DNA of 64,000 bases from Woeseiaceae bacterium. GTDB taxonomy: Bacteria > Pseudomonadota > Gammaproteobacteria > Steroidobacterales > Woeseiaceae. Within the stretch, counting starts at the first letter, position 1. Each line of letters starts with the position of its first letter. Position numbers and translations under genes: made by a program. The DNA is taken from the NCBI GenBank assembly GCA_030065915.1, contig JASJCQ010000017.1, forward strand, positions 1-64,000, written 5' to 3'. Below the pieces are notes generated by a model, which ran no database searches, was not told where the DNA came from, and worked only from the letters and a program-made list of their open reading frames with translations. Below, piece after piece: positions 1 to 64,000 of this stretch.

Positions 1-78
1 TACGCCAATCAGTGCGGACACGTTAGAGGCCGCGCCGTACGGGTCGATCGGGGTAGAAACCTTAAGTGTGCCGGTCAT
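1..78 (-). CDS. 5' end of an unidentified gene, cut by the window edge
   Basis: The first 26 codons of a minus-strand gene are visible, starting at the ATG whose A is at 78 and running off the left edge. The peptide begins MTGTLKVSTPIDPYG. A GAGG sequence about six bases upstream of the ATG supports this start. There is no signal peptide, so the product is probably cytoplasmic. I do not recognise the family from so short a stretch. Confidence 0.5.
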   Translation of the reverse strand, partial: MTGTLKVSTPIDPYGAASNVSALIGV

Positions 79-394
79 GGAGAGCCTCAATGCTCGTCGG
101 GCGCTGCGCACCCTGACCGGATAGCCATTCGGGCGCGGATAATAGCAGCGCCGACGCCCCTAAACCAGCGAAAATCAAAACAAAATCGTATTTGCGAGCG
201 ACATGGGGCTTGCCGACAAACAGTTCAAGACCCGTCGGTCCGCAAGCCTCTGATTTTTAGTCAGGTTAAGCGCCTTTCAGGCGAGGTTTTCCGTATGCCT
301 GAATCCGCAGACGGCAGGCCGTCCCGGAGGCGGACCGAGAGGCGTTCAGTATCCTTCGCAGGGGAGTGGGTCGTTGCGGCCTTTGTCGCAGTAA
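79..394. other. Intergenic region upstream of the left-edge gene
   Basis: No convincing gene is present. The stretch should hold the promoter of the left-edge minus-strand gene and the sequence beyond the stop of the metallopeptidase gene at 395. A small hairpin (CGCCT at 271-275, loop TTC, AGGCG at 279-283) followed by AGGTTTT could be a weak terminator, but its stem has only five pairs. The open frame starting at 295 is low-complexity and overlaps the reverse of a real gene, so I do not call it. Confidence 0.4.
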
Positions 395-1078
395 CTAGCG
401 CCGGAGGATGCTCAGCCAGCGGGCGATATTCAAAAGGCTCATCAGTGACGCCGATACGTAGGTCAGGGCCGCCGCTGTCAGCAGCCGCCTGGCATGCGGC
501 CGGTCGACCGGCTTCAGGATTCGGTGCTGGTCCAGTACCGGCAGTGCCCGAGCAAAGCTCGCATTAAACTCGGTAGGCAGCGTTACGAAATGAACGACGG
601 TCGAGGTTGCCAGGGTCAGGAAGCCGGCGGCGAAGACAACAACGGTAGGCCCGGGCGCCTTGGTGATCGCAGCGATAAATGGCGCAAATACGAGTGCGCC
701 CGCGCCAAGGCGTTCGATAGGGCGGGCGATGCGAACGAGCTTGCTGCGCAGTTTGAGCGGCGGATACCCCTGGTGATCCTGCATCGCGTGACCCACCTCA
801 TGTGCGGCAACGGTAATGGCCGTCAGCGATCGCCCGTCGTATTTGTCGGGTGTCAGCCGCACCACTTTGTCGACGGGGTCGTAGTGGTCACCCAGCTCGG
901 TCTGTTCGACGCGAACCGACGCCATGCCGTGTTCGGAAAGCAGGTGGCGCGCCAGCTCAGCGCCGGTGCCGTCGTAGCGATTGGCGGGCTCGCTGTATTT
1001 CCTGAGGACGTGCTTGACCCACAAGCCGGGCACAAAGACCAGCAACAGGAGGATCACAATGAAAACAACTAACGCCAT
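395..1078 (-). CDS. YugP-like membrane zinc metallopeptidase
   Basis: This 227-residue protein has the layout of the neutral zinc metallopeptidase family typified by Bacillus YugP (COG2738). An N-terminal membrane segment spans about residues 3-20. The zinc motif HEVGH is at 93-97, and a downstream Glu in LPTEFNAS (about 170) is the likely third ligand. Two more membrane helices lie near 125-165, and a hydrophobic stretch lies near the end. The length is normal for the family. The active site should sit at the cytoplasmic membrane. Substrates are not known for the family, so a role in membrane-protein turnover is inference. The gene stands alone. Confidence 0.88.
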   Translation of the reverse strand: MALVVFIVILLLLVFVPGLWVKHVLRKYSEPANRYDGTGAELARHLLSEHGMASVRVEQTELGDHYDPVDKVVRLTPDKYDGRSLTAITVAAHEVGHAMQDHQGYPPLKLRSKLVRIARPIERLGAGALVFAPFIAAITKAPGPTVVVFAAGFLTLATSTVVHFVTLPTEFNASFARALPVLDQHRILKPVDRPHARRLLTAAALTYVSASLMSLLNIARWLSILRR

Positions 1079-1299
1079 AAACGAGATGCTAAACGCTAAC
1101 GTAAGGATCCTGAAGGGCTACTGCCACTAGAGCCCGTTGGGAGGACAGGCCGATTAAGTTATGTAAAACACTTGTCGCATTTCACACTAAGTTGCGGGCA
1201 GTAAGTGACAAAAAGCTGCCAGTTCCCTTCTTAGTATCAACTTTAATAAAAATCCATAAATAATTGTTTTTATATACTTTAATACTGATCATATCGTTC

Positions 1300-1316
1300 T
1301 TGGCACAGCGGTTGCA
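1300..1316 (+). promoter_or_regulatory. Sigma-54 (RpoN) promoter
   Basis: TTGGCAC at 1300-1306 and TTGCA at 1312-1316 match the -24/-12 consensus. GG (1302-1303) and GC (1314-1315) are separated by exactly ten bases. Transcription would begin near 1327, about 28 bases before the ATG at 1355. The AT-rich tract at 1230-1290 upstream would suit IHF bending or activator binding. No enhancer-binding activator is encoded nearby. Confidence 0.75.
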
Positions 1317-1354
1317 TTGCCTAAAGCAGGAAAACCGCAATCACGGAGAACGGT

Positions 1355-1588
1355 ATGAAACAGGCAATGATCCAGGACTGGACCGATTCGCAGGTGCTGC
1401 TGAAGTTCGGCGATCATCGGGACGTCAAATACCGGGTTTATCGAGACAACGGCAAGAACTTCCAGGAGATCCAGGAACCGGACGGCGTTCCGATTCATAC
1501 GCTGGAATTGCCTGAGGGCATGAAGCTGGACGTCTCCAGCTACGAAGTCCTGTTGCGCTACGTGTTACTCGACGTCGTAGCAGCCTGA
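1355..1588 (+). CDS. Small conserved-looking protein behind a sigma-54 promoter
   Basis: This 77-residue protein has no signal peptide or membrane segment, so it is probably cytoplasmic. I do not recognise it. The composition is that of a compact folded domain with alternating strand-like segments (SQVLLKFGDH, VKYRVYRDNG) and a C-terminal helix. The start is well supported: GGAGAA at 1345-1350 lies four bases before the ATG. The gene stands alone behind the RpoN promoter at 1300-1316. Regulation by nitrogen, motility or stress signals through an unlinked activator is therefore likely, but which signal is unknown. Confidence 0.75.
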   Translation: MKQAMIQDWTDSQVLLKFGDHRDVKYRVYRDNGKNFQEIQEPDGVPIHTLELPEGMKLDVSSYEVLLRYVLLDVVAA

Positions 1589-1646
1589 ATCGTCGTGCAG
1601 ACACCTTGCGGCATCAATACGCGGGATTCGAGCTAGAATCCCGCTT

Positions 1647-2117
1647 ATGCCGCAATCAAAGACTCTCAATACGTGGAATCGACTTTCTGGAACGGCCGCC
1701 GGTCGGTGGTTGTTCTCTCGTGCCGTCTGTATCAAAGCGCCGTATTTCATGTCCATACGTCCGGTCATGGACGAACTGGAACCGGGCCGTGCGGTCGCGA
1801 GACTGAAGAAAAGGCGACGCGTCCAGAATCATATCGGAACGGTACATGCAATCGCCTGTGCCAACCTGTGTGAGTTCGTTGCCGGTTTGCTGGCCGAGGC
1901 GACGACGCCGGTCGGGATGCGATGGATCCCGAAGGGCATGACCATAGACTATCTCGCGAAGGCCGGTACGTCGCTGCGTGCGGTCGGCCAGATGCCCGAC
2001 GTTACACAAGACGAGAACCAGGACGTTGTTGTATCGGTCGACGTGTTCGATCGTGAGGGCACTATCGTCGTTCACGCGGACATCACGATGTACCTCAGCG
2101 TCCGGCCGGCGAAATGA
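1647..2117 (+). CDS. DUF4442-type hotdog-fold protein, putative thioesterase
   Basis: This 156-residue protein resembles the DUF4442 branch of the hotdog superfamily, which is related to PaaI-type acyl-CoA thioesterases. The N-terminal helix carries a tryptophan-rich stretch. The central helix region NHIGTVHAIACANLCEF corresponds to the hotdog helix with its acidic residue, followed by strands such as GMTIDYLAKAG. The length is typical. The physiological acyl substrate cannot be read from the sequence. Its stop overlaps the start of the next gene in an ATGA, so the two are translationally coupled. Confidence 0.75.
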   Translation: MPQSKTLNTWNRLSGTAAGRWLFSRAVCIKAPYFMSIRPVMDELEPGRAVARLKKRRRVQNHIGTVHAIACANLCEFVAGLLAEATTPVGMRWIPKGMTIDYLAKAGTSLRAVGQMPDVTQDENQDVVVSVDVFDREGTIVVHADITMYLSVRPAK

Positions 2118-2503
2118 CGCAGGAGCTGCCTGACAACGTCGTTGAATCGATCAACGATGGCAACAAGATCGAAGCCATCAAGCGCCTTCGGGAGGCCAGC
2201 GGAATGGACCTTGCTTCCGCGAAGGCGGCCGTGGAGGGCTACGGCAGGTCAGCCCCTTCCGACGAACCTTCGGAAGCCGTTCTCTCGGCGCTGGCGGCGG
2301 GCCGAAAAATCGAGGCCATCAAGCTCTACCGCGAGGAACACGGAGTCGGGCTGCGTGAAGCCCGCATACGAATTGAGTCACTGCTGGCGAAATCGGCGCC
2401 GCCCGATACGTATCAAACGGCCGGTGGTTTGCGATCGCTGGTATCGATGCTGCTGGCGATTGCCGTTGTTGTTGCGCTCTACTTCTGGCTCACTGCGGCC
2501 TGA
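2114..2503 (+). CDS. Membrane protein with two L7/L12 C-terminal-like repeats
   Basis: The protein has 129 residues. Two copies of a motif resembling the ribosomal L7/L12 C-terminal domain lie at about residues 8-43 (KIEAIKRLREASGMDLASAK) and 56-91 (KIEAIKLYREEHGVGLREAR). A single membrane helix follows at about 105-126, near the C-terminus. Ribosomal L7/L12 has one such domain, an N-terminal dimerisation region and no membrane anchor, so this is a separate family. The repeats probably face the cytoplasm. The start codon lies in an ATGA overlap with the hotdog gene, which points to a shared function, possibly membrane-associated. That function is unknown. Confidence 0.8.
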   Translation: MTQELPDNVVESINDGNKIEAIKRLREASGMDLASAKAAVEGYGRSAPSDEPSEAVLSALAAGRKIEAIKLYREEHGVGLREARIRIESLLAKSAPPDTYQTAGGLRSLVSMLLAIAVVVALYFWLTAA

Positions 2504-2810
2504 ATGACGCCCGCGCCGGATTCGATGTCCCCAAGCGACCCTGAGCAGGTCCTCGTCGAGGATAACGTCGTCTGAGTTATCAGGTACCCGCAGCCCGGCA
2601 AGCACGTCCGGAGACGGCGATACGTCATCGAATCGCGTGGGCAGGCCGCAATACGACGAGATCAGGTGTATCGACGCAAGTCCCAACGCCGATCGCTGAG
2701 GTGGATCCATCCAAGCAACGAACGAAGTCCGTGAGGCTTGAAATCGCCGCAGACGGGACCATGTCCCCATAGCTAGAGTACAGACAACATGTCCGAGGGA
2801 GAATGACATC
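2504..2810. other. 307-base gap without a firm gene
   Basis: No plus-strand gene is convincing; only a 23-codon frame begins right after the previous stop. On the minus strand an open frame crosses the whole gap, and the part from an ATG at 2710 reads like protein (DDVSPSPDVLAGLRVPDNSD). It then runs about 125 bases into the preceding gene antisense and has no recognisable domain. I leave it as a possibility. The gap probably also holds the promoter of the DUF4389 gene. Confidence 0.4.
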
Positions 2811-3146
2811 ATGACTGACGCCAATCCCACCGCAGACCAGGTTTTCGAGAACCAGGAAGGCCAGGGTGGAATAGAGAAGAACCTGAAGTCGAAGCCGACG
2901 TGGCTCCGCTTCTTATTCATGATCTTTTACGCGATCGCTTTTAACGTTGCGGCGCTGGTAGGAACCCTGATCGTCGCAACCGGTTTTCTCGTTGTTCTCA
3001 TCACGGGGCAGCCAAACGACAAGCTGCAGCGGGCAGGGCAGGTGCTTGCGACTTTCCTGTCGGACATCGTTCGTTACCTGACGTACAACACGGAAACAAA
3101 GCCGTTTCCGTTCGACAGCGATCTCGCGTCCGACACGACCGAGTAA
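2811..3146 (+). CDS. DUF4389 membrane protein
   Basis: This 111-residue protein fits the DUF4389 family. It has a cytoplasmic N-terminus, two closely spaced membrane helices at about residues 40-72, and a conserved amphipathic tail with QVLATFLSDIVRYLTYNTE. The family's function is not known. GGGAG shortly upstream supports the ATG at 2811. The gene is monocistronic as far as can be seen. It is followed by the end of a minus-strand pair, so transcription converges here. Confidence 0.75.
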   Translation: MTDANPTADQVFENQEGQGGIEKNLKSKPTWLRFLFMIFYAIAFNVAALVGTLIVATGFLVVLITGQPNDKLQRAGQVLATFLSDIVRYLTYNTETKPFPFDSDLASDTTE

Positions 3147-3183
3147 ATCCTGTGGCGGGCGTCTGACTGGCGCCCGCTATCCT

Positions 3184-3435
3184 CTAGAGCAACTGTTTCT
3201 GCTCCGGCTGCCAATGGGTCAGGCTGATATGAGCAGCCCCCATTCCCAGACCACGCACCCACCGTGCTGCGGCGTCCAGTGACACCCAGGTCTTGACCTG
3301 ACCTTTCAGTGTTGCCGCGGTCACCGGCCCCGTTGGTGTATTCGCCTCGATATGAAAGCGATTTCCGCTGGCGATGATATTGATCTTCTTCACCGCGCCG
3401 GCGGCAACCAGTGCCTTGAGCATCTTTTCATGCAT
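3184..3435 (-). CDS. Small ParC-like partition-associated protein (tentative)
   Basis: The 83-residue protein has the pattern of a small family that I associate with plasmid partition-associated ParC/KorC-type proteins. A predicted beta-hairpin region (KINIIASGNRFHIEANT) is followed by the signature KTWVSLDAAARWVRGLG and the tail HWQPEQKQ. I chose the ATG at 3435 because it lies just after the stop of the RHH gene. Longer in-frame starts would overlap that gene and add no plausible sequence. The two genes form a compact operon with a four-base gap. Whether the pair acts in partition, regulation or is a plasmid relic is unknown. Confidence 0.55.
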   Translation of the reverse strand: MHEKMLKALVAAGAVKKINIIASGNRFHIEANTPTGPVTAATLKGQVKTWVSLDAAARWVRGLGMGAAHISLTHWQPEQKQLL

Positions 3436-3439
3436 CGAT

Positions 3440-3619
3440 TCAACTCCGGGTTTTGCTTGTCTCATTGACGGGAATGCCGCTCTGTTCGCAATGGCGGCGA
3501 ATAAGAACCTCAACCATGTTCGCGACGCTGCGATGTTCACGCTCGGCCGCGGCCTGAACGGCCGCTTTGACGTTAGGGTCAATGCGCAGGTTGAGCGTGG
3601 AAATCTTGGTGCGAGCCAT
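3440..3619 (-). CDS. Ribbon-helix-helix (Arc/CopG-like) DNA-binding protein
   Basis: This 59-residue protein begins MARTKISTLNLRIDP, a short beta-strand with alternating residues. Helix one follows (VKAAVQAAAEREHRS), then the turn SVANMVE and helix two (MVEVLIRRHCEQSG). That is the whole RHH fold, and such proteins bind DNA as dimers. It is the first gene of a two-gene operon and probably represses its own promoter through the inverted repeat at 3620-3658. No toxin-like partner is evident. The downstream gene is not a recognisable RelE, HicA or PIN toxin. Confidence 0.75.
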   Translation of the reverse strand: MARTKISTLNLRIDPNVKAAVQAAAEREHRSVANMVEVLIRRHCEQSGIPVNETSKTRS

Positions 3620-3658
3620 GCGTTACATATTAACGTAATACGCGTTTAAATGTAACGC
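3620..3658 (-). promoter_or_regulatory. Inverted-repeat operator/promoter abutting the RHH start codon
   Basis: GCGTTACAT at 3620-3628 and ATGTAACGC at 3650-3658 are perfect nine-base inverted repeats. Between them lie further TAACG/CGTTT half-sites (3631-3635, 3643-3647). A TAATAT box on the minus strand (3632-3627) would place the transcript start at or next to the ATG at 3619. There is no ribosome binding site before that ATG, so a leaderless messenger is likely. The site suits autorepression by the RHH protein. Confidence 0.55.
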
Positions 3659-3826
3659 ACTTTATGACGCTGTCTGGTTCAGCTCCATTGCCTTGCGGGC
3701 GTTTGTTTCGAACGGTCAAGTCCGGTACAACGAAGTTGCTTGACCGAGAACCGGTACGCGCCCCGACAGTGGGCTCGTAAGAGCCACGTAATTGAGCAGA
3801 CAAGCCACACGAGCCAGGATGACGGA

Positions 3827-4468
3827 ATGCGGTTGACGAGTATTAATGTCGGACCGATCTGCCCTATGCAGGTCGGTAATCAGACGGTCGATAGCGCGAT
3901 TGACAAGCGGCCGGTGTCGGGAGCGGTCCGGGTCACGCGCAATGGCCTCGATGGAGACGAGCAGGCGGATCACCGATTCCACGGTGGTCCGGACCAGGCA
4001 GTCTATCTGTACACCGTCGAAGACTACGCCTGGTGGTCTGAGCAGCTTGGGCGTGAACTGTCGCCGGGGCTTTTCGGCGAAAACCTGACCATCGAAGGAC
4101 TGCCCGGGGACCTCTTTGTCGGCGACAGGCTGCTGATCGGCGGGCTCGTGCTGGAAGTCACCGGTCCGCGACTGCCCTGTTCAAAATTTGCGGCGGTCAT
4201 GCAGGACGAGGGTTTCGGGCGGACCTTCATCGCAGCGGAACGACCCGGTGCCTACTGCCGTGTCCTTAACGAGGGCCGGGTGTCGGTCGGTGACCGCGTC
4301 AGCCTGGTGACGGGGTCGGACGTCGCCGTTCGCGACTTGTTCAGGCTGAACTATGTCGGCAAGCCGGCAGAAAAAGATCTTGAACGCGTTCTCTCTGTGC
4401 CGCTGGCCGAGCGCCTGCGCGACAAATTCGCTGGCCGATTAAAAAAGCTTGTCGCTGCGGCAGGCTGA
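3827..4468 (+). CDS. MOSC-domain protein, YiiM-like
   Basis: This 213-residue protein resembles YiiM, a MOSC-domain molybdenum-cofactor protein that in E. coli reduces N-hydroxylated bases and related compounds. Visible marks are SINVGP near the N-terminus, the stretch DGDEQADHRFHGGPDQAVY (about 42-60), GLFGENLTIEG (81-91) and the conserved MOSC cysteine in LPCSK (residue 118). A C-terminal helical domain follows. I prefer the ATG at 3827, since upstream in-frame sequence reads poorly and the family starts at this point. A likely role is detoxification of N-hydroxylated compounds, inferred from family membership. Confidence 0.85.
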   Translation: MRLTSINVGPICPMQVGNQTVDSAIDKRPVSGAVRVTRNGLDGDEQADHRFHGGPDQAVYLYTVEDYAWWSEQLGRELSPGLFGENLTIEGLPGDLFVGDRLLIGGLVLEVTGPRLPCSKFAAVMQDEGFGRTFIAAERPGAYCRVLNEGRVSVGDRVSLVTGSDVAVRDLFRLNYVGKPAEKDLERVLSVPLAERLRDKFAGRLKKLVAAAG

Positions 4469-4598
4469 ATTTCGCTGATCGCGCGCCAGCCGTCACCCGA
4501 TGAATGCCTCAACAAGGGCGATGTAACCGAGTGTTTCGGTGTGTTTCCTGCTGTGTAAAGCTAGGGAAACAGGTACAAATTAGCGCTAAACTCTCGTC

Positions 4599-5294
4599 AT
4601 GACCAAAGTCCTGATAATTGATGATGACCGGAAGCATTCCGAGCTTCTGCAGACGTACTTCAAACGCTTCGGCATCAACCTGGTTCTGGCCCACGACGCC
4701 AATGAGGGCTTTCGTAAGTTAAGCGTCGAGGATCCTGACCTGCTGTTGCTCGATGTTATGCTGCCCGGCAAGGACGGCTTCGAGATCTGTCGCGAAGTCC
4801 GCAAGTCGAACAACATTCCTATCATCATGCTCACTGCGCGTGGCGACGTGATCGACCGTGTCTCGGGACTCGAGCTTGGAGCCGATGACTACATCGGCAA
4901 ACCTTTTGAGCCGCGCGAGCTGGTCGCCCGTGTCCAGGCGATCCTCCGTCGCTCCGACGCGGCCGGGCCTTCCGCCGGCAAACTCCGCTTCGAGGGGCTG
5001 GAAATTGACGCAGAAGCGCGTTCTGTCAGGGTTGACGACAAGCCCGTCGAGCTGACGTCAATGGAATATGAGTTGCTGTTGATCCTCGCCCGGCGCCATG
5101 GCAAAAAGCTGTCCCGCGATGACATTCTCGGCGAGCTTCGCGGCATCGATGCGGCGATCCTGACGCGCTCGGTTGACATCATGATTAGTCGACTGCGGCA
5201 GAAGATCGGCGACTCGGTCAAACCACCGCGGTTCATCCAGACCGTATGGGGCAGGGGGTATTCCTTCATAGGTATTCCGGTCTCGGATGCTTAG
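4599..5294 (+). CDS. OmpR-family response regulator, CpxR-like
   Basis: This 231-residue protein has a receiver domain with acidic residues DDD at 8-10, phosphoacceptor Asp52 (LLLDVMLPGKDG) and the conserved Lys101 (GKPFEP). A PhoB/OmpR winged-helix effector domain follows from about residue 130, with the recognition region LTRSVDIMISRLRQKIGD and the C-terminal hairpin VWGRGYSF. It is a DNA-binding transcription regulator activated by phosphorylation. Its partner kinase begins eight bases before its stop. The general layout is closest to CpxR/RstA-type regulators. The genes it controls cannot be read here. Confidence 0.92.
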   Translation: MTKVLIIDDDRKHSELLQTYFKRFGINLVLAHDANEGFRKLSVEDPDLLLLDVMLPGKDGFEICREVRKSNNIPIIMLTARGDVIDRVSGLELGADDYIGKPFEPRELVARVQAILRRSDAAGPSAGKLRFEGLEIDAEARSVRVDDKPVELTSMEYELLLILARRHGKKLSRDDILGELRGIDAAILTRSVDIMISRLRQKIGDSVKPPRFIQTVWGRGYSFIGIPVSDA

Positions 5295-6633
5295 ACGCTT
5301 CTCGCGCTCGCTATCGTTTCGACTTTTTGCGATCTTCCTGCTGCTCGGCGGCGCTTTTGCTTACGGTGCCATCAGCGCGATTCGCTTCGTCTACAACAGC
5401 GACGACATTCGCGGCCTGATCAGCGGTCACCTGTCTCTGCATGTTTACTATGTTCGAAAGGACATTGGCACGCCGCCCCGCATCGATCGCGCGCTGAATA
5501 TCACGGAGAGCGTTCCGGTCGATATCCGAATCCTCGGGCCAGACATCGACTGGGCGTCAGACGAGGACTTCCCGCGTCTCTCTGAACTGCAGTTCGGCCC
5601 CAGTCCGGCGTTCAGCGATGACCCCTCCGCCTGGGTGGATGAGTTGAATGACGTTCAGTTTGCCGCCACTGAGTACCACAATTTCCTGTTATTGAAGTCC
5701 GGCGACTACGACGTCGTCGTGTCGACGCCAAAGATCTCTGACACGACGCGCGGGCCACCACTGCGGTTGTTGATCGTCAGCATGGGGCTCGCATTCCTGC
5801 TGCTCGGATACATCGCCGTGAGCTGGCTGTTCAAACCTATCAGGCGGATTCGAGAGGGTGCGTCGCATATCGGGCGCGGCAACTTCGATCATCGCATCAA
5901 GAACATACGGTCGGACCAGCTCGGCGATCTCGCAACCGACATCAACCAGCTCGCGGAGAACGTAGAGCACATGCTGAACGCAAAACGAGCGCTATTGCTG
6001 GGGATCAGCCACGAGCTGAAGACGCCGTTGTCCCGCATGCGCATCCAGACCGAGCTCATCGACGACGAGGAAGACCAGGAGTCCATGCGGGCCGAGGTCG
6101 CGGAGATGGACAAGATCGTCATGACGCTGCTGGAGGCTGAGCGCCTGAGCGAAGGGCACGCGCCGCTGGTTCGACGGCCGACGAGGGTCGGGGACCTGAT
6201 TGAGGGCATGGTGGACGATTATTTCAGCCGCGACACGGAGCGCCTGCTGCTGGACATACGTGAGCCCGACCTTGTCGTCGACCTGGACAGGCCCAGAATG
6301 GAGCTGTGCCTCAAGAACCTCATCAGCAATGCGCTGCGTTACTCGCCGCCGGACAGCGGCCCGGTCACGATCAGCGTCCGGTCCAGCCCGTATGAAGTCG
6401 TTTTTCGGATCAGGGACCGGGGGCCGGGTATCCCGGCGGACCAGGCTGAACATATCGGCGAACCCTTCTACCGCAGCGATCCTTCCCGCGATCGCCAGAC
6501 GGGCGGTACCGGACTCGGTCTATACCTTGCAACGCTGGTAGCCCGTGCGCACGGCGGCAGTCTGGACCTGGTCGCGCAGAGTGAACCCGGCGCCTGTTTC
6601 GAAGTGCGCATCCCCCTGGCGCTCGACGCTTGA
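5287..6633 (+). CDS. Sensor histidine kinase paired with the OmpR-type regulator
   Basis: The protein has 448 residues. A first membrane helix (about 10-32), a periplasmic sensor of about 125 residues and a second helix (about 158-182) precede a HAMP linker (LFKPIRRIREGASHIGRGNF). The H-box GISHELKTPLSR carries His242, followed by N (LKNLISNALRYS), G1 (DRGPGIP) and G2 (GTGLGLYLA) boxes. It autophosphorylates and passes phosphate to the upstream regulator. The reading frames overlap by eight bases, so they are coupled. The layout resembles EnvZ/CpxA kinases. The signal is unknown. Confidence 0.92.
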   Translation: MLRRFSRSLSFRLFAIFLLLGGAFAYGAISAIRFVYNSDDIRGLISGHLSLHVYYVRKDIGTPPRIDRALNITESVPVDIRILGPDIDWASDEDFPRLSELQFGPSPAFSDDPSAWVDELNDVQFAATEYHNFLLLKSGDYDVVVSTPKISDTTRGPPLRLLIVSMGLAFLLLGYIAVSWLFKPIRRIREGASHIGRGNFDHRIKNIRSDQLGDLATDINQLAENVEHMLNAKRALLLGISHELKTPLSRMRIQTELIDDEEDQESMRAEVAEMDKIVMTLLEAERLSEGHAPLVRRPTRVGDLIEGMVDDYFSRDTERLLLDIREPDLVVDLDRPRMELCLKNLISNALRYSPPDSGPVTISVRSSPYEVVFRIRDRGPGIPADQAEHIGEPFYRSDPSRDRQTGGTGLGLYLATLVARAHGGSLDLVAQSEPGACFEVRIPLALDA

Positions 6634-6687
6634 ACCCCTGATTTCACCGGCCGCAGAGCGGCCCTTCGCTTGACTATTCGTCAAAAA

Positions 6688-6711
6688 GATATCAAAGTGA
6701 TATCACTTTGA
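6688..6711 (+). promoter_or_regulatory. Operator of the SPFH-Arc operon: palindrome with 11-bp phased half-sites
   Basis: TCAAAGTGATATCACTTTGA at 6692-6711 is a perfect 20-base palindrome. GATATCA also occurs at 6688-6694 and again at 6699-6705, exactly eleven bases or one helical turn apart. This arrangement suits side-by-side binding of ribbon-helix-helix dimers. The site lies 16 bases before the SPFH start codon, so binding should block transcription. The Arc-like protein encoded second in the operon is the obvious candidate ligand. Confidence 0.65.
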
Positions 6712-6726
6712 AATGGGAGAAGAACA

Positions 6727-7596
6727 ATGATTAGGGAAATCAAGCGTTCCGCGGCGTCGGGCTACGTCATGTTGGCTGTCTTGATAACGGCTCTGCTGAT
6801 GATTGGCGCTTTCTTCGTAATGAGTATTCGCTCCGGCAATTTGCCTGGCGTCTTCTCCAGCGTGCTGCTGTTCCTGGTCAACATCTTCCTGATGGCGGGC
6901 TTTTTTCTCGTACAACCGAATGAGGCCAAGGTACTGCAGCTGTTCGGCGAGTACGTCGGTACCGTGCATGAGCCCGGGCTGAAGTGGGCCAACCCTTTCT
7001 ACAAGAAGACCGCGGTGTCCACGCGCGTACGCAACTTCGAGAGCGGCAAACTCAAGGTGAACGATTCGCAGGGCAGTCCGATTGAAATTGCCGCGGTGGT
7101 TGTATGGAAGGTCTACGACACGGCTGAGGCGCTGTTCGAGGTCGACGATTACGAGCAGTTCGTGCAGATTCAGAGTGAGTCGGCACTCAGGAACCTGACG
7201 ACGACCTATCCCTATGAACCGGACGAGACAGAGTCGCTGGCACTCCGATCGAGCCCGGCCGAGATCGCGATGGCGTTGAAAGAAGAGATCCAGGATCGCC
7301 TGGAGCAGGCCGGAGTCACCGTTATTGAGGCTCGCATCAGCCACCTGGCCTACGCGCCGGAGATCGCTAACGCGATGCTAAGAAGACAGCAGGCCTCTGC
7401 GATCATTGCCGCGCGACAGCAGATCGTGACGGGCGCCGTGGGTATGGTCGAGATGGCGCTGGAGCAGCTGAATGAGCACTCGGTGGTCGATCTGGACGAA
7501 GAGCGCAAGGCGGCGATGGTCAGCAACCTGCTCGTCGTACTTTGCGGCGAAGAGAATGCGAAGCCGGTGCTCAACACCGGTACTTTACACACCTAG
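6727..7596 (+). CDS. SPFH/Band 7 membrane-scaffold protein
   Basis: This 289-residue protein has two N-terminal membrane helices (about 17-39 and 47-72). An SPFH/prohibitin-like domain follows, beginning [18 protein letters not shown] and including [20 protein letters not shown] and [14 protein letters not shown]. The rest is a helical region with ILRRQQA-like flotillin character ([20 protein letters not shown]). SPFH proteins oligomerise into membrane microdomain scaffolds and often protect or organise proteases. The ATG at 6727 follows GGGAGAA. The gene is first in an operon with an Arc-like regulator, a pairing I know from many bacteria. Confidence 0.88.
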
Positions 7597-7616
7597 GAAC
7601 GGATGCCGAGGCTCCG

Positions 7617-7781
7617 ATGCCGGCAAAGAAAGCATTTGCGCTTCGAATGGACCGGAAGACGCTGGACGCGATGCAGCGTTGGGCGAACGACGATCTGCGC
7701 AGCTTAAACGCGCAGATCGAGTTCGTTCTCCGGGAAGCCTTGAGAAAGCAGGGACGCCTGCCCAAAAAGGACCAGGACTGA
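7617..7781 (+). CDS. Arc-family ribbon-helix-helix protein
   Basis: This 54-residue protein begins MPAKKAFALRMD, giving the beta-strand, followed by KTLDAMQRWANDDLRSLNAQIEFVLREALRKQ, the two RHH helices with the typical SLNAQIE turn. I start it at the ATG at 7617, because the longer frame overlaps the SPFH gene end and adds non-family sequence. It lies 20 bases after the SPFH stop. It probably autoregulates the operon through the palindrome at 6688-6711, since Arc-like dimers contact half-sites about one turn apart. No toxin is adjacent. Confidence 0.8.
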   Translation: MPAKKAFALRMDRKTLDAMQRWANDDLRSLNAQIEFVLREALRKQGRLPKKDQD

Positions 7782-7792
7782 CGGCTTCTTGT

Positions 7793-9499
7793 CTAGCGTC
7801 GACGGCTCTCAGAGCCTCGACGGGATGAAGCAGCGCCGCGTTCGCGTTGACTGCTTTGCGCCTTCGGCCGTGACGAACGGCGCTCCGGCGCCGACGAGCG
7901 GCTGGGCCTCGATTCGGCACGCCTGGGTGCCGGTGCAGACGAGTGGCTCCTCGACGGTTTCGACTGCGCGACCGGTGCCGATCGCTGCGGCGGCGCTCGC
8001 CGGACCGCCGGAGCGCTGCGCTGCGGCTGACGATACGAACGTTCTACGCGCTGCGCCGGTTTGTTGACCCGCGCGTCCGGCCGTTGCCCACTCTGACGAA
8101 CGGTGTTCTGTCGTACGCGGTTGTCAGAGTGTCGAAGGTTGCTCGAACGCTGATCGTTGCGACGTTCACTGACCAGGCGATCTCGAGACGAATTGGACGG
8201 CATCGCTCGGACTCTCTCATCACGAGTGCGACGTGTAACGGCATTCGACGAACGATCGTTTGTCGATGCTGCGAAGTTCGATCGTCTCTGCGTCGTTGAC
8301 GGTCGCGTTGCCACGTCGTTTCGACGTGTGCTGTTGTCCGCCCGCTGGCGCTGGCTGCGTTGTGTCTCGCTGGCAGCATCCGACCGGCGTGTATCCGAAC
8401 GTGTCACTGTGTTGCGACGTCGATTGTCGTTGGCGGCCCGGTCGCGCCTGTCGCGCTGAACCTGGCTGACGTTGCCCGAGCGACGCGTTACGGATCGATC
8501 AACCACGTCCCGCTGCGATCCCGTCGCGCCTCTGGACCGCCGGCCGTCGCTATTCGGGTAATAACGCGAGCGCGTGATGCGTTGGTCACGGCTGTAGTGT
8601 CGACGGTCGTAACGCGGCCGCCAGTAGTCGCCGTAACGGTAGTGACGACGCGAGTAGGAATGGCCGCCGTAGTAGATCGAATTGTGCACATGGATGGACG
8701 GGCGACGGTACCACCAGTAGTCGCGGTAGTATCGGCCGTAATAGGGGTGACCGTAGTGGCTGTGATGCCAGACGTGCAGGCTGTCTGAGAGCCAGCCAAT
8801 CGTGAAAGCCGTCGTGACGCCCCAGAACGCACCGTAGTGTACGTGGCCATAGGAATACGGATAGTAGTAAACCGGGTAGGGCCTGGCGTAGTAGTGATAG
8901 ACCGGTTGAGTCTGGTAGACGACGACGCGCTCCGGCTCATAGTAGGGAACGTAGATGACGTCTTCCGACACGGGGGAAATCTCGATGATGCCTTCGTCGT
9001 TCTCCTCGATCACCTGGTACTCGTCAGTCTGCAGGTTGCCGGCGGCATACGCACGGTCACGGAATGACTCGACCGCCGTGAGCACATCTCCCTGCTGAGC
9101 AACGACGGCCTCGCCGAGCGTCCAGGTCCAGTCCAGGTCTTCATTGAGAAGTTCGATCACTTCCGGGTAGTTGAGGAGGGCGACAATCGAATCGTCCCAG
9201 TCCTCATCCGGCTCCAGCGAACTGTCGTCTTCGACGTCTTCCAGGAACCGGGCCGCCTCTACGATCTGCAGGGGATAGGTAGACGCAGGCAGCACAATAG
9301 CCAGTAACTCGTCAGGGTACAGGGCGATGGGTCCGACGAGTTCCTCGAGCTGCGCGTTACTGAGCAAGGCGGCATCGGACTCGGACGAGTAGACCGAGCC
9401 TATCTCGTTGCCATCGTCGTCGACCGGTACCTGTGCGTAGGCCGTCGACGCTAGCGTAAGAGCGGCAAAAGCGATGGTTTTCGTGGCAGCGTATTTCAT
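7793..9499 (-). CDS. Secreted DUF3300 protein with a very basic Arg/Ser-rich tail
   Basis: The protein has 568 residues from the ATG at 9499. A signal peptide (MKYAATKTIAFAALTLASTAYA) precedes the DUF3300 domain at about 45-200, with LVGPIALYPDELLAIVLPAS and DVIYVPYYEPERVVVY. A His/Tyr-rich middle follows at about 205-310. The last 250 or so residues are low-complexity Arg, Ser, Asn, Gln and Ala. The function of DUF3300 is not known. The positively charged tail could bind nucleic acid, lipopolysaccharide or the cell wall, which is inference. An upstream in-frame start at 9589 would put charged sequence before the signal peptide, so I reject it. Confidence 0.85.
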   Translation of the reverse strand: MKYAATKTIAFAALTLASTAYAQVPVDDDGNEIGSVYSSESDAALLSNAQLEELVGPIALYPDELLAIVLPASTYPLQIVEAARFLEDVEDDSSLEPDEDWDDSIVALLNYPEVIELLNEDLDWTWTLGEAVVAQQGDVLTAVESFRDRAYAAGNLQTDEYQVIEENDEGIIEISPVSEDVIYVPYYEPERVVVYQTQPVYHYYARPYPVYYYPYSYGHVHYGAFWGVTTAFTIGWLSDSLHVWHHSHYGHPYYGRYYRDYWWYRRPSIHVHNSIYYGGHSYSRRHYRYGDYWRPRYDRRHYSRDQRITRSRYYPNSDGRRSRGATGSQRDVVDRSVTRRSGNVSQVQRDRRDRAANDNRRRNTVTRSDTRRSDAASETQRSQRQRADNSTRRNDVATRPSTTQRRSNFAASTNDRSSNAVTRRTRDERVRAMPSNSSRDRLVSERRNDQRSSNLRHSDNRVRQNTVRQSGQRPDARVNKPAQRVERSYRQPQRSAPAVRRAPPQRSAPVAQSKPSRSHSSAPAPRRAESRPSRSSAPERRSSRPKAQSSQRERGAASSRRGSESRRR

Positions 9500-9688
9500 G
9501 CTGGCTCCCGTACAACGCCGGCGTAATTGTCGACGTTGAGAGAATCCTAACCTGAACAAGCTGAACGCAGCCTTAATCAACCGTCGCATAGCCGGCTTTT
9601 TTGCGCCCGCACGTCAGGCGTCACCCGCGACTCGGCGATTCCTGGTTACCGCTTGATACGGCTGCGCCGGGTAGCGCCCGGCTATCGG

Positions 9689-10144
9689 CTACTCGCCGTC
9701 GTCACCGCCGTGCCAGGCGATGAATTTCCAGCCATCTTCTGTGCGAATGAGAACGTCGGTGAAACGGCCGTTGGAGACTTCGACTTCGCCGTCCTTCGAT
9801 TCAAAAGCACTGGTGTAGAGGTAGTGAGCGACAGCGACGTCACCTTCAACGACGATGGACAGCGGGTAGAGCTCGTGCTGGACGGTCTTGCCTTGCTCAT
9901 CCTGGAAGCGGTCCCACATCTTCGTGGATTCCTTGTCGCGAGGCGCAGGCGAGTTCTTTCCCCAACCGACAAACTTGTCGGCAAGCATCTCGTCCGCCCA
10001 GCGCTTCTTGTTCTGCTGCTCAGCATTCCACTGCGCTTCGACGGTCAGCCATACATCGGTTGCGTCGGTGTTGTCCTGTGCAAACAGGTTGGCCGAAAAG
10101 CCCATCACGACAAATGCAAATACCAGTTGGATTCGAGTCTTCAT
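9689..10144 (-). CDS. Secreted SnoaL/NTF2-like protein (DUF4440 type)
   Basis: This 151-residue protein has a signal peptide (about 1-22, MKTRIQLVFAFVVMGFSANLFA). The rest is one NTF2-like cone fold, with helix residues VWLTVEAQWNAEQQNKKRWADEML, the loop FVGWGKNSPAPRDK, and C-terminal strands ending TEDGWKFIAWHGG, which resembles DUF4440/SnoaL proteins. Such proteins can be small enzymes or binding proteins, and no catalytic role can be assigned. It should be periplasmic. The neighbouring minus-strand genes are well separated, so it is probably monocistronic. Confidence 0.78.
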   Translation of the reverse strand: MKTRIQLVFAFVVMGFSANLFAQDNTDATDVWLTVEAQWNAEQQNKKRWADEMLADKFVGWGKNSPAPRDKESTKMWDRFQDEQGKTVQHELYPLSIVVEGDVAVAHYLYTSAFESKDGEVEVSNGRFTDVLIRTEDGWKFIAWHGGDDGE

Positions 10145-10202
10145 CTACGCCATCTCATCTGTATCGAGGATCGCTCGATTCTAGTCGCTATCGCCGCATA
10201 AT

Positions 10203-10790
10203 TCATGCGGCATCGAGAATAATGGAGATGAGCTCGTCGACTTGTGGAGGCTTTACGGACTTGGCCGTATCGAGCGAGAACAGGGCTCGTACGTCGTCCT
10301 CTGTCAGGTAGTCCGGATGGTGTATTTCGCTGATGGTTGCATAGTCGACAACGTCGCCGTCTTTTTCAATCGACAGCTTGTAGATGTGTAGAGCGAGTTT
10401 CGCCGGCGTCTGCAAATGCATCAGCTGCGCGACCGTATGCTGTCGGTCCGTTATCGTGATGTGGCCGACGTGGATGGTCGATTTCAGGATGCTCCAGCCA
10501 TCGCGTTGCAAGGTTGCGCCGATCGACGCGCCGCCGCGAATCGTGCCGTGCGCACTCGGAGCATCACCCTCGTCCGAGAACTGCGTCAGTGCAAAGGTTC
10601 GGCATACGCGCGTTCCGTTGGACTCGCTGGACAACGCTGACTGGCGCGTGCGCCCGTCGCTTGCGATGACGTCGATATGGTAGCTGCCGTATTTCGCCTC
10701 GATCTTCTCGCTGTTGAGGTGCTCCGGTTCCGTCACGAGTGCAGACTGCATCGTGTTAAGTACCGATAATGGAATGGCGGAACGGCGCAT
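10203..10790 (-). CDS. Hypothetical protein, divergent from the alcohol dehydrogenase
   Basis: This 195-residue protein matches no family I know. It has no signal peptide or membrane helix and reads as alternating strands and helices. Visible stretches include YGSYHIDVIASDGRTRQSAL, ICR-like TRVCRTFALTQFSDEG and TPAKLALHIYKLSIEKDG. The last third is helical and charged (YLTEDDVRALFSLDTA). ATG at 10790 gives the longest form, and the internal ATG at 10751 (MQSALVTEPEH) is a reasonable alternative. It is transcribed away from the alcohol dehydrogenase across a gap of 75 bases, so the two may share a regulatory region. Confidence 0.65.
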   Translation of the reverse strand: MRRSAIPLSVLNTMQSALVTEPEHLNSEKIEAKYGSYHIDVIASDGRTRQSALSSESNGTRVCRTFALTQFSDEGDAPSAHGTIRGGASIGATLQRDGWSILKSTIHVGHITITDRQHTVAQLMHLQTPAKLALHIYKLSIEKDGDVVDYATISEIHHPDYLTEDDVRALFSLDTAKSVKPPQVDELISIILDAA

Positions 10791-10865
10791 AAAATGTGAT
10801 CAGGACTGAACGATGCGCGGATTATACTGGTGTCGCAGTCGCTTTGGAGTGCTTTTGTGCGGGCT

Positions 10866-11879
10866 ATGCAGATAAACCGGATTTGCCGGCTGGACGAGAC
10901 GGCAGAGCCCCTGGTGCGGGTGGATGCGCCCATGCCGAGCCCGGGCGACAAACAGCTGCTCGTGCGGGTCAGCGTCTGCGGGGTGTGCCACACGGAACTG
11001 GACGAGATCGAAGGACGCACACCGCCACCGGTCCTGCCCGTAATCCCGGGACACCAGGTGGTCGGAACGGTTGAGGAAACGGGCGACGGATGCCGACGTT
11101 TCGCCAAAGGCGACAGGGTAGGGATTGGCTGGATCTATCACTCTGATGGCGGCGAACAGGAAAACCTGAGTCCGGATTTTCGGGCGACGGGGAGGGATGT
11201 CGACGGTGGTTATGCCGAGTACTTCGTAGTCCCCGAGGATTATGCCTGCGCAATACCCGATGCATTCAGCGACGTTGAGGCCGCTCCCTTGCTTTGCGCC
11301 GGAGCGATCGGATACCGGTCCTTGAGGTTATGTGAACTCGACGATGGCGAAACCCTCGGCCTCATGGGATTCGGCGGGTCGGCCCATATCGTCTTGCAGC
11401 TCGCAAAACACCTCTATCCGAACAGCCCGGTCGTTGTCTTCGCTCGCAGCTCAGAACAGCAGGCATTCGCCCGGCAGCTGGGCGCTGGCTGGGCGGGCGG
11501 CGTCGACGACACGCCGCCGTCTGCACCGCAGGCAATCATCGACACGACGCCTGCCTGGCGGCCGGTGCTCGCGGCCATGGAACACCTGGCGGCAGGAGGC
11601 CGTCTTGTCATCAACGCGATACGGAAAACGGACGCGGACAAGTCCCGGATGGCCGAGGTCGACTATCCGCGCCATCTGTGGATGGAAAAAGAGATTAAGT
11701 CGGTGGCCAATTTGTGCTTCTCGGATATCGCCGAGTTCCTGCCGCTGGCGGCCGAGATTCCTATCCGCGTCGAGACCGAGGTGTTTGCCCTCGAGGACGC
11801 GAACATCGCCTTGCAGTCGCTGCACCGCGAAAGTGTCCGTGGCGCCAAGGTGCTCGCCGTGAATCGCGTGACCGACTGA
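10866..11879 (+). CDS. Medium-chain zinc alcohol dehydrogenase lacking the structural zinc site
   Basis: The protein has 337 residues. Catalytic-zinc ligands are present in VCGVCHTELDE, PGHQ (the usual Glu of GHE is Gln here) and PLLCAG. The Rossmann fold begins at LGLMGFGGSAHIV. The family oxidises alcohols or reduces aldehydes with NAD(P). The lobe that normally carries four structural cysteines is shortened to YHSDGGEQENLSPDFRATG, with none of the four. The rest matches a subfamily with RATGRDVDGGYAEY. I use the ATG at 10866. The longer form from a TTG at 10830 adds unconvincing residues. Zinc content and oligomer state may be unusual. Confidence 0.85.
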   Translation: MQINRICRLDETAEPLVRVDAPMPSPGDKQLLVRVSVCGVCHTELDEIEGRTPPPVLPVIPGHQVVGTVEETGDGCRRFAKGDRVGIGWIYHSDGGEQENLSPDFRATGRDVDGGYAEYFVVPEDYACAIPDAFSDVEAAPLLCAGAIGYRSLRLCELDDGETLGLMGFGGSAHIVLQLAKHLYPNSPVVVFARSSEQQAFARQLGAGWAGGVDDTPPSAPQAIIDTTPAWRPVLAAMEHLAAGGRLVINAIRKTDADKSRMAEVDYPRHLWMEKEIKSVANLCFSDIAEFLPLAAEIPIRVETEVFALEDANIALQSLHRESVRGAKVLAVNRVTD

Positions 11880-11940
11880 AATCTGGCCAGTCGAGACGGG
11901 TTATAATCAACTCAACGTTTCTTCCGCTTCCCGGACTTTT

Positions 11941-12300
11941 ATGAGTCATTCGCTGAGCTGTTACCGCTGCGGTGCATCGCTGGCTTCGTTGACGCTACCG
12001 TTGTCGCGCAGAGACGCGTGCCCGGCCTGTGCGGCCGACCTGCATGTCTGCAGAATGTGCGTGTATTTCGCGCCTGCCGCGCCTCGGCAGTGCCTCGAAG
12101 ACGGTGCCGAGGATGTGAAGGAGAAGGAGCGGCCGAACTTCTGCGACTGGTTCAAGCCCAGCGACAGCGCTTATGACGCTGCTGCTCATGCGCAGGCCAC
12201 GAACGCGGCCTCTGAGCTCGAAGCCCTGTTCGGCGATGGGCCGTCGGCGGAGCCCGCATCGGCATCGGACCTGTCGGACGCCGAGAAACTGTTCAAGTAA
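11941..12300 (+). CDS. Cysteine-rich small protein preceding queC
   Basis: This 119-residue protein has eight cysteines in its first 70 residues: CYRC (7, 10), CPAC (27, 30), CRMC (37, 40), then Cys51 and Cys68 (FCDWF). They suggest two zinc sites or a metal cluster. The second half is acidic, alanine-rich and probably disordered, ending SDAEKLFK. I know similar unnamed proteins in gammaproteobacteria but cannot give a function. It lies 14 bases before queC on the same strand. A link to queuosine synthesis or to zinc supply for QueC is possible but unproven. Confidence 0.75.
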   Translation: MSHSLSCYRCGASLASLTLPLSRRDACPACAADLHVCRMCVYFAPAAPRQCLEDGAEDVKEKERPNFCDWFKPSDSAYDAAAHAQATNAASELEALFGDGPSAEPASASDLSDAEKLFK

Positions 12301-12314
12301 ACGTTGTCCCGAAG

Positions 12315-12998
12315 ATGACCGAAGCCAGCAAGCAACGCGCGCTCGTCGTCCTGTCCGGTGGCCAGGATTCTACGACCTGCCTCTACTGGGCAATCGACCG
12401 ATACGGTGCGGACAATGTTGGCGCGCTGACGTTCGACTACGGGCAGCGTCATCGTATCGAGCTCGAATGCGCCGCTGATATCGCCAGGGCGGCACAGGTG
12501 CCTCATGTTCAGTTGCCGATTGACACGTTTGCCGCACTGGGCGGCAACGCCTTAACCGACGACATCGACGTCGAGTCTGAGGTTGCGGAGCCGACGGGAC
12601 TGCCGAATACATTCGTGCCCGGTCGCAACCTGGTTTTCCTGACCTTCGCGGCGGCGTTCGCCTACCGCGAGGGATACGGAACATTGGTGACCGGTGTCGC
12701 GCAGACGGACTACAGCGGTTACCCGGACTGCCGGCAGGAGACGATCGATGCGTTGCAAAAGTCTATTTCGCTGGGAATGGAATTCGACGTTGCGATCGAG
12801 ACGCCGCTGATGCGGCTGACAAAAGCGGAAACGGTGTTGCTCGCGCGAGACGTCGGCGCGCTCGACGCGATGGCGCTGACGCATACCTGCTACAACGGCG
12901 AGCGACCGCCCTGTGGTCATTGTCCCGCCTGTGAGCTCAGAGCAAAGGGTTTTGCTGAGGCCGGTATCCCGGACCCGCTGGTGGAACGTTTCAAATGA
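12315..12998 (+). CDS. queC: 7-cyano-7-deazaguanine synthase QueC
   Basis: This 227-residue protein converts 7-carboxy-7-deazaguanine to preQ0 with ATP and ammonia, in the pathway to queuosine in tRNA. It has the PP-loop VLSGGQDSTTC (about 12-22) and the segment FVPGRNLVFLTFAAAFA. The C-terminal zinc site has Cys residues in CYNGERPPCGHCPAC. The length matches the E. coli enzyme. Its stop overlaps the queE start in an ATGA, so the two consecutive pathway enzymes are coupled. The Cys-rich gene upstream appears to belong to the same transcript. Confidence 0.96.
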   Translation: MTEASKQRALVVLSGGQDSTTCLYWAIDRYGADNVGALTFDYGQRHRIELECAADIARAAQVPHVQLPIDTFAALGGNALTDDIDVESEVAEPTGLPNTFVPGRNLVFLTFAAAFAYREGYGTLVTGVAQTDYSGYPDCRQETIDALQKSISLGMEFDVAIETPLMRLTKAETVLLARDVGALDAMALTHTCYNGERPPCGHCPACELRAKGFAEAGIPDPLVERFK

Positions 12999-13636
12999 CT
13001 TATAGCGTCAAGGAGATGTACTACACGCTGCAGGGCGAGGGCGTGCAAACCGGGCGTCCGGCAGTGTTCCTGCGATTCGCCGGGTGCAACCTGTGGTCGG
13101 GACGTGAGAAGGACCGCGCGTCGTCCGTCTGCCGATTCTGCGATACTGAATTTGTCGGGACCGATGGCCGCGGCGGAGGAAAATTCGAGACAGCGCAGGC
13201 ACTTGCCAGAGCCGTCGCCGGAGTCTGGCCGGGTGACGTCTCGAGTCGCGCCTACGTGGTCTGCACCGGTGGCGAACCATTGCTTCAACTCGATGCGTCT
13301 TTGGTCGAGGCCTTACACGCCGAGGGCTTCGAGGTCGGCGTCGAGACGAACGGAACGATAGAGGCACCGCCCGGCATCGATTGGCTGTGTGTCAGTCCGA
13401 AAGCCAACGCGGCATTGAAGCAGCTGCGCGGCGACGAGCTGAAACTCGTCTACCCTCAGGACGAACCGGAGGCGTCGCCAGGGAATTTCGAGTCGCTGGA
13501 ATTCTCGCACTTCCTGTTGCAGCCGAAGGATGACGACAATTCAGAGCAGCACGTTCGTGACACACTCGCATACTGCCTGGATCATCCGCAGTGGCGTCTC
13601 AGTCTCCAGACCCACAAGCTGCTCGGCATCGACTGA
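12995..13636 (+). CDS. queE: 7-carboxy-7-deazaguanine synthase QueE
   Basis: This 213-residue radical-SAM enzyme makes 7-carboxy-7-deazaguanine from 6-carboxy-tetrahydropterin. The iron-sulfur cysteines appear in FAGCNLWSGRE and VCRFCDTEF, an expanded loop typical of one QueE subtype rather than the compact CX3CX2C form. The substrate region EMYYTLQGEGVQTGRPAVF is at the N-terminus, and the SAM motif GGEP follows at about residue 90 (VCTGGEPLLQ). It acts immediately before QueC in the pathway. It ends 18 bases before the convergent fic gene stops. Confidence 0.95.
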   Translation: MTYSVKEMYYTLQGEGVQTGRPAVFLRFAGCNLWSGREKDRASSVCRFCDTEFVGTDGRGGGKFETAQALARAVAGVWPGDVSSRAYVVCTGGEPLLQLDASLVEALHAEGFEVGVETNGTIEAPPGIDWLCVSPKANAALKQLRGDELKLVYPQDEPEASPGNFESLEFSHFLLQPKDDDNSEQHVRDTLAYCLDHPQWRLSLQTHKLLGID

Positions 13637-13654
13637 CGCCCGCTGCGTTGACTA

Positions 13655-14797
13655 TCAGGAGTAGTTCGACTCTTCCTCGTCAGTGTCCGCGTAGTAGACC
13701 CAGACGTTCTCCTCACCGGTCAGCAATTCGATGTACTTCGGGTGGACAAAGATGTTCTCGCGGCCCGACTTGATTTCCTTGAGCACGCCGATGTCGCAGA
13801 GCTGCTTCAGGTAGACGGACGCCGTCTGTCGTTTCGCAATACCCGAATCGACGAGGTTGCCGATACGGCAATAGGGCTGGCGAAACAGCAGCTCGACCAG
13901 CTCCCAGGAATAGGTCTTGGGCAGTGATGATTGCACGTACTTCGCCGTGTGCTCCATCAGCTCACGAATCGCCTTGATCTTGTCGGTCGTCCAGACGCAA
14001 GTTTCCTCGACGCCGAGGAGAATGAACAGGATCCAGTCCTCCCACGCGCCCTCGGCCGTCACTTTCTGCAGCAGTCGGTAGTAGGCCGCCTTGTTCTGGA
14101 TGACGTAGCGACTCAGGTACAGGATAGGCGAGTCGAGGAGGCCCATCTGCACGAGAAACAGGATATTCAGGATGCGCCCGGTGCGACCATTGCCGTCCGA
14201 AAAGGGATGAATCGCCTCGAACTGGTAATGCTGGATCGCCATGCGAACGATCGGGTCCACGTCATTGTCGTTACGCATGAAGCTCGCCCAGTTGTCGAGC
14301 AGCGACTGCAGATGGTCCTGGCCGACGGGTGGCGTATAAATCACCTCGCCGGTCATGCGGTTTTTCAGCGTCGTGCCAGGCTCGGAGCGCAGGTCGAGTT
14401 CGACGCCTTTCACCGTGCTGCAAATCTGGATCGCCATGTCGGTCGTCAGCATGCCTCGCTGGACCATTTTCGTGCCTTCGTACAATGCTGTCCGGTAACG
14501 CAGCGCCTCTTTCGTGGCCGAGTCGGCCTTGTCTTCGGCGATATCGGCGAACTCGAACAGCTTGTCGGTCGTCGTAACGATATTCTCGATTTCGGAGCTG
14601 GCGCGTGCCTCCAGCAGGGGCAGGGCGTTGACGAGGACAGCACTGTTTGGAATCAGCTCGGCCGCCTGCTTAAGCTCAGCGAGCGCGACGCGAGACTCGA
14701 TGCACTGCTTCAGGATGCGCGTCGTTTCGATCAGTTTCGTGGGCGGCGGCAGCTGCGGCAAATCGTTGTACGGCTGGCTGGGGTCGAGTTGAGTCAA
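13655..14797 (-). CDS. Fic-family AMP-transferase, class II (N-terminal inhibitory motif)
   Basis: The protein has 380 residues. Fic/DOC proteins usually transfer AMP from ATP to hydroxyl side chains of target proteins. The active motif HPFSDGNGRTGR (197-208) is intact, with catalytic His197. The inhibitory motif [S/T]xxxE[G/N] appears as SSEIEN (67-72), which places it in class II and means that its own Glu71 should block ATP. A Fic_N-type N-terminal region (about 15-100) precedes, and a C-terminal winged-helix-like domain (about 290-360) follows. The gene begins 27 bases from the 70-bp repeat array, which therefore occupies its promoter region. Confidence 0.92.
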   Translation of the reverse strand: MTQLDPSQPYNDLPQLPPPTKLIETTRILKQCIESRVALAELKQAAELIPNSAVLVNALPLLEARASSEIENIVTTTDKLFEFADIAEDKADSATKEALRYRTALYEGTKMVQRGMLTTDMAIQICSTVKGVELDLRSEPGTTLKNRMTGEVIYTPPVGQDHLQSLLDNWASFMRNDNDVDPIVRMAIQHYQFEAIHPFSDGNGRTGRILNILFLVQMGLLDSPILYLSRYVIQNKAAYYRLLQKVTAEGAWEDWILFILLGVEETCVWTTDKIKAIRELMEHTAKYVQSSLPKTYSWELVELLFRQPYCRIGNLVDSGIAKRQTASVYLKQLCDIGVLKEIKSGRENIFVHPKYIELLTGEENVWVYYADTDEEESNYS

Positions 14798-14823
14798 TGT
14801 GCTGCTCCCTGGCGGTCTTGCGT

Positions 14824-15050
14824 GTCGATGGTGTCGACGTATTCAGCAAATATGTCGATTAAACCTCGTTCTGTCGACATATTTGCCGTTCCTGTCGACT
14901 TGATCGACAAGTCTTGAGAACGTGTCGATAAAAACTCGTTTCATCGACATATTTGAGATTCCCGTCGATACTATCGACATATCCGGAAAAAGTGTCGATA
15001 AAAGAGCATTTTATCGACACGTTTGGAGTATACGTCGATGGTGTCGACAA
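14824..15050. repeat. 70-bp palindromic tandem array upstream of fic
   Basis: Units start at 14824, 14894, 14964 and (partial) 15034, an exact 70-base period. Each full unit has four half-sites at offsets 1, 10, 31 and 50: GTCGAY, RTCGAC, GTCGAT, RTCGAC. The first two make a 15-base interrupted palindrome. The last two make a longer one that in the third unit is perfect, twelve pairs around GAGCA (14992-15003 with 15009-15020). The space between half-sites varies much more than the half-sites, as expected for protein binding sites. With its flanks it fills the whole intergenic region between fic (start 14797) and the gene ending at 15105. Confidence 0.9.
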
Positions 15051-15104
15051 AAATGTGACGTAGTGCCGTCTTGAGGGTTTCCTGAACTATGTCAAATAAT
15101 TCAG

Positions 15105-15494
15105 TTAGTTAGCTTGAGTCTGACGGGCGATTCGATCCGGCGCTACGTATTGCCGCCTGGCGAGCGAGCTGTTGATCGTCGCGGGCGAATAATGCCGGTT
15201 GAGCAGCGTTTTCCCGTCAAACAGGTCGGCATTCGCGGCCTTGAAGTCGATCCAGTCACCGCCGTCGATGCGGGCGCTGATCTCGTGCAGGAAAAAGCAG
15301 GTGATGGTCTCATGGTACTTGGACTCGGCCCCAATAGACTTCGTGAACCGCTTCAACGCGTCTCGGAACCGTTCCGCGCCCTCGTCCTGGCCATAGTTGA
15401 CGAGATACAGCCAACCCATTCGGATATGTTCGGAATGGGTGAATTGCTCAGGCTGCAACCGTCCCGCGTCGAACTCGGCGATACCCGGCCTCAT
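15105..15494 (-). CDS. Conserved hypothetical protein, second gene of a two-gene module
   Basis: This 129-residue protein begins MRPGIAEFDAGRLQPEQFTH. It is helical and has the conserved-looking motifs HSEHIRMGWLYLVNYG, KYHETITCFFLHEI and RHYSPATINSSLARR. I recognise the pattern as a widely spread but unnamed family that lacks a known catalytic site. Histidines in HSEH and YHET could bind a metal or act in catalysis. It shares an ATGA overlap with the upstream 84-residue gene, and the longer frame through that gene is a shadow. The pair looks like one functional unit. A toxin-antitoxin role is possible but not shown. Confidence 0.7.
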   Translation of the reverse strand: MRPGIAEFDAGRLQPEQFTHSEHIRMGWLYLVNYGQDEGAERFRDALKRFTKSIGAESKYHETITCFFLHEISARIDGGDWIDFKAANADLFDGKTLLNRHYSPATINSSLARRQYVAPDRIARQTQAN

Positions 15495-15745
15495 CCGCCG
15501 TTTTCCTTCAAGCGGTGACTGTCCGCGGCCGTCAGGTCGCAGCCATAGACCCGCTTGAGTTGCTTTATTGCGCTCAATGTTTCGGGTGAGAAGGGCGCTT
15601 TGCCCTCGAAACTGTGCAACACGATACCCTCGAGAAGGTCGCCCAACGACAAATCCGTGTACTCCGCCAGCCCCTTCAGGACCTTCAGAAGCGACGATTC
15701 TATGCGGACCCCGGTCTGGGTCCGACTGACGGTCTTGGTGGTCAT
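15491..15745 (-). CDS. Small conserved protein with RHH-like pattern, first gene of the module
   Basis: This 84-residue protein is taken from the ATG at 15745. TQTGVRIE could form a short strand, followed by helices SSLLKVLKGLAEYTDLSLGD and LLEGIVLHSFEG, a layout similar to ribbon-helix-helix proteins. A tail with YGCDLTAADSHRL follows. I have seen this family with the same downstream partner in distant bacteria but cannot name it. It may bind DNA and control its own operon, or be a small partner protein of the 129-residue product. Its promoter would lie in the AT-rich tract 15780-15815, shared with the divergent CadC-like gene. Confidence 0.7.
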   Translation of the reverse strand: MTTKTVSRTQTGVRIESSLLKVLKGLAEYTDLSLGDLLEGIVLHSFEGKAPFSPETLSAIKQLKRVYGCDLTAADSHRLKENGG

Positions 15746-15860
15746 CGAAATGCTCTCCGAACAGGTAGTACCTCGGTAACAAAATAACAATATACCATTA
15801 ATTTTACAATGGGTATTGAACTGCTATGTTCGGGCAGCGTTTGCATCGGAACTGGCCTGC

Positions 15861-17753
15861 ATGACCGACATCAGCGACCTCTCAGCCGGATTTCGGACCG
15901 GCGATTGGCTGGTTTATCCGGCGAGGCGCGTGCTCGTCCATGATGACGAGGAGACCACGCCAGAGCCGCTCGTGTTCGACCTGCTGATGAAGCTCGCATC
16001 CAGAAACGGTGACATCGTCAGCAAGGATGAGCTGATCGAGAAGATCTGGAATAACCGTCCGATGGCGGACGAGTCGCTGAACCGCTGCGTCTATCAGCTA
16101 AGAAAGGCGCTGGGAGACACGAGGCCTTATCGCTATATCGAGACCTTGCCCCGACGGGGATATCGCCTGAAAACGCCGGTCGAACCGCTGCAAACCCGTG
16201 ACGCTAGCGGTGAAGCATCCGTCACGCCGGTCTCGATAGAGACAACTGTTGCACCGCGTCGGCAGGGATGGCTGTTGCCGGCACTCGGTGCCGCGGTGCT
16301 TGGCTTCGTCGTCTGGATCAGCTGGCAGACACCGCCGCCGCCGCCCGACATGATGATCGGCGTACTGCCGTTTGAGAATCTTAGCGCAGCAGAGGGTAAC
16401 GACTACCTGGTCGGCGGATTCAAGGAAGAACTCGTCAGCACCCTGCACAGCCTGCCCGGCCTGTCTATCGTTAACTCGAGGTTGCCTTATGACGATCTCG
16501 AAACAACGGAGATCGCTGAGAAGCTCGGCGTCAGTATCGTGCTGCAAGGTTCTGTGCAACGAGCTGGTGAGAGCCTGAAGATCAGTTTCGTCATGAGCGA
16601 CGGAGCAGACGGGGCCGTCGTGGTATCGGAGGTCATTGAAGGCAAGGTTGAGTCCTTGTTCGAACTTCAGTCTCAGCTGGCGCTGTCGGTTCGTGGCCAT
16701 GTGCTCGGTGAGACGGGTCAGGAGCCGATTACACGCAGGAAACCGACCAGCTTCCGGGCGTACGATACCTACATGCGGGGTCTGTACGCATTCGACCGTC
16801 GCCCGACGGCCACGTCGCTGGATGATGCGATCGCACTATTCAAGGAAACCATCGACCTCGATCCGGCCTTCGGTCCCGCCTATCTGAAACTGGCGACGTC
16901 ATACACACTGCTACCGACGTATCGATCGATCTCGATGTCCGAGGCCAGCGAGCTGGCGCTGTCAGCTCTCGACCGGGGTACGGACGTTGACCCTACGATT
17001 GCCGACGCCGCCAGCGCCGTGCGCGGCTTCTTTCATCACATGGACATGGACTGGCTGAGCGCAGAGGCTGATTACCGTCGTGCCGTTGACGCTGACATCG
17101 TGGATCCGACATCTTTGCTCTGGTATTCGCGGATGCTGGCAAGCGTCGGGCGACTCGATGACTCGCTGGAAATGGCGAGCCGCGCACGGGAAATGGACCC
17201 GACCTCGGCGATGGTGACCGGTCGCGTGGCTATGGCCTACACGTGGATCGGAGATTACGACAACGCCAACAACTTCTTCGAGCGCGCCAATGCGCTGGGC
17301 GCGGGTGGCCAGACCTACCTGCTGGCCTACGCACTGTGCCTTTATCAGCGAGGCGAAATAGACAAGTCATGGTCCGTGACGGCCGGCGCTTTCGAGGCAG
17401 CAGATATAGACGCCGCGTGGATTTCACCGTTGTTCGCCGCATTCGAGAATCCGGAACTGGCAGGCGAGGCCCTGCAGACACTCGATGAGTCGGTCGAGTC
17501 CGGAACTCTTCCGATCCAGGTTGCGCTGGTCGGACGGGTGTTGCTCGGTGACATTGAGACCGCTTTCCGGATCGCGAGCAGGCTGGCTGACGAGGGCGAG
17601 ATCTTCGAGATGGATCTGTTGTTCATTCCGCAGTCCAAGCCGCTTCGCGAATACGAGGGCTTCGACGAACTGATGAGCGAGGTTGGCCTGGCGACCTACT
17701 GGCAGCAAAAGCAATGTACCTGGCAAGGGCAGTCATTCGCCTGCAAGAGTTAG
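15861..17753 (+). CDS. CadC/ToxR-like membrane transcription regulator with TPR domain
   Basis: The protein has 630 residues. An OmpR/PhoB-type winged helix spans about 12-105, with VSKDELIEKIWNNRPMADES and the wing TLPRRGYRL. A membrane helix follows (about 140-157, LPALGAAVLGFVVWIS) after a Thr/Val-rich linker. An adenylate-cyclase-associated-like domain (MIGVLPFENLSAAEGNDYLV) and several TPR repeats to about 560 make up the outer part. Proteins of this shape sense the periplasm and bind promoters while in the membrane. I start at the ATG at 15861. An upstream TTG at 15816 is possible. Its targets are unknown, and the divergent two-gene module is a candidate. Confidence 0.85.
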   Translation: MTDISDLSAGFRTGDWLVYPARRVLVHDDEETTPEPLVFDLLMKLASRNGDIVSKDELIEKIWNNRPMADESLNRCVYQLRKALGDTRPYRYIETLPRRGYRLKTPVEPLQTRDASGEASVTPVSIETTVAPRRQGWLLPALGAAVLGFVVWISWQTPPPPPDMMIGVLPFENLSAAEGNDYLVGGFKEELVSTLHSLPGLSIVNSRLPYDDLETTEIAEKLGVSIVLQGSVQRAGESLKISFVMSDGADGAVVVSEVIEGKVESLFELQSQLALSVRGHVLGETGQEPITRRKPTSFRAYDTYMRGLYAFDRRPTATSLDDAIALFKETIDLDPAFGPAYLKLATSYTLLPTYRSISMSEASELALSALDRGTDVDPTIADAASAVRGFFHHMDMDWLSAEADYRRAVDADIVDPTSLLWYSRMLASVGRLDDSLEMASRAREMDPTSAMVTGRVAMAYTWIGDYDNANNFFERANALGAGGQTYLLAYALCLYQRGEIDKSWSVTAGAFEAADIDAAWISPLFAAFENPELAGEALQTLDESVESGTLPIQVALVGRVLLGDIETAFRIASRLADEGEIFEMDLLFIPQSKPLREYEGFDELMSEVGLATYWQQKQCTWQGQSFACKS

Positions 17754-17780
17754 TGCTCGCCCCCACAGTGCTAACGGGCT

Positions 17781-18209
17781 CTAGTCCAGTGAGGGCTTGC
17801 CTCGTTGCTTTTTGACGTCGCCACGCTTGCGTTTGTCCTCAACCCGTTTACGGACCGCACTGCGTGGCGGACGGGTGGGGCGTCTGGGCGCCACCGTGAC
17901 GCAGGCGTCGCTGATCGTTGCTCTTAGTCGACCGATAGCGGCGTCACGATTGCGTGCCTGCGTCCGATGTTCCTGAGCCTTGATGACAAGGACGCCGTCT
18001 TTACTGATTCGCTTGTCCGGCAGCGCGAGCAGGCGCTGCTTCACGTCCGGCGGCAGTGACGCACTGTTTGCGATATCGAAACGCAGCTGGATCGCCGTCG
18101 CAACCTTGTTGACGTTCTGACCACCGGCACCCTGCGAGCGTATGGCCGAGAGTTCCAGTTCGTCTTCGTCGACACTAATGGTGTCCGTTAGTCGGATAAC
18201 GTTCACCAC
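17781..18209 (-). CDS. arfB: ArfB (YaeJ) ribosome-rescue peptidyl-tRNA hydrolase
   Basis: This 142-residue protein frees ribosomes stalled on messengers without a stop codon by hydrolysing peptidyl-tRNA. The catalytic GGQ is at 29-31 in RSQGAGGQNVNKV, as in class I release factors. The C-terminal tail is strongly basic (KRVEDKRKRGDVKKQRG), as needed to lie in the empty mRNA channel. The codon-recognition domains of RF1/RF2 are absent, and the length fits ArfB. Its start overlaps the end of the upstream PHP-domain gene by seven bases, so both are on one transcript. Confidence 0.94.
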   Translation of the reverse strand: MVNVIRLTDTISVDEDELELSAIRSQGAGGQNVNKVATAIQLRFDIANSASLPPDVKQRLLALPDKRISKDGVLVIKAQEHRTQARNRDAAIGRLRATISDACVTVAPRRPTRPPRSAVRKRVEDKRKRGDVKKQRGKPSLD

Positions 18210-19030
18210 GTGTCCCAGAGCGGCGCGACTCCTGGCGGCAGCCGGGTGTATCGACCGGGTTGCGACCAGCTCTGCGAGCGATGGTGAAAGTCCGAGCCCG
18301 CAGACGCGAGCAAGCCCGCCTCATTCGTGATTCGCGCGAGCGCCGACGTCGTTGCCGGATCCTGCGAGCCGCTGCAGACTTCGACAGCAACGCCGCCCGC
18401 CTGTTTGAAGTCGCCGACGAGTCTCCTGAGCCGGGTCTTCGTCATCTTGTACTTCGCGGGGTGAGCCAGAACCGCCTGTCCGCCAGCTGCGACGATCCAG
18501 CCGACTGCGGCATCGATGGATGGCCAGGACTCCTTCACATCTCCAATCTTGCCCGCGCCAAGGTAGCGTTTGAACGCGGTCTTCTCGTCCTTGACGAAAC
18601 CGATATCGACAAGATGCGCCGCGAAATGCGGACGGCCGGGATTGCCGCCGGATCGTATAAGGACGTCGTCGAGCGGATCCTCGACGCCCAGTTTCTCGAG
18701 CCGTTTGGCAATTGTCTCGGCACGCCCAAGGCGTACCTTGCGCTGCTGCTCGATTGCGGCGGCGAGTGTTTCGCTGGCCAGATCAATCCTCAGACCGACG
18801 ATGTGGATGAGCCGTCGATGCCAGAGGCAGGACAGCTCGATACCGGTGATCAGTTGTGGCACAGCTTCGGCCGATGTTTCGAGCTGCGCGAATGCAGATA
18901 CGGTGTCGTGATCGGTGATTGCGAGAACGTCAACACCGTACTCCAGTGCATAGGCAGCGAGTTCTGCCGGCGACAGCGACCCGTCGGAGCAGTCAGTGTG
19001 GGTGTGCAGATCGAACAACATGTCGCGCAT
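18203..19030 (-). CDS. PHP-domain phosphoesterase, RNase AM/TrpH (YciV) type
   Basis: This 275-residue protein has the PHP motif sequence: MLFDLHTHTDCSDGSLSP at the N-terminus, ITDHDT, and TGIELSC. Later metal ligands are in GGQAVLAHPAKY and SAGSDFHH. The E. coli relative YciV (RNase AM) is a 5'-3' exonuclease on RNA and 3',5'-bisphosphates. I start at the ATG at 19030. The longer frame adds 23 residues that are atypical. The gene is coupled to arfB, which could link RNA decay with ribosome rescue, but this is inference from position only. Confidence 0.88.
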   Translation of the reverse strand: MRDMLFDLHTHTDCSDGSLSPAELAAYALEYGVDVLAITDHDTVSAFAQLETSAEAVPQLITGIELSCLWHRRLIHIVGLRIDLASETLAAAIEQQRKVRLGRAETIAKRLEKLGVEDPLDDVLIRSGGNPGRPHFAAHLVDIGFVKDEKTAFKRYLGAGKIGDVKESWPSIDAAVGWIVAAGGQAVLAHPAKYKMTKTRLRRLVGDFKQAGGVAVEVCSGSQDPATTSALARITNEAGLLASAGSDFHHRSQSWSQPGRYTRLPPGVAPLWDTW

Positions 19031-19076
19031 TATAGGTGATGCGCCGTTGTAGAATGCGCGCGTTCGAAGGGGTCTT

Positions 19077-20258
19077 ATGAATAAGAACAACCTGGTCATT
19101 CTCGTGCTGTGTCAGCTGATCTCTGCGACGGGCTCCATCGTCATGGTCACACTCGGCGGGATTATCGGTGCCAGGCTGACGGACAACCCCGCGTTTGCGA
19201 CGCTGCCCGTCAGTGTCATGGTCGTCGCCGTCGCCGCGACGACGATCCCTGCAACACTGCTAATGCGACGCATCGGTCGACGGCTGGGATTCATGCTGGC
19301 CTCGTTGTCAGCGACGCTTGCCGTACTGCTAGGCTTGTATGCGCTGACGGGCGAGAGTTTCTTCTGGTTCGTCATGAGCCTGGCGTTGTTCGGCGTGAAT
19401 ATGGCCTTCACCCAGCAATATCGTTACGCGGCCGCCGAGAGCGTGGAGCGCCGCTATATCCCGCGCGCGATCAGTTTCGTGTTGCTCGGTTCGATTGGCG
19501 GCGCGTTGCTCGGACCGGAGCTCGCGACGAGAGGGCAATTCTGGGTGAGCGGCACCCCGTTTGCCGGCACGATCATCGCACTGGCGGTCCTTTATCTTGT
19601 GCAGGCGCTGTTGTTCCTTCGATTGAACGCGCGGCTTGCCGCTGAAGAGCATGCGACCCCTAGGAAAAAGCGACGCTTGTCCGGGATTATTGGTCAGCCC
19701 GTGTTCCTCGTGGCCGTGCTCGGTGGAACGGCGGGATACGGCTTGATGAGTCTCGTCATGACGGCCACGCCGCTGAGCATGCACATCAAAGACGGATTCA
19801 CGCTCGAGGCAACAGCGGGCGTTATTCGTGCCCACGTGCTCGCAATGTACTTGCCGTCCTTGGTGTCCGGGTTCCTGATCGAGCGCCTGGGTGTCACGAA
19901 GCTGATGCTCGCCGGTGTACTGGCACTGTTGGCTACATCGATTACCGGTCTGCAGGGACAGTCTCTACAGCATTACTGGTGGGCGCTGATCCTGCTGGGC
20001 GTCGGCTGGAATTTCCTGTACGTCGGCGCGACGACGATGTTGACCTATACCTATACGCCGGAAGAGCGCTTCGGGGCCCAGGCGGTCAATGAGTTCCTCG
20101 TCTTCGGTGTGTCTGCAACGGCCTCGCTGCTGGCCGGCACGGTGATGCATTACTTCGGATGGTTGACGCTGATGTGGATCCCGATTCCCGTGCTGGTGTT
20201 GACCGGGCTTGCGCTGCTCGTGGTCAGGCGAGACCGACTACTGCAACGAGGCGCCTGA
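19077..20258 (+). CDS. MFS transporter
   Basis: This 393-residue protein has about twelve membrane helices in two halves separated by a basic cytoplasmic loop near residue 200 (EEHATPRKKRRLSG). The loop between helices 2 and 3 has LLMRRIGRRLGFM, the usual basic MFS signature region. The segment FTQQYRYAAAESVERRYIPR and the NEFLVFGVSATASLLAG region are as in unnamed proton-driven exporters of this superfamily. The substrate is unknown. It is transcribed away from the PHP-arfB pair. A strong hairpin about 100 bases beyond the stop may end its transcript. Confidence 0.88.
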   Translation: MNKNNLVILVLCQLISATGSIVMVTLGGIIGARLTDNPAFATLPVSVMVVAVAATTIPATLLMRRIGRRLGFMLASLSATLAVLLGLYALTGESFFWFVMSLALFGVNMAFTQQYRYAAAESVERRYIPRAISFVLLGSIGGALLGPELATRGQFWVSGTPFAGTIIALAVLYLVQALLFLRLNARLAAEEHATPRKKRRLSGIIGQPVFLVAVLGGTAGYGLMSLVMTATPLSMHIKDGFTLEATAGVIRAHVLAMYLPSLVSGFLIERLGVTKLMLAGVLALLATSITGLQGQSLQHYWWALILLGVGWNFLYVGATTMLTYTYTPEERFGAQAVNEFLVFGVSATASLLAGTVMHYFGWLTLMWIPIPVLVLTGLALLVVRRDRLLQRGA

Positions 20259-20270
20259 AACGAAGACAGC

Positions 20271-20377
20271 ATGTTGCGCCGGTCTTGCTGCTGCGCGCTG
20301 CCCGAAACTGAAACGGCACGCTGCGCCGGTCTTGCTGCTACGCGCTGCCTGAAACTGAAACGGCACGCTGCGCCGGT
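20271..20377. repeat. 47-bp tandem repeat, 2.3 copies
   Basis: Copies start at 20271, 20318 and 20365 (partial). The first two differ at only a few positions (for example TGTTG/CGCTG and GCGCGCTGCCC/ACGCGCTGCCT). The unit carries GCGCCGGTCTTGCTGCT and GAAACTGAAACGGC. The array lies between the MFS gene and the convergent barrel-protein gene. Forty-seven is not a multiple of three, so it is not a coding repeat. The last copy contributes the left arm of the hairpin at 20361-20394. Confidence 0.85.
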
Positions 20378-20394
20378 GTGGGCGCAACGTGCCG
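20361..20394. terminator. Strong hairpin between convergent genes
   Basis: CGGCACGCTGCGCC (20361-20374) and GGCGCAACGTGCCG (20381-20394) form a 14-pair stem with one mismatch and a six-base loop. It lies between the stops of the MFS gene (20258) and the minus-strand barrel gene (20443). There is no T-run, so it may be a bidirectional or protein-assisted terminator, or an mRNA-stabilising hairpin. Confidence 0.5.
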
Positions 20395-20442
20395 CTGCAT
20401 GGAGATACGTCGATGCCGCGGCAACGGACGTATTGCTTAAAC

Positions 20443-21099
20443 TCAGAAGTTGTAAACGAATCCGAGCGAGATAACCGGCCAGGCTTTGAAGTCACTGACT
20501 TCATCCTCAAGCTCGAGGCGCTCTTCTTCCAGCGACTGCAGGAACGTCGGGTCGGATGCGAGCAAGCCATCGGCAGCGACTGAGACGTCCGGGTCCCCTT
20601 GCCAGAGCACGCCGAGATCGAGGTTCAAACCAACCTTGCCTGCGACGGAGAAGTCGAATCCGAATCCAAGGTAGGGTGACGTGCTGCTGAACGTAGACGT
20701 GCTGCGCAACGTACCGACTTCAGCGCCCGTGTAGGTCGTGCCACCGATTTCGAAGGAGCCTTCCTCGGCGCTCTCGAGCTTGAGCTCGTTGCCGTTGGAA
20801 TGCAGGCCAGCGGTCACGCGCATCGGGCTCAACGGAAAGTGGAAGTTCGCCGTTGCGTAGATCGTGTCCAGGCTCAGTGTTGCGTCGTAGTTGACGCCAG
20901 CCTGCGTCCCCGTGTCGTCATAGTCGAAGAAATTGGTTCCGACGCGAACGTCAAGATACGGAACCGGGCGCCAGGTACCTTCGATACCCGCACCGAGCGT
21001 TCCGGCTTTAACGCCCACGCCGAAGTTGTTGTCGGCAACAGCGCCGCTCGAAGCCACGAGTGCGAGCCACGCCAGACCGAGTTTGAGAAAAGCTTTCAT
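20443..21099 (-). CDS. Outer-membrane beta-barrel protein
   Basis: This 218-residue protein has a signal peptide (MKAFLKLGLAWLALVASSGAVA). The remainder alternates short strands rich in Gly, Phe and Tyr (GVGVKAGTLGAGIEGTW, LGFGFDFS). It ends with AWPVISLGFVYNF, a terminal Phe typical of barrels inserted by the Bam complex. The pattern is that of small OmpW/OprG-like or generic outer-membrane barrels. A helical patch EEERLELEDEVSDFKAW precedes the last strand. I use the ATG at 21099, which has GGA nine bases upstream. Longer frames add no signal-like sequence. The function is unknown. Confidence 0.82.
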   Translation of the reverse strand: MKAFLKLGLAWLALVASSGAVADNNFGVGVKAGTLGAGIEGTWRPVPYLDVRVGTNFFDYDDTGTQAGVNYDATLSLDTIYATANFHFPLSPMRVTAGLHSNGNELKLESAEEGSFEIGGTTYTGAEVGTLRSTSTFSSTSPYLGFGFDFSVAGKVGLNLDLGVLWQGDPDVSVAADGLLASDPTFLQSLEEERLELEDEVSDFKAWPVISLGFVYNF

Positions 21100-21416
21100 C
21101 GCAGTCATTCCATCCATTGGTCGATGGCGCAACGATAGACGAGCGTCACACTGTGGTCTGTGCGCCGCTTCACAGGCCCGAGCAAAGGCGATTATCATGA
21201 TTATGTAAAAGCAAAGTGGACTTTTTGTTAATCGCGGCCGGCTTTTTGTCAACCGGGAAACGTGCCAACGATGATTCTGTGCCGCCAACCAGGTCTCAGC
21301 GGCGGCGATACGCCAGGTGTTAGGCTCGCGAAAGGGATTGATGGAAATGAACGTGGCAGGCATCGCCAGTAATGGGGTGATTGCCGCGATCGGCACTCGT
21401 TAACAGGGGATGCAGG
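21100..21416. other. Divergent intergenic region with a paired direct repeat
   Basis: This 317-base region lies between two divergent genes, the barrel protein and the acyltransferase, and holds their promoters. CTTTTTGTTAATCG (21221-21234) and CTTTTTGTCAACCG (21242-21255) are 14-base direct repeats with two differences, 21 bases or two helical turns apart. On the minus strand they give TTGACAAAAAG and TTAACAAAAAG, and GATAAT/CATAAT boxes lie near 21190-21205. This is a plausible regulated promoter for the barrel gene. No gene is seen. Confidence 0.4.
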
Positions 21417-22769
21417 ATGGGGATCTGGGCTGTCGCAAGTGATATGGCGTCGAAGACGCCGGAGGAAAGAAATCGCTATGTCGATTTCTTGAGGGCCGTC
21501 TCGATTCTCGTCGTGGTTATCGGACACTGGCTGATCGCAACGGCCTGGGTCGTCGATGGCGAGATAGCGGTGGGACACCTGCTGAAGGACCAGCCACAGA
21601 CGCAGTGGCTGACATGGATGTTCCAGGTCATGCCCATATTCTTCATCGTCGGCGGATACTCCAATGCCGTCTCGCTAGAGAGTGCAAGACGAAAGGGCTT
21701 GGGCTACGCAGGTTGGCTGGTGACACGCCTTAACCGGCTCGTGTCGCCGCTGTTAGTGCTGATCATTGCCTGGGCCGCCATCTCGCTGGTGATGACGCTG
21801 ATGGGCGTCCAGGTCGGGGTCATTCGGTACCTGTCGCAGGCGGCGCTGATTCCGACCTGGTTCCTGGCGATCTACATTATGGTCGCGATACTGGCTCCGC
21901 TGGCGTATCGTTTCTGGCAGAAGGCGGGCTTCCTCTCATTCTGGTGTTTCGTGGCGATTGCCGCGCTGGTCGACCTCGCGTTCTTTGCCGCCGACATCCG
22001 CTGGCTGGGCTGGACCAACTACTTCTGGGTGTGGCTCGCCGTGCATCAACTTGGCTTCGCATGGCGAGACGGCCGCATGGGAAGACCGATGTTACTGCTG
22101 GTCTACTCTGCTATCGCTTTCTGGGTCCTCTACGACCTGATCGTGCACGGTCCTTACCCGCTCGCGATGGTCGGATCACCCGACGAGGGCCTCAGCAATA
22201 CGCTGCCGCCAAAGGTCACCCTGATCGCTCTGGGCGTGTTCCAGTTCGGCCTGCTGCTGGCCCTCGAGAACCCGATGCGCCGGTTGATGTCCGGCCTGCG
22301 CTTGTGGACGGCAACCGTGTTGATCAACAGCATGATCATGACCGTCTATCTTTGGCACATCACCGTCATGGTGTTGTTCGGTGCCGCGCTGTACCTGTCC
22401 GGTGGATTCGGGCTGGGCCTCGAGCCGGGTTCGCCGGAATGGTGGTACTCGCGGCCGCTCTGGATCCTGGTACTGATCGCCTTGCTGACGCCCGTGGCGC
22501 TGCTGCTGTCCCCCCTGGAGCGGCGCGGGCGCAGCAAGGACGCCAGCGTACCTTCGGCGCCGCGACAAATTGCCGGCGCGATGATGATCTGCCTGGGGGT
22601 GTCCTTGCTCGCCATGTTCGGCTTTGGCGGTGGGCCCGGAATCGAGGCTTTCCGGCCTCCGATAGTCGCCCTGATCGAAATCGTCGTGCTGGAATACACC
22701 GACGTATTTGCGTTTTCGCTGGTGATCCTGGGTTCCGGCATCAGCGGACTGCTGCCAAAACTGCGATAG
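21417..22769 (+). CDS. Acyltransferase-3 family membrane protein
   Basis: This 450-residue protein begins its family domain at RYVDFLRAVSILVVVIGHW, where the conserved Arg and the His of GHW form the acyltransferase-3 active region. At least ten membrane helices follow, with VMPIFFIVGGYSNA and LIPTWFLAIYIMVAILAP as typical stretches. Such proteins move acyl groups onto surface sugars or lipids from the membrane. The ATG at 21417 follows AGGGG with suitable spacing. An ATG at 21444 is an alternative. No polysaccharide genes are nearby, so the substrate cannot be guessed. Confidence 0.85.
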   Translation: MGIWAVASDMASKTPEERNRYVDFLRAVSILVVVIGHWLIATAWVVDGEIAVGHLLKDQPQTQWLTWMFQVMPIFFIVGGYSNAVSLESARRKGLGYAGWLVTRLNRLVSPLLVLIIAWAAISLVMTLMGVQVGVIRYLSQAALIPTWFLAIYIMVAILAPLAYRFWQKAGFLSFWCFVAIAALVDLAFFAADIRWLGWTNYFWVWLAVHQLGFAWRDGRMGRPMLLLVYSAIAFWVLYDLIVHGPYPLAMVGSPDEGLSNTLPPKVTLIALGVFQFGLLLALENPMRRLMSGLRLWTATVLINSMIMTVYLWHITVMVLFGAALYLSGGFGLGLEPGSPEWWYSRPLWILVLIALLTPVALLLSPLERRGRSKDASVPSAPRQIAGAMMICLGVSLLAMFGFGGGPGIEAFRPPIVALIEIVVLEYTDVFAFSLVILGSGISGLLPKLR

Positions 22770-22805
22770 CTATTGCGGGCTCAGGTTGGTGAGGCAGAAG
22801 GGCGA

Positions 22806-24011
22806 TCAGGAACTGAGCTGCGGTTCTCGCATGGCACTGGCGCCGTACTTCAGGAACAGTCGTGCACGAGCCCTGGGACAGATGTTCGTCTTATCGAGAT
22901 CGCCATCGATATGCGGCAGCGCCAGGACGCGCTCGTCCATGACCTTAAACCACAGTGGCGGGATATACGCGAGCAGGTAACACCCGAAATAACCGGTCGG
23001 TAACTGCGGGACGTCCTCGTAGTGCCTGAGCGACTGGTAGCGTCGCAACGGGTAGGCGTGATGATCGGAATGCCGCTCGAGGTGGAACAGTACGAGGTTG
23101 CTGAGCACGCGGTTGCAGTTCCAGGAATGATGCGGCGCGCACTTCTCCAGCTTGCCGTTCTCGTCGCGCTGACGCAGCAGGCCGTAATGCTCGATGTAAT
23201 TCGCGCTGCTCAACTGCAGCCAGGCCAGCAGATTATGGATCAGCATGAATGGCAGCATGATCCAGCCGAAAGCGATAACCAGCGAAACGACGATCAACAC
23301 CGCAATGGCATGGCTTTGCAGGATCTGGTTGTCGTAATGCCACGGTGACTTGCCACGATTCGTCAGGCGCTCGGCTTCCATGTTCCATGCGCGCCGGATG
23401 CCTCCGGGAAGTTCCCTCAGCACAAAGCGGTAGTAACTCTCGCCGAGTCGCGCGCTGGCCGGGTCTTCCGGCGTCGAGACGTCGCGGTGATGGCCACGGT
23501 TGTGCTCGATCGTGAAGTGACCATAGGCCGGCACGGCCAGCGCGATCTTGGCCAGCCATTTCTCGATCCTCGTGTTCTTGTGGCCCAACTCATGCGCGGA
23601 GTTGATTGCGAGTCCCGACGTCAGGCCGGCGATGACCGCAAGTCCCAGCACAGCGCCTATCGTGAGCGGCTGCGTGCCGGCGTATGCCGCCACGCCAAAC
23701 AGTGCGACGAAGTGCAGTGGCACCACTGCGTAAGTCAGGTAGCGGTAGAAACGATCCTGGTCGAGCTGAGGGACGATCTCTTCCGGCGGGTTGTTTGGAT
23801 CGGCGCCAAACAGGATATCTGCGACGGGCGCCATTACATAATTCAGAAGGAGTGGCAGAAACAGCCAGGCCTCCTGGCCGGTTGCCGCATGCAGTGCGAT
23901 GCCGATAAACGGCTGTAGCGGATACAAAACGCTGAGAATCCAGAGCCAACGCTTGTTGTCCTGCCAGTAAATTGCCTCGCCTGAGGCCGTGGTGCCTGTA
24001 TATCCGGTCAT
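22806..24011 (-). CDS. alkB: Alkane 1-monooxygenase, AlkB type
   Basis: This 401-residue integral-membrane di-iron enzyme hydroxylates the terminal carbon of alkanes using O2 and electrons from rubredoxin. The histidine boxes are NSAHELGHK (His140, His144), HNRGHHRDVSTPEDPASAR (His170, 174, 175) and LERHSDHHAYP (His314, 317, 318). The family signature NYIEHYGL (His275) is also present. Several membrane helices lie at about 22-60, 90-135 and 235-270. The length is normal. No rubredoxin or rubredoxin reductase gene is in the window, so the electron carrier must be encoded elsewhere. It begins 57 bases from the divergent cytochrome c gene. Confidence 0.93.
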   Translation of the reverse strand: MTGYTGTTASGEAIYWQDNKRWLWILSVLYPLQPFIGIALHAATGQEAWLFLPLLLNYVMAPVADILFGADPNNPPEEIVPQLDQDRFYRYLTYAVVPLHFVALFGVAAYAGTQPLTIGAVLGLAVIAGLTSGLAINSAHELGHKNTRIEKWLAKIALAVPAYGHFTIEHNRGHHRDVSTPEDPASARLGESYYRFVLRELPGGIRRAWNMEAERLTNRGKSPWHYDNQILQSHAIAVLIVVSLVIAFGWIMLPFMLIHNLLAWLQLSSANYIEHYGLLRQRDENGKLEKCAPHHSWNCNRVLSNLVLFHLERHSDHHAYPLRRYQSLRHYEDVPQLPTGYFGCYLLAYIPPLWFKVMDERVLALPHIDGDLDKTNICPRARARLFLKYGASAMREPQLSS

Positions 24012-24068
24012 AGTGCGAGTTAGTATACGCTCTTAAATGCGCAACGGACGCGGTGCAGAAGAACAACA

Positions 24069-24590
24069 ATGCGGGCTCCCGGAATTACCAGCACATCCAC
24101 ACTCTCACTGTTCGCCGGTCTGGCGGCACTTCTGCTCGGTGGCTGCGGCAAGAACGACAGCTCCGCAGATACCAGCGAGCCTGTGCTGACCGCTGCGACA
24201 CTCGGAGAGCAAACGATCCTGAAGGCGGCGGACTACCTCGCTGAGGCACCCTATGCCGAGGCGGATCTCGAGCTGGGGGCGAGGCAGGCGCGGGTCTGCC
24301 AGGCCTGTCACACGCTGGAGTCCGGGGGGATGAACATGCTCGGGCCCAACCTGCATGGTATGTTTGGGCGTACAGTCGGCAGCACGCCGGGCTTCCAGTT
24401 TTCCGAGGCCCTGAGCTCTGCCGGGTTCACCTGGACGCCGCGCGCGCTGGACGCGTGGCTGAAGGCGCCGGCGAAATTCCTTCCGGGTAACCGAATGGCC
24501 TTTGCCGGCGTCTCGAGTGAGGAAAACCGGAATGCATTGATCGCCTTCCTGATCAGCGAAACCGCGGCGGATACTGAAGAGGCGCCGTAA
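24069..24590 (+). CDS. Cytochrome c lipoprotein, class I
   Basis: This 173-residue protein has a lipoprotein signal with the lipobox LLGGC (Cys near 26). It should be anchored to a membrane facing the periplasm. One haem site, CQACH, is followed by GPNLHGMFGR, and the distal Met is probably in NRMAFAGVSS. This is the pattern of a cytochrome c550/c2-like electron carrier (SAGFTWTPRALDAWLKAPAKF). It is divergent from alkB, and a direct electron link between them would be speculative. It is followed four bases later by the DUF5658 gene on the same strand. Confidence 0.9.
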   Translation: MRAPGITSTSTLSLFAGLAALLLGGCGKNDSSADTSEPVLTAATLGEQTILKAADYLAEAPYAEADLELGARQARVCQACHTLESGGMNMLGPNLHGMFGRTVGSTPGFQFSEALSSAGFTWTPRALDAWLKAPAKFLPGNRMAFAGVSSEENRNALIAFLISETAADTEEAP

Positions 24591-24593
24591 CCT

Positions 24594-25085
24594 ATGGAAA
24601 CCCAGCGTATGGATACAGAGAACAGCGCGGAGACAAGTGGAACAACGACCGTAAGAACGATCGCGGAGCGTCGGGAGTTCACGTGGCGTACGGTCTTCTA
24701 CGGGTTCACGCTGTCCCGGCGCCGGGACCACCGTCGTGAGGAAGACGGCGAGCCGGTTTTCATCGACTGGCACCATCCCTGGCTGTTTATCATGTCCGTC
24801 GGCACGATGATTCTGAGTGCTGCTGACGCCTTCCTGACGCTGCAGCTGCTCGAAAGAGGGATGATCGAAGCGAATCCGTTCATGGCCAAGGCGATGGAAT
24901 ACGGGACCGGAGTCTTCGCCGCCAGCAAGATGACAATGACGGCCGCCGGCATCCTGACGCTCGTGTTCCTGGCGAAGGCGCACGTCTTTAACCGGTTCCG
25001 AACCGGCCTGTTCATGACGCTGTTTTTCTCCAGCTACCTGTGCCTGATCTGCTACGAGTTGGTGAACCTGATGGAGTTGGCCTAA
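24594..25085 (+). CDS. DUF5658-like membrane protein
   Basis: This 163-residue protein has a cytoplasmic N-terminal third of about 55 residues with many charged residues (SRRRDHRREEDGEP). Three membrane helices follow at about 62-82, 100-123 and 128-155. Motifs FIMSVGTMILSAADAFLTL and EANPFMAKAME resemble the DUF5658 family, whose function is unknown. The start at 24594 lies three bases after the cytochrome stop, and ATG at 24609 is an alternative. Co-transcription with the cytochrome is likely. A role as its membrane partner is a guess. Confidence 0.7.
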   Translation: METQRMDTENSAETSGTTTVRTIAERREFTWRTVFYGFTLSRRRDHRREEDGEPVFIDWHHPWLFIMSVGTMILSAADAFLTLQLLERGMIEANPFMAKAMEYGTGVFAASKMTMTAAGILTLVFLAKAHVFNRFRTGLFMTLFFSSYLCLICYELVNLMELA

Positions 25086-25169
25086 TTCATTCCAAAGCAT
25101 TGGAGCATCAGCTAAACTAGCGGCCGTTTTTTCGCGAGCATTGGGCAAGGCTTTCGGCCGGTCGACAAC

Positions 25170-28019
25170 ATGAGCAAAACACTGAAGGAGCGCTACGCTT
25201 CCTCGCCGCTTTTTGGCAGCAACGCGACGGCCGTTGAGGCCCTGTATGAGCAGTTTTTGCAGAAGCCCGATACCGTTCCCGAGGCCTGGCGCGACTACTT
25301 CGAATCGCTCGGCGATCCCGATACGGAGATCGCGCACTCACCGATCCGCGACAATCTCCTCGACCAGGCGACCAACGAAGGCCGGGCGCGGACACTGCGG
25401 CCGGGCAAAGGAGGCGTATCGTCAGCCGAGAAACAGGCTGCCGTATCGCGCCTGATCCAGGTTTACAGCCTGCGCGGCCACCAGATTGCCGATATCGACC
25501 CGCTGGGCATGATGGAGCGTCCGACGCCGGGCGTACTGAAGCTCGAATACCTGGGCCTGACCGAGGCCGACATGGATTCGGAGTTCTTCACCGGGGGCTT
25601 CGCTGGTACCGGCGGCAAGCGCATGAAGCTGCGCGATATCCTCGACCTCCTGAAGCGCATCTATTGTGGCAAGGTTACGATGGAAGTGGCGCACGTTTCG
25701 AGAGCCCGAGAGCGACTATGGTTGCGGCGGGAATTCGAGCGGGCAATCGCCGGCGACGGCCTCAACGTCGATGAGCGGACCGGGATTCTGAAGAAGCTGA
25801 CTGCCGCCGAGGGTCTCGAGCGCTATCTGCACACGCGCTACGTGGGCCAGAAGCGATTCTCCCTCGAGGGAGGTGAGTCGTTGATCCCGATGATGGACGA
25901 CATCATTCAGCAGGGCGGAAAGTCCGGCATCCAGGAAATCGTCATCGGCATGGCGCACCGCGGAAGGATCAACGTCCTGGTAAACATCCTCGGCAAATCG
26001 CCTGAAGAGCTGGTGGAGGAATTCGAGGGCAACTACGACCCCGACGAGCTGAAGGGGTCCGGCGACGTCAAGTATCACAAAGGCTACTCGGCCGACATGA
26101 AGACCGAGGGCAACAACGTCCATATCGTTCTTGCGTTCAACCCGTCGCATCTCGAGATCGTGAATCCGGTTGTCGAGGGTTCCGTCCGGGCGCGCCAGGA
26201 ACGACGCCACGACACTGAACGTTCCGAGGTGCTGCCGCTGCTTATCCATGGCGATGCGGCTTTCGCCGGTCAGGGCGTGGTCACAGAAACGTTCCAGATG
26301 TCCCAGACCAACGGTTTCAGAACCGGCGGCACGGTTCATCTCGTGATCAACAACCAGATCGGCTTCACGACCAGTCGCCCGTCCGATGCGAGATCGACCG
26401 ACTACTGCAGTGACGTGGCGAAGATGATCGAGGCGCCGATCTTCCACGTCAATGGCGACGACCCGGAGTCCGCGATACTCGTGACCCGGCTTGCGCTCGC
26501 TTATCGCCAGAAGTTCAAGAAGGACGTCGTCATCGACCTCGTTTGTTACCGGCGTCACGGCCACAACGAGGCGGATGAGCCCTCTGCGACGCAGCCGATG
26601 ATGTACGGCAAGATCAAGTCGCATCGCACCACACGTGACCTGTTCGCTGAAAAGCTGACGACGCTCGGCATCTTGTCCGGCGACCAGGCCACAACGATGC
26701 AGGACGAGTTCCGGGAGTTGCTCGACCGCGGCAAGCCGGTCCAGGAATCGACACTCGGCATGATCGGTAATGAGTTCACGGTCGACTGGTCCCCGCATTT
26801 CAATGCGCGCTGGGACGAGGATATCGATACGACCATCAGCCCGAAGCAGGTCGACGCGTCGGCACACGCGATCACCAGCGTGCCACCTGAGATGAAACTG
26901 CACGGCCGCGTACAGCGCATCATTGACGAACGCGTGAAAATGTCCAAGGGCGATATCCCGATGGACTGGGGGTTTGCAGAAACGATGGCCTACGCGTCGC
27001 TGATCAATGACGGTTACAAGGTGCGGCTGGTCGGTCAGGACGCCGGACGCGGCACCTTTTTCCATCGACACGCCGTCCTGCACAGCCAGACCAACAACCG
27101 GGAGTACACACCGCTCCGGCATATCACGGATGAACCCAACGCATTTCGCGTCATTGACTCCCTGCTGTCGGAAGAAGCCGTACTCGGTTTCGAATACGGT
27201 TATGCGACGACGGAATCCGACACGCTGGTCATCTGGGAGGGGCAGTTCGGCGACTTCGTCAACGGCGCACAGGTGGTTATCGACCAGTTCATCAGCTCCG
27301 GCTACGCGAAATGGGGCCGGCTGTGCGGCATGACGCTGTTCCTGCCGCACGGTTACGAGGGGCAGGGCCCCGAGCACTCGTCGGCGCGCCTGGAGCGATT
27401 CCTGCAGCTATGTGCCGAGCACAACATGACCGTCTGCGTGCCATCGAATCCCTCGCAGATGTTCCACATGCTCAGGCGCCAGATGATCCGCAAGCTGCGC
27501 AGCCCGTTGATCGTCATGACGCCCAAGAGCCTGCTGCGTCACAAGCTGTCGACGTCGTCGCTGACGGACCTGTCTGACGGCGAGTTCCGCCTGATGATTC
27601 GCGACGATGTCGTCAAACCTGAAGACGCCTCGCGACTCGTGCTGTGCAGCGGCAAGGTCTACTACGACCTGCTCGAGGCCCGCGACGTCCAGGGTCTGAA
27701 AGACGTCGCGATCGTCCGGATCGAACAGCTCTATCCGTTTCCGATCCCGGATTACAAAGCGCTGATCAAGGATCACGCGCAGGTCAAAGAGATCGTCTGG
27801 TGTCAGGAGGAGCCCCAGAACCAGGGTGCCTGGTACCAGATCCGGCACCGCCTGCAGGAGCCGTTGTCTGATGACCAGCAACTGTTCTACGCGGGACGCG
27901 AAGGTGCTGCTGCGCCGGCCAGCGGCCTGTACAAAGTTCACGTTCAGCAGCAGCAGGCCCTGGTCGAGGCTGCGCTGGGTATCGAAATCAAAGCAAGCAA
28001 ATCGGCGAAGCCGAAGTAG
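25170..28019 (+). CDS. sucA: 2-oxoglutarate dehydrogenase E1 subunit SucA
   Basis: This 949-residue thiamine-diphosphate enzyme decarboxylates 2-oxoglutarate in the TCA cycle and passes succinyl to the lipoyl group of SucB. Visible marks are the N-terminal [19 protein letters not shown] for binding the complex, the region [19 protein letters not shown], the cofactor-binding [15 protein letters not shown], and later [11 protein letters not shown] and [13 protein letters not shown]. The length matches E. coli SucA (about 930). It is the first gene of sucA-sucB-lpd, which forms the whole complex in one operon. SucA to SucB spacing is 17 bases. Confidence 0.97.
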
Positions 28020-28036
28020 ATTCAACGGAATTTTCA

Positions 28037-29275
28037 ATGACAATCGAAATCAAGGTACCGCAGCTTCCGGAGTCCGTGTCTGACGCAACGCTCGTCGGCT
28101 GGCACAAGCAGGTTGGCGAGCCGGTTAATCGCGACGAGAACCTCGTCGACCTGGAAACAGACAAGGTGGTCCTCGAGGTGCCCGCTCCGTCGACCGGCGT
28201 GCTGAAGGAAATTCTTGTGCAGGACGGGGCTACAGTCACCGCCGGCGATGTGCTTGCCGTGTTCATCGAAGGTGAAGCAGCGGCGGCTGAACCAATGCTG
28301 GACACGACCGCGACGACGGAAGCGCCCGAAGCGACGGAAGTCGAAGCGCCGGCACCCGCGGCGCCGAGCGGTCCCGTCAAAACCAGTCCCGCCGTGCGCC
28401 GACTGCTCGAGGAACACGACCTGGATGCCACGATGGTGACCGGCTCCGGCAAAGACGGCCGGCTGACCAAGGCCGACGTCATGGCGTTCCTCAAAGAACA
28501 CGACAGCAGCAACGTGACGCCCAGTGACCCGGTCGCGCCTGTGACCGGAGGCGAAGGTGCCGTTGTAGGGCTGGAACGCACCGACGAACGAGTCCCGATG
28601 ACGCGGCTGCGAGCGCGCATTGCTGAGCGGCTCGTCGATGCACAGCAGACGGCGGCAATGTTGACGACGTTCAACGAGGTCGACCTGACCGAAGTCATGG
28701 CGTTGCGCAGCGCCTACCGGGATGACTTCGAGAAGCAACACGGCGTCAAGCTTGGCTTCATGTCCTTCTTCGCCAAGGCGTCGGTAGAAGCCCTGAAACG
28801 ATTCCCGGTCGTCAATGCATCGGTCGAAGGCAACGACATCGTCTATCACAACTACTACGACATCGGCATCGCAGTATCTGCCGCTCGCGGTCTGATGGTG
28901 CCGGTCTTGCGCGACGTCGACCAGATGAGCTTCGCGCAGTTCGAATCACAGCTCGGCGACATGGCGAAGAAGGCGCAGGACGGCACGATCGGCATGGAGG
29001 ATCTGACCGGCGGCACGTTCACGATCACCAACGGAGGGATCTTCGGCTCAATGATGTCTACGCCGATCCTGAACCCACCGCAGAGCGCGATTCTCGGCAT
29101 GCACTCGATCCAGAAGCGCGCGATGGTCATCGGCGACGAGATCGTAGCGAGGCCGATGATGTACCTGGCGCTGACCTACGATCATCGCATCATCGACGGT
29201 CGCGAGGCGGTACAGTTCCTCGTGACGATTAAAGAACAACTTGAAGATCCTGCAAGACTGCTCTTGCAGGTATAG
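28037..29275 (+). CDS. sucB: Dihydrolipoyl succinyltransferase E2 SucB
   Basis: This 412-residue core enzyme transfers succinyl from its lipoyl group to CoA. The N-terminal lipoyl domain carries the modified lysine in [14 protein letters not shown]. An Ala/Pro/Thr/Glu linker follows at about 85-115. The E1/E3-binding domain is [19 protein letters not shown], with the catalytic domain after residue 180. The active-site motif [14 protein letters not shown] is near the C-terminus. It is one lipoyl domain long, as in 2-oxoglutarate complexes, which normally separates it from pyruvate E2. It is flanked by sucA and lpd. Confidence 0.97.
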
Positions 29276-29284
29276 GACAGCCGA

Positions 29285-30712
29285 ATGAGCAAGAAATACG
29301 ACGTCGTTGTCATTGGTGCGGGTCCGGCGGGCTACATCGCCGCGATTCGGGCCGCGCAGCATGGGTTCAAGGTGGCATGCATTGACGAGTGGCAGAACCG
29401 CGACGGCAAATACGCCTTCGGTGGAACCTGCCTGAATGCCGGCTGTATCCCGTCCAAAGCTATGCTGGAGTCTTCTGAGCTCTACCATCGCGCGAATCAT
29501 GAGTTCAAGAAACACGGCATCGTCACGGGCGAGGTCTCACTCGACGTCGGTGCGATGCAGAAACGCCGCGCCGGTATCGTGCGCCAACTGACCGGTGGCA
29601 TCGGCGGACTGTTCAAGGCCAACAAGGTCGACGGCCTGGTCGGGCACGGCAAATTGCTGGCCGGCAAGAAGGTCGAGTTTACGCCGGTCGACGGTGATCC
29701 CGAGATTCTCGACGCCACGCACGTGGTTCTCGCGTCGGGTTCCGCGCCGATCGAGCTGCCGTTCGCGCAGTTCGACCAGGAGACCATTCTCGATTCATGG
29801 GACGCGCTGGAGCTCGAGGCCGTGCCGAAGCGCCTGGGTGTCATCGGCGCCGGCGTCATTGGCCTGGAGCTCGGCAGCGTCTGGGCGCGACTCGGTTCCG
29901 AGGTCATCATTCTCGAGGCGCTGGAGGACTTCCTCGCCATGGCGGATCGGGACGTGGCCGCGACGGCCATGAAAGACTTCAAGAAGCAGGGGCTCGACAT
30001 TCGTCTCGGCGCCAAGGTGTCCGAAACGAGCGTCAAGGACGGCGTGGTTTCGGTCAGCTACGAAGACAAGTCCGGAAGCCAGACGGTCGATTTCGACAAG
30101 CTAATCGTCGCCGTCGGGCGCCGGCCGTACACCGAGAAGCTGTTGGCCGATGACTCCGGCATTCGCAAGGACGAGCGTGGCTTTATCGTCGTAGACGATG
30201 TGTGTCGAACTGAGGTCAAGGGCGTCTACGCTATCGGTGACTGCGTCCGCGGGCCGATGCTCGCGCATAAGGGCTCGGAGGAGGGCGTCATGGTGGCGGA
30301 CCTGATCGCCGGCGAGTCTGCCGAGGTCAACTACGAGATCGTGCCGTCGGTCATCTACACGGCGCCCGAAGTCGCCTGGGTCGGTATGACGGAGGCCGAG
30401 GTCAAAGCGAGCGGCCGCGCGTACAAGACCGGCTCTTTCCCGTTTGCCGCGAGCGGCCGTGCCAAGGCAATGGAACAGACGACCGGCATGGTCAAAGTGA
30501 TTTCGGCCGAGGATGACGATGAGCTGCTGGGTGTGCATATCGTCGGGCCAATGGCTGGTGAGCTGATTTCAGAGGCCGTACTGGCGCTCGAATTCGCGGC
30601 CAGTACCGAAGACATCCAGCGAACGATCCATGCGCATCCGAGCCTTGCGGAAGCCGTCCATGAAGCGGCACTGGCGGTCGACAAGCGGGCGCTGAATTAC
30701 ATCAACCGCTAG
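29285..30712 (+). CDS. lpdA: Dihydrolipoyl dehydrogenase E3
   Basis: This 475-residue FAD enzyme reoxidises the dihydrolipoyl group of SucB using NAD. It shows GAGPAGYIAAIRAAQHG for FAD binding, the redox-active disulfide in GGTCLNAGCIPSKA, NAD-binding GAGVIGLELGSVWARLG, and the C-terminal HAHPSLAEAVHEA with the catalytic His. It begins nine bases after sucB. As the third gene of the operon it is probably dedicated to the 2-oxoglutarate complex but may also serve others. Its length is standard. Confidence 0.97.
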   Translation: MSKKYDVVVIGAGPAGYIAAIRAAQHGFKVACIDEWQNRDGKYAFGGTCLNAGCIPSKAMLESSELYHRANHEFKKHGIVTGEVSLDVGAMQKRRAGIVRQLTGGIGGLFKANKVDGLVGHGKLLAGKKVEFTPVDGDPEILDATHVVLASGSAPIELPFAQFDQETILDSWDALELEAVPKRLGVIGAGVIGLELGSVWARLGSEVIILEALEDFLAMADRDVAATAMKDFKKQGLDIRLGAKVSETSVKDGVVSVSYEDKSGSQTVDFDKLIVAVGRRPYTEKLLADDSGIRKDERGFIVVDDVCRTEVKGVYAIGDCVRGPMLAHKGSEEGVMVADLIAGESAEVNYEIVPSVIYTAPEVAWVGMTEAEVKASGRAYKTGSFPFAASGRAKAMEQTTGMVKVISAEDDDELLGVHIVGPMAGELISEAVLALEFAASTEDIQRTIHAHPSLAEAVHEAALAVDKRALNYINR

Positions 30713-30742
30713 CCGTTCCTCACACGAGGTCGTGATCGGGTC

Positions 30743-30763
30743 CCGGGCGTCCGCTTGGCCCGG
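30743..30763. terminator. Hairpin between convergent lpdA and relA
   Basis: CCGGGC (30743-30748) and GCCCGG (30758-30763) pair perfectly around a nine-base loop. The site lies in the 67-base gap between the lpdA and relA stops and is followed by GTGCCTGTTTG. It could end transcription from both sides, but the stem is short and the T-run poor. Confidence 0.35.
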
Positions 30764-30779
30764 TGCCTGTTTGCGCCTG

Positions 30780-32909
30780 TCAGACTTTCCGCTGGACGGA
30801 AATAACGTTTGGGAGCTGTTCGAGTCGATTGATCGTCGTGGACAGTGTCGGCAGATCTTTGATCATCAGGCTGATCTCCATGATCGACTGCATGCTCTTC
30901 AAGTCGGTGTGCGTCGCCAGGTCGGTGACGTTGGCTTGCTCATCGGCGAGTATCGAGCTGATGTCTCGCAGCAGTCCGCTGCGGTCGTAGGCACGGAGTG
31001 TCAGGTCGACGGGGTAGGCGGCGCTCTCGGATCCGCCCCAGCTGACCTCAATCGTTCGTTCGGGGTGTTTCCGGTTCAGGTCGAGCGCGTTCCCGCAATC
31101 GACGCGGTGGATCGTCACACCGCGTCCCTGCGTGATGTAGCCGATGATGGGCTCAGGCGGCACCGGTCGGCAACAGCGTGCGAAGCTCGACATCAGGTCG
31201 CCAATGCCGCTGATGGCGACGCCGTCGGTCGTCGATGTCTCGCTCTTTGCACCGCGACGAATACGCAGCTGCTTCGGAATCTCGTCGCCGCGCAGCTGCT
31301 GGATTGCAGTCGCGACCGCGGCGGGAGTCAGATCGCCCGAACCCAGTGCGACCGATAGTGCCTCGGTGTCCTTGAGCTTCAGCTGGTCGGCAATGTCATC
31401 GGTTGGAATTTCGCGTACGTTGAGTCTCGCGAGTTCCCGTTCGAGGATGTCTCGACCCTGACGGATATGCTGGTCGCGGTCCTGGTGGCGGAACCAGTTC
31501 CTGACCTTGGCGCGATTCTTGGCGCTTGCGATATAGCCGAGCTTCGGGCTAAGCCAGTCACGGCTTGGCTGAGGCTCGCTGCCGGTGATGATCTCGATCT
31601 GGTCGCCGTTTTTGACCTGGTAGGTGATAGGAACGATGCGGCCGTTGACCTTCGCGCCGCGGCAGCGATGGCCGATCTGCGTGTGGACGTGATACGCAAA
31701 GTCCAGCGGCGTCGCCTTTGCGGGCAGCTCGACGACATCGCCCTTCGGGCTGATCGCGTAGACGCGGTCTTCAAACATGTCATCGCGGATCTGTTCCAGA
31801 AGGTCGCCGGAGTTATCGCTGGGCTCCAGCATCTGGCGCAGGAATCGGACCTTTTGCTCAAACGCGGCGGGCGCGCTGCCACCTTCCTTGTAGCGCCAGT
31901 GCGCGGCGATGCCGAGCTCGGCCCGCCGGTGCATCTCGTAGGTGCGAATCTGGATTTCTACGGTCTTGCCCTCGGGGCCGACGACGGCCGTGTGCAGCGA
32001 GCGATAGTCATTCTCCTTCGGATTAGCGATGTAGTCGTCGAACTCCCCCGGGATGTACGCCCAGCGATTATGCACGACACCCAGCGCGGCGTAGCAGTCC
32101 TTGACGTCGTCAACGAGGAGTCGCAGCGCGCGGATGTCATGCAATGACTCGAGGTCCCGATCCTTGCGCCGCATCTTTCGAAAGATGCTGTAAATGTGTT
32201 TGGGTCGGCCCGATATCTCCGCCTTGATGCCCGCCTCGTTCAGTTCGCTCGATAGCTCGCGCTTGACGGACTCGATGAATGCCTCGCGTTCGCCACGTTT
32301 CTCTTTGAGAGCCGTCGCGATCTCGTGGTAGTCATCGGGTTCGAGGTAGCGGAAGGCGAGGTCTTCGAGCTCCCATTTGAGTTGCCACACGCCAAGACGA
32401 TTGGCGAGTGCCGCGTATATCTCGCGAGTCTCCAGCGCGATTCGCTGCTTCTCGGCAGGCGGCGCAGACTTGGCGCTGCGGAGCCGGCACAGCTGCTCAG
32501 CGATCCGGACCAGCACGAGCCTGACGTCGCTGACGACCGCGAGCAGCATCTTCCTCAGCGCTTCGGATTGCTTGACGGCGAGTGCTTCACCCGGCGACCA
32601 ATCGGCCGGCAATGTGAATTTGCGCAGTTGCACCAAGCTAGAAAGTACTGAAGAAACGGGCTTCAAAGCACTGTTTTCAATAACCTTTAAATCGACAAAA
32701 CCAGAGGTAGCGAGCGGGCAGAGCAGAGCGGCTGCCTGAACATCGTCGGGCAAACCCAGCGTTGCAACGACGTGGGCGACGGCTTTACCCTCCGCGGCCA
32801 GCTCTTCAGTCTCGCCGTCTTTGGACAGGTCGTCCGCGAGGCGTCCGGCCAGGGCCAGCAGGCTGTCCTCGTTGTTTCGTTCAGGCTTTGCTTCTGTCTT
32901 GGGCTGCAT
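30780..32909 (-). CDS. relA: RelA (p)ppGpp synthetase, ribosome-associated
   Basis: This 709-residue protein makes the alarmone (p)ppGpp from GTP/GDP and ATP when uncharged tRNA enters the ribosome. The synthetase domain (about 230-345) has RPKHIYSIFRKM and the EFDD motif (289-292), the acidic form typical of RelA rather than the RFKD form of SpoT/Rel. The N-terminal domain lacks the HDxxED residues needed for hydrolysis (it reads CPLATSGFVDL). TGS (about 390-455) and ACT (near 635-709) domains follow. A separate SpoT-like hydrolase must exist elsewhere. The gene is divergent from yebC. Confidence 0.95.
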   Translation of the reverse strand: MQPKTEAKPERNNEDSLLALAGRLADDLSKDGETEELAAEGKAVAHVVATLGLPDDVQAAALLCPLATSGFVDLKVIENSALKPVSSVLSSLVQLRKFTLPADWSPGEALAVKQSEALRKMLLAVVSDVRLVLVRIAEQLCRLRSAKSAPPAEKQRIALETREIYAALANRLGVWQLKWELEDLAFRYLEPDDYHEIATALKEKRGEREAFIESVKRELSSELNEAGIKAEISGRPKHIYSIFRKMRRKDRDLESLHDIRALRLLVDDVKDCYAALGVVHNRWAYIPGEFDDYIANPKENDYRSLHTAVVGPEGKTVEIQIRTYEMHRRAELGIAAHWRYKEGGSAPAAFEQKVRFLRQMLEPSDNSGDLLEQIRDDMFEDRVYAISPKGDVVELPAKATPLDFAYHVHTQIGHRCRGAKVNGRIVPITYQVKNGDQIEIITGSEPQPSRDWLSPKLGYIASAKNRAKVRNWFRHQDRDQHIRQGRDILERELARLNVREIPTDDIADQLKLKDTEALSVALGSGDLTPAAVATAIQQLRGDEIPKQLRIRRGAKSETSTTDGVAISGIGDLMSSFARCCRPVPPEPIIGYITQGRGVTIHRVDCGNALDLNRKHPERTIEVSWGGSESAAYPVDLTLRAYDRSGLLRDISSILADEQANVTDLATHTDLKSMQSIMEISLMIKDLPTLSTTINRLEQLPNVISVQRKV

Positions 32910-33037
32910 TGATTTCTATGCTGTGTCGCCGCGAGCGAACCGTTATCATACTCGCAGTCAATGGACTTTAGATGCATCGGCTGCGTTTGGGTGTCGGCCG
33001 TCACAGCATCGATCGTTGGAGCACTAATCGGAATACT

Positions 33038-33781
33038 ATGGCAGGCCACAGTAAATGGGCGAATATCCAGCACCGCAAGGGCGCCCAGGACAAGAAACGC
33101 GGGAAACTCTTCACCAAGCTGATTCGCGAGATTACCGTCGCTGCGAAGATGGGTGGCGGAGACCCCGATGCAAACCCGCGGTTGCGAATGGCAATAGACA
33201 AGGCCAAGGGCCAGAGCATGCCGAAGGACAACATCGAGCGTGCCGTAAAGCGTGGCGCGGGTGAACTCGACGGCGATGATTACATGGAGATCCGCTACGA
33301 GGGCTACGGGCCGGGCGGTACCGCCGTCATGGTCGATTGCCTGACCGACAACCGAAACCGCACCGTCGCCGAGGTCCGCCATGCATTCTCGAAATTCGGC
33401 GGCAACCTGGGCGCCGACGGCTCGGTCAACTACCTGTTCAACCACGTCGGCCAGCTAACGTTCCCGAAGGAGGCTGGCGAGGAGGCCGTCATGGAGGCCG
33501 CCATCGAGGCCGGCGCCGAGGATGTCATCGTCGATGAAGACGGCTCGATCGAGGTACTGACCGAGCCTGGTGAGTTCGAGGCGGTTAAGAAAGCTATCGA
33601 GGAAGCGGAGCTGCAACCCGACAGCGCGGAGCTGACGATGCGTGCATCGACGACCGCAGAACTCGGGCTCAATGAGGCCAGCTCGATGGTCAAATTGCTC
33701 GACATGCTCGAAGACCTGGACGACGTTCAGCAGGTTTACAGCAATGCCGACATTTCCGAAGAGATCCTGGAACAGTTGTGA
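33038..33781 (+). CDS. yebC: YebC/TACO1-family protein
   Basis: This 247-residue protein starts [20 protein letters not shown], the family's hallmark N-terminus, so the ATG at 33038 is firm. It is homologous to E. coli YebC and mitochondrial TACO1. Family members have been described as transcription regulators and as translation factors that help ribosomes at proline stretches, and which applies here is open. Order with ruvC, eight bases downstream, is conserved in gammaproteobacteria. Its promoter lies in the 128-base gap shared with divergent relA. Confidence 0.95.
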
Positions 33782-33788
33782 GGGCGTC

Positions 33789-34310
33789 TTGAGCGATAGC
33801 CGACGCATCCTGGGTATCGACCCCGGTTCACGCAAGACGGGTTTTGGCGTGCTGGACTTTGCCGGCGATACACCGAGCTACGTCACCAGTGGCACGGTCA
33901 AGAGCGCCGGCGGTAGCTTTCCGGATCGCCTTAAACAGATCTACTCGTCCGTTCGAGAAATCGTCGGCGAGTATCAACCGGATATCGTGGCGATCGAATC
34001 GGTATTCATGCATCGCAATGCCGGCAGCGCGCTCAAGCTCGGCCAGGCTCGCTCTGCTGCGCTGTGTGCCACCTTCGAGTTTGACGTCGAGGTGTTCGAG
34101 TACGCGCCCCGGGAGATCAAGCAGGCTATCGTCGGGACCGGCTCCGCAAGCAAGGAACAGGTTCAGCACATGGTGGTTCGACTGCTGAGGCTCGACGGAG
34201 CGCCCGCCGAGGACGCGGCCGACGCGCTGGCTGCGGCGCTGTGCCACGGTCACCAGCATCGTGTACGCGTGTCGCTGCTCGACGGCATGTCGGTGGCAGG
34301 ATCACGATGA
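33789..34310 (+). CDS. ruvC: Holliday-junction resolvase RuvC
   Basis: This 173-residue endonuclease cuts Holliday junctions during recombination repair. It starts at a TTG (33789) giving LSDSRRILGIDPGSRKTGFG, where Asp of GIDPG is a catalytic metal ligand. Further acidic residues are in AIESVF and AEDAADALAAALCH. No ATG exists in frame nearby downstream of the yebC stop, and longer forms run back through yebC. The length matches E. coli RuvC (173). It shares an ATGA overlap with ruvA. Confidence 0.95.
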   Translation: MSDSRRILGIDPGSRKTGFGVLDFAGDTPSYVTSGTVKSAGGSFPDRLKQIYSSVREIVGEYQPDIVAIESVFMHRNAGSALKLGQARSAALCATFEFDVEVFEYAPREIKQAIVGTGSASKEQVQHMVVRLLRLDGAPAEDAADALAAALCHGHQHRVRVSLLDGMSVAGSR

Positions 34311-34894
34311 TCGGTTCGCTTCGCGGCCGGCTGATCGACAAGCAGCCGCCCACCGTCGTTATTGAATGCAGCGGTGTCGGCTACGAGGTCGAGACGCCGA
34401 TGAGCACATTCCTCGAATTGCCCGCAACCGGCAAGGACGTCTTCCTGGAGACGCATCTACTCGTCCGTGAGGATGCGCAGATCCTGTATGGCTTTGCTAC
34501 TGCGGAAGAGAAGGCGCTGTTCCGGCTGTTGATTCGTGTGACCGGCGTCGGCGCGAAGATGGCGCTCGCGGTGCTGTCGTCGATGAACGTGTCGGACTTC
34601 GAGCGCTGCATCGAGTACGAGGATTCGGCGATGCTGGTCAAGGTTCCGGGGATCGGCAAGAAGACGGCCGAGCGGTTGATCATCGAAATGCGCGACAAGA
34701 TCTCGCAGGCGCCGAAGCTCGTCGCCAGGTCCCCGGAGCAGCGCGTTGCAAACGCCAAGACGGAAGCGGTCGATGCGCTGATCGCGCTCGGCTACAAGCC
34801 GCGCGAGGTCAACAAGCTCATCGAAAGTCTCGATGTCGACAGTCTCAGCGCCGAAGACATCATCCGGTCTGCGCTGCGCCAGGCGGCGTCGTGA
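34307..34894 (+). CDS. ruvA: Holliday-junction branch-migration subunit RuvA
   Basis: The protein has 195 residues. RuvA tetramers hold the four-way junction and load RuvB. Domain I ([21 protein letters not shown]) is an OB fold. Domain II carries the helix-hairpin-helix motifs [15 protein letters not shown] and [18 protein letters not shown]. Domain III (about 148-195, [17 protein letters not shown]) contacts RuvB. The ATG at 34307 overlaps the ruvC stop by four bases. The gene is between ruvC and ruvB as expected. Confidence 0.96.
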
Positions 34895-34937
34895 ACGGTA
34901 TCGAGTCTATGAGCGCCCAGGCTTCGGGAATTCACCA

Positions 34938-35987
34938 ATGAGCAATATCGAGCAGGATCGACTGATCAGCGCCGAGTCCGTCAGTGACGACCGCGCGTTC
35001 GACCGCGCGATCCGTCCGAAGTCTCTTGAAGACTATGTCGGGCAGCCGGATGTGAAAGCACAGATGGCGATTTTCATCGAAGCGGCCCGTCGGCGCAGCG
35101 AGGCGCTCGACCACGTGCTGATCTTCGGACCGCCGGGACTCGGCAAGACGACACTGGCGCACATCGTCGCTAATGAGATGAACGTCAATCTTCGCCAGAC
35201 GTCCGGCCCGGTGTTGGAGCGCCCCGGCGATCTGGCGGCCATCCTGACCAACCTCGAGCCGAATGACGTGCTGTTCGTCGATGAGATTCATCGCCTGAGC
35301 CCGGTCGTCGAAGAGGTGTTGTACCCGGCGATGGAAGACTTCCAGCTGGATATCATGATCGGTGAGGGCCCGGCAGCGCGGTCCATCAAGCTCGATCTGC
35401 CGCCGTTTACGCTGGTGGGCGCAACGACACGTGCTGGCCTGCTGACGTCGCCGCTCAGAGATCGTTTCGGCATCGTGCAGCGCCTCGAGTTCTATTCGCC
35501 GACGGACCTGCAGGCGATCGCGGAGCGCTCGGCGGGCATCCTGAACCTGCCGATCGAGACAGAGGGTGCCACCGAAATCGCCCGGCGCTCACGCGGGACA
35601 CCGAGAGTTGCGAATCGACTGCTTCGCCGTGTCCGCGATTTCGCCGAGGTGCAGGCGGACGGCGTCGTGACGGGCAAAGTCGCGAGCGGTGCGATGGACA
35701 TGTTGAAGGTCGATCCGCACGGTTTCGATACGATGGACCGTCGCCTGCTGCGGACGATCATCGAGAAGTTCGACGGCGGACCGGTCGGTATCGAGAGCCT
35801 GGCCGCCGCTATCGGCGAGGAGCGTGGCACGATCGAAGACGTTCTGGAGCCCTACCTGATCCAGCAGGGCTTCATGATGCGGACCGCGAGGGGCCGCGTC
35901 GCGACGCGCCACGCCTATACCCATTTCGGATTGACGCCGCCGGACTCGGGTTCGAGCCCGGAACTCCCGTTGTTCGACCGTGACTGA
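34938..35987 (+). CDS. ruvB: Holliday-junction helicase motor RuvB
   Basis: This 349-residue AAA+ ATPase drives branch migration. Walker A is [12 protein letters not shown], Walker [11 protein letters not shown] and sensor 1 GATTRAG. The arginine-finger region is [13 protein letters not shown], and the C-terminal winged helix ends with [11 protein letters not shown]. The start at 34938 (MSNIEQD) matches the family, and the longer frame overlaps ruvA. The N-terminal [11 protein letters not shown] is typical. Its end overlaps the ybgC start by eight bases, so the recombination genes run into the tol genes on one strand. Confidence 0.97.
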
Positions 35988-36393
35988 CTCTGCCGACATT
36001 TTCGAATGGCCGCTTCGCGTCTATTACGAAGACACGGACGCACAAGGTGTCGTCTACTATGCGAACTACTTTCGTTTCCTGGAGCGTGCGCGCACCGAGT
36101 GGCTGCGGTCGCTGGGCGTCGACCAGCGCGAGCTCATGGCGGTCGAACGCCGGATATTCGTCGTCACGAAGACAGAGGCCGAATTCCTGGCCTCGGCGAG
36201 ATTCAATGATGAGCTCATCGTCACGGCCCGGCTCGATGGCCTGTCGCGTGCGACGTTTACTATCGGCCAGGACATCTACGTTAAGGACGAGGCGCGTACG
36301 CATTGCGTGCGCAGTACGGTCGTCGCTGCGTATCTCGATGCGGACAACCACAGGCCGAAGCGAGTACCCCCTGATTTTTTCAGCCCATCCTGA
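35980..36393 (+). CDS. ybgC: YbgC-type acyl-CoA thioesterase of the Tol-Pal cluster
   Basis: This 137-residue hotdog-fold thioesterase begins at a GTG inside the ruvB end. The active-site segment [19 protein letters not shown] contains the catalytic Asp of the 4-hydroxybenzoyl-CoA thioesterase class. It hydrolyses acyl-CoAs and has been linked to phospholipid metabolism in E. coli. Its position before tolQ is conserved across gammaproteobacteria. The start is unusual (GTG, eight-base overlap), but the family N-terminus agrees with it. Confidence 0.93.
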
Positions 36394-36430
36394 TTACCCT
36401 CGGCAGCCGGCCGAGACCTGAGGAAGACAC

Positions 36431-37114
36431 ATGGAATCTGATTTATCCGTCATAGCCCTGATCCTGGAAGCCACCTTACCGGTACAGATCGTCATGATCC
36501 TGCTGCTGCTTGCATCGGTGTATTCGTGGACGATCATTTTCGCAAAGCGGCGCCTGATCAAGAAGACCCAGGCGGCCTCGGACGAGTTCGAGGCAAGCTT
36601 CTGGTCCGGCGGCGATCTGAACACGCTGTATCAGGGTGCCGCTCGCGACGGCAAACCCTTCGGCATGACCAGCATCTTCGAAGCGGGCTTTCGTGAATTC
36701 AATCGCGGATCGAAGCAGGAGACGATTAATCCGGACAAGCTCGTTGAAGAGTGCGCGAGGGCCATGCGCGTTGCGCATATGCGCGAGGTCGACCGCCTGG
36801 AGCAGGGGCTGGCGTCGCTGGCTACGATTGGCTCAACGAGCCCCTACGTGGGTCTGTTTGGCACCGTCTGGGGCATCATGCACGCGTTCTTAGGCCTCGC
36901 CAACGCACAGACGGCGACGCTGGCCGTGGTTGCGCCGCCGATCGCCGAGGCGCTGATCGCGACCGCGATGGGGCTGTTTGCCGCCATCCCGGCCGTTATC
37001 GCCTACAACCGGTTCGCCGACAAGGTCGTCCGCCTGGAGTACCGCTACGACGGATTCGCCGAGGAATTCACGAGCATCTTGCAGCGTCACGCTAGAAGCA
37101 AAGCGAGGGCCTGA
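36431..37114 (+). CDS. tolQ: TolQ, proton-channel subunit of the Tol-Pal motor
   Basis: The protein has 227 residues and belongs to the TolQ/ExbB/MotA family. Three membrane helices lie at about 10-36, 130-155 and 165-190, with a large cytoplasmic loop between the first two. The conserved GSTSPYVGLFGTVWGIMHAF and APPIAEALIATAMGLFAAIP are present. It forms the ring through which protons pass to power TolR and TolA during cell-envelope constriction. It is followed one base later by tolR. Confidence 0.96.
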   Translation: MESDLSVIALILEATLPVQIVMILLLLASVYSWTIIFAKRRLIKKTQAASDEFEASFWSGGDLNTLYQGAARDGKPFGMTSIFEAGFREFNRGSKQETINPDKLVEECARAMRVAHMREVDRLEQGLASLATIGSTSPYVGLFGTVWGIMHAFLGLANAQTATLAVVAPPIAEALIATAMGLFAAIPAVIAYNRFADKVVRLEYRYDGFAEEFTSILQRHARSKARA

Positions 37115-37115
37115 C

Positions 37116-37559
37116 ATGGCGACGCCACTGCAAAAACGCAAACTGATGGGCGAGATCAATGTCGTCCCCTACATCGACGTTATGCTGGTGTTGCTCGTCA
37201 TCTTCATGGTTACAGCGCCGTTGTTGACGCAGGGTATCGAGGTGGAGCTGCCGAAGGCAGGCGCCGAGCCGATCGAGGACGCGGCGAATGAGATACCGCT
37301 GGTATTGAGCGTCGACCGGGACGGTAACCTGTACCTCGACGTCGGCGACGATGAGGACAAGCCGGTTGGCGCCAAGGAAGTCGTCGCGCAGGTCCGCAAC
37401 GTGCTGAACGCGAATCCGGACATCGCCGTGCTGGTCAAGGCAGATCGCGCTGTCGAGTACGGTTACGTCGTCGGGGCAATGGTTTTATTGCAACAAGGCG
37501 GCGCGGACACGGTCGGATTCGTAACAGACCCGTTGGATACCTACCCGGTACCCGAGTAA
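37116..37559 (+). CDS. tolR: TolR, proton-channel partner of TolQ
   Basis: This 147-residue protein has one membrane helix (about 18-38) bearing the proton-carrying Asp in VVPYIDVMLVLLVIFMV. The periplasmic domain, with DRAVEYGYVVGAMVLLQQ, dimerises and can contact peptidoglycan. The start MATPLQKRK lies at 37116, one base after the tolQ stop. The longer frame overlapping tolQ has no family sequence. It belongs to the ExbD/TolR family, and the tol context distinguishes it from ExbD. Confidence 0.95.
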   Translation: MATPLQKRKLMGEINVVPYIDVMLVLLVIFMVTAPLLTQGIEVELPKAGAEPIEDAANEIPLVLSVDRDGNLYLDVGDDEDKPVGAKEVVAQVRNVLNANPDIAVLVKADRAVEYGYVVGAMVLLQQGGADTVGFVTDPLDTYPVPE

Positions 37560-37579
37560 TCGTCGAGCCAGTCTGAACC

Positions 37580-38473
37580 TTGAGCAATACCCGTCAATAC
37601 ATCCTCCCGTTCACGCTCGCGACGCTGTTGCACGTCGCGCTGGTGGCTGTGCTGGCCGCGGGATTCGCATTTCCGGTCCAGAACAAGCCGATCACGCCGC
37701 TGGCGGTGAAAGCGACGCTGGTCCTGGACGATGCGTCGGCGCCGCCACCCGTGCCCGTCGAAGTTGAAGAGCCAGAATCCGAGCCTGAACCTGAACCTAT
37801 TCCAGAACCGCCGCCGGACGACGAGCAGGCGCGTATACAGGCCGAGGAGGAAAAGCGCCGCGAAGACGCGCGCATCGAGCAGGAACGCCTGAGTCGCATC
37901 GAGGAGGCAAAGCGCGAGGCCGAGCGCAAGGCTGAAGAAGAACGCCAACGCATCGCGGCCGAGGAAGCGAAGAAGAAAGCCGAGGAGGAAGCGCGGCAGA
38001 AGCGTGAGGAAGAAGCGCGACGCAAGCGTGAGGAAGAGGAGCGACTCGAGGAGGCGCGCCGGCAGGCCGAGATCGAACGGGAGAGAGAAATCCAGCGCCA
38101 GCGTGAAGAGAATGAACGGCGCAGGCGCGAACTGGAGAATGAGGCCCGGCAGCGGGAGATCGACGCGGAGGCGCGGCGTCTGGACGTGATCGCATCAGGC
38201 GCACTCCAGGCGTATGTCTTCGCGATCAATCAGAAGATCACGCGCAACTGGATCAAGCCGGCCAGCGCGGGGCCGGGCCTCGAATGCACGGTCCAGGTAC
38301 GTCAGTTGCCGGGCGGCGAGGTCGTCAGCGTCAATGTCAGACGGTGTAACGGTGACGCGGCCGTCGTACGGTCCGTTGAAGCTGCGGTGAGAAAAGCATC
38401 GCCTCTCCCGGATCCACCAGACCCAAGTATTTTTGAACAAAACTTGACCATCATTTTCAAACCTGAACAATAA
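37580..38473 (+). CDS. tolA: TolA, envelope-spanning arm of Tol-Pal
   Basis: The protein has 297 residues from a TTG start at 37580. An N-terminal membrane helix (about 8-28, with the SH-like LLHVALVAVLAAG) contacts TolQR. A Pro/Glu-rich stretch (about 55-80) and a long charged coiled coil (about 85-195) built from Glu/Arg repeats follow. The C-terminal TolA/TonB-like domain (about 200-297) ends with FEQNLTIIFKPEQ. In E. coli the coil is lysine/alanine-rich; here arginine replaces most lysines. TolA links the motor to TolB and Pal. Confidence 0.93.
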   Translation: MSNTRQYILPFTLATLLHVALVAVLAAGFAFPVQNKPITPLAVKATLVLDDASAPPPVPVEVEEPESEPEPEPIPEPPPDDEQARIQAEEEKRREDARIEQERLSRIEEAKREAERKAEEERQRIAAEEAKKKAEEEARQKREEEARRKREEEERLEEARRQAEIEREREIQRQREENERRRRELENEARQREIDAEARRLDVIASGALQAYVFAINQKITRNWIKPASAGPGLECTVQVRQLPGGEVVSVNVRRCNGDAAVVRSVEAAVRKASPLPDPPDPSIFEQNLTIIFKPEQ

Positions 38474-38499
38474 CGCTCGCACAGCATCCCGGAGACACT

Positions 38500-39795
38500 G
38501 TGAGAAAAGCACTCGTTCTGACTATTTGCCTGCTGGTCGCTACGACGGCATCCGCCGACCTGGAGGTCATCATTACAGAAGGCGGCGTGAAGCAGCGCCC
38601 GATCGCCGTAGTTCCTTTCGGCTGGTCAGGCCAGGACGCCGAGGCCCCGATTGACGTTGCGTCGGTCATCGCTGCGGATCTGAAGCGCAGCGGCCGCTTC
38701 GATCCCATGGCGGAAGACGGGATGCTGCAGAAACCGACGGTAGGCGCGGACCTGGACTTCGACGACTGGAGCATCCTGAAGGTTGAGGCCGTCGTCATCG
38801 GCCGCATCGAGCAGACCGGTGCAAACGCCTACAACGTGCAGTTCCAGCTGTTCGATCCATTCCGGCGTGAGCAGCTAGTGGGCTACCGGATGCCGGCCAG
38901 CAAGGGCACGATGCGTCGCGTCGCACATCGGCTCGCCGACATGATTTACGAGGAACTGACGGGCATCAAGGGCGTGTTTGCGACCAAGGTGACCTACGTC
39001 ACCGCGGACAGAAACGGCAACGATACGACCTACAGGCTGGTCGTGGCCGATTTCGACGGCGAGAACGAGACGGTCATCATGGAGAGCACCGACCCGATCA
39101 TGTCCCCGGCCTGGTCGCCGGACAGCCGCCGTATCGCCTACGTGTCCTTCGAGGACCAACGCTCGTCGATTTTCGTGCAGACCCTGAGGACCGGCAATCG
39201 CATCAAAGTGTCGAGCCGGCCAGGCATCAACGGTGCACCGTCGTTCTCGCCCGATGGTCGACAACTCGTGATCACGCAGGGCGGTGTCGATGGCAACCTC
39301 GACATCTACGTCCTGGACCTCGTGTCGCGCCAGACACGCCGCCTGACCGAGCACAGGGCCATCGATACAGAAGGCACGTGGTCGCCGGACGGGCGCTACA
39401 TCTATTTCACGTCGGATCGCAGCGGCGGACCGCAGGTCTACCGCGTTCCCGTCAGCGGTGGCACACCGGAGCGCGTGACCTTTGAGGGGAGCTATAATGC
39501 AAGACCTCGATTGTCACCGGACGGAAACAAGCTTGCCGTGGTGCACAACGATCGCGGCAACTTTCGCATTGCCGTCATGGATCTCGGGCGCAAGGATATG
39601 CTGATTTTGTCGGCCGGCTCGCAGGATGAGAGCCCGAGTTTCGCGCCGAACAGCGACACGCTGATCTACGCGACCCGGCAACGGCGCAACGGCGTGCTGG
39701 AGACGGTCTCGGCCGACGGTCTGATTCGCCAACGGCTGGCGTCCAGACAGGGGGACGTTCGGGAACCTGTCTGGTCGCCGTTTGAGCGGTTTTAG
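38500..39795 (+). CDS. tolB: TolB, periplasmic beta-propeller
   Basis: This 431-residue protein starts at a GTG with the signal peptide MRKALVLTICLLVATTASA. An N-terminal alpha/beta domain (about 22-160) precedes a six-bladed propeller with repeats such as PAWSPDSRRIAYVS, PSFSPDGRQLVIT and GTWSPDGRYIYFTS. TolB binds Pal and TolA and helps Pal cluster at the division site. It ends LASRQGDVREPVWSPF, typical of the family. The spacing to tolA is 26 bases. Confidence 0.96.
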   Translation: MRKALVLTICLLVATTASADLEVIITEGGVKQRPIAVVPFGWSGQDAEAPIDVASVIAADLKRSGRFDPMAEDGMLQKPTVGADLDFDDWSILKVEAVVIGRIEQTGANAYNVQFQLFDPFRREQLVGYRMPASKGTMRRVAHRLADMIYEELTGIKGVFATKVTYVTADRNGNDTTYRLVVADFDGENETVIMESTDPIMSPAWSPDSRRIAYVSFEDQRSSIFVQTLRTGNRIKVSSRPGINGAPSFSPDGRQLVITQGGVDGNLDIYVLDLVSRQTRRLTEHRAIDTEGTWSPDGRYIYFTSDRSGGPQVYRVPVSGGTPERVTFEGSYNARPRLSPDGNKLAVVHNDRGNFRIAVMDLGRKDMLILSAGSQDESPSFAPNSDTLIYATRQRRNGVLETVSADGLIRQRLASRQGDVREPVWSPFERF

Positions 39796-39844
39796 AAGAA
39801 TTCATGTGAATTATTATAAAAGATTCATAACATACTGTTTTAAA

Positions 39845-39850
39845 TATAAT
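39845..39850 (+). promoter_or_regulatory. Possible promoter -10 box before pal
   Basis: TATAAT is found at 39845-39850 inside a strikingly AT-rich stretch (39796-39869) between tolB and pal. The surrounding genes are about 60 percent GC. No good -35 box lies 16-18 bases upstream, and a start here would leave only about 13 bases of leader. I regard it as a possible extra promoter for pal-cpoB. Confidence 0.35.
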
Positions 39851-39869
39851 TATGTGTAAGGATTCCCCT

Positions 39870-40400
39870 ATGAAATTGATCAAAGCGACCGCGGCAGCAT
39901 CGCTGCTCGTTCTGGCAGCCTGCGGCGGCAATACGATCCCCGATCCGGACCCGGATGGCACGGTCTACGGCTCTGACAGCGGCAGCGACGCCGATACCTT
40001 CGGCAGCGGCGACGATGGCATGTCCGGTGGCGGCTTTGTCGGCGATGACTCGAACGGCATGTCCGGCGAGCTGACTAACGTCATCTACTTCGAGTTCGAT
40101 TCTTCCGAGGTCAGCGCAGACTCGACCGATGTGGTCCTGAGGCACGCGATGCAGCTTGCCGACGACCAGCGACTGACGGTGCGCCTGGAAGGCCATGCCG
40201 ATGAGCGCGGAAGCCGTGAGTACAACATCGGCCTCGGCGAGCGTCGCGCACAAGCCGTGCGCCAGATCCTGCTGTTGCAGGGCGCGACGCCGGCACAGAT
40301 CTCGACGGTTAGCTTTGGCGAAGAACGTCCGGCCGACTTCGGCAGCGACGAGAGCGCTTACGCATTGAACCGCAGGGTCGTTTTCACCTATACCAACTAA
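39870..40400 (+). CDS. pal: Pal, peptidoglycan-associated lipoprotein
   Basis: This 176-residue outer-membrane lipoprotein has the lipobox LVLAAC and a Gly/Asp/Ser-rich linker (about 22-60). An OmpA-like domain follows, with the peptidoglycan-binding LRLEGHADERGSREYNIGLG-type region (here VRLEGHADERGSREYN) and RRAQAVRQILL. It anchors the outer membrane to the cell wall. The start MKLIKATAAAS at 39870 is preferred over the ATG at 39852 because the shorter form begins with the signal peptide. An AT-rich gap precedes it. Confidence 0.96.
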   Translation: MKLIKATAAASLLVLAACGGNTIPDPDPDGTVYGSDSGSDADTFGSGDDGMSGGGFVGDDSNGMSGELTNVIYFEFDSSEVSADSTDVVLRHAMQLADDQRLTVRLEGHADERGSREYNIGLGERRAQAVRQILLLQGATPAQISTVSFGEERPADFGSDESAYALNRRVVFTYTN

Positions 40401-40404
40401 GCCT

Positions 40405-41178
40405 ATGACTGCTATCGCAAAGCGAGCATCTGTCGCGCTGTCTGCGGCGCTACTGTCCGGTTGTCTCGCCGTGACGCCGCCAGCGGAAGACCCGGTGCTG
40501 ATCAAGCTTAACGAGCTGGAGCGGCGCCTGGAGTCGATCGAGCGCGTCGTACAGAACCAGAGCCTCGTCTCGCTGGCGCAGGACGTGTCCGCGCTGGAGC
40601 GCCGAGTCGATGAGTTGCAGGGTTCGACGGAGGAGCTCGCTTACGCGGCGACGGAGACGACCGATCGTCAACGCGATCTCTACGCGGACCTGGATTCCCG
40701 GATACAGGAGCTCTCCGAGCGACTGGAGTCAGCCAGTGTCAACGTCCTGGACGGTGGCCCGCTGGCGCCGGGACAGCTGCCAATGCCGGGCGGCACGGAC
40801 CGGGACAACTACCAGGCGGCCTTTGAGTTGTTGAAACAGCAGCGCTACGAGCCCGCGGCGATGGCATTCCAGCAGTTTCTTGTGACTTATCCAGATAGCG
40901 ACCTGGCGGCGAACGCGCAGTACTGGCTTGCCGAGTCTTACTACGTGACGCAGCGTTTCGACGAAGCACTGACGGCGTTTCGCAGCGTGTACGAGACCTA
41001 TCCCGGCTCCGGCAAGGTGCCGGACGCCTTGCTGAAGATCGGCTACTGCAACTATGAGCTGGAGCGCTGGGACGATGCGAAGCGCTCGCTCAGACGTGTA
41101 CAGAGTGAGTATCCCGAGACGACGGCTGCCCGGCTGGCCGTGCAGCGGCTCGATCGCATGACGGAAGAGGGCGTCTGA
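40405..41178 (+). CDS. cpoB: CpoB (YbgF), Tol-Pal-associated coordinator protein
   Basis: This 257-residue secreted protein has a signal peptide ending near SGCLA, which could be a lipobox. A coiled-coil trimerisation region follows (about 30-105). The C-terminal TPR domain has repeats around YQAAFELLKQQRYEPAAMAF, AQYWLAESYYVTQRFDEAL and LKIGYCNYELERWDDAKRSL. In E. coli CpoB links peptidoglycan synthesis by PBP1B with Tol-driven outer-membrane constriction. It lies four bases after pal and ends the tol-pal cluster. Confidence 0.93.
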   Translation: MTAIAKRASVALSAALLSGCLAVTPPAEDPVLIKLNELERRLESIERVVQNQSLVSLAQDVSALERRVDELQGSTEELAYAATETTDRQRDLYADLDSRIQELSERLESASVNVLDGGPLAPGQLPMPGGTDRDNYQAAFELLKQQRYEPAAMAFQQFLVTYPDSDLAANAQYWLAESYYVTQRFDEALTAFRSVYETYPGSGKVPDALLKIGYCNYELERWDDAKRSLRRVQSEYPETTAARLAVQRLDRMTEEGV

Positions 41179-41287
41179 CCCCGGGCGGGACGCATCCAAC
41201 ATCGCGTTGAGAACACCGGATCGGGCTTGTCATTTGGCTGCGTTACGGTATTATCCCGCAGCTTCTCGCAGCGACCGCTGCACAGGC

Positions 41288-41362
41288 GGGGCGTTAGCTC
41301 AGAGGTAGAGCATTCGGCTTTTAACCGACTGGTCGTAGGTTCGATCCCTACACGCCCCACCA
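41288..41362 (+). tRNA. tRNA-Lys (anticodon UUU)
   Basis: Acceptor arm GGGGCGT (41288-41294) pairs with ACGCCCC (41352-41358), followed by the discriminator A and an encoded CCA (41360-41362). The D-arm is GCTCAGAGGTAGAGC. The anticodon loop CTTTTAA has TTT at 41320-41322, and the T-arm is GTAGGTTCGATCCCTAC. The anticodon stem has one mismatch at its base. A lysine tRNA immediately after cpoB is also found in E. coli, where lysT follows ybgF. Confidence 0.95.
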
Positions 41363-41512
41363 CTTTTTCCCTTGCGACAAAGCAATCCCTGACTATCCGC
41401 CGTGTACCGGATGGTTTTGCGTGCTTCGTACGAAATAATTTCATCTAAAACAGGCGACTCCGCGCCCATCTCTGGCTATCATCCACGCCTTTCTCACAGG
41501 GAGTCTCGTTTC

Positions 41513-43990
41513 GTGGCGCAAGCGCGTTTCAGCATCCACAAGTTCGGCGGCAGCAGCCTTGCCGACGCCGCCTGTTTTCGCCGGGTCGCGGGCATCCTGC
41601 TCGGGCTCAAGGAAGATCGGGTCGGCGTCGTCGTGTCCGCGATGGGCGGCATGACCGACGCGTTGTTCAATCTGTCGATGCTGGCTGAACGAAACGACGC
41701 TGCCTTCGAGCAGGAACTGGCCGTCATCGGTGAGCGCTACTCCGATACCGCCAACGAATTACTGGAAGCCGGCACCCGCGTCGACGTGCTGGACGCCTGG
41801 CGTACCGATGCCGACGACATCCTTGACCTGTTGCGGGCTATTGCACTCGTGCGTTCCGCGCCGCAGCGCAGCCGCGATGTCATTGCGGGCTACGGCGAAG
41901 TCTGGTCTGCGCGACTGCTGGCCGCCCTGCTGGGCCAGCTGTCGCCAGAGCACGGCGGTACCTGGGTGGACGCACGGCGTGTGATCACGGTCAGCCAGAC
42001 CGAACTCGGCCCGTCCGTCATCTGGGACGCCTCGCAGGCCAAGTTTGATGACGAGGTTGACCCGGAGTTTGCTGGCATCGCCGCGATCACCGGCTTCATC
42101 GCGACGGACGAGGAGGGGTTGCAGACGACGTTGGGGCGCAACGGCAGCGATTACTCCGCATCGATTTTCGCCGCTTTGTCCGACGCGAAGGACCTGACGA
42201 TCTGGACCGACGTCGAGGGCGTCATGAGCGCGGACCCCCGCCAGGTTCCCGAGGCGCGTGTCATCGACGAGCTGACCTACAGCGAGGCGATGGAACTCGC
42301 GTACTTCGGGGCGAAAGTCCTGCATCCCCAGACCCTGGGGCCCGTTGTGGACCGGGATATCCCGGTGTTCATTCGCAGCAGCCTGAATCCGGCACATCCC
42401 GGCAGCCGAATCGGTCCGGAGGCCAGCAACGGGCACAGCATCAAAGGCATTACAGCCGTCGGTGGCATGGCGCTCGTCAACCTCGAGGGTTCGGGCATGA
42501 TCGGCGTGCCGGGCACGGCCGACCGCCTGTTCGCCTCCCTGAAGGAGGCCGGTGTCTCGGTGACGCTGATCTCGCAAGCGAGTTCCGAGCACTCGATCTG
42601 TATCGCGGTGCCGGACGAGGTGGCCGAGCACGCGAAGCAGGTCATCGCCAACGAATTCGCCGAAGAACTGGGATCCGGACAGATTCAGAAGGTGGACGTG
42701 ACTCCGGCGCAAAGCATTGTCGCTGTCGTTGGCGACGGCATGGCAGGCGTTCCGGGCATTGCAGCGCGCTTCTTCGGCACGATGGGCAAGGCCAGCATCA
42801 ACATACGTGCGATCGCCCAGGGCTCATCGGAGCGCAATATCTCTGCCGTTATCGACTCCGAGCAGTCGGTCAAGGCGCTGAGGGCTGCGCATTCCGGTTT
42901 CTACCTGTCGGCCAAGACCGTCTCTATCGGACTGATCGGGCCGGGTACCGTCGGCAAGACCTTCCTCGAACAACTGAGTCGTCGCAAGGCGCAACTGCTG
43001 GAAGACTTCAACCTGGACTTGCGCGTGCGTGCTATCGCCAGGTCAAAGACGATGCTGCTGGGCGATCGAGAGGTCGGCCTCGATGCCTGGGCTACCGAGA
43101 TGGCGGACGACGCAATAGCGCTGGATTTCGAGCAGTTCGAACAGCACATCAACCCGGATCATTTGCCGCACGCGGTCATCGTCGACTGCACGGCAAATGA
43201 CGACGTGGCGTCGCGCTACGCAGGCTGGCTTGCCAACGGTATCCACGTTGTGACGCCGAACAAGAAAGCGTTCAGCGGCCCCATCGACTACTACAGGACG
43301 ATGCAGGTCGAAGCACACAAGACCTCGTCGCACATCTTCTACGAGACGACCGTCGGTGCCGCACTGCCGATCATCTCCACGCTCAACGACCTGGTTCACA
43401 CCGGCGACGAGATACGATCGATCGACGGCATCTTCTCCGGAACGCTGGCCTACCTGTTCAATGTCTACGACGGCAAGACGCCGTTCTCAGAGATCGTCAG
43501 GAATGCGAAAGAGAGCGGCTACACCGAACCGGATCCACGTGACGACCTGTCCGGCATGGACGTCGCGCGCAAGCTGACGATCCTCGCGAGGGAGTTCAGG
43601 CAGGACATTGAGATCGGCGACTTCCCGGTCGAGAACCTCGTACCCGAAACGCTGCGCGAAGGCAGTATCGACGACTTTCTCGACAAGCTATCCGACTACG
43701 ACGACGAGATCCTGGCGCGCTTCGAGGCCGCACAGAAGAAGGGCTGCAACCTGCGCTACGTGGCACGCCTGACGGCCGGCGGCGAAGCCTCGGTGGGGCT
43801 TGCCGAGGTCAAAGAGGATCATCCGTTTAGCAACATCAACCTGACCGACAACGTCGTGCAGTTCGAGACGTCACGCTACTCGGCGAATCCGCTCGTCGTG
43901 CAGGGCCCCGGCGCGGGACCGGAAGTTACCGCCGCGGGCGTCTTTGCCGACGTCCTGCGCCTGGCGAGGTATCTTGACTCGGATGACTAG
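41513..43990 (+). CDS. thrA: Bifunctional aspartokinase/homoserine dehydrogenase
   Basis: This 825-residue fusion catalyses the first and third steps of threonine/methionine synthesis from aspartate. The kinase half has FSIHKFGGSSLAD at the N-terminus and TTLGRNGSDYSAS. Two ACT domains (about 320-470) would sense threonine. The dehydrogenase half begins VSIGLIGPGTVGKTFLEQL and includes HVVTPNKKAFSG and IDGIFSGTLAYLFN. The GTG at 41513 follows AGGGAG. The frame upstream from 41402 overlaps no conserved sequence. No threonine-rich leader peptide is seen before it. The length fits E. coli ThrA (820). Confidence 0.95.
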   Translation: MAQARFSIHKFGGSSLADAACFRRVAGILLGLKEDRVGVVVSAMGGMTDALFNLSMLAERNDAAFEQELAVIGERYSDTANELLEAGTRVDVLDAWRTDADDILDLLRAIALVRSAPQRSRDVIAGYGEVWSARLLAALLGQLSPEHGGTWVDARRVITVSQTELGPSVIWDASQAKFDDEVDPEFAGIAAITGFIATDEEGLQTTLGRNGSDYSASIFAALSDAKDLTIWTDVEGVMSADPRQVPEARVIDELTYSEAMELAYFGAKVLHPQTLGPVVDRDIPVFIRSSLNPAHPGSRIGPEASNGHSIKGITAVGGMALVNLEGSGMIGVPGTADRLFASLKEAGVSVTLISQASSEHSICIAVPDEVAEHAKQVIANEFAEELGSGQIQKVDVTPAQSIVAVVGDGMAGVPGIAARFFGTMGKASINIRAIAQGSSERNISAVIDSEQSVKALRAAHSGFYLSAKTVSIGLIGPGTVGKTFLEQLSRRKAQLLEDFNLDLRVRAIARSKTMLLGDREVGLDAWATEMADDAIALDFEQFEQHINPDHLPHAVIVDCTANDDVASRYAGWLANGIHVVTPNKKAFSGPIDYYRTMQVEAHKTSSHIFYETTVGAALPIISTLNDLVHTGDEIRSIDGIFSGTLAYLFNVYDGKTPFSEIVRNAKESGYTEPDPRDDLSGMDVARKLTILAREFRQDIEIGDFPVENLVPETLREGSIDDFLDKLSDYDDEILARFEAAQKKGCNLRYVARLTAGGEASVGLAEVKEDHPFSNINLTDNVVQFETSRYSANPLVVQGPGAGPEVTAAGVFADVLRLARYLDSDD

Positions 43991-44921
43991 TGATTCCGCT
44001 ACCGCCTTTGCACCTGCGTCGATCGGTAACGTTGGCGTCGGCTTTGATGTGCTCGGCCTGGCGATTTCCGGTGCCGGTGATCGAGTTACGGTACAACGCA
44101 GGGAAGCGGTGGGAATCGAGGTGCGCTCGATCTGCACGCCAACGGGTGACGACGTACCGGACCTGTCGAAGGATGCCGGCAAGAACACGGCTTCCATCGC
44201 GGCGGCCAGTCTGTGGCAGTCACAAAAGGCGCCGGGCGGGCTGATCATCGATATCGAGAAAGGCGTGCCGCTGCAGTCTGGTATGGGCAGCTCTGCGGCG
44301 TCGGCCGTGGCCGCTACGGTAGCCGCCAACGCATTGCTCGAAGAGCCACTATCCTTTGCTGCTCTGCTGGACCATGCAATCGAGGGGGAAGCGTTCGCCA
44401 GCGGTGGCCGGCATGCGGACAATGTCGCTCCGAGCCTGCTGGGCGGTCTCGTCGTGTGCCCGCCGGGCATAGACGCCGTCAGGCTGGAGACGCATTCGAC
44501 CGTGTCCAGCGTTCTGGTGCACCCTGAGCTCCGCGTCAATACGGCGGAATCGAGGGCCGGGCTCAGCGACACCGTGACACGCGAACAGTGGATCCGACAG
44601 CAGGGACTGCTGGCCGCATTTGTCACTGCAGTCTTTATGGGCAATATTCCGCTGATGCGTCACTCGCTGAAGGACCTGATCATAGAGCCGCAGCGCGCCG
44701 GTAGCGTTCCGTGTTTTGCCGCTGTGAAGCAGGCTGCGCTGGACTCGGGTGCCATCGGTTGTAGCCTGTCGGGCAGCGGCCCGAGCATCTTCGCCCTGAT
44801 TGAAAACGAGCGCGCCGAGACGGTGGCGTCGGTGATGGTTGAGGCCTGCAGGGCCGAGGGCATCGACTGCCAGCGCTGGATCAGCCCGCTGTCGTCGCCA
44901 GGTGCAGTGCTCGAGGATTGA
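43983..44921 (+). CDS. thrB: Homoserine kinase
   Basis: This 312-residue GHMP-family kinase phosphorylates homoserine. FAPASIGNVGVGFDVLGLA forms the N-terminal motif, and PLQSGMGSSAASAVAA is the ATP loop. The C-terminal motif GCSLSGSGPSIFAL is also present. The start codon at 43983 overlaps the thrA stop by eight bases, which couples the two. An in-frame longer start would add a poor N-terminus. It is followed by thrC. Confidence 0.96.
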   Translation: MTSDSATAFAPASIGNVGVGFDVLGLAISGAGDRVTVQRREAVGIEVRSICTPTGDDVPDLSKDAGKNTASIAAASLWQSQKAPGGLIIDIEKGVPLQSGMGSSAASAVAATVAANALLEEPLSFAALLDHAIEGEAFASGGRHADNVAPSLLGGLVVCPPGIDAVRLETHSTVSSVLVHPELRVNTAESRAGLSDTVTREQWIRQQGLLAAFVTAVFMGNIPLMRHSLKDLIIEPQRAGSVPCFAAVKQAALDSGAIGCSLSGSGPSIFALIENERAETVASVMVEACRAEGIDCQRWISPLSSPGAVLED

Positions 44922-44923
44922 CG

Positions 44924-46255
44924 ATGGAGTTCTTCAGTACACGCGGGCAAGGCCCTGTGAATCTCGACGAGGCGTTGGTTAGAGGCATAGCCGAAGACGG
45001 TGGACTGTTCATGCCGACGCCGATGCCGGAATTTTCTGTATCCGACTTCGATGGCTCGGAGTCGCTGCAGGCGGTCGCCGAAACGCTGCTGGCGCCATTC
45101 TTCGGCGGATCCAGCCTGGAACCGGATCTTGCGAGCATCGTCGATGAGACCTTCTGTTTCCCGATCCCGCTGACCGACCTTCCGTCCGATGCCGGAACGG
45201 TCCAGTTGCTGGAGCTGTATCACGGCCCGACTGCCGCCTTCAAAGACGTCGGTGCGCGATTCCTCTCGGCGTGCATGAAGCGTCTCGAGGGCGACGAGGC
45301 GTCACCGCTGACGATTCTCGTGGCGACGTCGGGCGACACGGGCGGTGCGGTCGCAGCGGCGTTCGATCGGCAGCCGGGGATGCGCGTCGTCGTGTTGTTT
45401 CCGGATGGGCGCGTGTCCGAGCGCCAGGCGCACCAGCTGAGTTGCTGGAGCGACAACGTGCTGTCTCTGTGTGTCGATGGTTCGTTCGACGAATGCCAGG
45501 CGATGGTCAAGGCGGCACTCGCCGACGAGGACCTGTCGGCGCACTATCGATTCAGCTCGGCCAACAGCATCAACATCGGCCGACTGCTGCCTCAGAGCAC
45601 CTACTATGCCTACGCGAGCCTTAAGCACTTTCGCGAGACGGGCCGCAAACCGTCGTTCATCATCCCGACCGGCAACCTCGGCAACGCGCTGGCTTGCATC
45701 ATGGCGCGCGAGATGGGTCTGCCGATTGCATCCGTGATCCTGGCGACGAATGCGAATCGCACGATCCCCGACTACTTCGAGACGCTCGAGTGGCTGCCCC
45801 GCGCGAGCCTGCAGACGCTCGCGTCGGCGATGGATGTGGGCAACCCCAGCAACATGGAGCGATTGAGATCGTTCCTCGGCGACGCAGACGTATTGCGGAC
45901 CCGGCTCGGTGTGCGCTCCGTGCCAGACGACGAGATTGAAGAGGACATCGCCGTCGACTATAAGGATTTCGGCTTCGCTGTCTGTCCGCATACGGCCACG
46001 GCGACGCGAACCTGGCGCGAACTTGACGATGCGCTCAGAATAGATGAAGACTGGATTCTTGTCGCGACGGCGCACCCGGCCAAGTTCGAAACCGTGGTTG
46101 AGCCGTTGATCGGCGATGAGGTGCCATTGCCACCTGAGCTCGAGGCCATCCTGTCTCGGCCGAAGCGCGCCATATCGATCCCGGCAACGCAGGAGGCGAT
46201 GGCGGCCGAAATGGACAGGCGATTCGCGGGCAGCGGAGAACAGTACTCGTCATGA
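44924..46255 (+). CDS. thrC: Threonine synthase
   Basis: This 443-residue PLP enzyme converts phosphohomoserine to threonine. The PLP lysine is in HGPTAAFKDVGARF, the phosphate-binding loop in VATSGDTGGAVAA, and PTGNLGNALACIMA is typical of the bacterial long form. I start at ATG 44924 (MEFFSTRGQGP), which matches the family, rather than the TTG six bases before. It is the third gene of a complete thrABC operon. Its last codons overlap the next gene's start. Confidence 0.96.
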   Translation: MEFFSTRGQGPVNLDEALVRGIAEDGGLFMPTPMPEFSVSDFDGSESLQAVAETLLAPFFGGSSLEPDLASIVDETFCFPIPLTDLPSDAGTVQLLELYHGPTAAFKDVGARFLSACMKRLEGDEASPLTILVATSGDTGGAVAAAFDRQPGMRVVVLFPDGRVSERQAHQLSCWSDNVLSLCVDGSFDECQAMVKAALADEDLSAHYRFSSANSINIGRLLPQSTYYAYASLKHFRETGRKPSFIIPTGNLGNALACIMAREMGLPIASVILATNANRTIPDYFETLEWLPRASLQTLASAMDVGNPSNMERLRSFLGDADVLRTRLGVRSVPDDEIEEDIAVDYKDFGFAVCPHTATATRTWRELDDALRIDEDWILVATAHPAKFETVVEPLIGDEVPLPPELEAILSRPKRAISIPATQEAMAAEMDRRFAGSGEQYSS

Positions 46256-46809
46256 ACGGCACAATTCATTTGCAGTACCCGTTGGTGATTCTGCTGGTCG
46301 TGGTTGCGCTTGCCAGCCTGTGGTTCTGGTATCGCAGGCGCAAGGGTGGATCCCGTTTCCAGCAAATGCTGTCAGCAATCAGCTTTGCGCGCGCCGACGG
46401 CCTGATCATTCCAAATGGAGATGAGGGCGAGATACAGATCGATCACCTGTTGCTGACGTCCCAGGGCTTGCTGATCCTGCACATCAAGGATGTTCAGGGC
46501 ATCGTCTTCGGCAGTGACAAGATGCAGGACTGGGCCGTCATAGCCGAAGACCGCCGGTTTACGTTTTCGAACCCGCAGCCAGCGCTCTACGATCGCATTG
46601 CAGCCGTTCGGCAGATCGTCAAGGACGTACCCGTAAGCGGGCGCTTGCTGTTCTTGGACGGCGCCGAATTCACGAAGGGCGTGCCGGACCTGGTGGCCAC
46701 GGTCGACGAACTCATGAACGATTTTGCGGAGCCCGACAAGGCCGCTGCAGAGCGAAAGATCGACGCGTTTAAGCCGTTCTGGGAAGAAATCTTAAAGCGG
46801 TCGCGTTGA
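46252..46809 (+). CDS. NERD-domain membrane-anchored protein coupled to thrC
   Basis: This 185-residue protein has an N-terminal membrane helix (about 8-27, PLVILLVVVALASLWFWY) and then a basic segment (RRRKGG). A domain follows with the nuclease-related (NERD) pattern GEIQIDHLLLTSQGLLILHI, then KDVQGIVFG and later LFLDGAEFTKGVP. NERD domains are thought to resemble restriction-type nucleases, but activity here is unproven. The ATGA overlap with thrC means it is co-translated with threonine synthesis, an odd pairing. The last codons, WEEILKRSR-stop, are the first unit of the downstream tandem array. Confidence 0.8.
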   Translation: MNGTIHLQYPLVILLVVVALASLWFWYRRRKGGSRFQQMLSAISFARADGLIIPNGDEGEIQIDHLLLTSQGLLILHIKDVQGIVFGSDKMQDWAVIAEDRRFTFSNPQPALYDRIAAVRQIVKDVPVSGRLLFLDGAEFTKGVPDLVATVDELMNDFAEPDKAAAERKIDAFKPFWEEILKRSR

Positions 46810-47100
46810 TAATCGCGACTGGGAGGACATCGTTCGGCGATCCCGTTAAAAAATCGCGATCTGGGAAGAAATTCTAAAGCGGTCGCGCTGATAATCGCGA
46901 CTGGGAGGGGATCTTGAAGCGGTCTCGCTAATAATCGCGACTGGGAGGAAATCCTGTTGCGGTCTCGCAAATATATCGCGACCTGGTAGGACATCGTTCG
47001 GCGACCCCGTTAGAGAATCGCGACTGGGAGGAGACCTTGAAGCGGTCGCCCTGAAAATCGCGGCTGGGAGGAAATCATTCGGCGATCCCGCTAATCAGCG
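46779..47100 (+). repeat. Eight-unit 40-42-bp array repeating the 3' end of the NERD gene
   Basis: Units start at 46779, 46819, 46861, 46901, 46941, 46983, 47024 and 47064. The first includes the last codons and stop of the NERD gene. Read from its own TGG, each unit gives almost the same ending: WEEILKRSR, WEDIVRRSR, WEEILKRSR, WEGILKRSR, WEEILLRSR (no stop until TGG TAG), W-stop-DIVRRPR, WEETLKRSP and WEEIIRRSR, each but the fifth then ending in a stop. Two nucleotide types (TTGAAGCGGTCGCG and GTTCGGCGATCCCG) encode near-identical peptides. Many units also hold the inverted repeat GTCGCG/CGCGAC. Confidence 0.9.
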
Positions 47101-47127
47101 CTATCAGTCCTGCCGCGCTGACTCCGC

Positions 47128-47913
47128 TTAGAGCCCAAAGAAGCGCTCGGCATTCTCCCGCGTAATCTCGGCGACGTGCTCGTACGACTGACCCCGGCAG
47201 TCCGCGACCATGCGCAGCACCTCGGGCAGGTACATCGGTTCATTGCGCCGTGACTTGGGGCGCGGCCTGATCGTTCGTGGCAGCAGGTAGGGTGCATCTG
47301 TCTCGATCATCAGCCGGTCGTCCGGAATCAGCCCGACGATGCGCTGCAGGTCCGTACCGCGCCGTTCATCGCAGACCCAGCCTGTTATCCCTATGTAGAG
47401 ATCGAGCTCGATATAGGCCTTCAGCTCCGATTCATTGCCCGTGAAACAGTGCGCGACAGCCGGTCCGAGCTTGTCGAGGCGCGGCTCCATGATGGCCAGG
47501 AAGTCATCGTGGGCATCCCGCTGGTGCAGGAACAAAGGCATGCCGGATTCTCTGGCGATCTCGAGTTGTCGTTCGAATGCGTCAATCTGCGCAGCTCTCG
47601 GCGAGAAATTACGAAAGTAGTCGAGCCCACATTCCCCGACGGCGACCACCCTGTTCGACAAAACGAGATCCCTGATTAGCGCGTCGCTTTCGTCGGTGTA
47701 ATCCGACGCGTGGTGCGGATGCATGCCGGCCGTGGCGTACAGGAACCCCGGCGCGGACTCGGCGAGCCTGGCCGCGTCACGGTTGCTGTCATCACTGCTG
47801 CCGGTCAGGACGATCTTTTCGACGCCGACATCCCGCGCGCGTTGAAGCACCTCGTCGCGGTCATCGTCAAAGCTGTCATGGGCCAGGTTGGCGCCGATAT
47901 CGATGAGACGCAT
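47128..47913 (-). CDS. tatD: TatD-family metal-dependent DNase/hydrolase
   Basis: This 261-residue TIM-barrel hydrolase begins MRLIDIGANLAHDSFDDDRD. Other ligands are Glu in VAVGECGLDYFRN, His in FLHQRDAHDDFLAI and AVAHCFTG, and Asp in LMIETDAPYLLPR. TatD proteins act as 3'-5' exonucleases in DNA repair and degradation. I use the ATG at 47913. It overlaps the ABC permease stop by one base (TGATG), so it ends that operon. The usual YchF- or DNA-polymerase-linked context is absent. The subfamily could equally be YcfH/YjjV, so the symbol is tentative. Confidence 0.85.
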   Translation of the reverse strand: MRLIDIGANLAHDSFDDDRDEVLQRARDVGVEKIVLTGSSDDSNRDAARLAESAPGFLYATAGMHPHHASDYTDESDALIRDLVLSNRVVAVGECGLDYFRNFSPRAAQIDAFERQLEIARESGMPLFLHQRDAHDDFLAIMEPRLDKLGPAVAHCFTGNESELKAYIELDLYIGITGWVCDERRGTDLQRIVGLIPDDRLMIETDAPYLLPRTIRPRPKSRRNEPMYLPEVLRMVADCRGQSYEHVAEITRENAERFFGL

Positions 47914-48938
47914 CAGGCCGGGTCCCACCGGAAGAAGCGCGCACCAAGGCCCAGGAAAACCGCGCTCATCGCAACGAGTACGGCGAGGCTGACCCAGACG
48001 TCTGCAAGGCCGGCGCCGTCTAGGATGACCGCTCTCGCGGCGTCGAGTATGTGCGTCAACGGGAAAATCTTGGCGGCGGACTGGACGAGCTGCCCGGCGC
48101 CCTCGAGCGAAAACCAGACGCCGGACAACAGCATCATCGGCCAGTTGATCATGTTCAGGAGCCCGCCGGCCAGCTCTTCACTGGTCACTCTCGACGCGAC
48201 CAGCAATCCCATGGAGACGAGTGACACCGCGCCGAGCAGTCCGATCAGAAGTAGCAGCAGGTAGCTGCCGTCCATGCGCGTGCCGAGCGCCCAGTGCGTG
48301 CCTATGAAGATGATCGCCGTAATGGTCATCGTCAGCATCAATCGTGACGCGACCTGGGCGATGATGAATTCCAGTGGCCGCACCGGCGTCGCCCTGAGTC
48401 GTTTCAGGAAGCCGTTCTTGCGGTAGCGCACCACAACATAGCCGACGCCGAACAGGCAGCTGAACATCATGTTCATGCCGAGAATGCCGGGCAGCACCCA
48501 GTCGACATAGTCGATGGCATCGCCGTCGATCTCGGATTTCTGCAGACTGCCGTTAACGAGGGAATCGGTTTGCAGCAGGGCCAGCTCGACGAAGTAGCCC
48601 TTCGGCGAGCTGGGGTTCACCCAGTACTCGTTGCCCTCTTCGAAATCCACTAGCAGGTCGAGCTGGTGCCTTGCGACCTTGCGCATGGCCACGGCGACGT
48701 CGTCGACAGTGACAAAGCGTATGTACTGCGTTTCCAGGAACGGATGTTCTGCGCGGTCGATCACTTCGGCCTGCTGCACGACGCCGACGGTGTACTGCGT
48801 CCGGCCGTCGCCGCCGAAAGCCAGGGAAAGGCCGGCCATCAGCGCGATCGGCAGCAGGATATTCCACGCCATCGTGCCTCGGTCGCGGATGAATTCGAGG
48901 TTGCGTGCTTTGAAGATCGCGAGGATTCGTTTCAGCAT
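47913..48938 (-). CDS. ABC-2 type exporter permease
   Basis: This 341-residue membrane protein has one N-terminal helix (about 22-42, MAWNILLPIALMAGLSLAFG). A large outer loop of about 120 residues precedes five further helices (about 165-335). This matches the YhhJ/drug-exporter ABC-2 layout. VLPGILGMNMMFSCLFGVGY and LRATPVRPLEFIIAQVASR are family stretches. It works with the ATPase encoded two bases upstream. The substrate could be a drug, lipid or polysaccharide and cannot be told. TatD is coupled to its end. Confidence 0.88.
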   Translation of the reverse strand: MLKRILAIFKARNLEFIRDRGTMAWNILLPIALMAGLSLAFGGDGRTQYTVGVVQQAEVIDRAEHPFLETQYIRFVTVDDVAVAMRKVARHQLDLLVDFEEGNEYWVNPSSPKGYFVELALLQTDSLVNGSLQKSEIDGDAIDYVDWVLPGILGMNMMFSCLFGVGYVVVRYRKNGFLKRLRATPVRPLEFIIAQVASRLMLTMTITAIIFIGTHWALGTRMDGSYLLLLLIGLLGAVSLVSMGLLVASRVTSEELAGGLLNMINWPMMLLSGVWFSLEGAGQLVQSAAKIFPLTHILDAARAVILDGAGLADVWVSLAVLVAMSAVFLGLGARFFRWDPA

Positions 48939-48940
48939 GC

Positions 48941-49822
48941 TCAGGTCCGGAGGCTGTGGCCGGTCAGGTCCAGGAACAGGTCTTCGAGATTGGCCTGTCG
49001 AATCTTGATGCGGTTGGCGTCAAAGAGGTGCGGGGTCAATGCCGCGAGACTGCCCGGTATGTCCTCCGTCAGCACCTCGACGATGCCGAGATCTTCAATG
49101 GTCTGGTGATCGATGCCCGCGAGGTCGTCTTTGACGTTGTCGATGGGCAACTCGATTATGAGGCCCTTGTAACGTTCCTGCAGCAGCTCGTCGGGAGGGC
49201 CCGACGCGATGATCTTGCCTTCGTCCATAATCGCGATCTCGTCGCACAGCACGTGCGCCTCGTCCATGTAGTGCGTCGTCAGGATAATCGTCGTTCCATC
49301 GTTTTGGATGCGTTGCACGAGCTGCCAGAAATTGCGCCGTGCCTGCGGGTCAAGGCCCGTGGTCGGTTCGTCGAGAAACACGACGCGGGGCTTGTTGACC
49401 AATGCGATCGCCAGCAGCATTCGCTGACGCTGCCCGCCCGATAATTTTCGGTTGTCCCGGGAAAGCAGCTCCCCCAGCGAGCAGGCCTCGATGATGTCAT
49501 CGAGGTGAGCCTGCCGGTCATACAACGTCTGGAACATGATCAACGTCTCCATGACGGTGAGGTTGTCCTGCAACGCCGTGTTCTGGAATTGAATGCCCGC
49601 TTCCTCTCGAAAACGACGGCCTGCGATCTCTCCCTGGTAGTAGACCTCACCGGATGTCGCCGGCGTTACGCCCTCGATGATCTCGACGGTTGTCGTTTTG
49701 CCGGCGCCGTTCGGGCCCAGCAGTCCGAAGCAGATACCCTCCCGCACGCCGAAACTGACGTTGTCGACAGCGAGAACGTTGGGATAGGACTTGACGAGAT
49801 TTCGAGCTTCGAGAGCGTACAT
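48941..49822 (-). CDS. ABC transporter ATP-binding protein
   Basis: The protein has 293 residues. Walker A is LLGPNGAGKTTTVEII (about 36-48), the signature LSGGQRQRML, and Walker B VVFLDEPTTGLDPQARR, with the switch His in TTHYMDEA. The DrrA/CcmA-like C-terminal extension (about 220-293) is present. It powers the ABC-2 permease that follows two bases later. Together they form an exporter operon with tatD as third gene. The ATG at 49822 agrees with the family N-terminus MYALEARNLVKSYP. Confidence 0.93.
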   Translation of the reverse strand: MYALEARNLVKSYPNVLAVDNVSFGVREGICFGLLGPNGAGKTTTVEIIEGVTPATSGEVYYQGEIAGRRFREEAGIQFQNTALQDNLTVMETLIMFQTLYDRQAHLDDIIEACSLGELLSRDNRKLSGGQRQRMLLAIALVNKPRVVFLDEPTTGLDPQARRNFWQLVQRIQNDGTTIILTTHYMDEAHVLCDEIAIMDEGKIIASGPPDELLQERYKGLIIELPIDNVKDDLAGIDHQTIEDLGIVEVLTEDIPGSLAALTPHLFDANRIKIRQANLEDLFLDLTGHSLRT

Positions 49823-49951
49823 TCGGGGTACCTTCGTTGAGGCGCGGCAAGGTTAACGCAATTCGGCCGACCTAGGCTATGTCGGAGCCGTTCCAACCAT
49901 TTCAAGCTTTGTGGTATCCAAGAGATACAGAATCACTCCAGGGGCACAGAA

Positions 49952-50668
49952 ATGATTGGAAAAAATGCACGTTTGATCGCCGCGACCTGTTTACTGGCGC
50001 TGGCAGTACCGGCCTACGCTGGCTCGGTGAACAAGAGCGTCAAGATCGAGCCGGGCACAACCGCGGATGGTGCAAGTTCGGTTAACGGCAGCGTCACGGT
50101 CGGTGAGGGCGCCACGGTCACGGGTGACGTCGAGACGGTCAACGGCACGATCCGGGTTCGTTCGACGGCCATTGTCGAAGACGTATCGACAGTGAACGGA
50201 TCGGTGAAGATTGCCGACAACGTGCAGGCCGACAGCCTGTCCACAGTGAACGGCTCGGTCTCCGTCGGCGCAGGATCCAGCATCCGCAGGAATATGGAAG
50301 CCGTAAACGGTCGATTGTCGGTCGAGAGCGGCGCCACGATCGGCGGCTCGGTCGAGAACGTTAATGGCGAGGTCGACATCGACGGGGCTTCGATCACGAA
50401 GGACATCACTACCGTGAATGGCGACATTCAGCTTGAGAACGGGGCCCACGTCATGGGCGATATCGTCGTGAAAAAGCCGGGCGGCTGGGGCTGGAACAAC
50501 AAAAAGCGCAAGCCGAAGATCACGCTGGGCCGCAACGCACGGGTTGACGGCACGATCGTCGCAGAGCGCGAAGTCGAGATCTTCATGCATGAGACGGCCG
50601 AGCTCGGCGGCGTATCTGGCAAAGCCAGCATGGAAGACGTAGTTCGCTTTAGCGGAAACAAGCCGTAA
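49952..50668 (+). CDS. Secreted VNG-repeat protein (probable beta-solenoid)
   Basis: This 238-residue protein has a signal peptide (MIGKNARLIAATCLLALAVPAYA). Seven tandem repeats of about 18-19 residues follow, centred on VNGS/VNGT/VNGE (for example STVNGSVKIADNVQADSLS). The spacing suits a parallel beta-helix with one turn per repeat, similar to bactofilins and polymer-forming proteins. A basic loop (WGWNNKKRKPKI, about 178-190) and a C-terminal cap end the molecule. It should lie in the periplasm. I know related unnamed proteins but no function. It may form fibres or a scaffold, which is inference. It precedes the YgjP-like gene by ten bases. Confidence 0.82.
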   Translation: MIGKNARLIAATCLLALAVPAYAGSVNKSVKIEPGTTADGASSVNGSVTVGEGATVTGDVETVNGTIRVRSTAIVEDVSTVNGSVKIADNVQADSLSTVNGSVSVGAGSSIRRNMEAVNGRLSVESGATIGGSVENVNGEVDIDGASITKDITTVNGDIQLENGAHVMGDIVVKKPGGWGWNNKKRKPKITLGRNARVDGTIVAEREVEIFMHETAELGGVSGKASMEDVVRFSGNKP

Positions 50669-50678
50669 ACTAGGTGCT

Positions 50679-51437
50679 GTGCAGAGCGCAGCATCGCAAC
50701 TGACCCTTTTTAAGGAAGTCGAGAAGCCCGACGCTGATCCGTCGGGCTTTTCTGTGCGCGTCTCCGGCAGAGCCAAGCGTATTTCGATCAAGGTGTATCC
50801 GCGAGGTCGGGTCGAGGTCGTGGCCCCAAAACGGGCGCGACCGAAGGATGTACAGGCCTTTGTCAGCGAGCACCGCGAGTGGATACACAAGACGAGAAAG
50901 GCCTTCGCCGCCGATGTGCCGCCGGAGGCCTTTGAACTGCCCCAGGCAATCGACCTGCCAGGCGCGGGCCTGTCAGTTCGGGTTGCGTACCGGCACAAGG
51001 CCGGCGTCAGTCGAATACGATTCCGGCGCCACGGCGACGTGCTGGTGCTGACCGGCAATGTCGACGACGAGATGCAGTGCGTCGAGGCGTTGAGGCGCTG
51101 GTTGCGCAGCGAGGCCAGGCGCACGCTCGAGCCGCAGCTTGAACTGCTGTCAGATTTGACCGGCAACGCCTATAAGAAACTGCAGATTCGCGGTCAGAAA
51201 ACTTGCTGGGGCAGCCACTCCAGCACCGGCACGATCAGCCTGAATTACAGCGTGTTGTTTCTGGCGCCGGAGCTCGTTCGCTATTTGCTGGTTCACGAGC
51301 TGTGCCACGCGAAGCACATGAATCATTCGGCCAGTTACTGGTCGCTCGTTGGCCGGTTCGAGCCCGATTACAAGGCGCTCGACCGACGGTTGTCGGAATC
51401 CTGGAGAGACATTCCGGTCTGGTTGGGACTGCATTGA
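50679..51437 (+). CDS. YgjP-like (M48-related) metallopeptidase
   Basis: This 252-residue protein starts at a GTG at 50679. The zinc motif HELCHAKHMNHS gives His, Glu and His ligands, and a third ligand is likely in the following helix (SYWSLVGRFEPDYK). The conserved TCWGSHSSTGTISLNY precedes it. It belongs to the YgjP/DUF45 family (WLM/SprT-like), for which a protease role in handling DNA-protein crosslinks has been proposed in relatives, but this is not shown for YgjP itself. It has no signal peptide and is cytoplasmic. It lies ten bases after the VNG protein, likely on the same transcript. Confidence 0.88.
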   Translation: MQSAASQLTLFKEVEKPDADPSGFSVRVSGRAKRISIKVYPRGRVEVVAPKRARPKDVQAFVSEHREWIHKTRKAFAADVPPEAFELPQAIDLPGAGLSVRVAYRHKAGVSRIRFRRHGDVLVLTGNVDDEMQCVEALRRWLRSEARRTLEPQLELLSDLTGNAYKKLQIRGQKTCWGSHSSTGTISLNYSVLFLAPELVRYLLVHELCHAKHMNHSASYWSLVGRFEPDYKALDRRLSESWRDIPVWLGLH

Positions 51438-51487
51438 CCGACTCCGCCGCTGCTTGTTGCGGCGGAGTGATCCTCGGGCCAGGTTCT

Positions 51488-52489
51488 TTATCCCTGGTCC
51501 AGCAGCTCCCGCAGGTTGATCACCGCCGCATTAGCGCGTGCCAGGTAGTTCGCCATGACCAGCGAGTGGTTCGCGAAGATGCCGTAGCCGCCGCCGTTCA
51601 GGACCATTGGCGATCGAAGCGGCTGCAGGCTCGCCTCCAGTTCGCGGATGATCTGCCGAACGCTCGCGGTGGCATTCTTGTCGTCCAGCACCTGCGCGAA
51701 GTCGAGTTCGACAGCGCGGAAGAAATGCAGCAGTGCCCAGGCGGAACCACGAGCTTCGAAGAAGATATCGTCGATGTCCCACCAGGAGGTTCTGACATCA
51801 ACGATATCCGGCTGTGCCTGCGCGGCTTCGGCGGACGGGTCGCCCGCAAGCTCCTCGTTGATGACCGTGGTTACGACGCTGTTGCCGAGACGTCGGGACA
51901 GGCTGCCGAGTCGTTTCTCGACCTGCGATAGCCATTCCCTCAGGTTGTCGGCACGCGCGTAGAACTGCGCATCGGGGTCAGCCTGCCGAGTGAGTCGATC
52001 ACGGTAGACCTTGAAGCCCTTGATCGCGTCCCGGTATTCCGATTCTGTCGGCGGCAGGATCCATGAATTGTTGTCGAAGAAAAACAGCGGCTCGGCACCG
52101 GACACGTCCGGGTCTTCGCTCGACTGCGACTGGGTTCGGCTGTAGTCGTTGCGAATGACGCGTGCCAGGTCACGAACCTGCTGCAACGCACCGAATTCCC
52201 AGTTGGGAATGTTATCCAGGAAGACACTGGGAGGAGTGCGGTCGTTGCTCAGGTAGCCTCCCGGCTTCTCAAGCAGGGTCTCTGCGACCTTGATCAGCGT
52301 ATCGGTCGTGGCGTAACCGACGACGTGGGAATCGTCCTCGATGTACTCGTTGACCCAAAACACGCCCGGCGTTCGCGACCAGTAAATAGCGATTATGACC
52401 ATGAACAGGGCAACAACCGCCAGCACGTACAGCGAAGTCTTCAGAATTCTCGGTCGTCTCATTATTTTTGCAGCGGTTGCGTCAGCCAC
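51488..52489 (-). CDS. DUF2333 membrane-anchored protein
   Basis: This 333-residue protein has one membrane helix (about 18-38, SLYVLAVVALFMVIIAIYW) and then a large soluble domain beginning FWVNEYIEDDSHVVGYATTD. The sequence matches DUF2333, a proteobacterial family without a known function. LFFFDNNSWILPPTESEYRD and IVDVRTSWWDIDDIFFEARG are its conserved stretches. The domain should be periplasmic. The gene follows the sirtuin by nine bases, so it is probably co-transcribed with it. Confidence 0.85.
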   Translation of the reverse strand: MADATAAKIMRRPRILKTSLYVLAVVALFMVIIAIYWSRTPGVFWVNEYIEDDSHVVGYATTDTLIKVAETLLEKPGGYLSNDRTPPSVFLDNIPNWEFGALQQVRDLARVIRNDYSRTQSQSSEDPDVSGAEPLFFFDNNSWILPPTESEYRDAIKGFKVYRDRLTRQADPDAQFYARADNLREWLSQVEKRLGSLSRRLGNSVVTTVINEELAGDPSAEAAQAQPDIVDVRTSWWDIDDIFFEARGSAWALLHFFRAVELDFAQVLDDKNATASVRQIIRELEASLQPLRSPMVLNGGGYGIFANHSLVMANYLARANAAVINLRELLDQG

Positions 52490-52498
52490 GTCAGATCC

Positions 52499-53245
52499 TC
52501 ACTCGTCGGATGATTGTTCCAGAGATGCGACCAGTTCCGGCAAAATCAATCCGGACTGCCCCGCGATGACGAAATTGAATTCCGGCCCGCCCGTAGGCTC
52601 CGGATTGATTTCCGCGGTGACGGCACCGCTCTGCCGCGCCAGACCGGTCAGCCCCGCAGCCGGGTATACCTGCGACGAGGTGCCGACGCACAGCATGACA
52701 TCGCAGCGCTCCGCGGCCTCGCTTGAGCGGTACAGCGCTTGTTGCGGAATCGCCTCGCCGAACCAGACGACGCCCGGCCGCAGCAGGTTGCCGCAGTGGT
52801 TGCAGTAAGGAATCTCATCGTCGTTGGCGGCCGGGTCGGCGCAGCCGGCGATGCAAATGTCTGCGAACAGGTCACCGTGAAACTCGACGATGTTCTGGCT
52901 GCCGCCCGCCCGGTGCAGGCGATCGACGTTTTGCGTAACGAGGGTGAATTCATCGAAGCGTCGTTCGAGTTCTGCGAGTGCAATGTGGCCGGCATTGGGC
53001 CTGCTCTTTGCCACCAGTTCGCGGCGCCATCGATACCACTTCCAGACGAACGCGGGGTCGGCCAGGAAGGCCTCCATGGTTGCCAGCGATTCCGGGCGGT
53101 ATTTTTCCCAGAGGCCCGTCTGAGCTTCGCGGAAGGTCGGGACGCCGCTCTCGGCAGAGACGCCGGCGCCGGTCAGGACACAGACACGCCGCGCTGCCCG
53201 AAGCGCCCCGGTGAGCGCTTCAGGTATTGCGGTTGAGCCCTGCAT
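52499..53245 (-). CDS. NAD-dependent protein deacylase (CobB-like sirtuin)
   Basis: This 248-residue protein has the sirtuin NAD-binding site VLTGAGVSAESGVPTFR and the catalytic TQNVDRLHRAGG with EFHGDLF (His). Zinc cysteines are in CIAGC and CNHCG, and the GTSSQVYPAAG and EINPEPT motifs follow. A Tyr-x-x-Arg pair in KWYRWRREL matches the class III type that removes succinyl/malonyl groups as well as acetyl. It begins six bases after acnA and precedes DUF2333. Its targets could include TCA enzymes, but this is inference from the neighbours. Confidence 0.93.
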   Translation of the reverse strand: MQGSTAIPEALTGALRAARRVCVLTGAGVSAESGVPTFREAQTGLWEKYRPESLATMEAFLADPAFVWKWYRWRRELVAKSRPNAGHIALAELERRFDEFTLVTQNVDRLHRAGGSQNIVEFHGDLFADICIAGCADPAANDDEIPYCNHCGNLLRPGVVWFGEAIPQQALYRSSEAAERCDVMLCVGTSSQVYPAAGLTGLARQSGAVTAEINPEPTGGPEFNFVIAGQSGLILPELVASLEQSSDE

Positions 53246-53251
53246 CCGCGA

Positions 53252-55915
<2,664 letters not shown>

Positions 55916-56007
55916 TGTCAGTATCCTCTGTGATTATCGTGTGCAGCGAAGATGCTGCCAGGCCGGCCAATTCGGCCGAATGTCAAAATACGAGTAGGGC
56001 GTTCCAT

Positions 56008-57147
56008 TCAGGTGCCGACGTCCCTGACCGTGTCAATGCCCGCCATCGAACTGCGATGCAGACGATCAATAACGGCGCCGCCCAGGCAGCGTTCACCGTC
56101 GTAGAAAACGACAAACTGCCCGGGCGTGACGGCGCGCTGCCGTTCGTCGAATTCGACATGCAGCAAACCGTCGGCATTCTCTTTGAGCGTGCAGGCCTGG
56201 TCTGGTTGCCGGTAACGGACCTTGGCCGTACACCTGAAGTTCCCGAGCTTAGCCGGCGGTGTACCGATCCAGCTGGCGTCGCTGGCGTCGAGCCCGTCGC
56301 TGAACAGCAGGTCGTGTTCGCCCTGCGCAACCACGAGCACGTTTTCTTTGATGCGCTTGTCGACGACGTACCAGGGCTCGTCACCGGCATCGCGTCGGCC
56401 CCCGATACCCAGTCCCTGCCGCTGGCCCAGGGTGTAGTACATCAGGCCGACGTGTTCGCCGACGTCGTCGCCATCCGGCGTCAGCATCCGGCCAGGCGAT
56501 GCGGGCAGATAGGTCTTCAGGAACTCACGAAACGGCCGTTCTCCGATGAAACAGATGCCGGTGCTGTCCTTCTTGCCGTGGACCGCCAACCCGTATTCCC
56601 TGGCAATGCGGCGGACTTCGTCTTTTTGCAGGCCGCCCAGCGGGAAGACTGTCTCGGCCAGCGCTGTTTCGCTGACTGCGTGCAGGAAGTAGCTCTGGTC
56701 CTTGTTCTGATCGGCACCTTTCAGGAGCGCGGTTTCGCCGTCAATCTCGGCGGTGCGGGCATAGTGACCGGTCGCCAGCAGCTCGCCGCCGAGTCGTTTT
56801 GCGTATTGTCGAAACACACCGAACTTGATCTCGCGATTACACAGGATGTCCGGGTTCGGCGTGCGTCCGCGCCGGTATTCGTCGAGAAAATATTCGAAGA
56901 CGCGATCCCGGTACTCACGCGCAAAATTGACATGATGCAGCGGTATGTCGAGTTGCTCGCAGACGCGTCGGGCATCCTGCAGGTCATCGGCCGCGGTGCA
57001 GTACCCGTCGTCGTCCTCCCAGTTGGTCATGTGCAGGGCCCGGACATCGGCACCTGCCTGTTTCAACAGTATCGCAGCCACGGCGGAATCGACGCCGCCG
57101 GACAGGCCGAGGATCACTGATCTGCCGTTGAGTGAGGAGCGAAACAT
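56008..57147 (-). CDS. mnmA: tRNA 2-thiouridine synthase MnmA
   Basis: This 379-residue enzyme thiolates U34 of tRNAs for Lys, Glu and Gln using sulfur passed along the Tus relay. The PP-loop is [16 protein letters not shown], catalytic Cys residues are in [12 protein letters not shown] and [12 protein letters not shown], and the target-binding motif [16 protein letters not shown] is near the C-terminus. I use ATG 57147. The frame upstream begins with a poor TTG. It follows nudJ by about 70 bases, an order also seen in E. coli. It would modify the tRNA-Lys encoded at 41288. Confidence 0.96.
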
Positions 57148-57216
57148 AGCCCGCGATAATATCAAAGCCCCCGTTATCGCGGGTGGAAAGACGCGCTTGA
57201 AGCGATGAGAACCGGG

Positions 57217-57711
57217 TTAAACGAGATCTGCGCGCGCGAGAACCGCTTCGACGTTTTTTTGCAGGGACAGCATGCCGGAGAGCAGGGCGTCCGACTGGCG
57301 TTTACCCTGTTCGAAGTCATGGACGCAACGCAGGACGACCGGCGTCCTGAGCCGGTGCCTGGCGTGTTCCAGGTCGTCGCGCGTCATCCACAGACGCCGG
57401 ATCACGCCGCTGTCGAGGCTCCGCGACTCGTCGCAGTCCACGTAGTCCGAGGCGTAGACCAGTTTCAGGAACTGCTGCCGGGTCTGCGGGTGAATCCACA
57501 GGTAGACGCCGATCAGTTCGCGCGGCTTGACCGTGCAACCCGTCTCTTCAAGGGTTTCCCGGACGATGGCCTGTTCCGGCGACTCTCCGGCATCGATATG
57601 GCCGCCCGGCTGAGTCAGCACACGGCGCCCCGAGGAGAGCTCTTCAATGATCAGGTATCGATCATCGTCGTGTCGCACGACCGCCGAGACGGTCAGGTCG
57701 GTTGGGAGCAT
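57217..57711 (-). CDS. nudJ: Nudix hydrolase, NudJ-like
   Basis: This 164-residue protein has the Nudix box with GGHIDAGESPEQAIV followed by RETLEETG, and the N-terminal strand TVSAVVRHDDDRYLIIEE. In E. coli NudJ removes phosphates from nucleotides and from the thiamine precursor HMP-pyrophosphate. The C-terminal tail (FEQGKRQSDALLSGML) is a family extension. Gene order nudJ-mnmA is the same as in E. coli. The assignment to NudJ rather than another Nudix protein rests mainly on that order and on length. Confidence 0.88.
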   Translation of the reverse strand: MLPTDLTVSAVVRHDDDRYLIIEELSSGRRVLTQPGGHIDAGESPEQAIVRETLEETGCTVKPRELIGVYLWIHPQTRQQFLKLVYASDYVDCDESRSLDSGVIRRLWMTRDDLEHARHRLRTPVVLRCVHDFEQGKRQSDALLSGMLSLQKNVEAVLARADLV

Positions 57712-57888
57712 CAGTTTCCACTCGCGCCGTGCGGTGCGACCGGGGCTGCCGGACGGATGGAAGATACGATGCCGCGACTCTGCGTTTCTCGTCGTTCAAC
57801 TGACGTTGCCAAGTGTCTCACTCCTTGAGTCTTGATAGTCGCCTTGCGGGCCGCGAGCACGACTTTTCGTTTAACGCGTGCGAGCCTG

Positions 57889-58449
57889 CTAGATACCCAG
57901 TTGGCGGAATTCCATTTCTACTTCGCTGGCAAACCAGATCTCATCGAACATCTTGCCGTACAGCCGTGCAACGGCGGGCTCGTAGGTATCCGCGATGCCT
58001 TCCCAGCGACTGGCCTGCAGCCGGTAGACGAGCGCCGTTTCATCGGCAATGCAGAACGACTCGGCGTGCGTCCGCAGATCCTCGCGAACGTGCCGGAATT
58101 CGATGTAGGTATTGAGCCGCCGGCCCAGGTGCACGAAATTGTTGCCGTTCTTGATTGCGCGCATCGGGTCGGCGATCAGGACCCGGATTCGGGCATAGGT
58201 CTGGGACAGGACGAGTCGCTTGATGATCTCGAGGAACTCGGGATCGTCATAGATGCCGGGTTCCAGGTCGTGGGTAAAGATGGAAACCTTACGCTTGGCT
58301 TCACGTGCCGTTTCGATAACGGCCTGGCGCATCTCTTCCCGCGTAGAGATTACCCAGCGCTTACCTTTTTTTCGAGCCTCTTCCATTCGCGACAGCCAGC
58401 ATTCCCCGGTTGCGATCAATTGCACGTAATGCCCGATTAGTGTACCCAT
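57889..58449 (-). CDS. DUF7931-like conserved protein
   Basis: This 186-residue protein reads like a gammaproteobacterial family I associate with DUF7931. It has REEMRQAVIETAREAKRKVS, IFTHDLEPGIYDDPEFLEII, then ARIRVLIADPMRAIKNG and RHVREDLRTHAESFCIADE. The fold seems similar to a half phospholipase-D module, but the HKD motif is not present, so it is probably not a catalytic phospholipase. It lies between purB and nudJ on the same strand. The start could be later, at ATG 58386, because the first 20 residues are atypical. Confidence 0.75.
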   Translation of the reverse strand: MGTLIGHYVQLIATGECWLSRMEEARKKGKRWVISTREEMRQAVIETAREAKRKVSIFTHDLEPGIYDDPEFLEIIKRLVLSQTYARIRVLIADPMRAIKNGNNFVHLGRRLNTYIEFRHVREDLRTHAESFCIADETALVYRLQASRWEGIADTYEPAVARLYGKMFDEIWFASEVEMEFRQLGI

Positions 58450-58529
58450 CGACCTCGCCGAAAATTGTCGACTGGTTCACGTAATTGCTCGATATATTCG
58501 CGGCTTGCGTTACTTTACTGAGCGGGCAC

Positions 58530-59903
58530 TCAAATATCCGGATCCCGCGCCAGTCTGCCGGCGAGTCCGATATAGGATTCCGGACGGAGCGCCAGCAGTC
58601 GTTCCCGTTCGGTTTCCGGGATGTCGAGGGAGCTGACGAACTCCCGTATCAGCGCCTCATCGACCGGTCGCCCGCGGGTCAGCGCCTTGAGTTTTTCGTA
58701 GGGTTCCGGAATCCCGTAACGGCGCATAACCGTCTGCACAGCCTCGGCGAGCACCTCCCAGGCGCCTTCGACGTCGTTGGCAATTGCCTCTGCGTTGATC
58801 TGGAGTTTGCCGAGACCCTTCTTCAGCGAGTCGAGCGCAATCAGCAGGTAGCCGATCGCAACGCCGAAGTTGCGCTGGACGGTTGAGTCCGTCAGGTCGC
58901 GCTGCCAGCGAGAAATCGGCAGCTTTTCGGCGAGATGGCTGAGCATCGCATTGGCCAGCCCCAGGTTGCCTTCGGCATTCTCGAAGTCGATCGGGTTGAC
59001 CTTGTGCGGCATCGTCGACGAGCCTACCTCGCCTTCCTTGACCTTCTGCCTGAAGTAACCCAGCGAGATGTAGCTCCAGATGTCGCGGCTCAGGTCGATC
59101 AGGATCGTGTTGTAGCGCACCAGCGCATGCGCATACTCGGCCGTCCAGTCGTGCGGTTCGATCTGCGTCGTGTGCGTGTTCTGCGTCAGTCCCAGCGACT
59201 CGACGAACTGCCGGCTGACCTCGGGCCAGTCGATGTCGGGGTAAGCGACGTGGTGCGCGTTGAAGTTGCCGACCGCTCCGTTGAACTTGCCGAGGATCGT
59301 AACGTCATTGAATCGCTGCTGGGCGCTCTTCAGTCGCGCAGCGACATTCGCCATTTCCTTGCCCATCGTGGTCGGGCTTGCGGTCTGCCCGTGCGTACGG
59401 GACAGCATGGCCGTGTCAGCCTGCTCGACCGCCAGCTTCTTCAGCGAGAGCCGGATCTCGCGCATCGCCGCCGTCAGCACGTCCTTGCGCGCAGAGCGCA
59501 GCATCAGTGCGTAGGCGAGGTTGTTGATGTCTTCCGACGTACAGGCGAAGTGCAGGAAATCCTTCAGGCTGTCCGTCTCCGGTCCGTTTCCGATGCGCTC
59601 GCGGATGAAGTACTCGACCGCCTTGACGTCATGATTGGTCGTCGCCTCTATCTCCTTGACCCTTTCGGCGTCGTCGATACCAAAGTCATCGACGATGCTG
59701 TTCAGGATGTCTTTCATGACCGAAGAGACCGGCGGCAGCTCTTCGATGCCTTCATGGTCGGCGAGGCACTGGAGCCAGCGAACCTCGACGAGCACGCGGA
59801 ACCGGATCAGGCCGTACTCGCTAAAGATATCGCGCAGCGGTTCGACTTTCGCGGCGTAGCGTCCGTCGGCGGGCGAGAGGGCTCGAAGGGTAGAGACTTT
59901 CAT
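58530..59903 (-). CDS. purB: Adenylosuccinate lyase
   Basis: This 457-residue enzyme works twice in purine synthesis, splitting SAICAR and adenylosuccinate. The superfamily signature is SSTMPHKVNPIDFENAEGN. Catalytic His residues are in RTHGQTASPTTMG and FACTSEDINN. The ATG at 59903 (MKVSTLRALSPADGRY) matches the family start, and the longer frame adds eight residues. It is divergent from fumC, a homologue of the same superfamily, across 109 bases. This adjacency is noteworthy but could be chance. Confidence 0.96.
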   Translation of the reverse strand: MKVSTLRALSPADGRYAAKVEPLRDIFSEYGLIRFRVLVEVRWLQCLADHEGIEELPPVSSVMKDILNSIVDDFGIDDAERVKEIEATTNHDVKAVEYFIRERIGNGPETDSLKDFLHFACTSEDINNLAYALMLRSARKDVLTAAMREIRLSLKKLAVEQADTAMLSRTHGQTASPTTMGKEMANVAARLKSAQQRFNDVTILGKFNGAVGNFNAHHVAYPDIDWPEVSRQFVESLGLTQNTHTTQIEPHDWTAEYAHALVRYNTILIDLSRDIWSYISLGYFRQKVKEGEVGSSTMPHKVNPIDFENAEGNLGLANAMLSHLAEKLPISRWQRDLTDSTVQRNFGVAIGYLLIALDSLKKGLGKLQINAEAIANDVEGAWEVLAEAVQTVMRRYGIPEPYEKLKALTRGRPVDEALIREFVSSLDIPETERERLLALRPESYIGLAGRLARDPDI

Positions 59904-60012
59904 GGCGATAAAACCAGCATGGACCACATTAGGGTGTAAACTCGGCGACGCGAATAATACACGAATGCGCCTGCTGTCCGGCAGTCCGACCCATCAATCA
60001 CCGAGGCCCAGC

Positions 60013-61401
60013 ATGAACGACAAATCGTACCGTACCGAGCATGACAGTATGGGTGAGCTCAAGGTACCTTCCGATGCGCTGTGGGGCGCACAGACGCAAC
60101 GTGCGGTCCAGAACTTCCTGATCAGCGGGCTGACGATGCCGCGCCGGTTCATCGAGGCGCTGGGACTGGTCAAATGGGCGGCCGCGGGTGCGAACGCCGA
60201 GCTTGGCCTGATCAAGAGCGACATCGCCATGGCGGTCCAAAAAGCGGCGCTTGACGTTGCCGGCGGCGAATACGACCAGCATTTCCCCGTCGACGTATTC
60301 CAGACCGGCTCGGGCACCAGCTCGAACATGAATGCCAATGAGGTCATCGCGCACTTGGCGACCAGCGACCTCGGGCGGGACGTGCACCCCAATGACCACG
60401 TCAACATGAGCCAGAGCAGCAATGACGTTATCCCGACCTGTGTGCATCTGAGCGCATCGATTGGCTTGCAGCAGCAGTTGCTGCCGGCGCTCGAGAAGCT
60501 GTCCAGCGTGCTCGAGACCAAGGCGGATGAAGTCCGCGATGTTGTGAAAACCGGCCGCACGCACCTGATGGACGCCATGCCCGTGACACTGGGCCAGGAG
60601 CTCGATGGATGGCGCGCCCAGGTCGACAACGCCGCCGAGCGGCTGCGCGGTACGCTGCCGCGCATTTCGGCACTGGCGCAGGGCGGCACGGCCGTCGGCA
60701 CCGGCATCAACGCGCACCCGAGGTTTGGCGACAAGGTCGCCGTGCTGCTCAGCGAGCATACGGGTTTCGAGTTCAGCTCGAACGCCAGCAAGTTCGACGC
60801 GCTTTCCAGCCAGGACGCGGCCGTGGAGGTGTCTGGTCAGCTCCGTGGGCTTGCCGTCGTGCTGACGAAGATCTCCAACGATCTGAGATGGATGAATTCA
60901 GGGCCGCTCGCAGGTATTGGCGAGATTGCACTGCCGGCATTGCAGCCGGGCTCCAGCATCATGCCGGGCAAGGTCAACCCGGTGATTCCGGAGGCGGTTG
61001 CCATGGTCTGCGCACAGGTCATCGGTAACGACGCGACCATCGCCATGGGCGGCCAGTCGGGCAACTTCCAGTTGAACGTCATGCTGCCGGTCGTGGCCTA
61101 TAACCTGATCCAGAGTATCGACATCCTGTCGAATGCCGCTGTCGTGCTCGGCGAGAGCGCTATCGCCGGATTCACGGTGAACGAGGACAACATCAATCGT
61201 GCCCTCGGTCGCAACCCGATACTGGTAACGGCCCTGAATCCCGTCATCGGTTACGAGCTGGGCGCGGCAGTCGCCAAGAAGGCCTACGCCGACGGCCGTC
61301 CGGTCAAGGAGGTTGCACGCGAGATGACGGACTTGAACGACGACGAGCTCGATCGCCTGCTGGATCCGGCCTCGTTAACCGAAGGCGGTATCAAGAACTG
61401 A
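60013..61401 (+). CDS. fumC: Fumarate hydratase class II
   Basis: This 462-residue iron-independent fumarase interconverts fumarate and malate. It has the signature GSSIMPGKVNPVIPEA, TGSGTSSNMNANEVIAHLA and the catalytic His region in GRTHLMDAMPVTLGQE. The start at 60013 (MNDKSYRTEHDSMGEL) is the family's. The longer frame upstream from 59902 adds unrelated residues and would overlap the purB promoter. It leads a plus-strand run with nudL-type Nudix and mazG genes, possibly one transcript. Confidence 0.96.
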   Translation: MNDKSYRTEHDSMGELKVPSDALWGAQTQRAVQNFLISGLTMPRRFIEALGLVKWAAAGANAELGLIKSDIAMAVQKAALDVAGGEYDQHFPVDVFQTGSGTSSNMNANEVIAHLATSDLGRDVHPNDHVNMSQSSNDVIPTCVHLSASIGLQQQLLPALEKLSSVLETKADEVRDVVKTGRTHLMDAMPVTLGQELDGWRAQVDNAAERLRGTLPRISALAQGGTAVGTGINAHPRFGDKVAVLLSEHTGFEFSSNASKFDALSSQDAAVEVSGQLRGLAVVLTKISNDLRWMNSGPLAGIGEIALPALQPGSSIMPGKVNPVIPEAVAMVCAQVIGNDATIAMGGQSGNFQLNVMLPVVAYNLIQSIDILSNAAVVLGESAIAGFTVNEDNINRALGRNPILVTALNPVIGYELGAAVAKKAYADGRPVKEVAREMTDLNDDELDRLLDPASLTEGGIKN

Positions 61402-61427
61402 GCGCTGTCAGCCGCAAGCGGTCACCA

Positions 61428-62057
61428 ATGCGTCCGGATGCCGACGATCTGCGCGAACTGTTTGCGCCGACGAGCAAGCCTAAGGACCCGATGGACATCG
61501 AGCTGCCGCCAGGCAGCGAGCGGTGGCCGGAACAGTTGCGGGAAGAGCTGTCCACGGACCTGAAGCCGGCCGGCGTGCTGATTCCTGTCGTCCAGCGTCG
61601 CCGTGACCTGACGATCCTGATGACGCGGCGCGCGGATTACCTGGCTCACCATCCCGGGCAGGTCAGTTTCCCTGGCGGGCGCATGGAGGAGGCCGATGTC
61701 GACATCGTCGAGACGGCGCTGCGTGAAACCGAGGAGGAGGTCGGTATCGCTCGCCACCAGGTGACGGTCATCGGACATATGCGACCGACGCCGACCATCA
61801 CCGGCTACGCCGTGACCCCGACGGTCGGGCTGATCGAAGAGGATCTCCAGCTGACGCCGGATCCCGGTGAGGTTGCCGACATATTCGAGGTGCCGCTGGA
61901 ATACCTGATGGACACGGGCAATTACCGCGAGTCCTACCGCGACTTCAAGGGACAGAAATTCCGCGTCATCGAGGTTCAGTTCGAGGGTCAGCGAATCTGG
62001 GGCGCCACCGCTTTTATGCTTTCAAGATTCATAAATCATATTAAAAACAATATTTAA
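61428..62057 (+). CDS. Coenzyme A pyrophosphatase (NudL-like Nudix hydrolase)
   Basis: This 209-residue protein has the CoA-pyrophosphatase motif LTILMTRRADYLAHHPGQVS and the Nudix box with GGRMEEADVDIVETALRE and TEEEVGI. This combination (NuCoA plus Nudix) is typical of NudL, which splits CoA into 4'-phosphopantetheine and 3',5'-ADP. The N-terminal 40 residues are family-variable. The last codons (FINHIKNNI) are AT-rich compared with the rest. It lies 26 bases after fumC and two bases before mazG. Confidence 0.9.
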   Translation: MRPDADDLRELFAPTSKPKDPMDIELPPGSERWPEQLREELSTDLKPAGVLIPVVQRRRDLTILMTRRADYLAHHPGQVSFPGGRMEEADVDIVETALRETEEEVGIARHQVTVIGHMRPTPTITGYAVTPTVGLIEEDLQLTPDPGEVADIFEVPLEYLMDTGNYRESYRDFKGQKFRVIEVQFEGQRIWGATAFMLSRFINHIKNNI

Positions 62058-62059
62058 CG

Positions 62060-62833
62060 GTGAAAATCGAGAAACTGCTTGAAGTAATGGCGGCCCTCAG
62101 GGATCCGCGAACGGGCTGCCCCTGGGACCTCGAACAGGACTTCGACACGATTGCGCCGTACACGATCGAAGAGGCGTACGAGGTCGCAGACGCGATTGGT
62201 GACAAGGACTACGAAGGCCTGAAGAGCGAGCTCGGTGATCTGTTGTTGCAGGTCGTTTTTCACGCGCAGATGGCCGACGAGAAAGGCTTGTTTGCCTTTG
62301 ACGACGTCGTTGAGACGATCACCGGCAAGATGTTGCGTCGTCATCCGCATGTGTTCGGCAGCGATGAAGAGCGCGCGCGGGGCCCGGTGCCGGGCAGCTG
62401 GGAGGCCATCAAGGCCTCGGAACGCGGAGAGTCGGCGGACAGCAGCGTTCTCGCTGGCGTCGCGAAGGCGCTGCCGGCATTGAAGAGGTCGGAGAAGCTC
62501 GGCGAGCGCGCGGCGACGGTGGGTTTCGATTGGCCCGACCAGCACGGCGTCCGCGACAAGATCGAGGAGGAACTCAGCGAAGTCGTCGACGCCGTCGGGA
62601 CCCGGTCTCCGGAACTCGTCGAGGAGGAGATCGGTGACCTGCTGTACTCCGTCGTCAACCTGGCCAGGCACCTTGGCGTCGACCCCGAACATGCGCTGAC
62701 GCTTGCGAACCGGAAATTCGAACGCCGTTTCCGTTCGATGGAAGGCGAGTTCGCCGCACAGGGCGAGGAAATGAAGAACATGTCCCTTGCTGCGCTGGAC
62801 CGGGCGTGGCGGAGAGCCAAGACCCGCACCTGA
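62060..62833 (+). CDS. mazG: MazG nucleoside triphosphate pyrophosphohydrolase
   Basis: This 257-residue protein starts at a GTG at 62060. Two all-alpha MazG domains are visible. The first has GCPWDLEQDFDTIAPYTIEE and EAYEVADAIGDKDYEGLKSE, with LGDLLLQVVFHAQMA. The second, weaker copy has WPDQHGVRDKIEEELSE and EIGDLLYSVVNLAR. The length is that of the E. coli protein (263). It hydrolyses NTPs and affects (p)ppGpp levels in E. coli. It is not next to mazEF here. A hairpin follows its stop. Confidence 0.94.
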   Translation: MKIEKLLEVMAALRDPRTGCPWDLEQDFDTIAPYTIEEAYEVADAIGDKDYEGLKSELGDLLLQVVFHAQMADEKGLFAFDDVVETITGKMLRRHPHVFGSDEERARGPVPGSWEAIKASERGESADSSVLAGVAKALPALKRSEKLGERAATVGFDWPDQHGVRDKIEEELSEVVDAVGTRSPELVEEEIGDLLYSVVNLARHLGVDPEHALTLANRKFERRFRSMEGEFAAQGEEMKNMSLAALDRAWRRAKTRT

Positions 62834-62867
62834 TCGTTCCTTCCGCTCTCCAGGTCCCGTCGTTATT

Positions 62868-62884
62868 GGCCTTCGGCCGTTTTT
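62868..62884 (+). terminator. Small hairpin with a T-run after mazG
   Basis: GGCC (62868-62871), loop TTC, GGCC (62875-62878), then GTTTTT. The stem is only four pairs long but is followed directly by a T-run, about 35 bases after the mazG stop. It may end the fumC-nudL-mazG transcript. Confidence 0.4.
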
Positions 62885-63001
62885 GCGTCATCACCTGAAC
62901 TCGGCTCCCTGCCGTTCAGGAAGCGTTCATTGGGTCAGCCGTAATCTTGTTGCCAAGCTGGCAGAGGGCCAGTTCATCGACACAAGGAAAAGGACAGGAC
63001 A

Positions 63002-63556
63002 ATGAATGTGAAGACTGTAACGGCGGGCCTGGCTATTGCTGCCCTGGCGTTTTCAGGCGCGGCGATCGCCGATCCGGACCGTGGCTACCGAGCCAAGAAG
63101 GCACAGTATGACTATGCCCGGGTCATCAGCGCTGAGCCGATTATTCGCTATGTCACCGTCAAGACGCCGGTTCGCGAGTGCTGGGAAGAAACGGAATACC
63201 ACGTTGTCGACCACGGTGCTCGCGGAAGTGCCGCAGGCACGCTGGTCGGCGCTATCGTCGGTGGTGTCATCGGTCACCAGTTCGGTAGCGGTCGCGGCAA
63301 CGACGCGGCCACGGTGGCCGGCACGGTGATTGGCGCAGCTATCGGCAACGACGCATCCAAGAAAGGTCGCGGCGAAGAGGTGCGTTACGAACGACCGGTC
63401 GAGCGATGCACAACGACGATCCGGGAGCATGAGGAAGAACGTATCGACGGCTACCGCGTGATTTATCGCTACAACGGCCAGAAGTACTCGACTCGCATGC
63501 CCTACGATCCAGGCCAGAAACTTCGCGTGCGCGTCGACGTGCGTCCGGCCGGGTAA
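63002..63556 (+). CDS. Glycine-zipper 2TM outer-membrane protein
   Basis: This 184-residue protein has a signal peptide (MNVKTVTAGLAIAALAFSGAAIA). A central Gly/Ala-rich zipper spans about 78-122 (GSAAGTLVGAIVGGVIGHQFG and ATVAGTVIGAAIGNDASKK), which forms two hydrophobic helices. The flanking parts are charged. The family resembles SlyB/17-kDa antigen-like outer-membrane proteins, without a lipobox here. It probably sits in the outer membrane, with no known activity. A ribosome binding site AAGGACAGGAC is just upstream. It is separated from mazG by 168 bases and so likely has its own promoter. Confidence 0.85.
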   Translation: MNVKTVTAGLAIAALAFSGAAIADPDRGYRAKKAQYDYARVISAEPIIRYVTVKTPVRECWEETEYHVVDHGARGSAAGTLVGAIVGGVIGHQFGSGRGNDAATVAGTVIGAAIGNDASKKGRGEEVRYERPVERCTTTIREHEEERIDGYRVIYRYNGQKYSTRMPYDPGQKLRVRVDVRPAG

Positions 63557-63660
63557 ACGGCCATAAACTCCTGATTGGATTGTGATGTATCACGTTGCAT
63601 TAAGCCTGCTGACATACGACACTTGCCAGCAGCGCTTGATGCTCGAAACCGGACTCTGAC

Positions 63661-63966
63661 GTGAAAAGCCTGATTGCCATCCTTACATGCCTGTTGATTG
63701 CCCTGCCGGCGGCGGCCTTCGACCTCGAAGCCGACCTAAAGCAGCTTGCCAACGGCGAGACCCTCGTGGAGCCGTCGCTGGAGGCCGCACAGGATGGAAT
63801 GTCATTGTCCCAGGCGGTGGATTCTGTCCGCCGACGGGGCAACGTCGAGAGAATCGTCAGTGCGCAGACCCGGGTCGAGGGCGACCGCGAGATGCATCAC
63901 ATCCGTTACATGACAAAGGACGGCAAGGTCCGTACCGCAAAGGTGCGGGGCCGCCGGGTAAGGTGA
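63661..63966 (+). CDS. Small secreted protein, PepSY-like, before a response regulator
   Basis: This 101-residue protein starts at a GTG (63661). A signal peptide (MKSLIAILTCLLIALPAAAF) precedes about 80 soluble residues, with the helix SLSQAVDSVRRRGNVERIVS and strands RVEGDREMHHIRYMTKDGKV, which resembles a PepSY-type domain. It should be periplasmic. It lies seven bases before the start of a response regulator on the same strand. Small PepSY-like proteins in such operons often act as sensors or inhibitors for the kinase, which is inference here. Confidence 0.75.
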   Translation: MKSLIAILTCLLIALPAAAFDLEADLKQLANGETLVEPSLEAAQDGMSLSQAVDSVRRRGNVERIVSAQTRVEGDREMHHIRYMTKDGKVRTAKVRGRRVR

Positions 63967-63973
63967 GATCGCC

Positions 63974-64000
63974 ATGCGTGTGCTTGTAATTGAAGATGAT
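63974..64000 (+). CDS. Start of a response regulator, cut by the window edge
   Basis: Nine codons, MRVLVIEDD, are visible after an ATG at 63974. This is the typical first strand and acidic pair of a receiver domain. It follows the small PepSY-like gene by seven bases and so probably begins a two-component operon that continues beyond the window. The subfamily is unknown. Confidence 0.75.

Follow-up and report, generated by a model that had tools for sequence, protein, structure and literature searches.

A conserved ribbon-helix-helix and ParC-like gene pair in Woeseiaceae, probably a leaderless and autorepressed operon

A stretch of 64,000 nucleotides from a Woeseiaceae bacterium (hereafter the window; contig JASJCQ010000017.1, positions 1 to 64,000) carries on its minus strand a small gene for a ribbon-helix-helix (RHH) protein followed by a gene for a ParC-like protein. 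Because the pair is conserved, its promoters share a near-invariant box with half-sites, and Shine-Dalgarno words are missing at the RHH starts, it is probably a leaderless, autorepressed operon that is inherited vertically. On balance, and with modest confidence drawn from comparative sequence analysis, we favor a chromosomally fixed, autorepressed two-gene operon that consists of a defence-type RHH autorepressor and a ParC-like partner. We infer that the RHH protein binds its own operator and represses the operon, and that the message is leaderless; RHH dimers would occupy half-sites that recur every 11 bp, roughly one turn of the helix, between the -35 box and the start codon, the bound protein would exclude RNA polymerase and hence shut off its own promoter, and the transcript would start at or next to the RHH ATG. 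For the ParC-like protein, our best guess is that it most likely serves as a partner of DNA-bound complexes, since ParC domains elsewhere follow the RHH protein ParG or stand in front of PaaA-type antitoxins; it might partner the RHH protein or other such complexes, either as a co-repressor or as a modulator that releases repression.

The RHH gene (3440-3619, minus strand, 59 codons) was defined by open reading frame and a Pfam RHH_1 match, and the ParC-like gene (3184-3435, minus strand, 83 codons) by open reading frame and profile searches; both frames of the compact pair announced in the original prediction are thus present. The two genes are separated by 4 nt in the window, as opposed to an 8-bp overlap in 23 of the 26 copies listed. 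Compared with the related locus L002, third codon positions account for 17 of the 19 nucleotide changes in the RHH gene and for 22 of the 23 in the ParC-like gene, with two and zero amino-acid changes, respectively; given this pattern, both genes look to be coding and under purifying selection. The ParC-like frame also stays open 5' of its own ATG for part of the RHH gene, so that a spurious ORF of 132 codons with a TTG start results (3184-3582, minus strand). Among RNA elements in the window, a tRNA alone reached the gathering score.

The family assignment of the first protein, for which a profile search had been proposed, holds, as it scored 21.5 bits against Pfam RHH_1 and thereby exceeded the curated cut-off of 20.5; among 26 relatives, RHH_5 matched 24 and RHH_1 matched 7 at E <= 0.01. 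An AlphaFold model of the monomer (pLDDT 65, middling) contained two helices only, and a Foldseek search with this model gave no useful match and one meaningless one. Weak similarity was found to the RelB/DinJ and TacA1 antitoxins. An identification of the protein as ParG was rejected, as its profile did not align with ParG of plasmid pJB12; in the rows listed, ParG and the window RHH protein also matched differently labelled plasmid genes.

With regard to the second protein, the claim that it resembles ParC was borne out, with a qualification as to family membership. The window protein scored 16.2 bits against the NCBIfam ParC model NF041544, below the equivalog cut-off of 95, yet 25 of 25 aligned relatives matched this model at E <= 0.1 (best 7e-6), and hhalign of the ParC-like profile against 13 ParC domains gave a probability of 98.6% (E 1.4e-15) over 81 columns; judged from these profile comparisons, the protein is therefore a distant ParC-domain homologue and not a member by the NCBI rule. 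The curated ParC model itself had matches in 4 of 274 genomes of the class, all of them below the cut-off, and in none of 14 control genomes. Searches of Pfam, NCBIfam, PHROGs and PADLOC at E <= 1 connected the ParC-like product with no toxin family. The AlphaFold model (pLDDT 66, middling) suggests an alpha-beta-beta-beta-alpha-beta order; Foldseek returned nothing at E <= 0.001 for it, and in a search with a profile built from 22 ParC domains, no protein of solved structure stood out as a convincing relative (FlgA, E 0.024). Kinship of the fold with ribosomal proteins was considered and dismissed, the best VIA-align 2 score (Z 6.2 over 67 residues, rmsd 2.9) being too low. The portions of the literature searched contained nothing on the molecular function of ParC, and no papers were found on the ParC family of partition-associated proteins or on ParC of PromA plasmids. 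ParC of plasmid pMF1 was set aside as a different protein because its authors describe it as helical in the available text (PMC7843461). A plasmid with parA and parC and without parB appears in part of PMC9501424; the accessible part of PMC7167474 contains nothing on a parA-parC arrangement without a parB-type gene.

ParC domains were seen in two other settings. On pJB12 and a Citrobacter plasmid, the gene order is parA-ParG-parC. In six loci (L131, L132, L133, L140, L142 and L143), the ParC domain stands at the front of longer proteins; in the first three, it is joined to an antitoxin segment of PaaA2-like or RelB-like type, and RelE/ParE toxin genes follow in L131, L140, L142 and L143.

The promoter in front of the RHH gene reads, on the minus strand, as a -35 element TTACAT (3650-3655), 17 nt, a -10 element TAATAT (3627-3632) that ends 7 nt before the ATG, and the ATG itself, all framed by an inverted repeat. 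The distal arm, TGCGTTACAT (3650-3659), coincides with a box that is nearly invariant in relatives, and the -35 element lies inside this distal half-site in a register that relatives conserve; the proximal arm, ATGTAACGCA (3619-3628), includes the A of the RHH start codon. The original prediction had described a perfect nine-base inverted repeat with inner half-sites that ends at the base before the ATG. The repeat is real and even longer, with arms that are perfect over 10 bp and part of a 17-nt pair (88%), and the gapped inverted-repeat pattern is found at one place in the window and in none of 100 shuffled sequences; its predicted end point was wrong, since the proximal arm contains the A of the ATG. 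An operator placed directly against the start codon is thus supported, the arm in fact reaching into the ATG, and an inner half-site CGTTA (3631-3635, minus strand) does occur 22 bp past the distal CGTTA.

Comparison among relatives points to regularly spaced putative binding sites. The box, with the consensus GCAAAATGCGTTACATT (given also as about GCAAAATGCGTTACATTT), is nearly invariant in 90 of 91 distinct copies; promoters were anchored on it in these 90 (L119 being the exception), and thinning at 75% identity left 75 promoters. In this thinned set, exact CGTTA words downstream of the box fell at +11 (11 cases), +22 (12) and +33 (4), i.e., 27 of 27 at these positions when 31 offsets were allowed, compared to a shuffle mean of 5.0 words; of 32 occurrences of the inverted word TAACG, 27 fell at +32, which amounts to 27 of the 75 promoters. 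With upstream offsets included, 28 of 30 CGTTA and 37 of 41 AACGC words lay on multiples of 11. Promoter-like AT-rich words such as CTATA and ATATA also look phased, an effect of the fixed register of the promoter, and the +22 signal is therefore not free of promoter constraint; part of this signal and of the invariance of the box, which covers the -35 element, may reflect such constraint. The whole genome contains a single exact copy of the 11-mer TGCGTTACATT, in keeping with local autoregulation; a role of the RHH protein as a global regulator was accordingly rejected as far as exact sites go.

The geometry of a leaderless promoter, postulated from the -10 box, is kept in relatives, with 6-8 nt between the -10 element and the RHH start in 74 of 90 copies (16 differ). 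Likewise, the reported lack of a ribosome binding site extends beyond the window, as none of the 91 distinct copies has a Shine-Dalgarno-like word (GAGG, AGGA or GGAG) before the RHH start, against 2.6 in shuffles; such words precede the ParC-like start in 37 of 91 copies (14.2 in shuffles). Since just 8 of the 48 long ORFs in the window carry such a word in front of the first start codon (20 if any start within the first 40 codons is counted), a missing Shine-Dalgarno word is by itself a weak argument for a leaderless message, and the position of the promoter is the stronger one.

The pair is widespread and single-copy in Woeseiaceae. An alignment-based search found the ParC-like gene once per genome in 87 of 107 Woeseiaceae genomes, including 40 of 45 high-quality ones, and an RHH gene of the same kind lies directly upstream in 87 of 87 carriers. 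The RHH profile matched 88 of the 107 genomes, once each; in the additional genome (G091, locus L149), the RHH gene is intact and the ParC-like gene has lost its middle part, which may represent decay or an assembly error. One single-contig genome (G105) lacks both genes. Outside the family, the pair is rare. In a draw of 369 genomes from the class, eight had ParC-like matches: two of these genomes belong to Woeseiaceae, four outside the family have the full pair (L049-L052; 4 of 367 class-draw genomes), and the remaining two, the weakest matches, have a ParC domain and no RHH gene of the same kind upstream. The three matches among 398 genomes drawn from the phylum were the window's own genome, one of the weak class-draw matches again and one ParC-antitoxin fusion.

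Comparisons of 91 distinct loci (87 from Woeseiaceae and four from outside) support vertical inheritance. The neighbours of the pair in the window are what we take to be DUF4389 and MOSC genes; a DUF4389-like gene follows the pair at no more than 400 bp in 56 of 91 loci (89 with 600 bp of flank), and a MOSC-like gene upstream in 26 of 91 (87 with flank). In genome G070 (L148), both flanking genes are present without the pair, a natural empty site. A tree of the 91 rows (124 columns, quick method, eight starred branches) shows each of the three large genera as one entire side of a branch. Judged from the single copy per genome, the genus-consistent tree and the neighbour shared by 56 loci, the pair is probably inherited vertically within Woeseiaceae and not mobile, and the same observations speak against a recent plasmid origin or mobility within the family, which the original prediction had entertained. 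Direct matches likewise gave no ground for a plasmid or phage origin, which was rejected on this count: the ParC-like protein had only weak matches on plasmids (seven records, best E 0.1), no match in phages and none confirmed in viral contigs. A blastn search of the operator region against plasmids returned nothing, although a search of this sensitivity misses even the boxes of L154, L155, L157 and L160 (see below), and the exact operator pattern was not found in viral contigs. Our literature search found no Woeseiaceae papers on leaderless transcripts or ribbon-helix-helix proteins.

Among the four pairs outside Woeseiaceae, neighbours were profiled for one (L126, genome G365), and there the RHH and ParC-like genes are followed on the same strand by type I restriction-modification (R-M) genes, HsdR-like (with an EcoEI_R_C domain) and HsdS-like; the first possible start of the HsdR-like gene lies about 170 nt past the pair. 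The HsdS-like protein of this locus has a GIY-YIG domain, and a TIR-like ORF is also present by eye. Inspection by eye, without profiles, further placed the pair near HicA- and HigBA-like genes in L124, near VapBC-like genes in L125 and near an integrase-like gene in L127.

A link to defence also emerged from relatives of the RHH protein on plasmids. A tblastn search at E <= 0.01 hit 64 plasmid records (best 7e-13), 52 of them from Escherichia. Ten plasmid loci were viewed (L151-L160; the nine best of the 20 listed and one Escherichia record); their RHH proteins are 34-56% identical to the window protein (BLASTP against L154, 48% over 40 residues), and in nine, one of them weak, a defence-type gene directly follows the RHH gene: type I R-like in L154, L155 and L160, type IIG in L153, type II methylase in L152, L156 and L158, Wadjet JetA-JetB in L159 (a Variovorax paradoxus plasmid) and, as a weak match, an HmaC-like ATPase in L151; an unclassified long ORF follows in L157. 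In L159 (1989-4147), the RHH relative stands directly before jetA and jetB, and the record labels jetA as ferrochelatase. Four of the 10 loci have a box GCAAAA(T/C)GCAGTACATT that agrees in 14-15 of 17 letters, lies at -44 to -47 and was in each case matched by 0 of 300 shuffles; the window box has 14 of 17 letters and starts at -46. In the other six, the best candidate was no better than in shuffles, no clear 11-bp signal came out of a lag analysis across all ten promoters, and several of these relatives have Shine-Dalgarno-like words by eye. By sequence similarity, the window RHH protein is thus related to small plasmid RHH proteins that often lead defence operons. In the window itself, no defence gene adjoins the pair, and the RHH gene is followed by the ParC-like gene and then the DUF4389-like gene.

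As a control, we used a second small, Arc-like RHH gene of the window (7617-7781, plus strand), which lies directly behind an SPFH-like gene (6727-7596; presumably SPFH). Plasmid relatives of this RHH protein (7617-7778) had an annotated defence gene directly behind them in 0 of 4 cases; one had a helicase about 400 bp further on, one a hypothetical gene and one nothing annotated, in what is a small set (4 of 10 records, by annotation only and without profiles). An SPFH-domain gene also precedes the control relative on Deinococcus, Parabacteroides and Prevotella plasmids, and not on a Thermus plasmid.

The pair shares parts with several known systems. Homology to ParC of NF041544 extends over the whole length, whereas the window protein falls below the cut-off of that family, has no ParA found beside it and is inherited vertically in Woeseiaceae. 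The plasmid RHH proteins that lead defence genes have in common with the window protein their RHH homology and, in four of ten, a box at nearly the same distance; they differ in their cargo, a defence-type enzyme instead of a ParC-like protein, in the missing box of the other six and in the Shine-Dalgarno-like words of several. The ParC domain is shared with PaaA-ParE toxin-antitoxin (TA) systems, where it is fused to the antitoxin segments described above, while the window's 83-residue protein lacks an antitoxin segment and the pair lacks a ParE gene; PaaR is the third component of PaaR-PaaA-ParE systems. A type Ib par operon likewise combines an RHH protein with repeated sites over the promoter, as does the pair with its 11-bp lattice of putative half-sites, but includes a ParA-type ATPase, and tblastn with two plasmid ParA queries (E <= 1e-3) found no ParA in the 91 loci. 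According to the available text of PMC5016525, RHH partition proteins bind repeats and some are also repressors, and the omega protein is reported to bind direct repeats much as it binds inverted ones; ParR of R1 requires two or more 11-bp repeats (PMC9426499, in part). ParG, omega and ParR thus resemble the predicted arrangement in that RHH dimers act on short repeats, which in R1 are 11 bp long (PMC5016525, PMC9426499); by contrast, they act with a motor gene, and the search for ParA, the one motor sought, found none at the pair. Finally, RptR, a small repressor of type I R-M loci, binds direct repeats in its own promoter ahead of defence genes (PMC12255303, in part), which resembles the autorepression predicted for the window protein; it differs in having 79 residues, helices reminiscent of HTH and TAGCTA-type sites, and the accessible text does not report it as an RHH protein. 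None of the four RptR site variants given there (PMC12255303) occurs at 3600-3719 by sequence reading. RptR is, as far as that text goes, an example of a small repressor that acts on R-M loci through repeats and has a different fold (PMC12255303); among the literature matches listed, judged by titles and the beginnings of abstracts, none concerned an RHH regulator of R-M loci.

Alternative readings share much of this evidence. We consider it unlikely that the pair is a variant of a type II TA system, in which an RHH antitoxin encoded first would mediate autorepression and the ParC-like protein would be the toxin. The gene order, the gene sizes and the 8-bp overlap in most copies listed would suit such a system, as would the weak similarity of the RHH protein to RelB/DinJ and TacA1 and the constant association of the ParC-like gene with an RHH gene in the 87 Woeseiaceae carriers, together with a genome (G091) that keeps the RHH gene beside a damaged ParC-like gene. 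The ParC-like product, however, matched no toxin family in the four collections searched, and in the TA loci seen here, ParC domains belong with the antitoxin, the toxin being a separate ParE/RelE protein. TA modules are usually not single-copy, vertical and strongly conserved, and the pair is all three. We assign a comparably small chance to a domesticated partition cassette, i.e., an RHH centromere-binding protein and ParC that have lost ParA and taken on a chromosomal role, for example in nucleoid organisation or segregation. This would account for the ParC-domain homology and the parA-ParG-parC order on plasmids; it also has parallels in RHH partition proteins that bind repeats and repress (PMC5016525), in the 11-bp repeats of R1 ParR (PMC9426499) and in CdbA, a chromosomal RHH protein of Myxococcus that is described as important for segregation and for the organisation of the nucleoid (PMC7156744). 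Against it stand the absence of ParA from the 91 loci with both queries, the failure of the RHH profile to align with ParG of pJB12, the differently labelled plasmid genes that the two proteins match in the rows listed, and the exact box, which occurs once in the genome and forms no centromere array.

A slightly smaller chance still is given to an anti-plasmid or defence-regulating device, in which an RHH switch would either govern a ParC decoy that disturbs plasmid partition or control defence genes in trans. Such a device would fit the RHH relatives that lead R-M and Wadjet genes (four viewed loci sharing the box), the coupling of the pair to type I R-M genes in L126 and a cargo homologous to plasmid ParC; control in trans sits poorly with a genome that has no second exact box, as far as exact sites go, and the window has no defence gene beside the pair and no plasmid blastn match for the operator region, albeit in an insensitive search. 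The most specific version is the most speculative, and we regard it as improbable: a Woeseiaceae-wide module that joins a defence-type RHH protein and a leaderless operator-start switch to a ParC-domain protein that disrupts incoming ParA-ParG-ParC partition complexes. If true, this module would turn a component of plasmid partition into a small device against plasmids.

The favored reading, an autorepressed chromosomal operon of an RHH regulator and a ParC-like partner, has consequences of its own. The pair links ParC partition accessories, ParC-PaaA antitoxin fusions and RHH regulators that lead defence genes, subjects that are usually treated apart; the last of these it joins by way of an operator that is shared in part. 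The reading predicts where the RHH protein binds, where the transcript starts and which protein acts as partner, and it would give ParC a simple stand-alone system.
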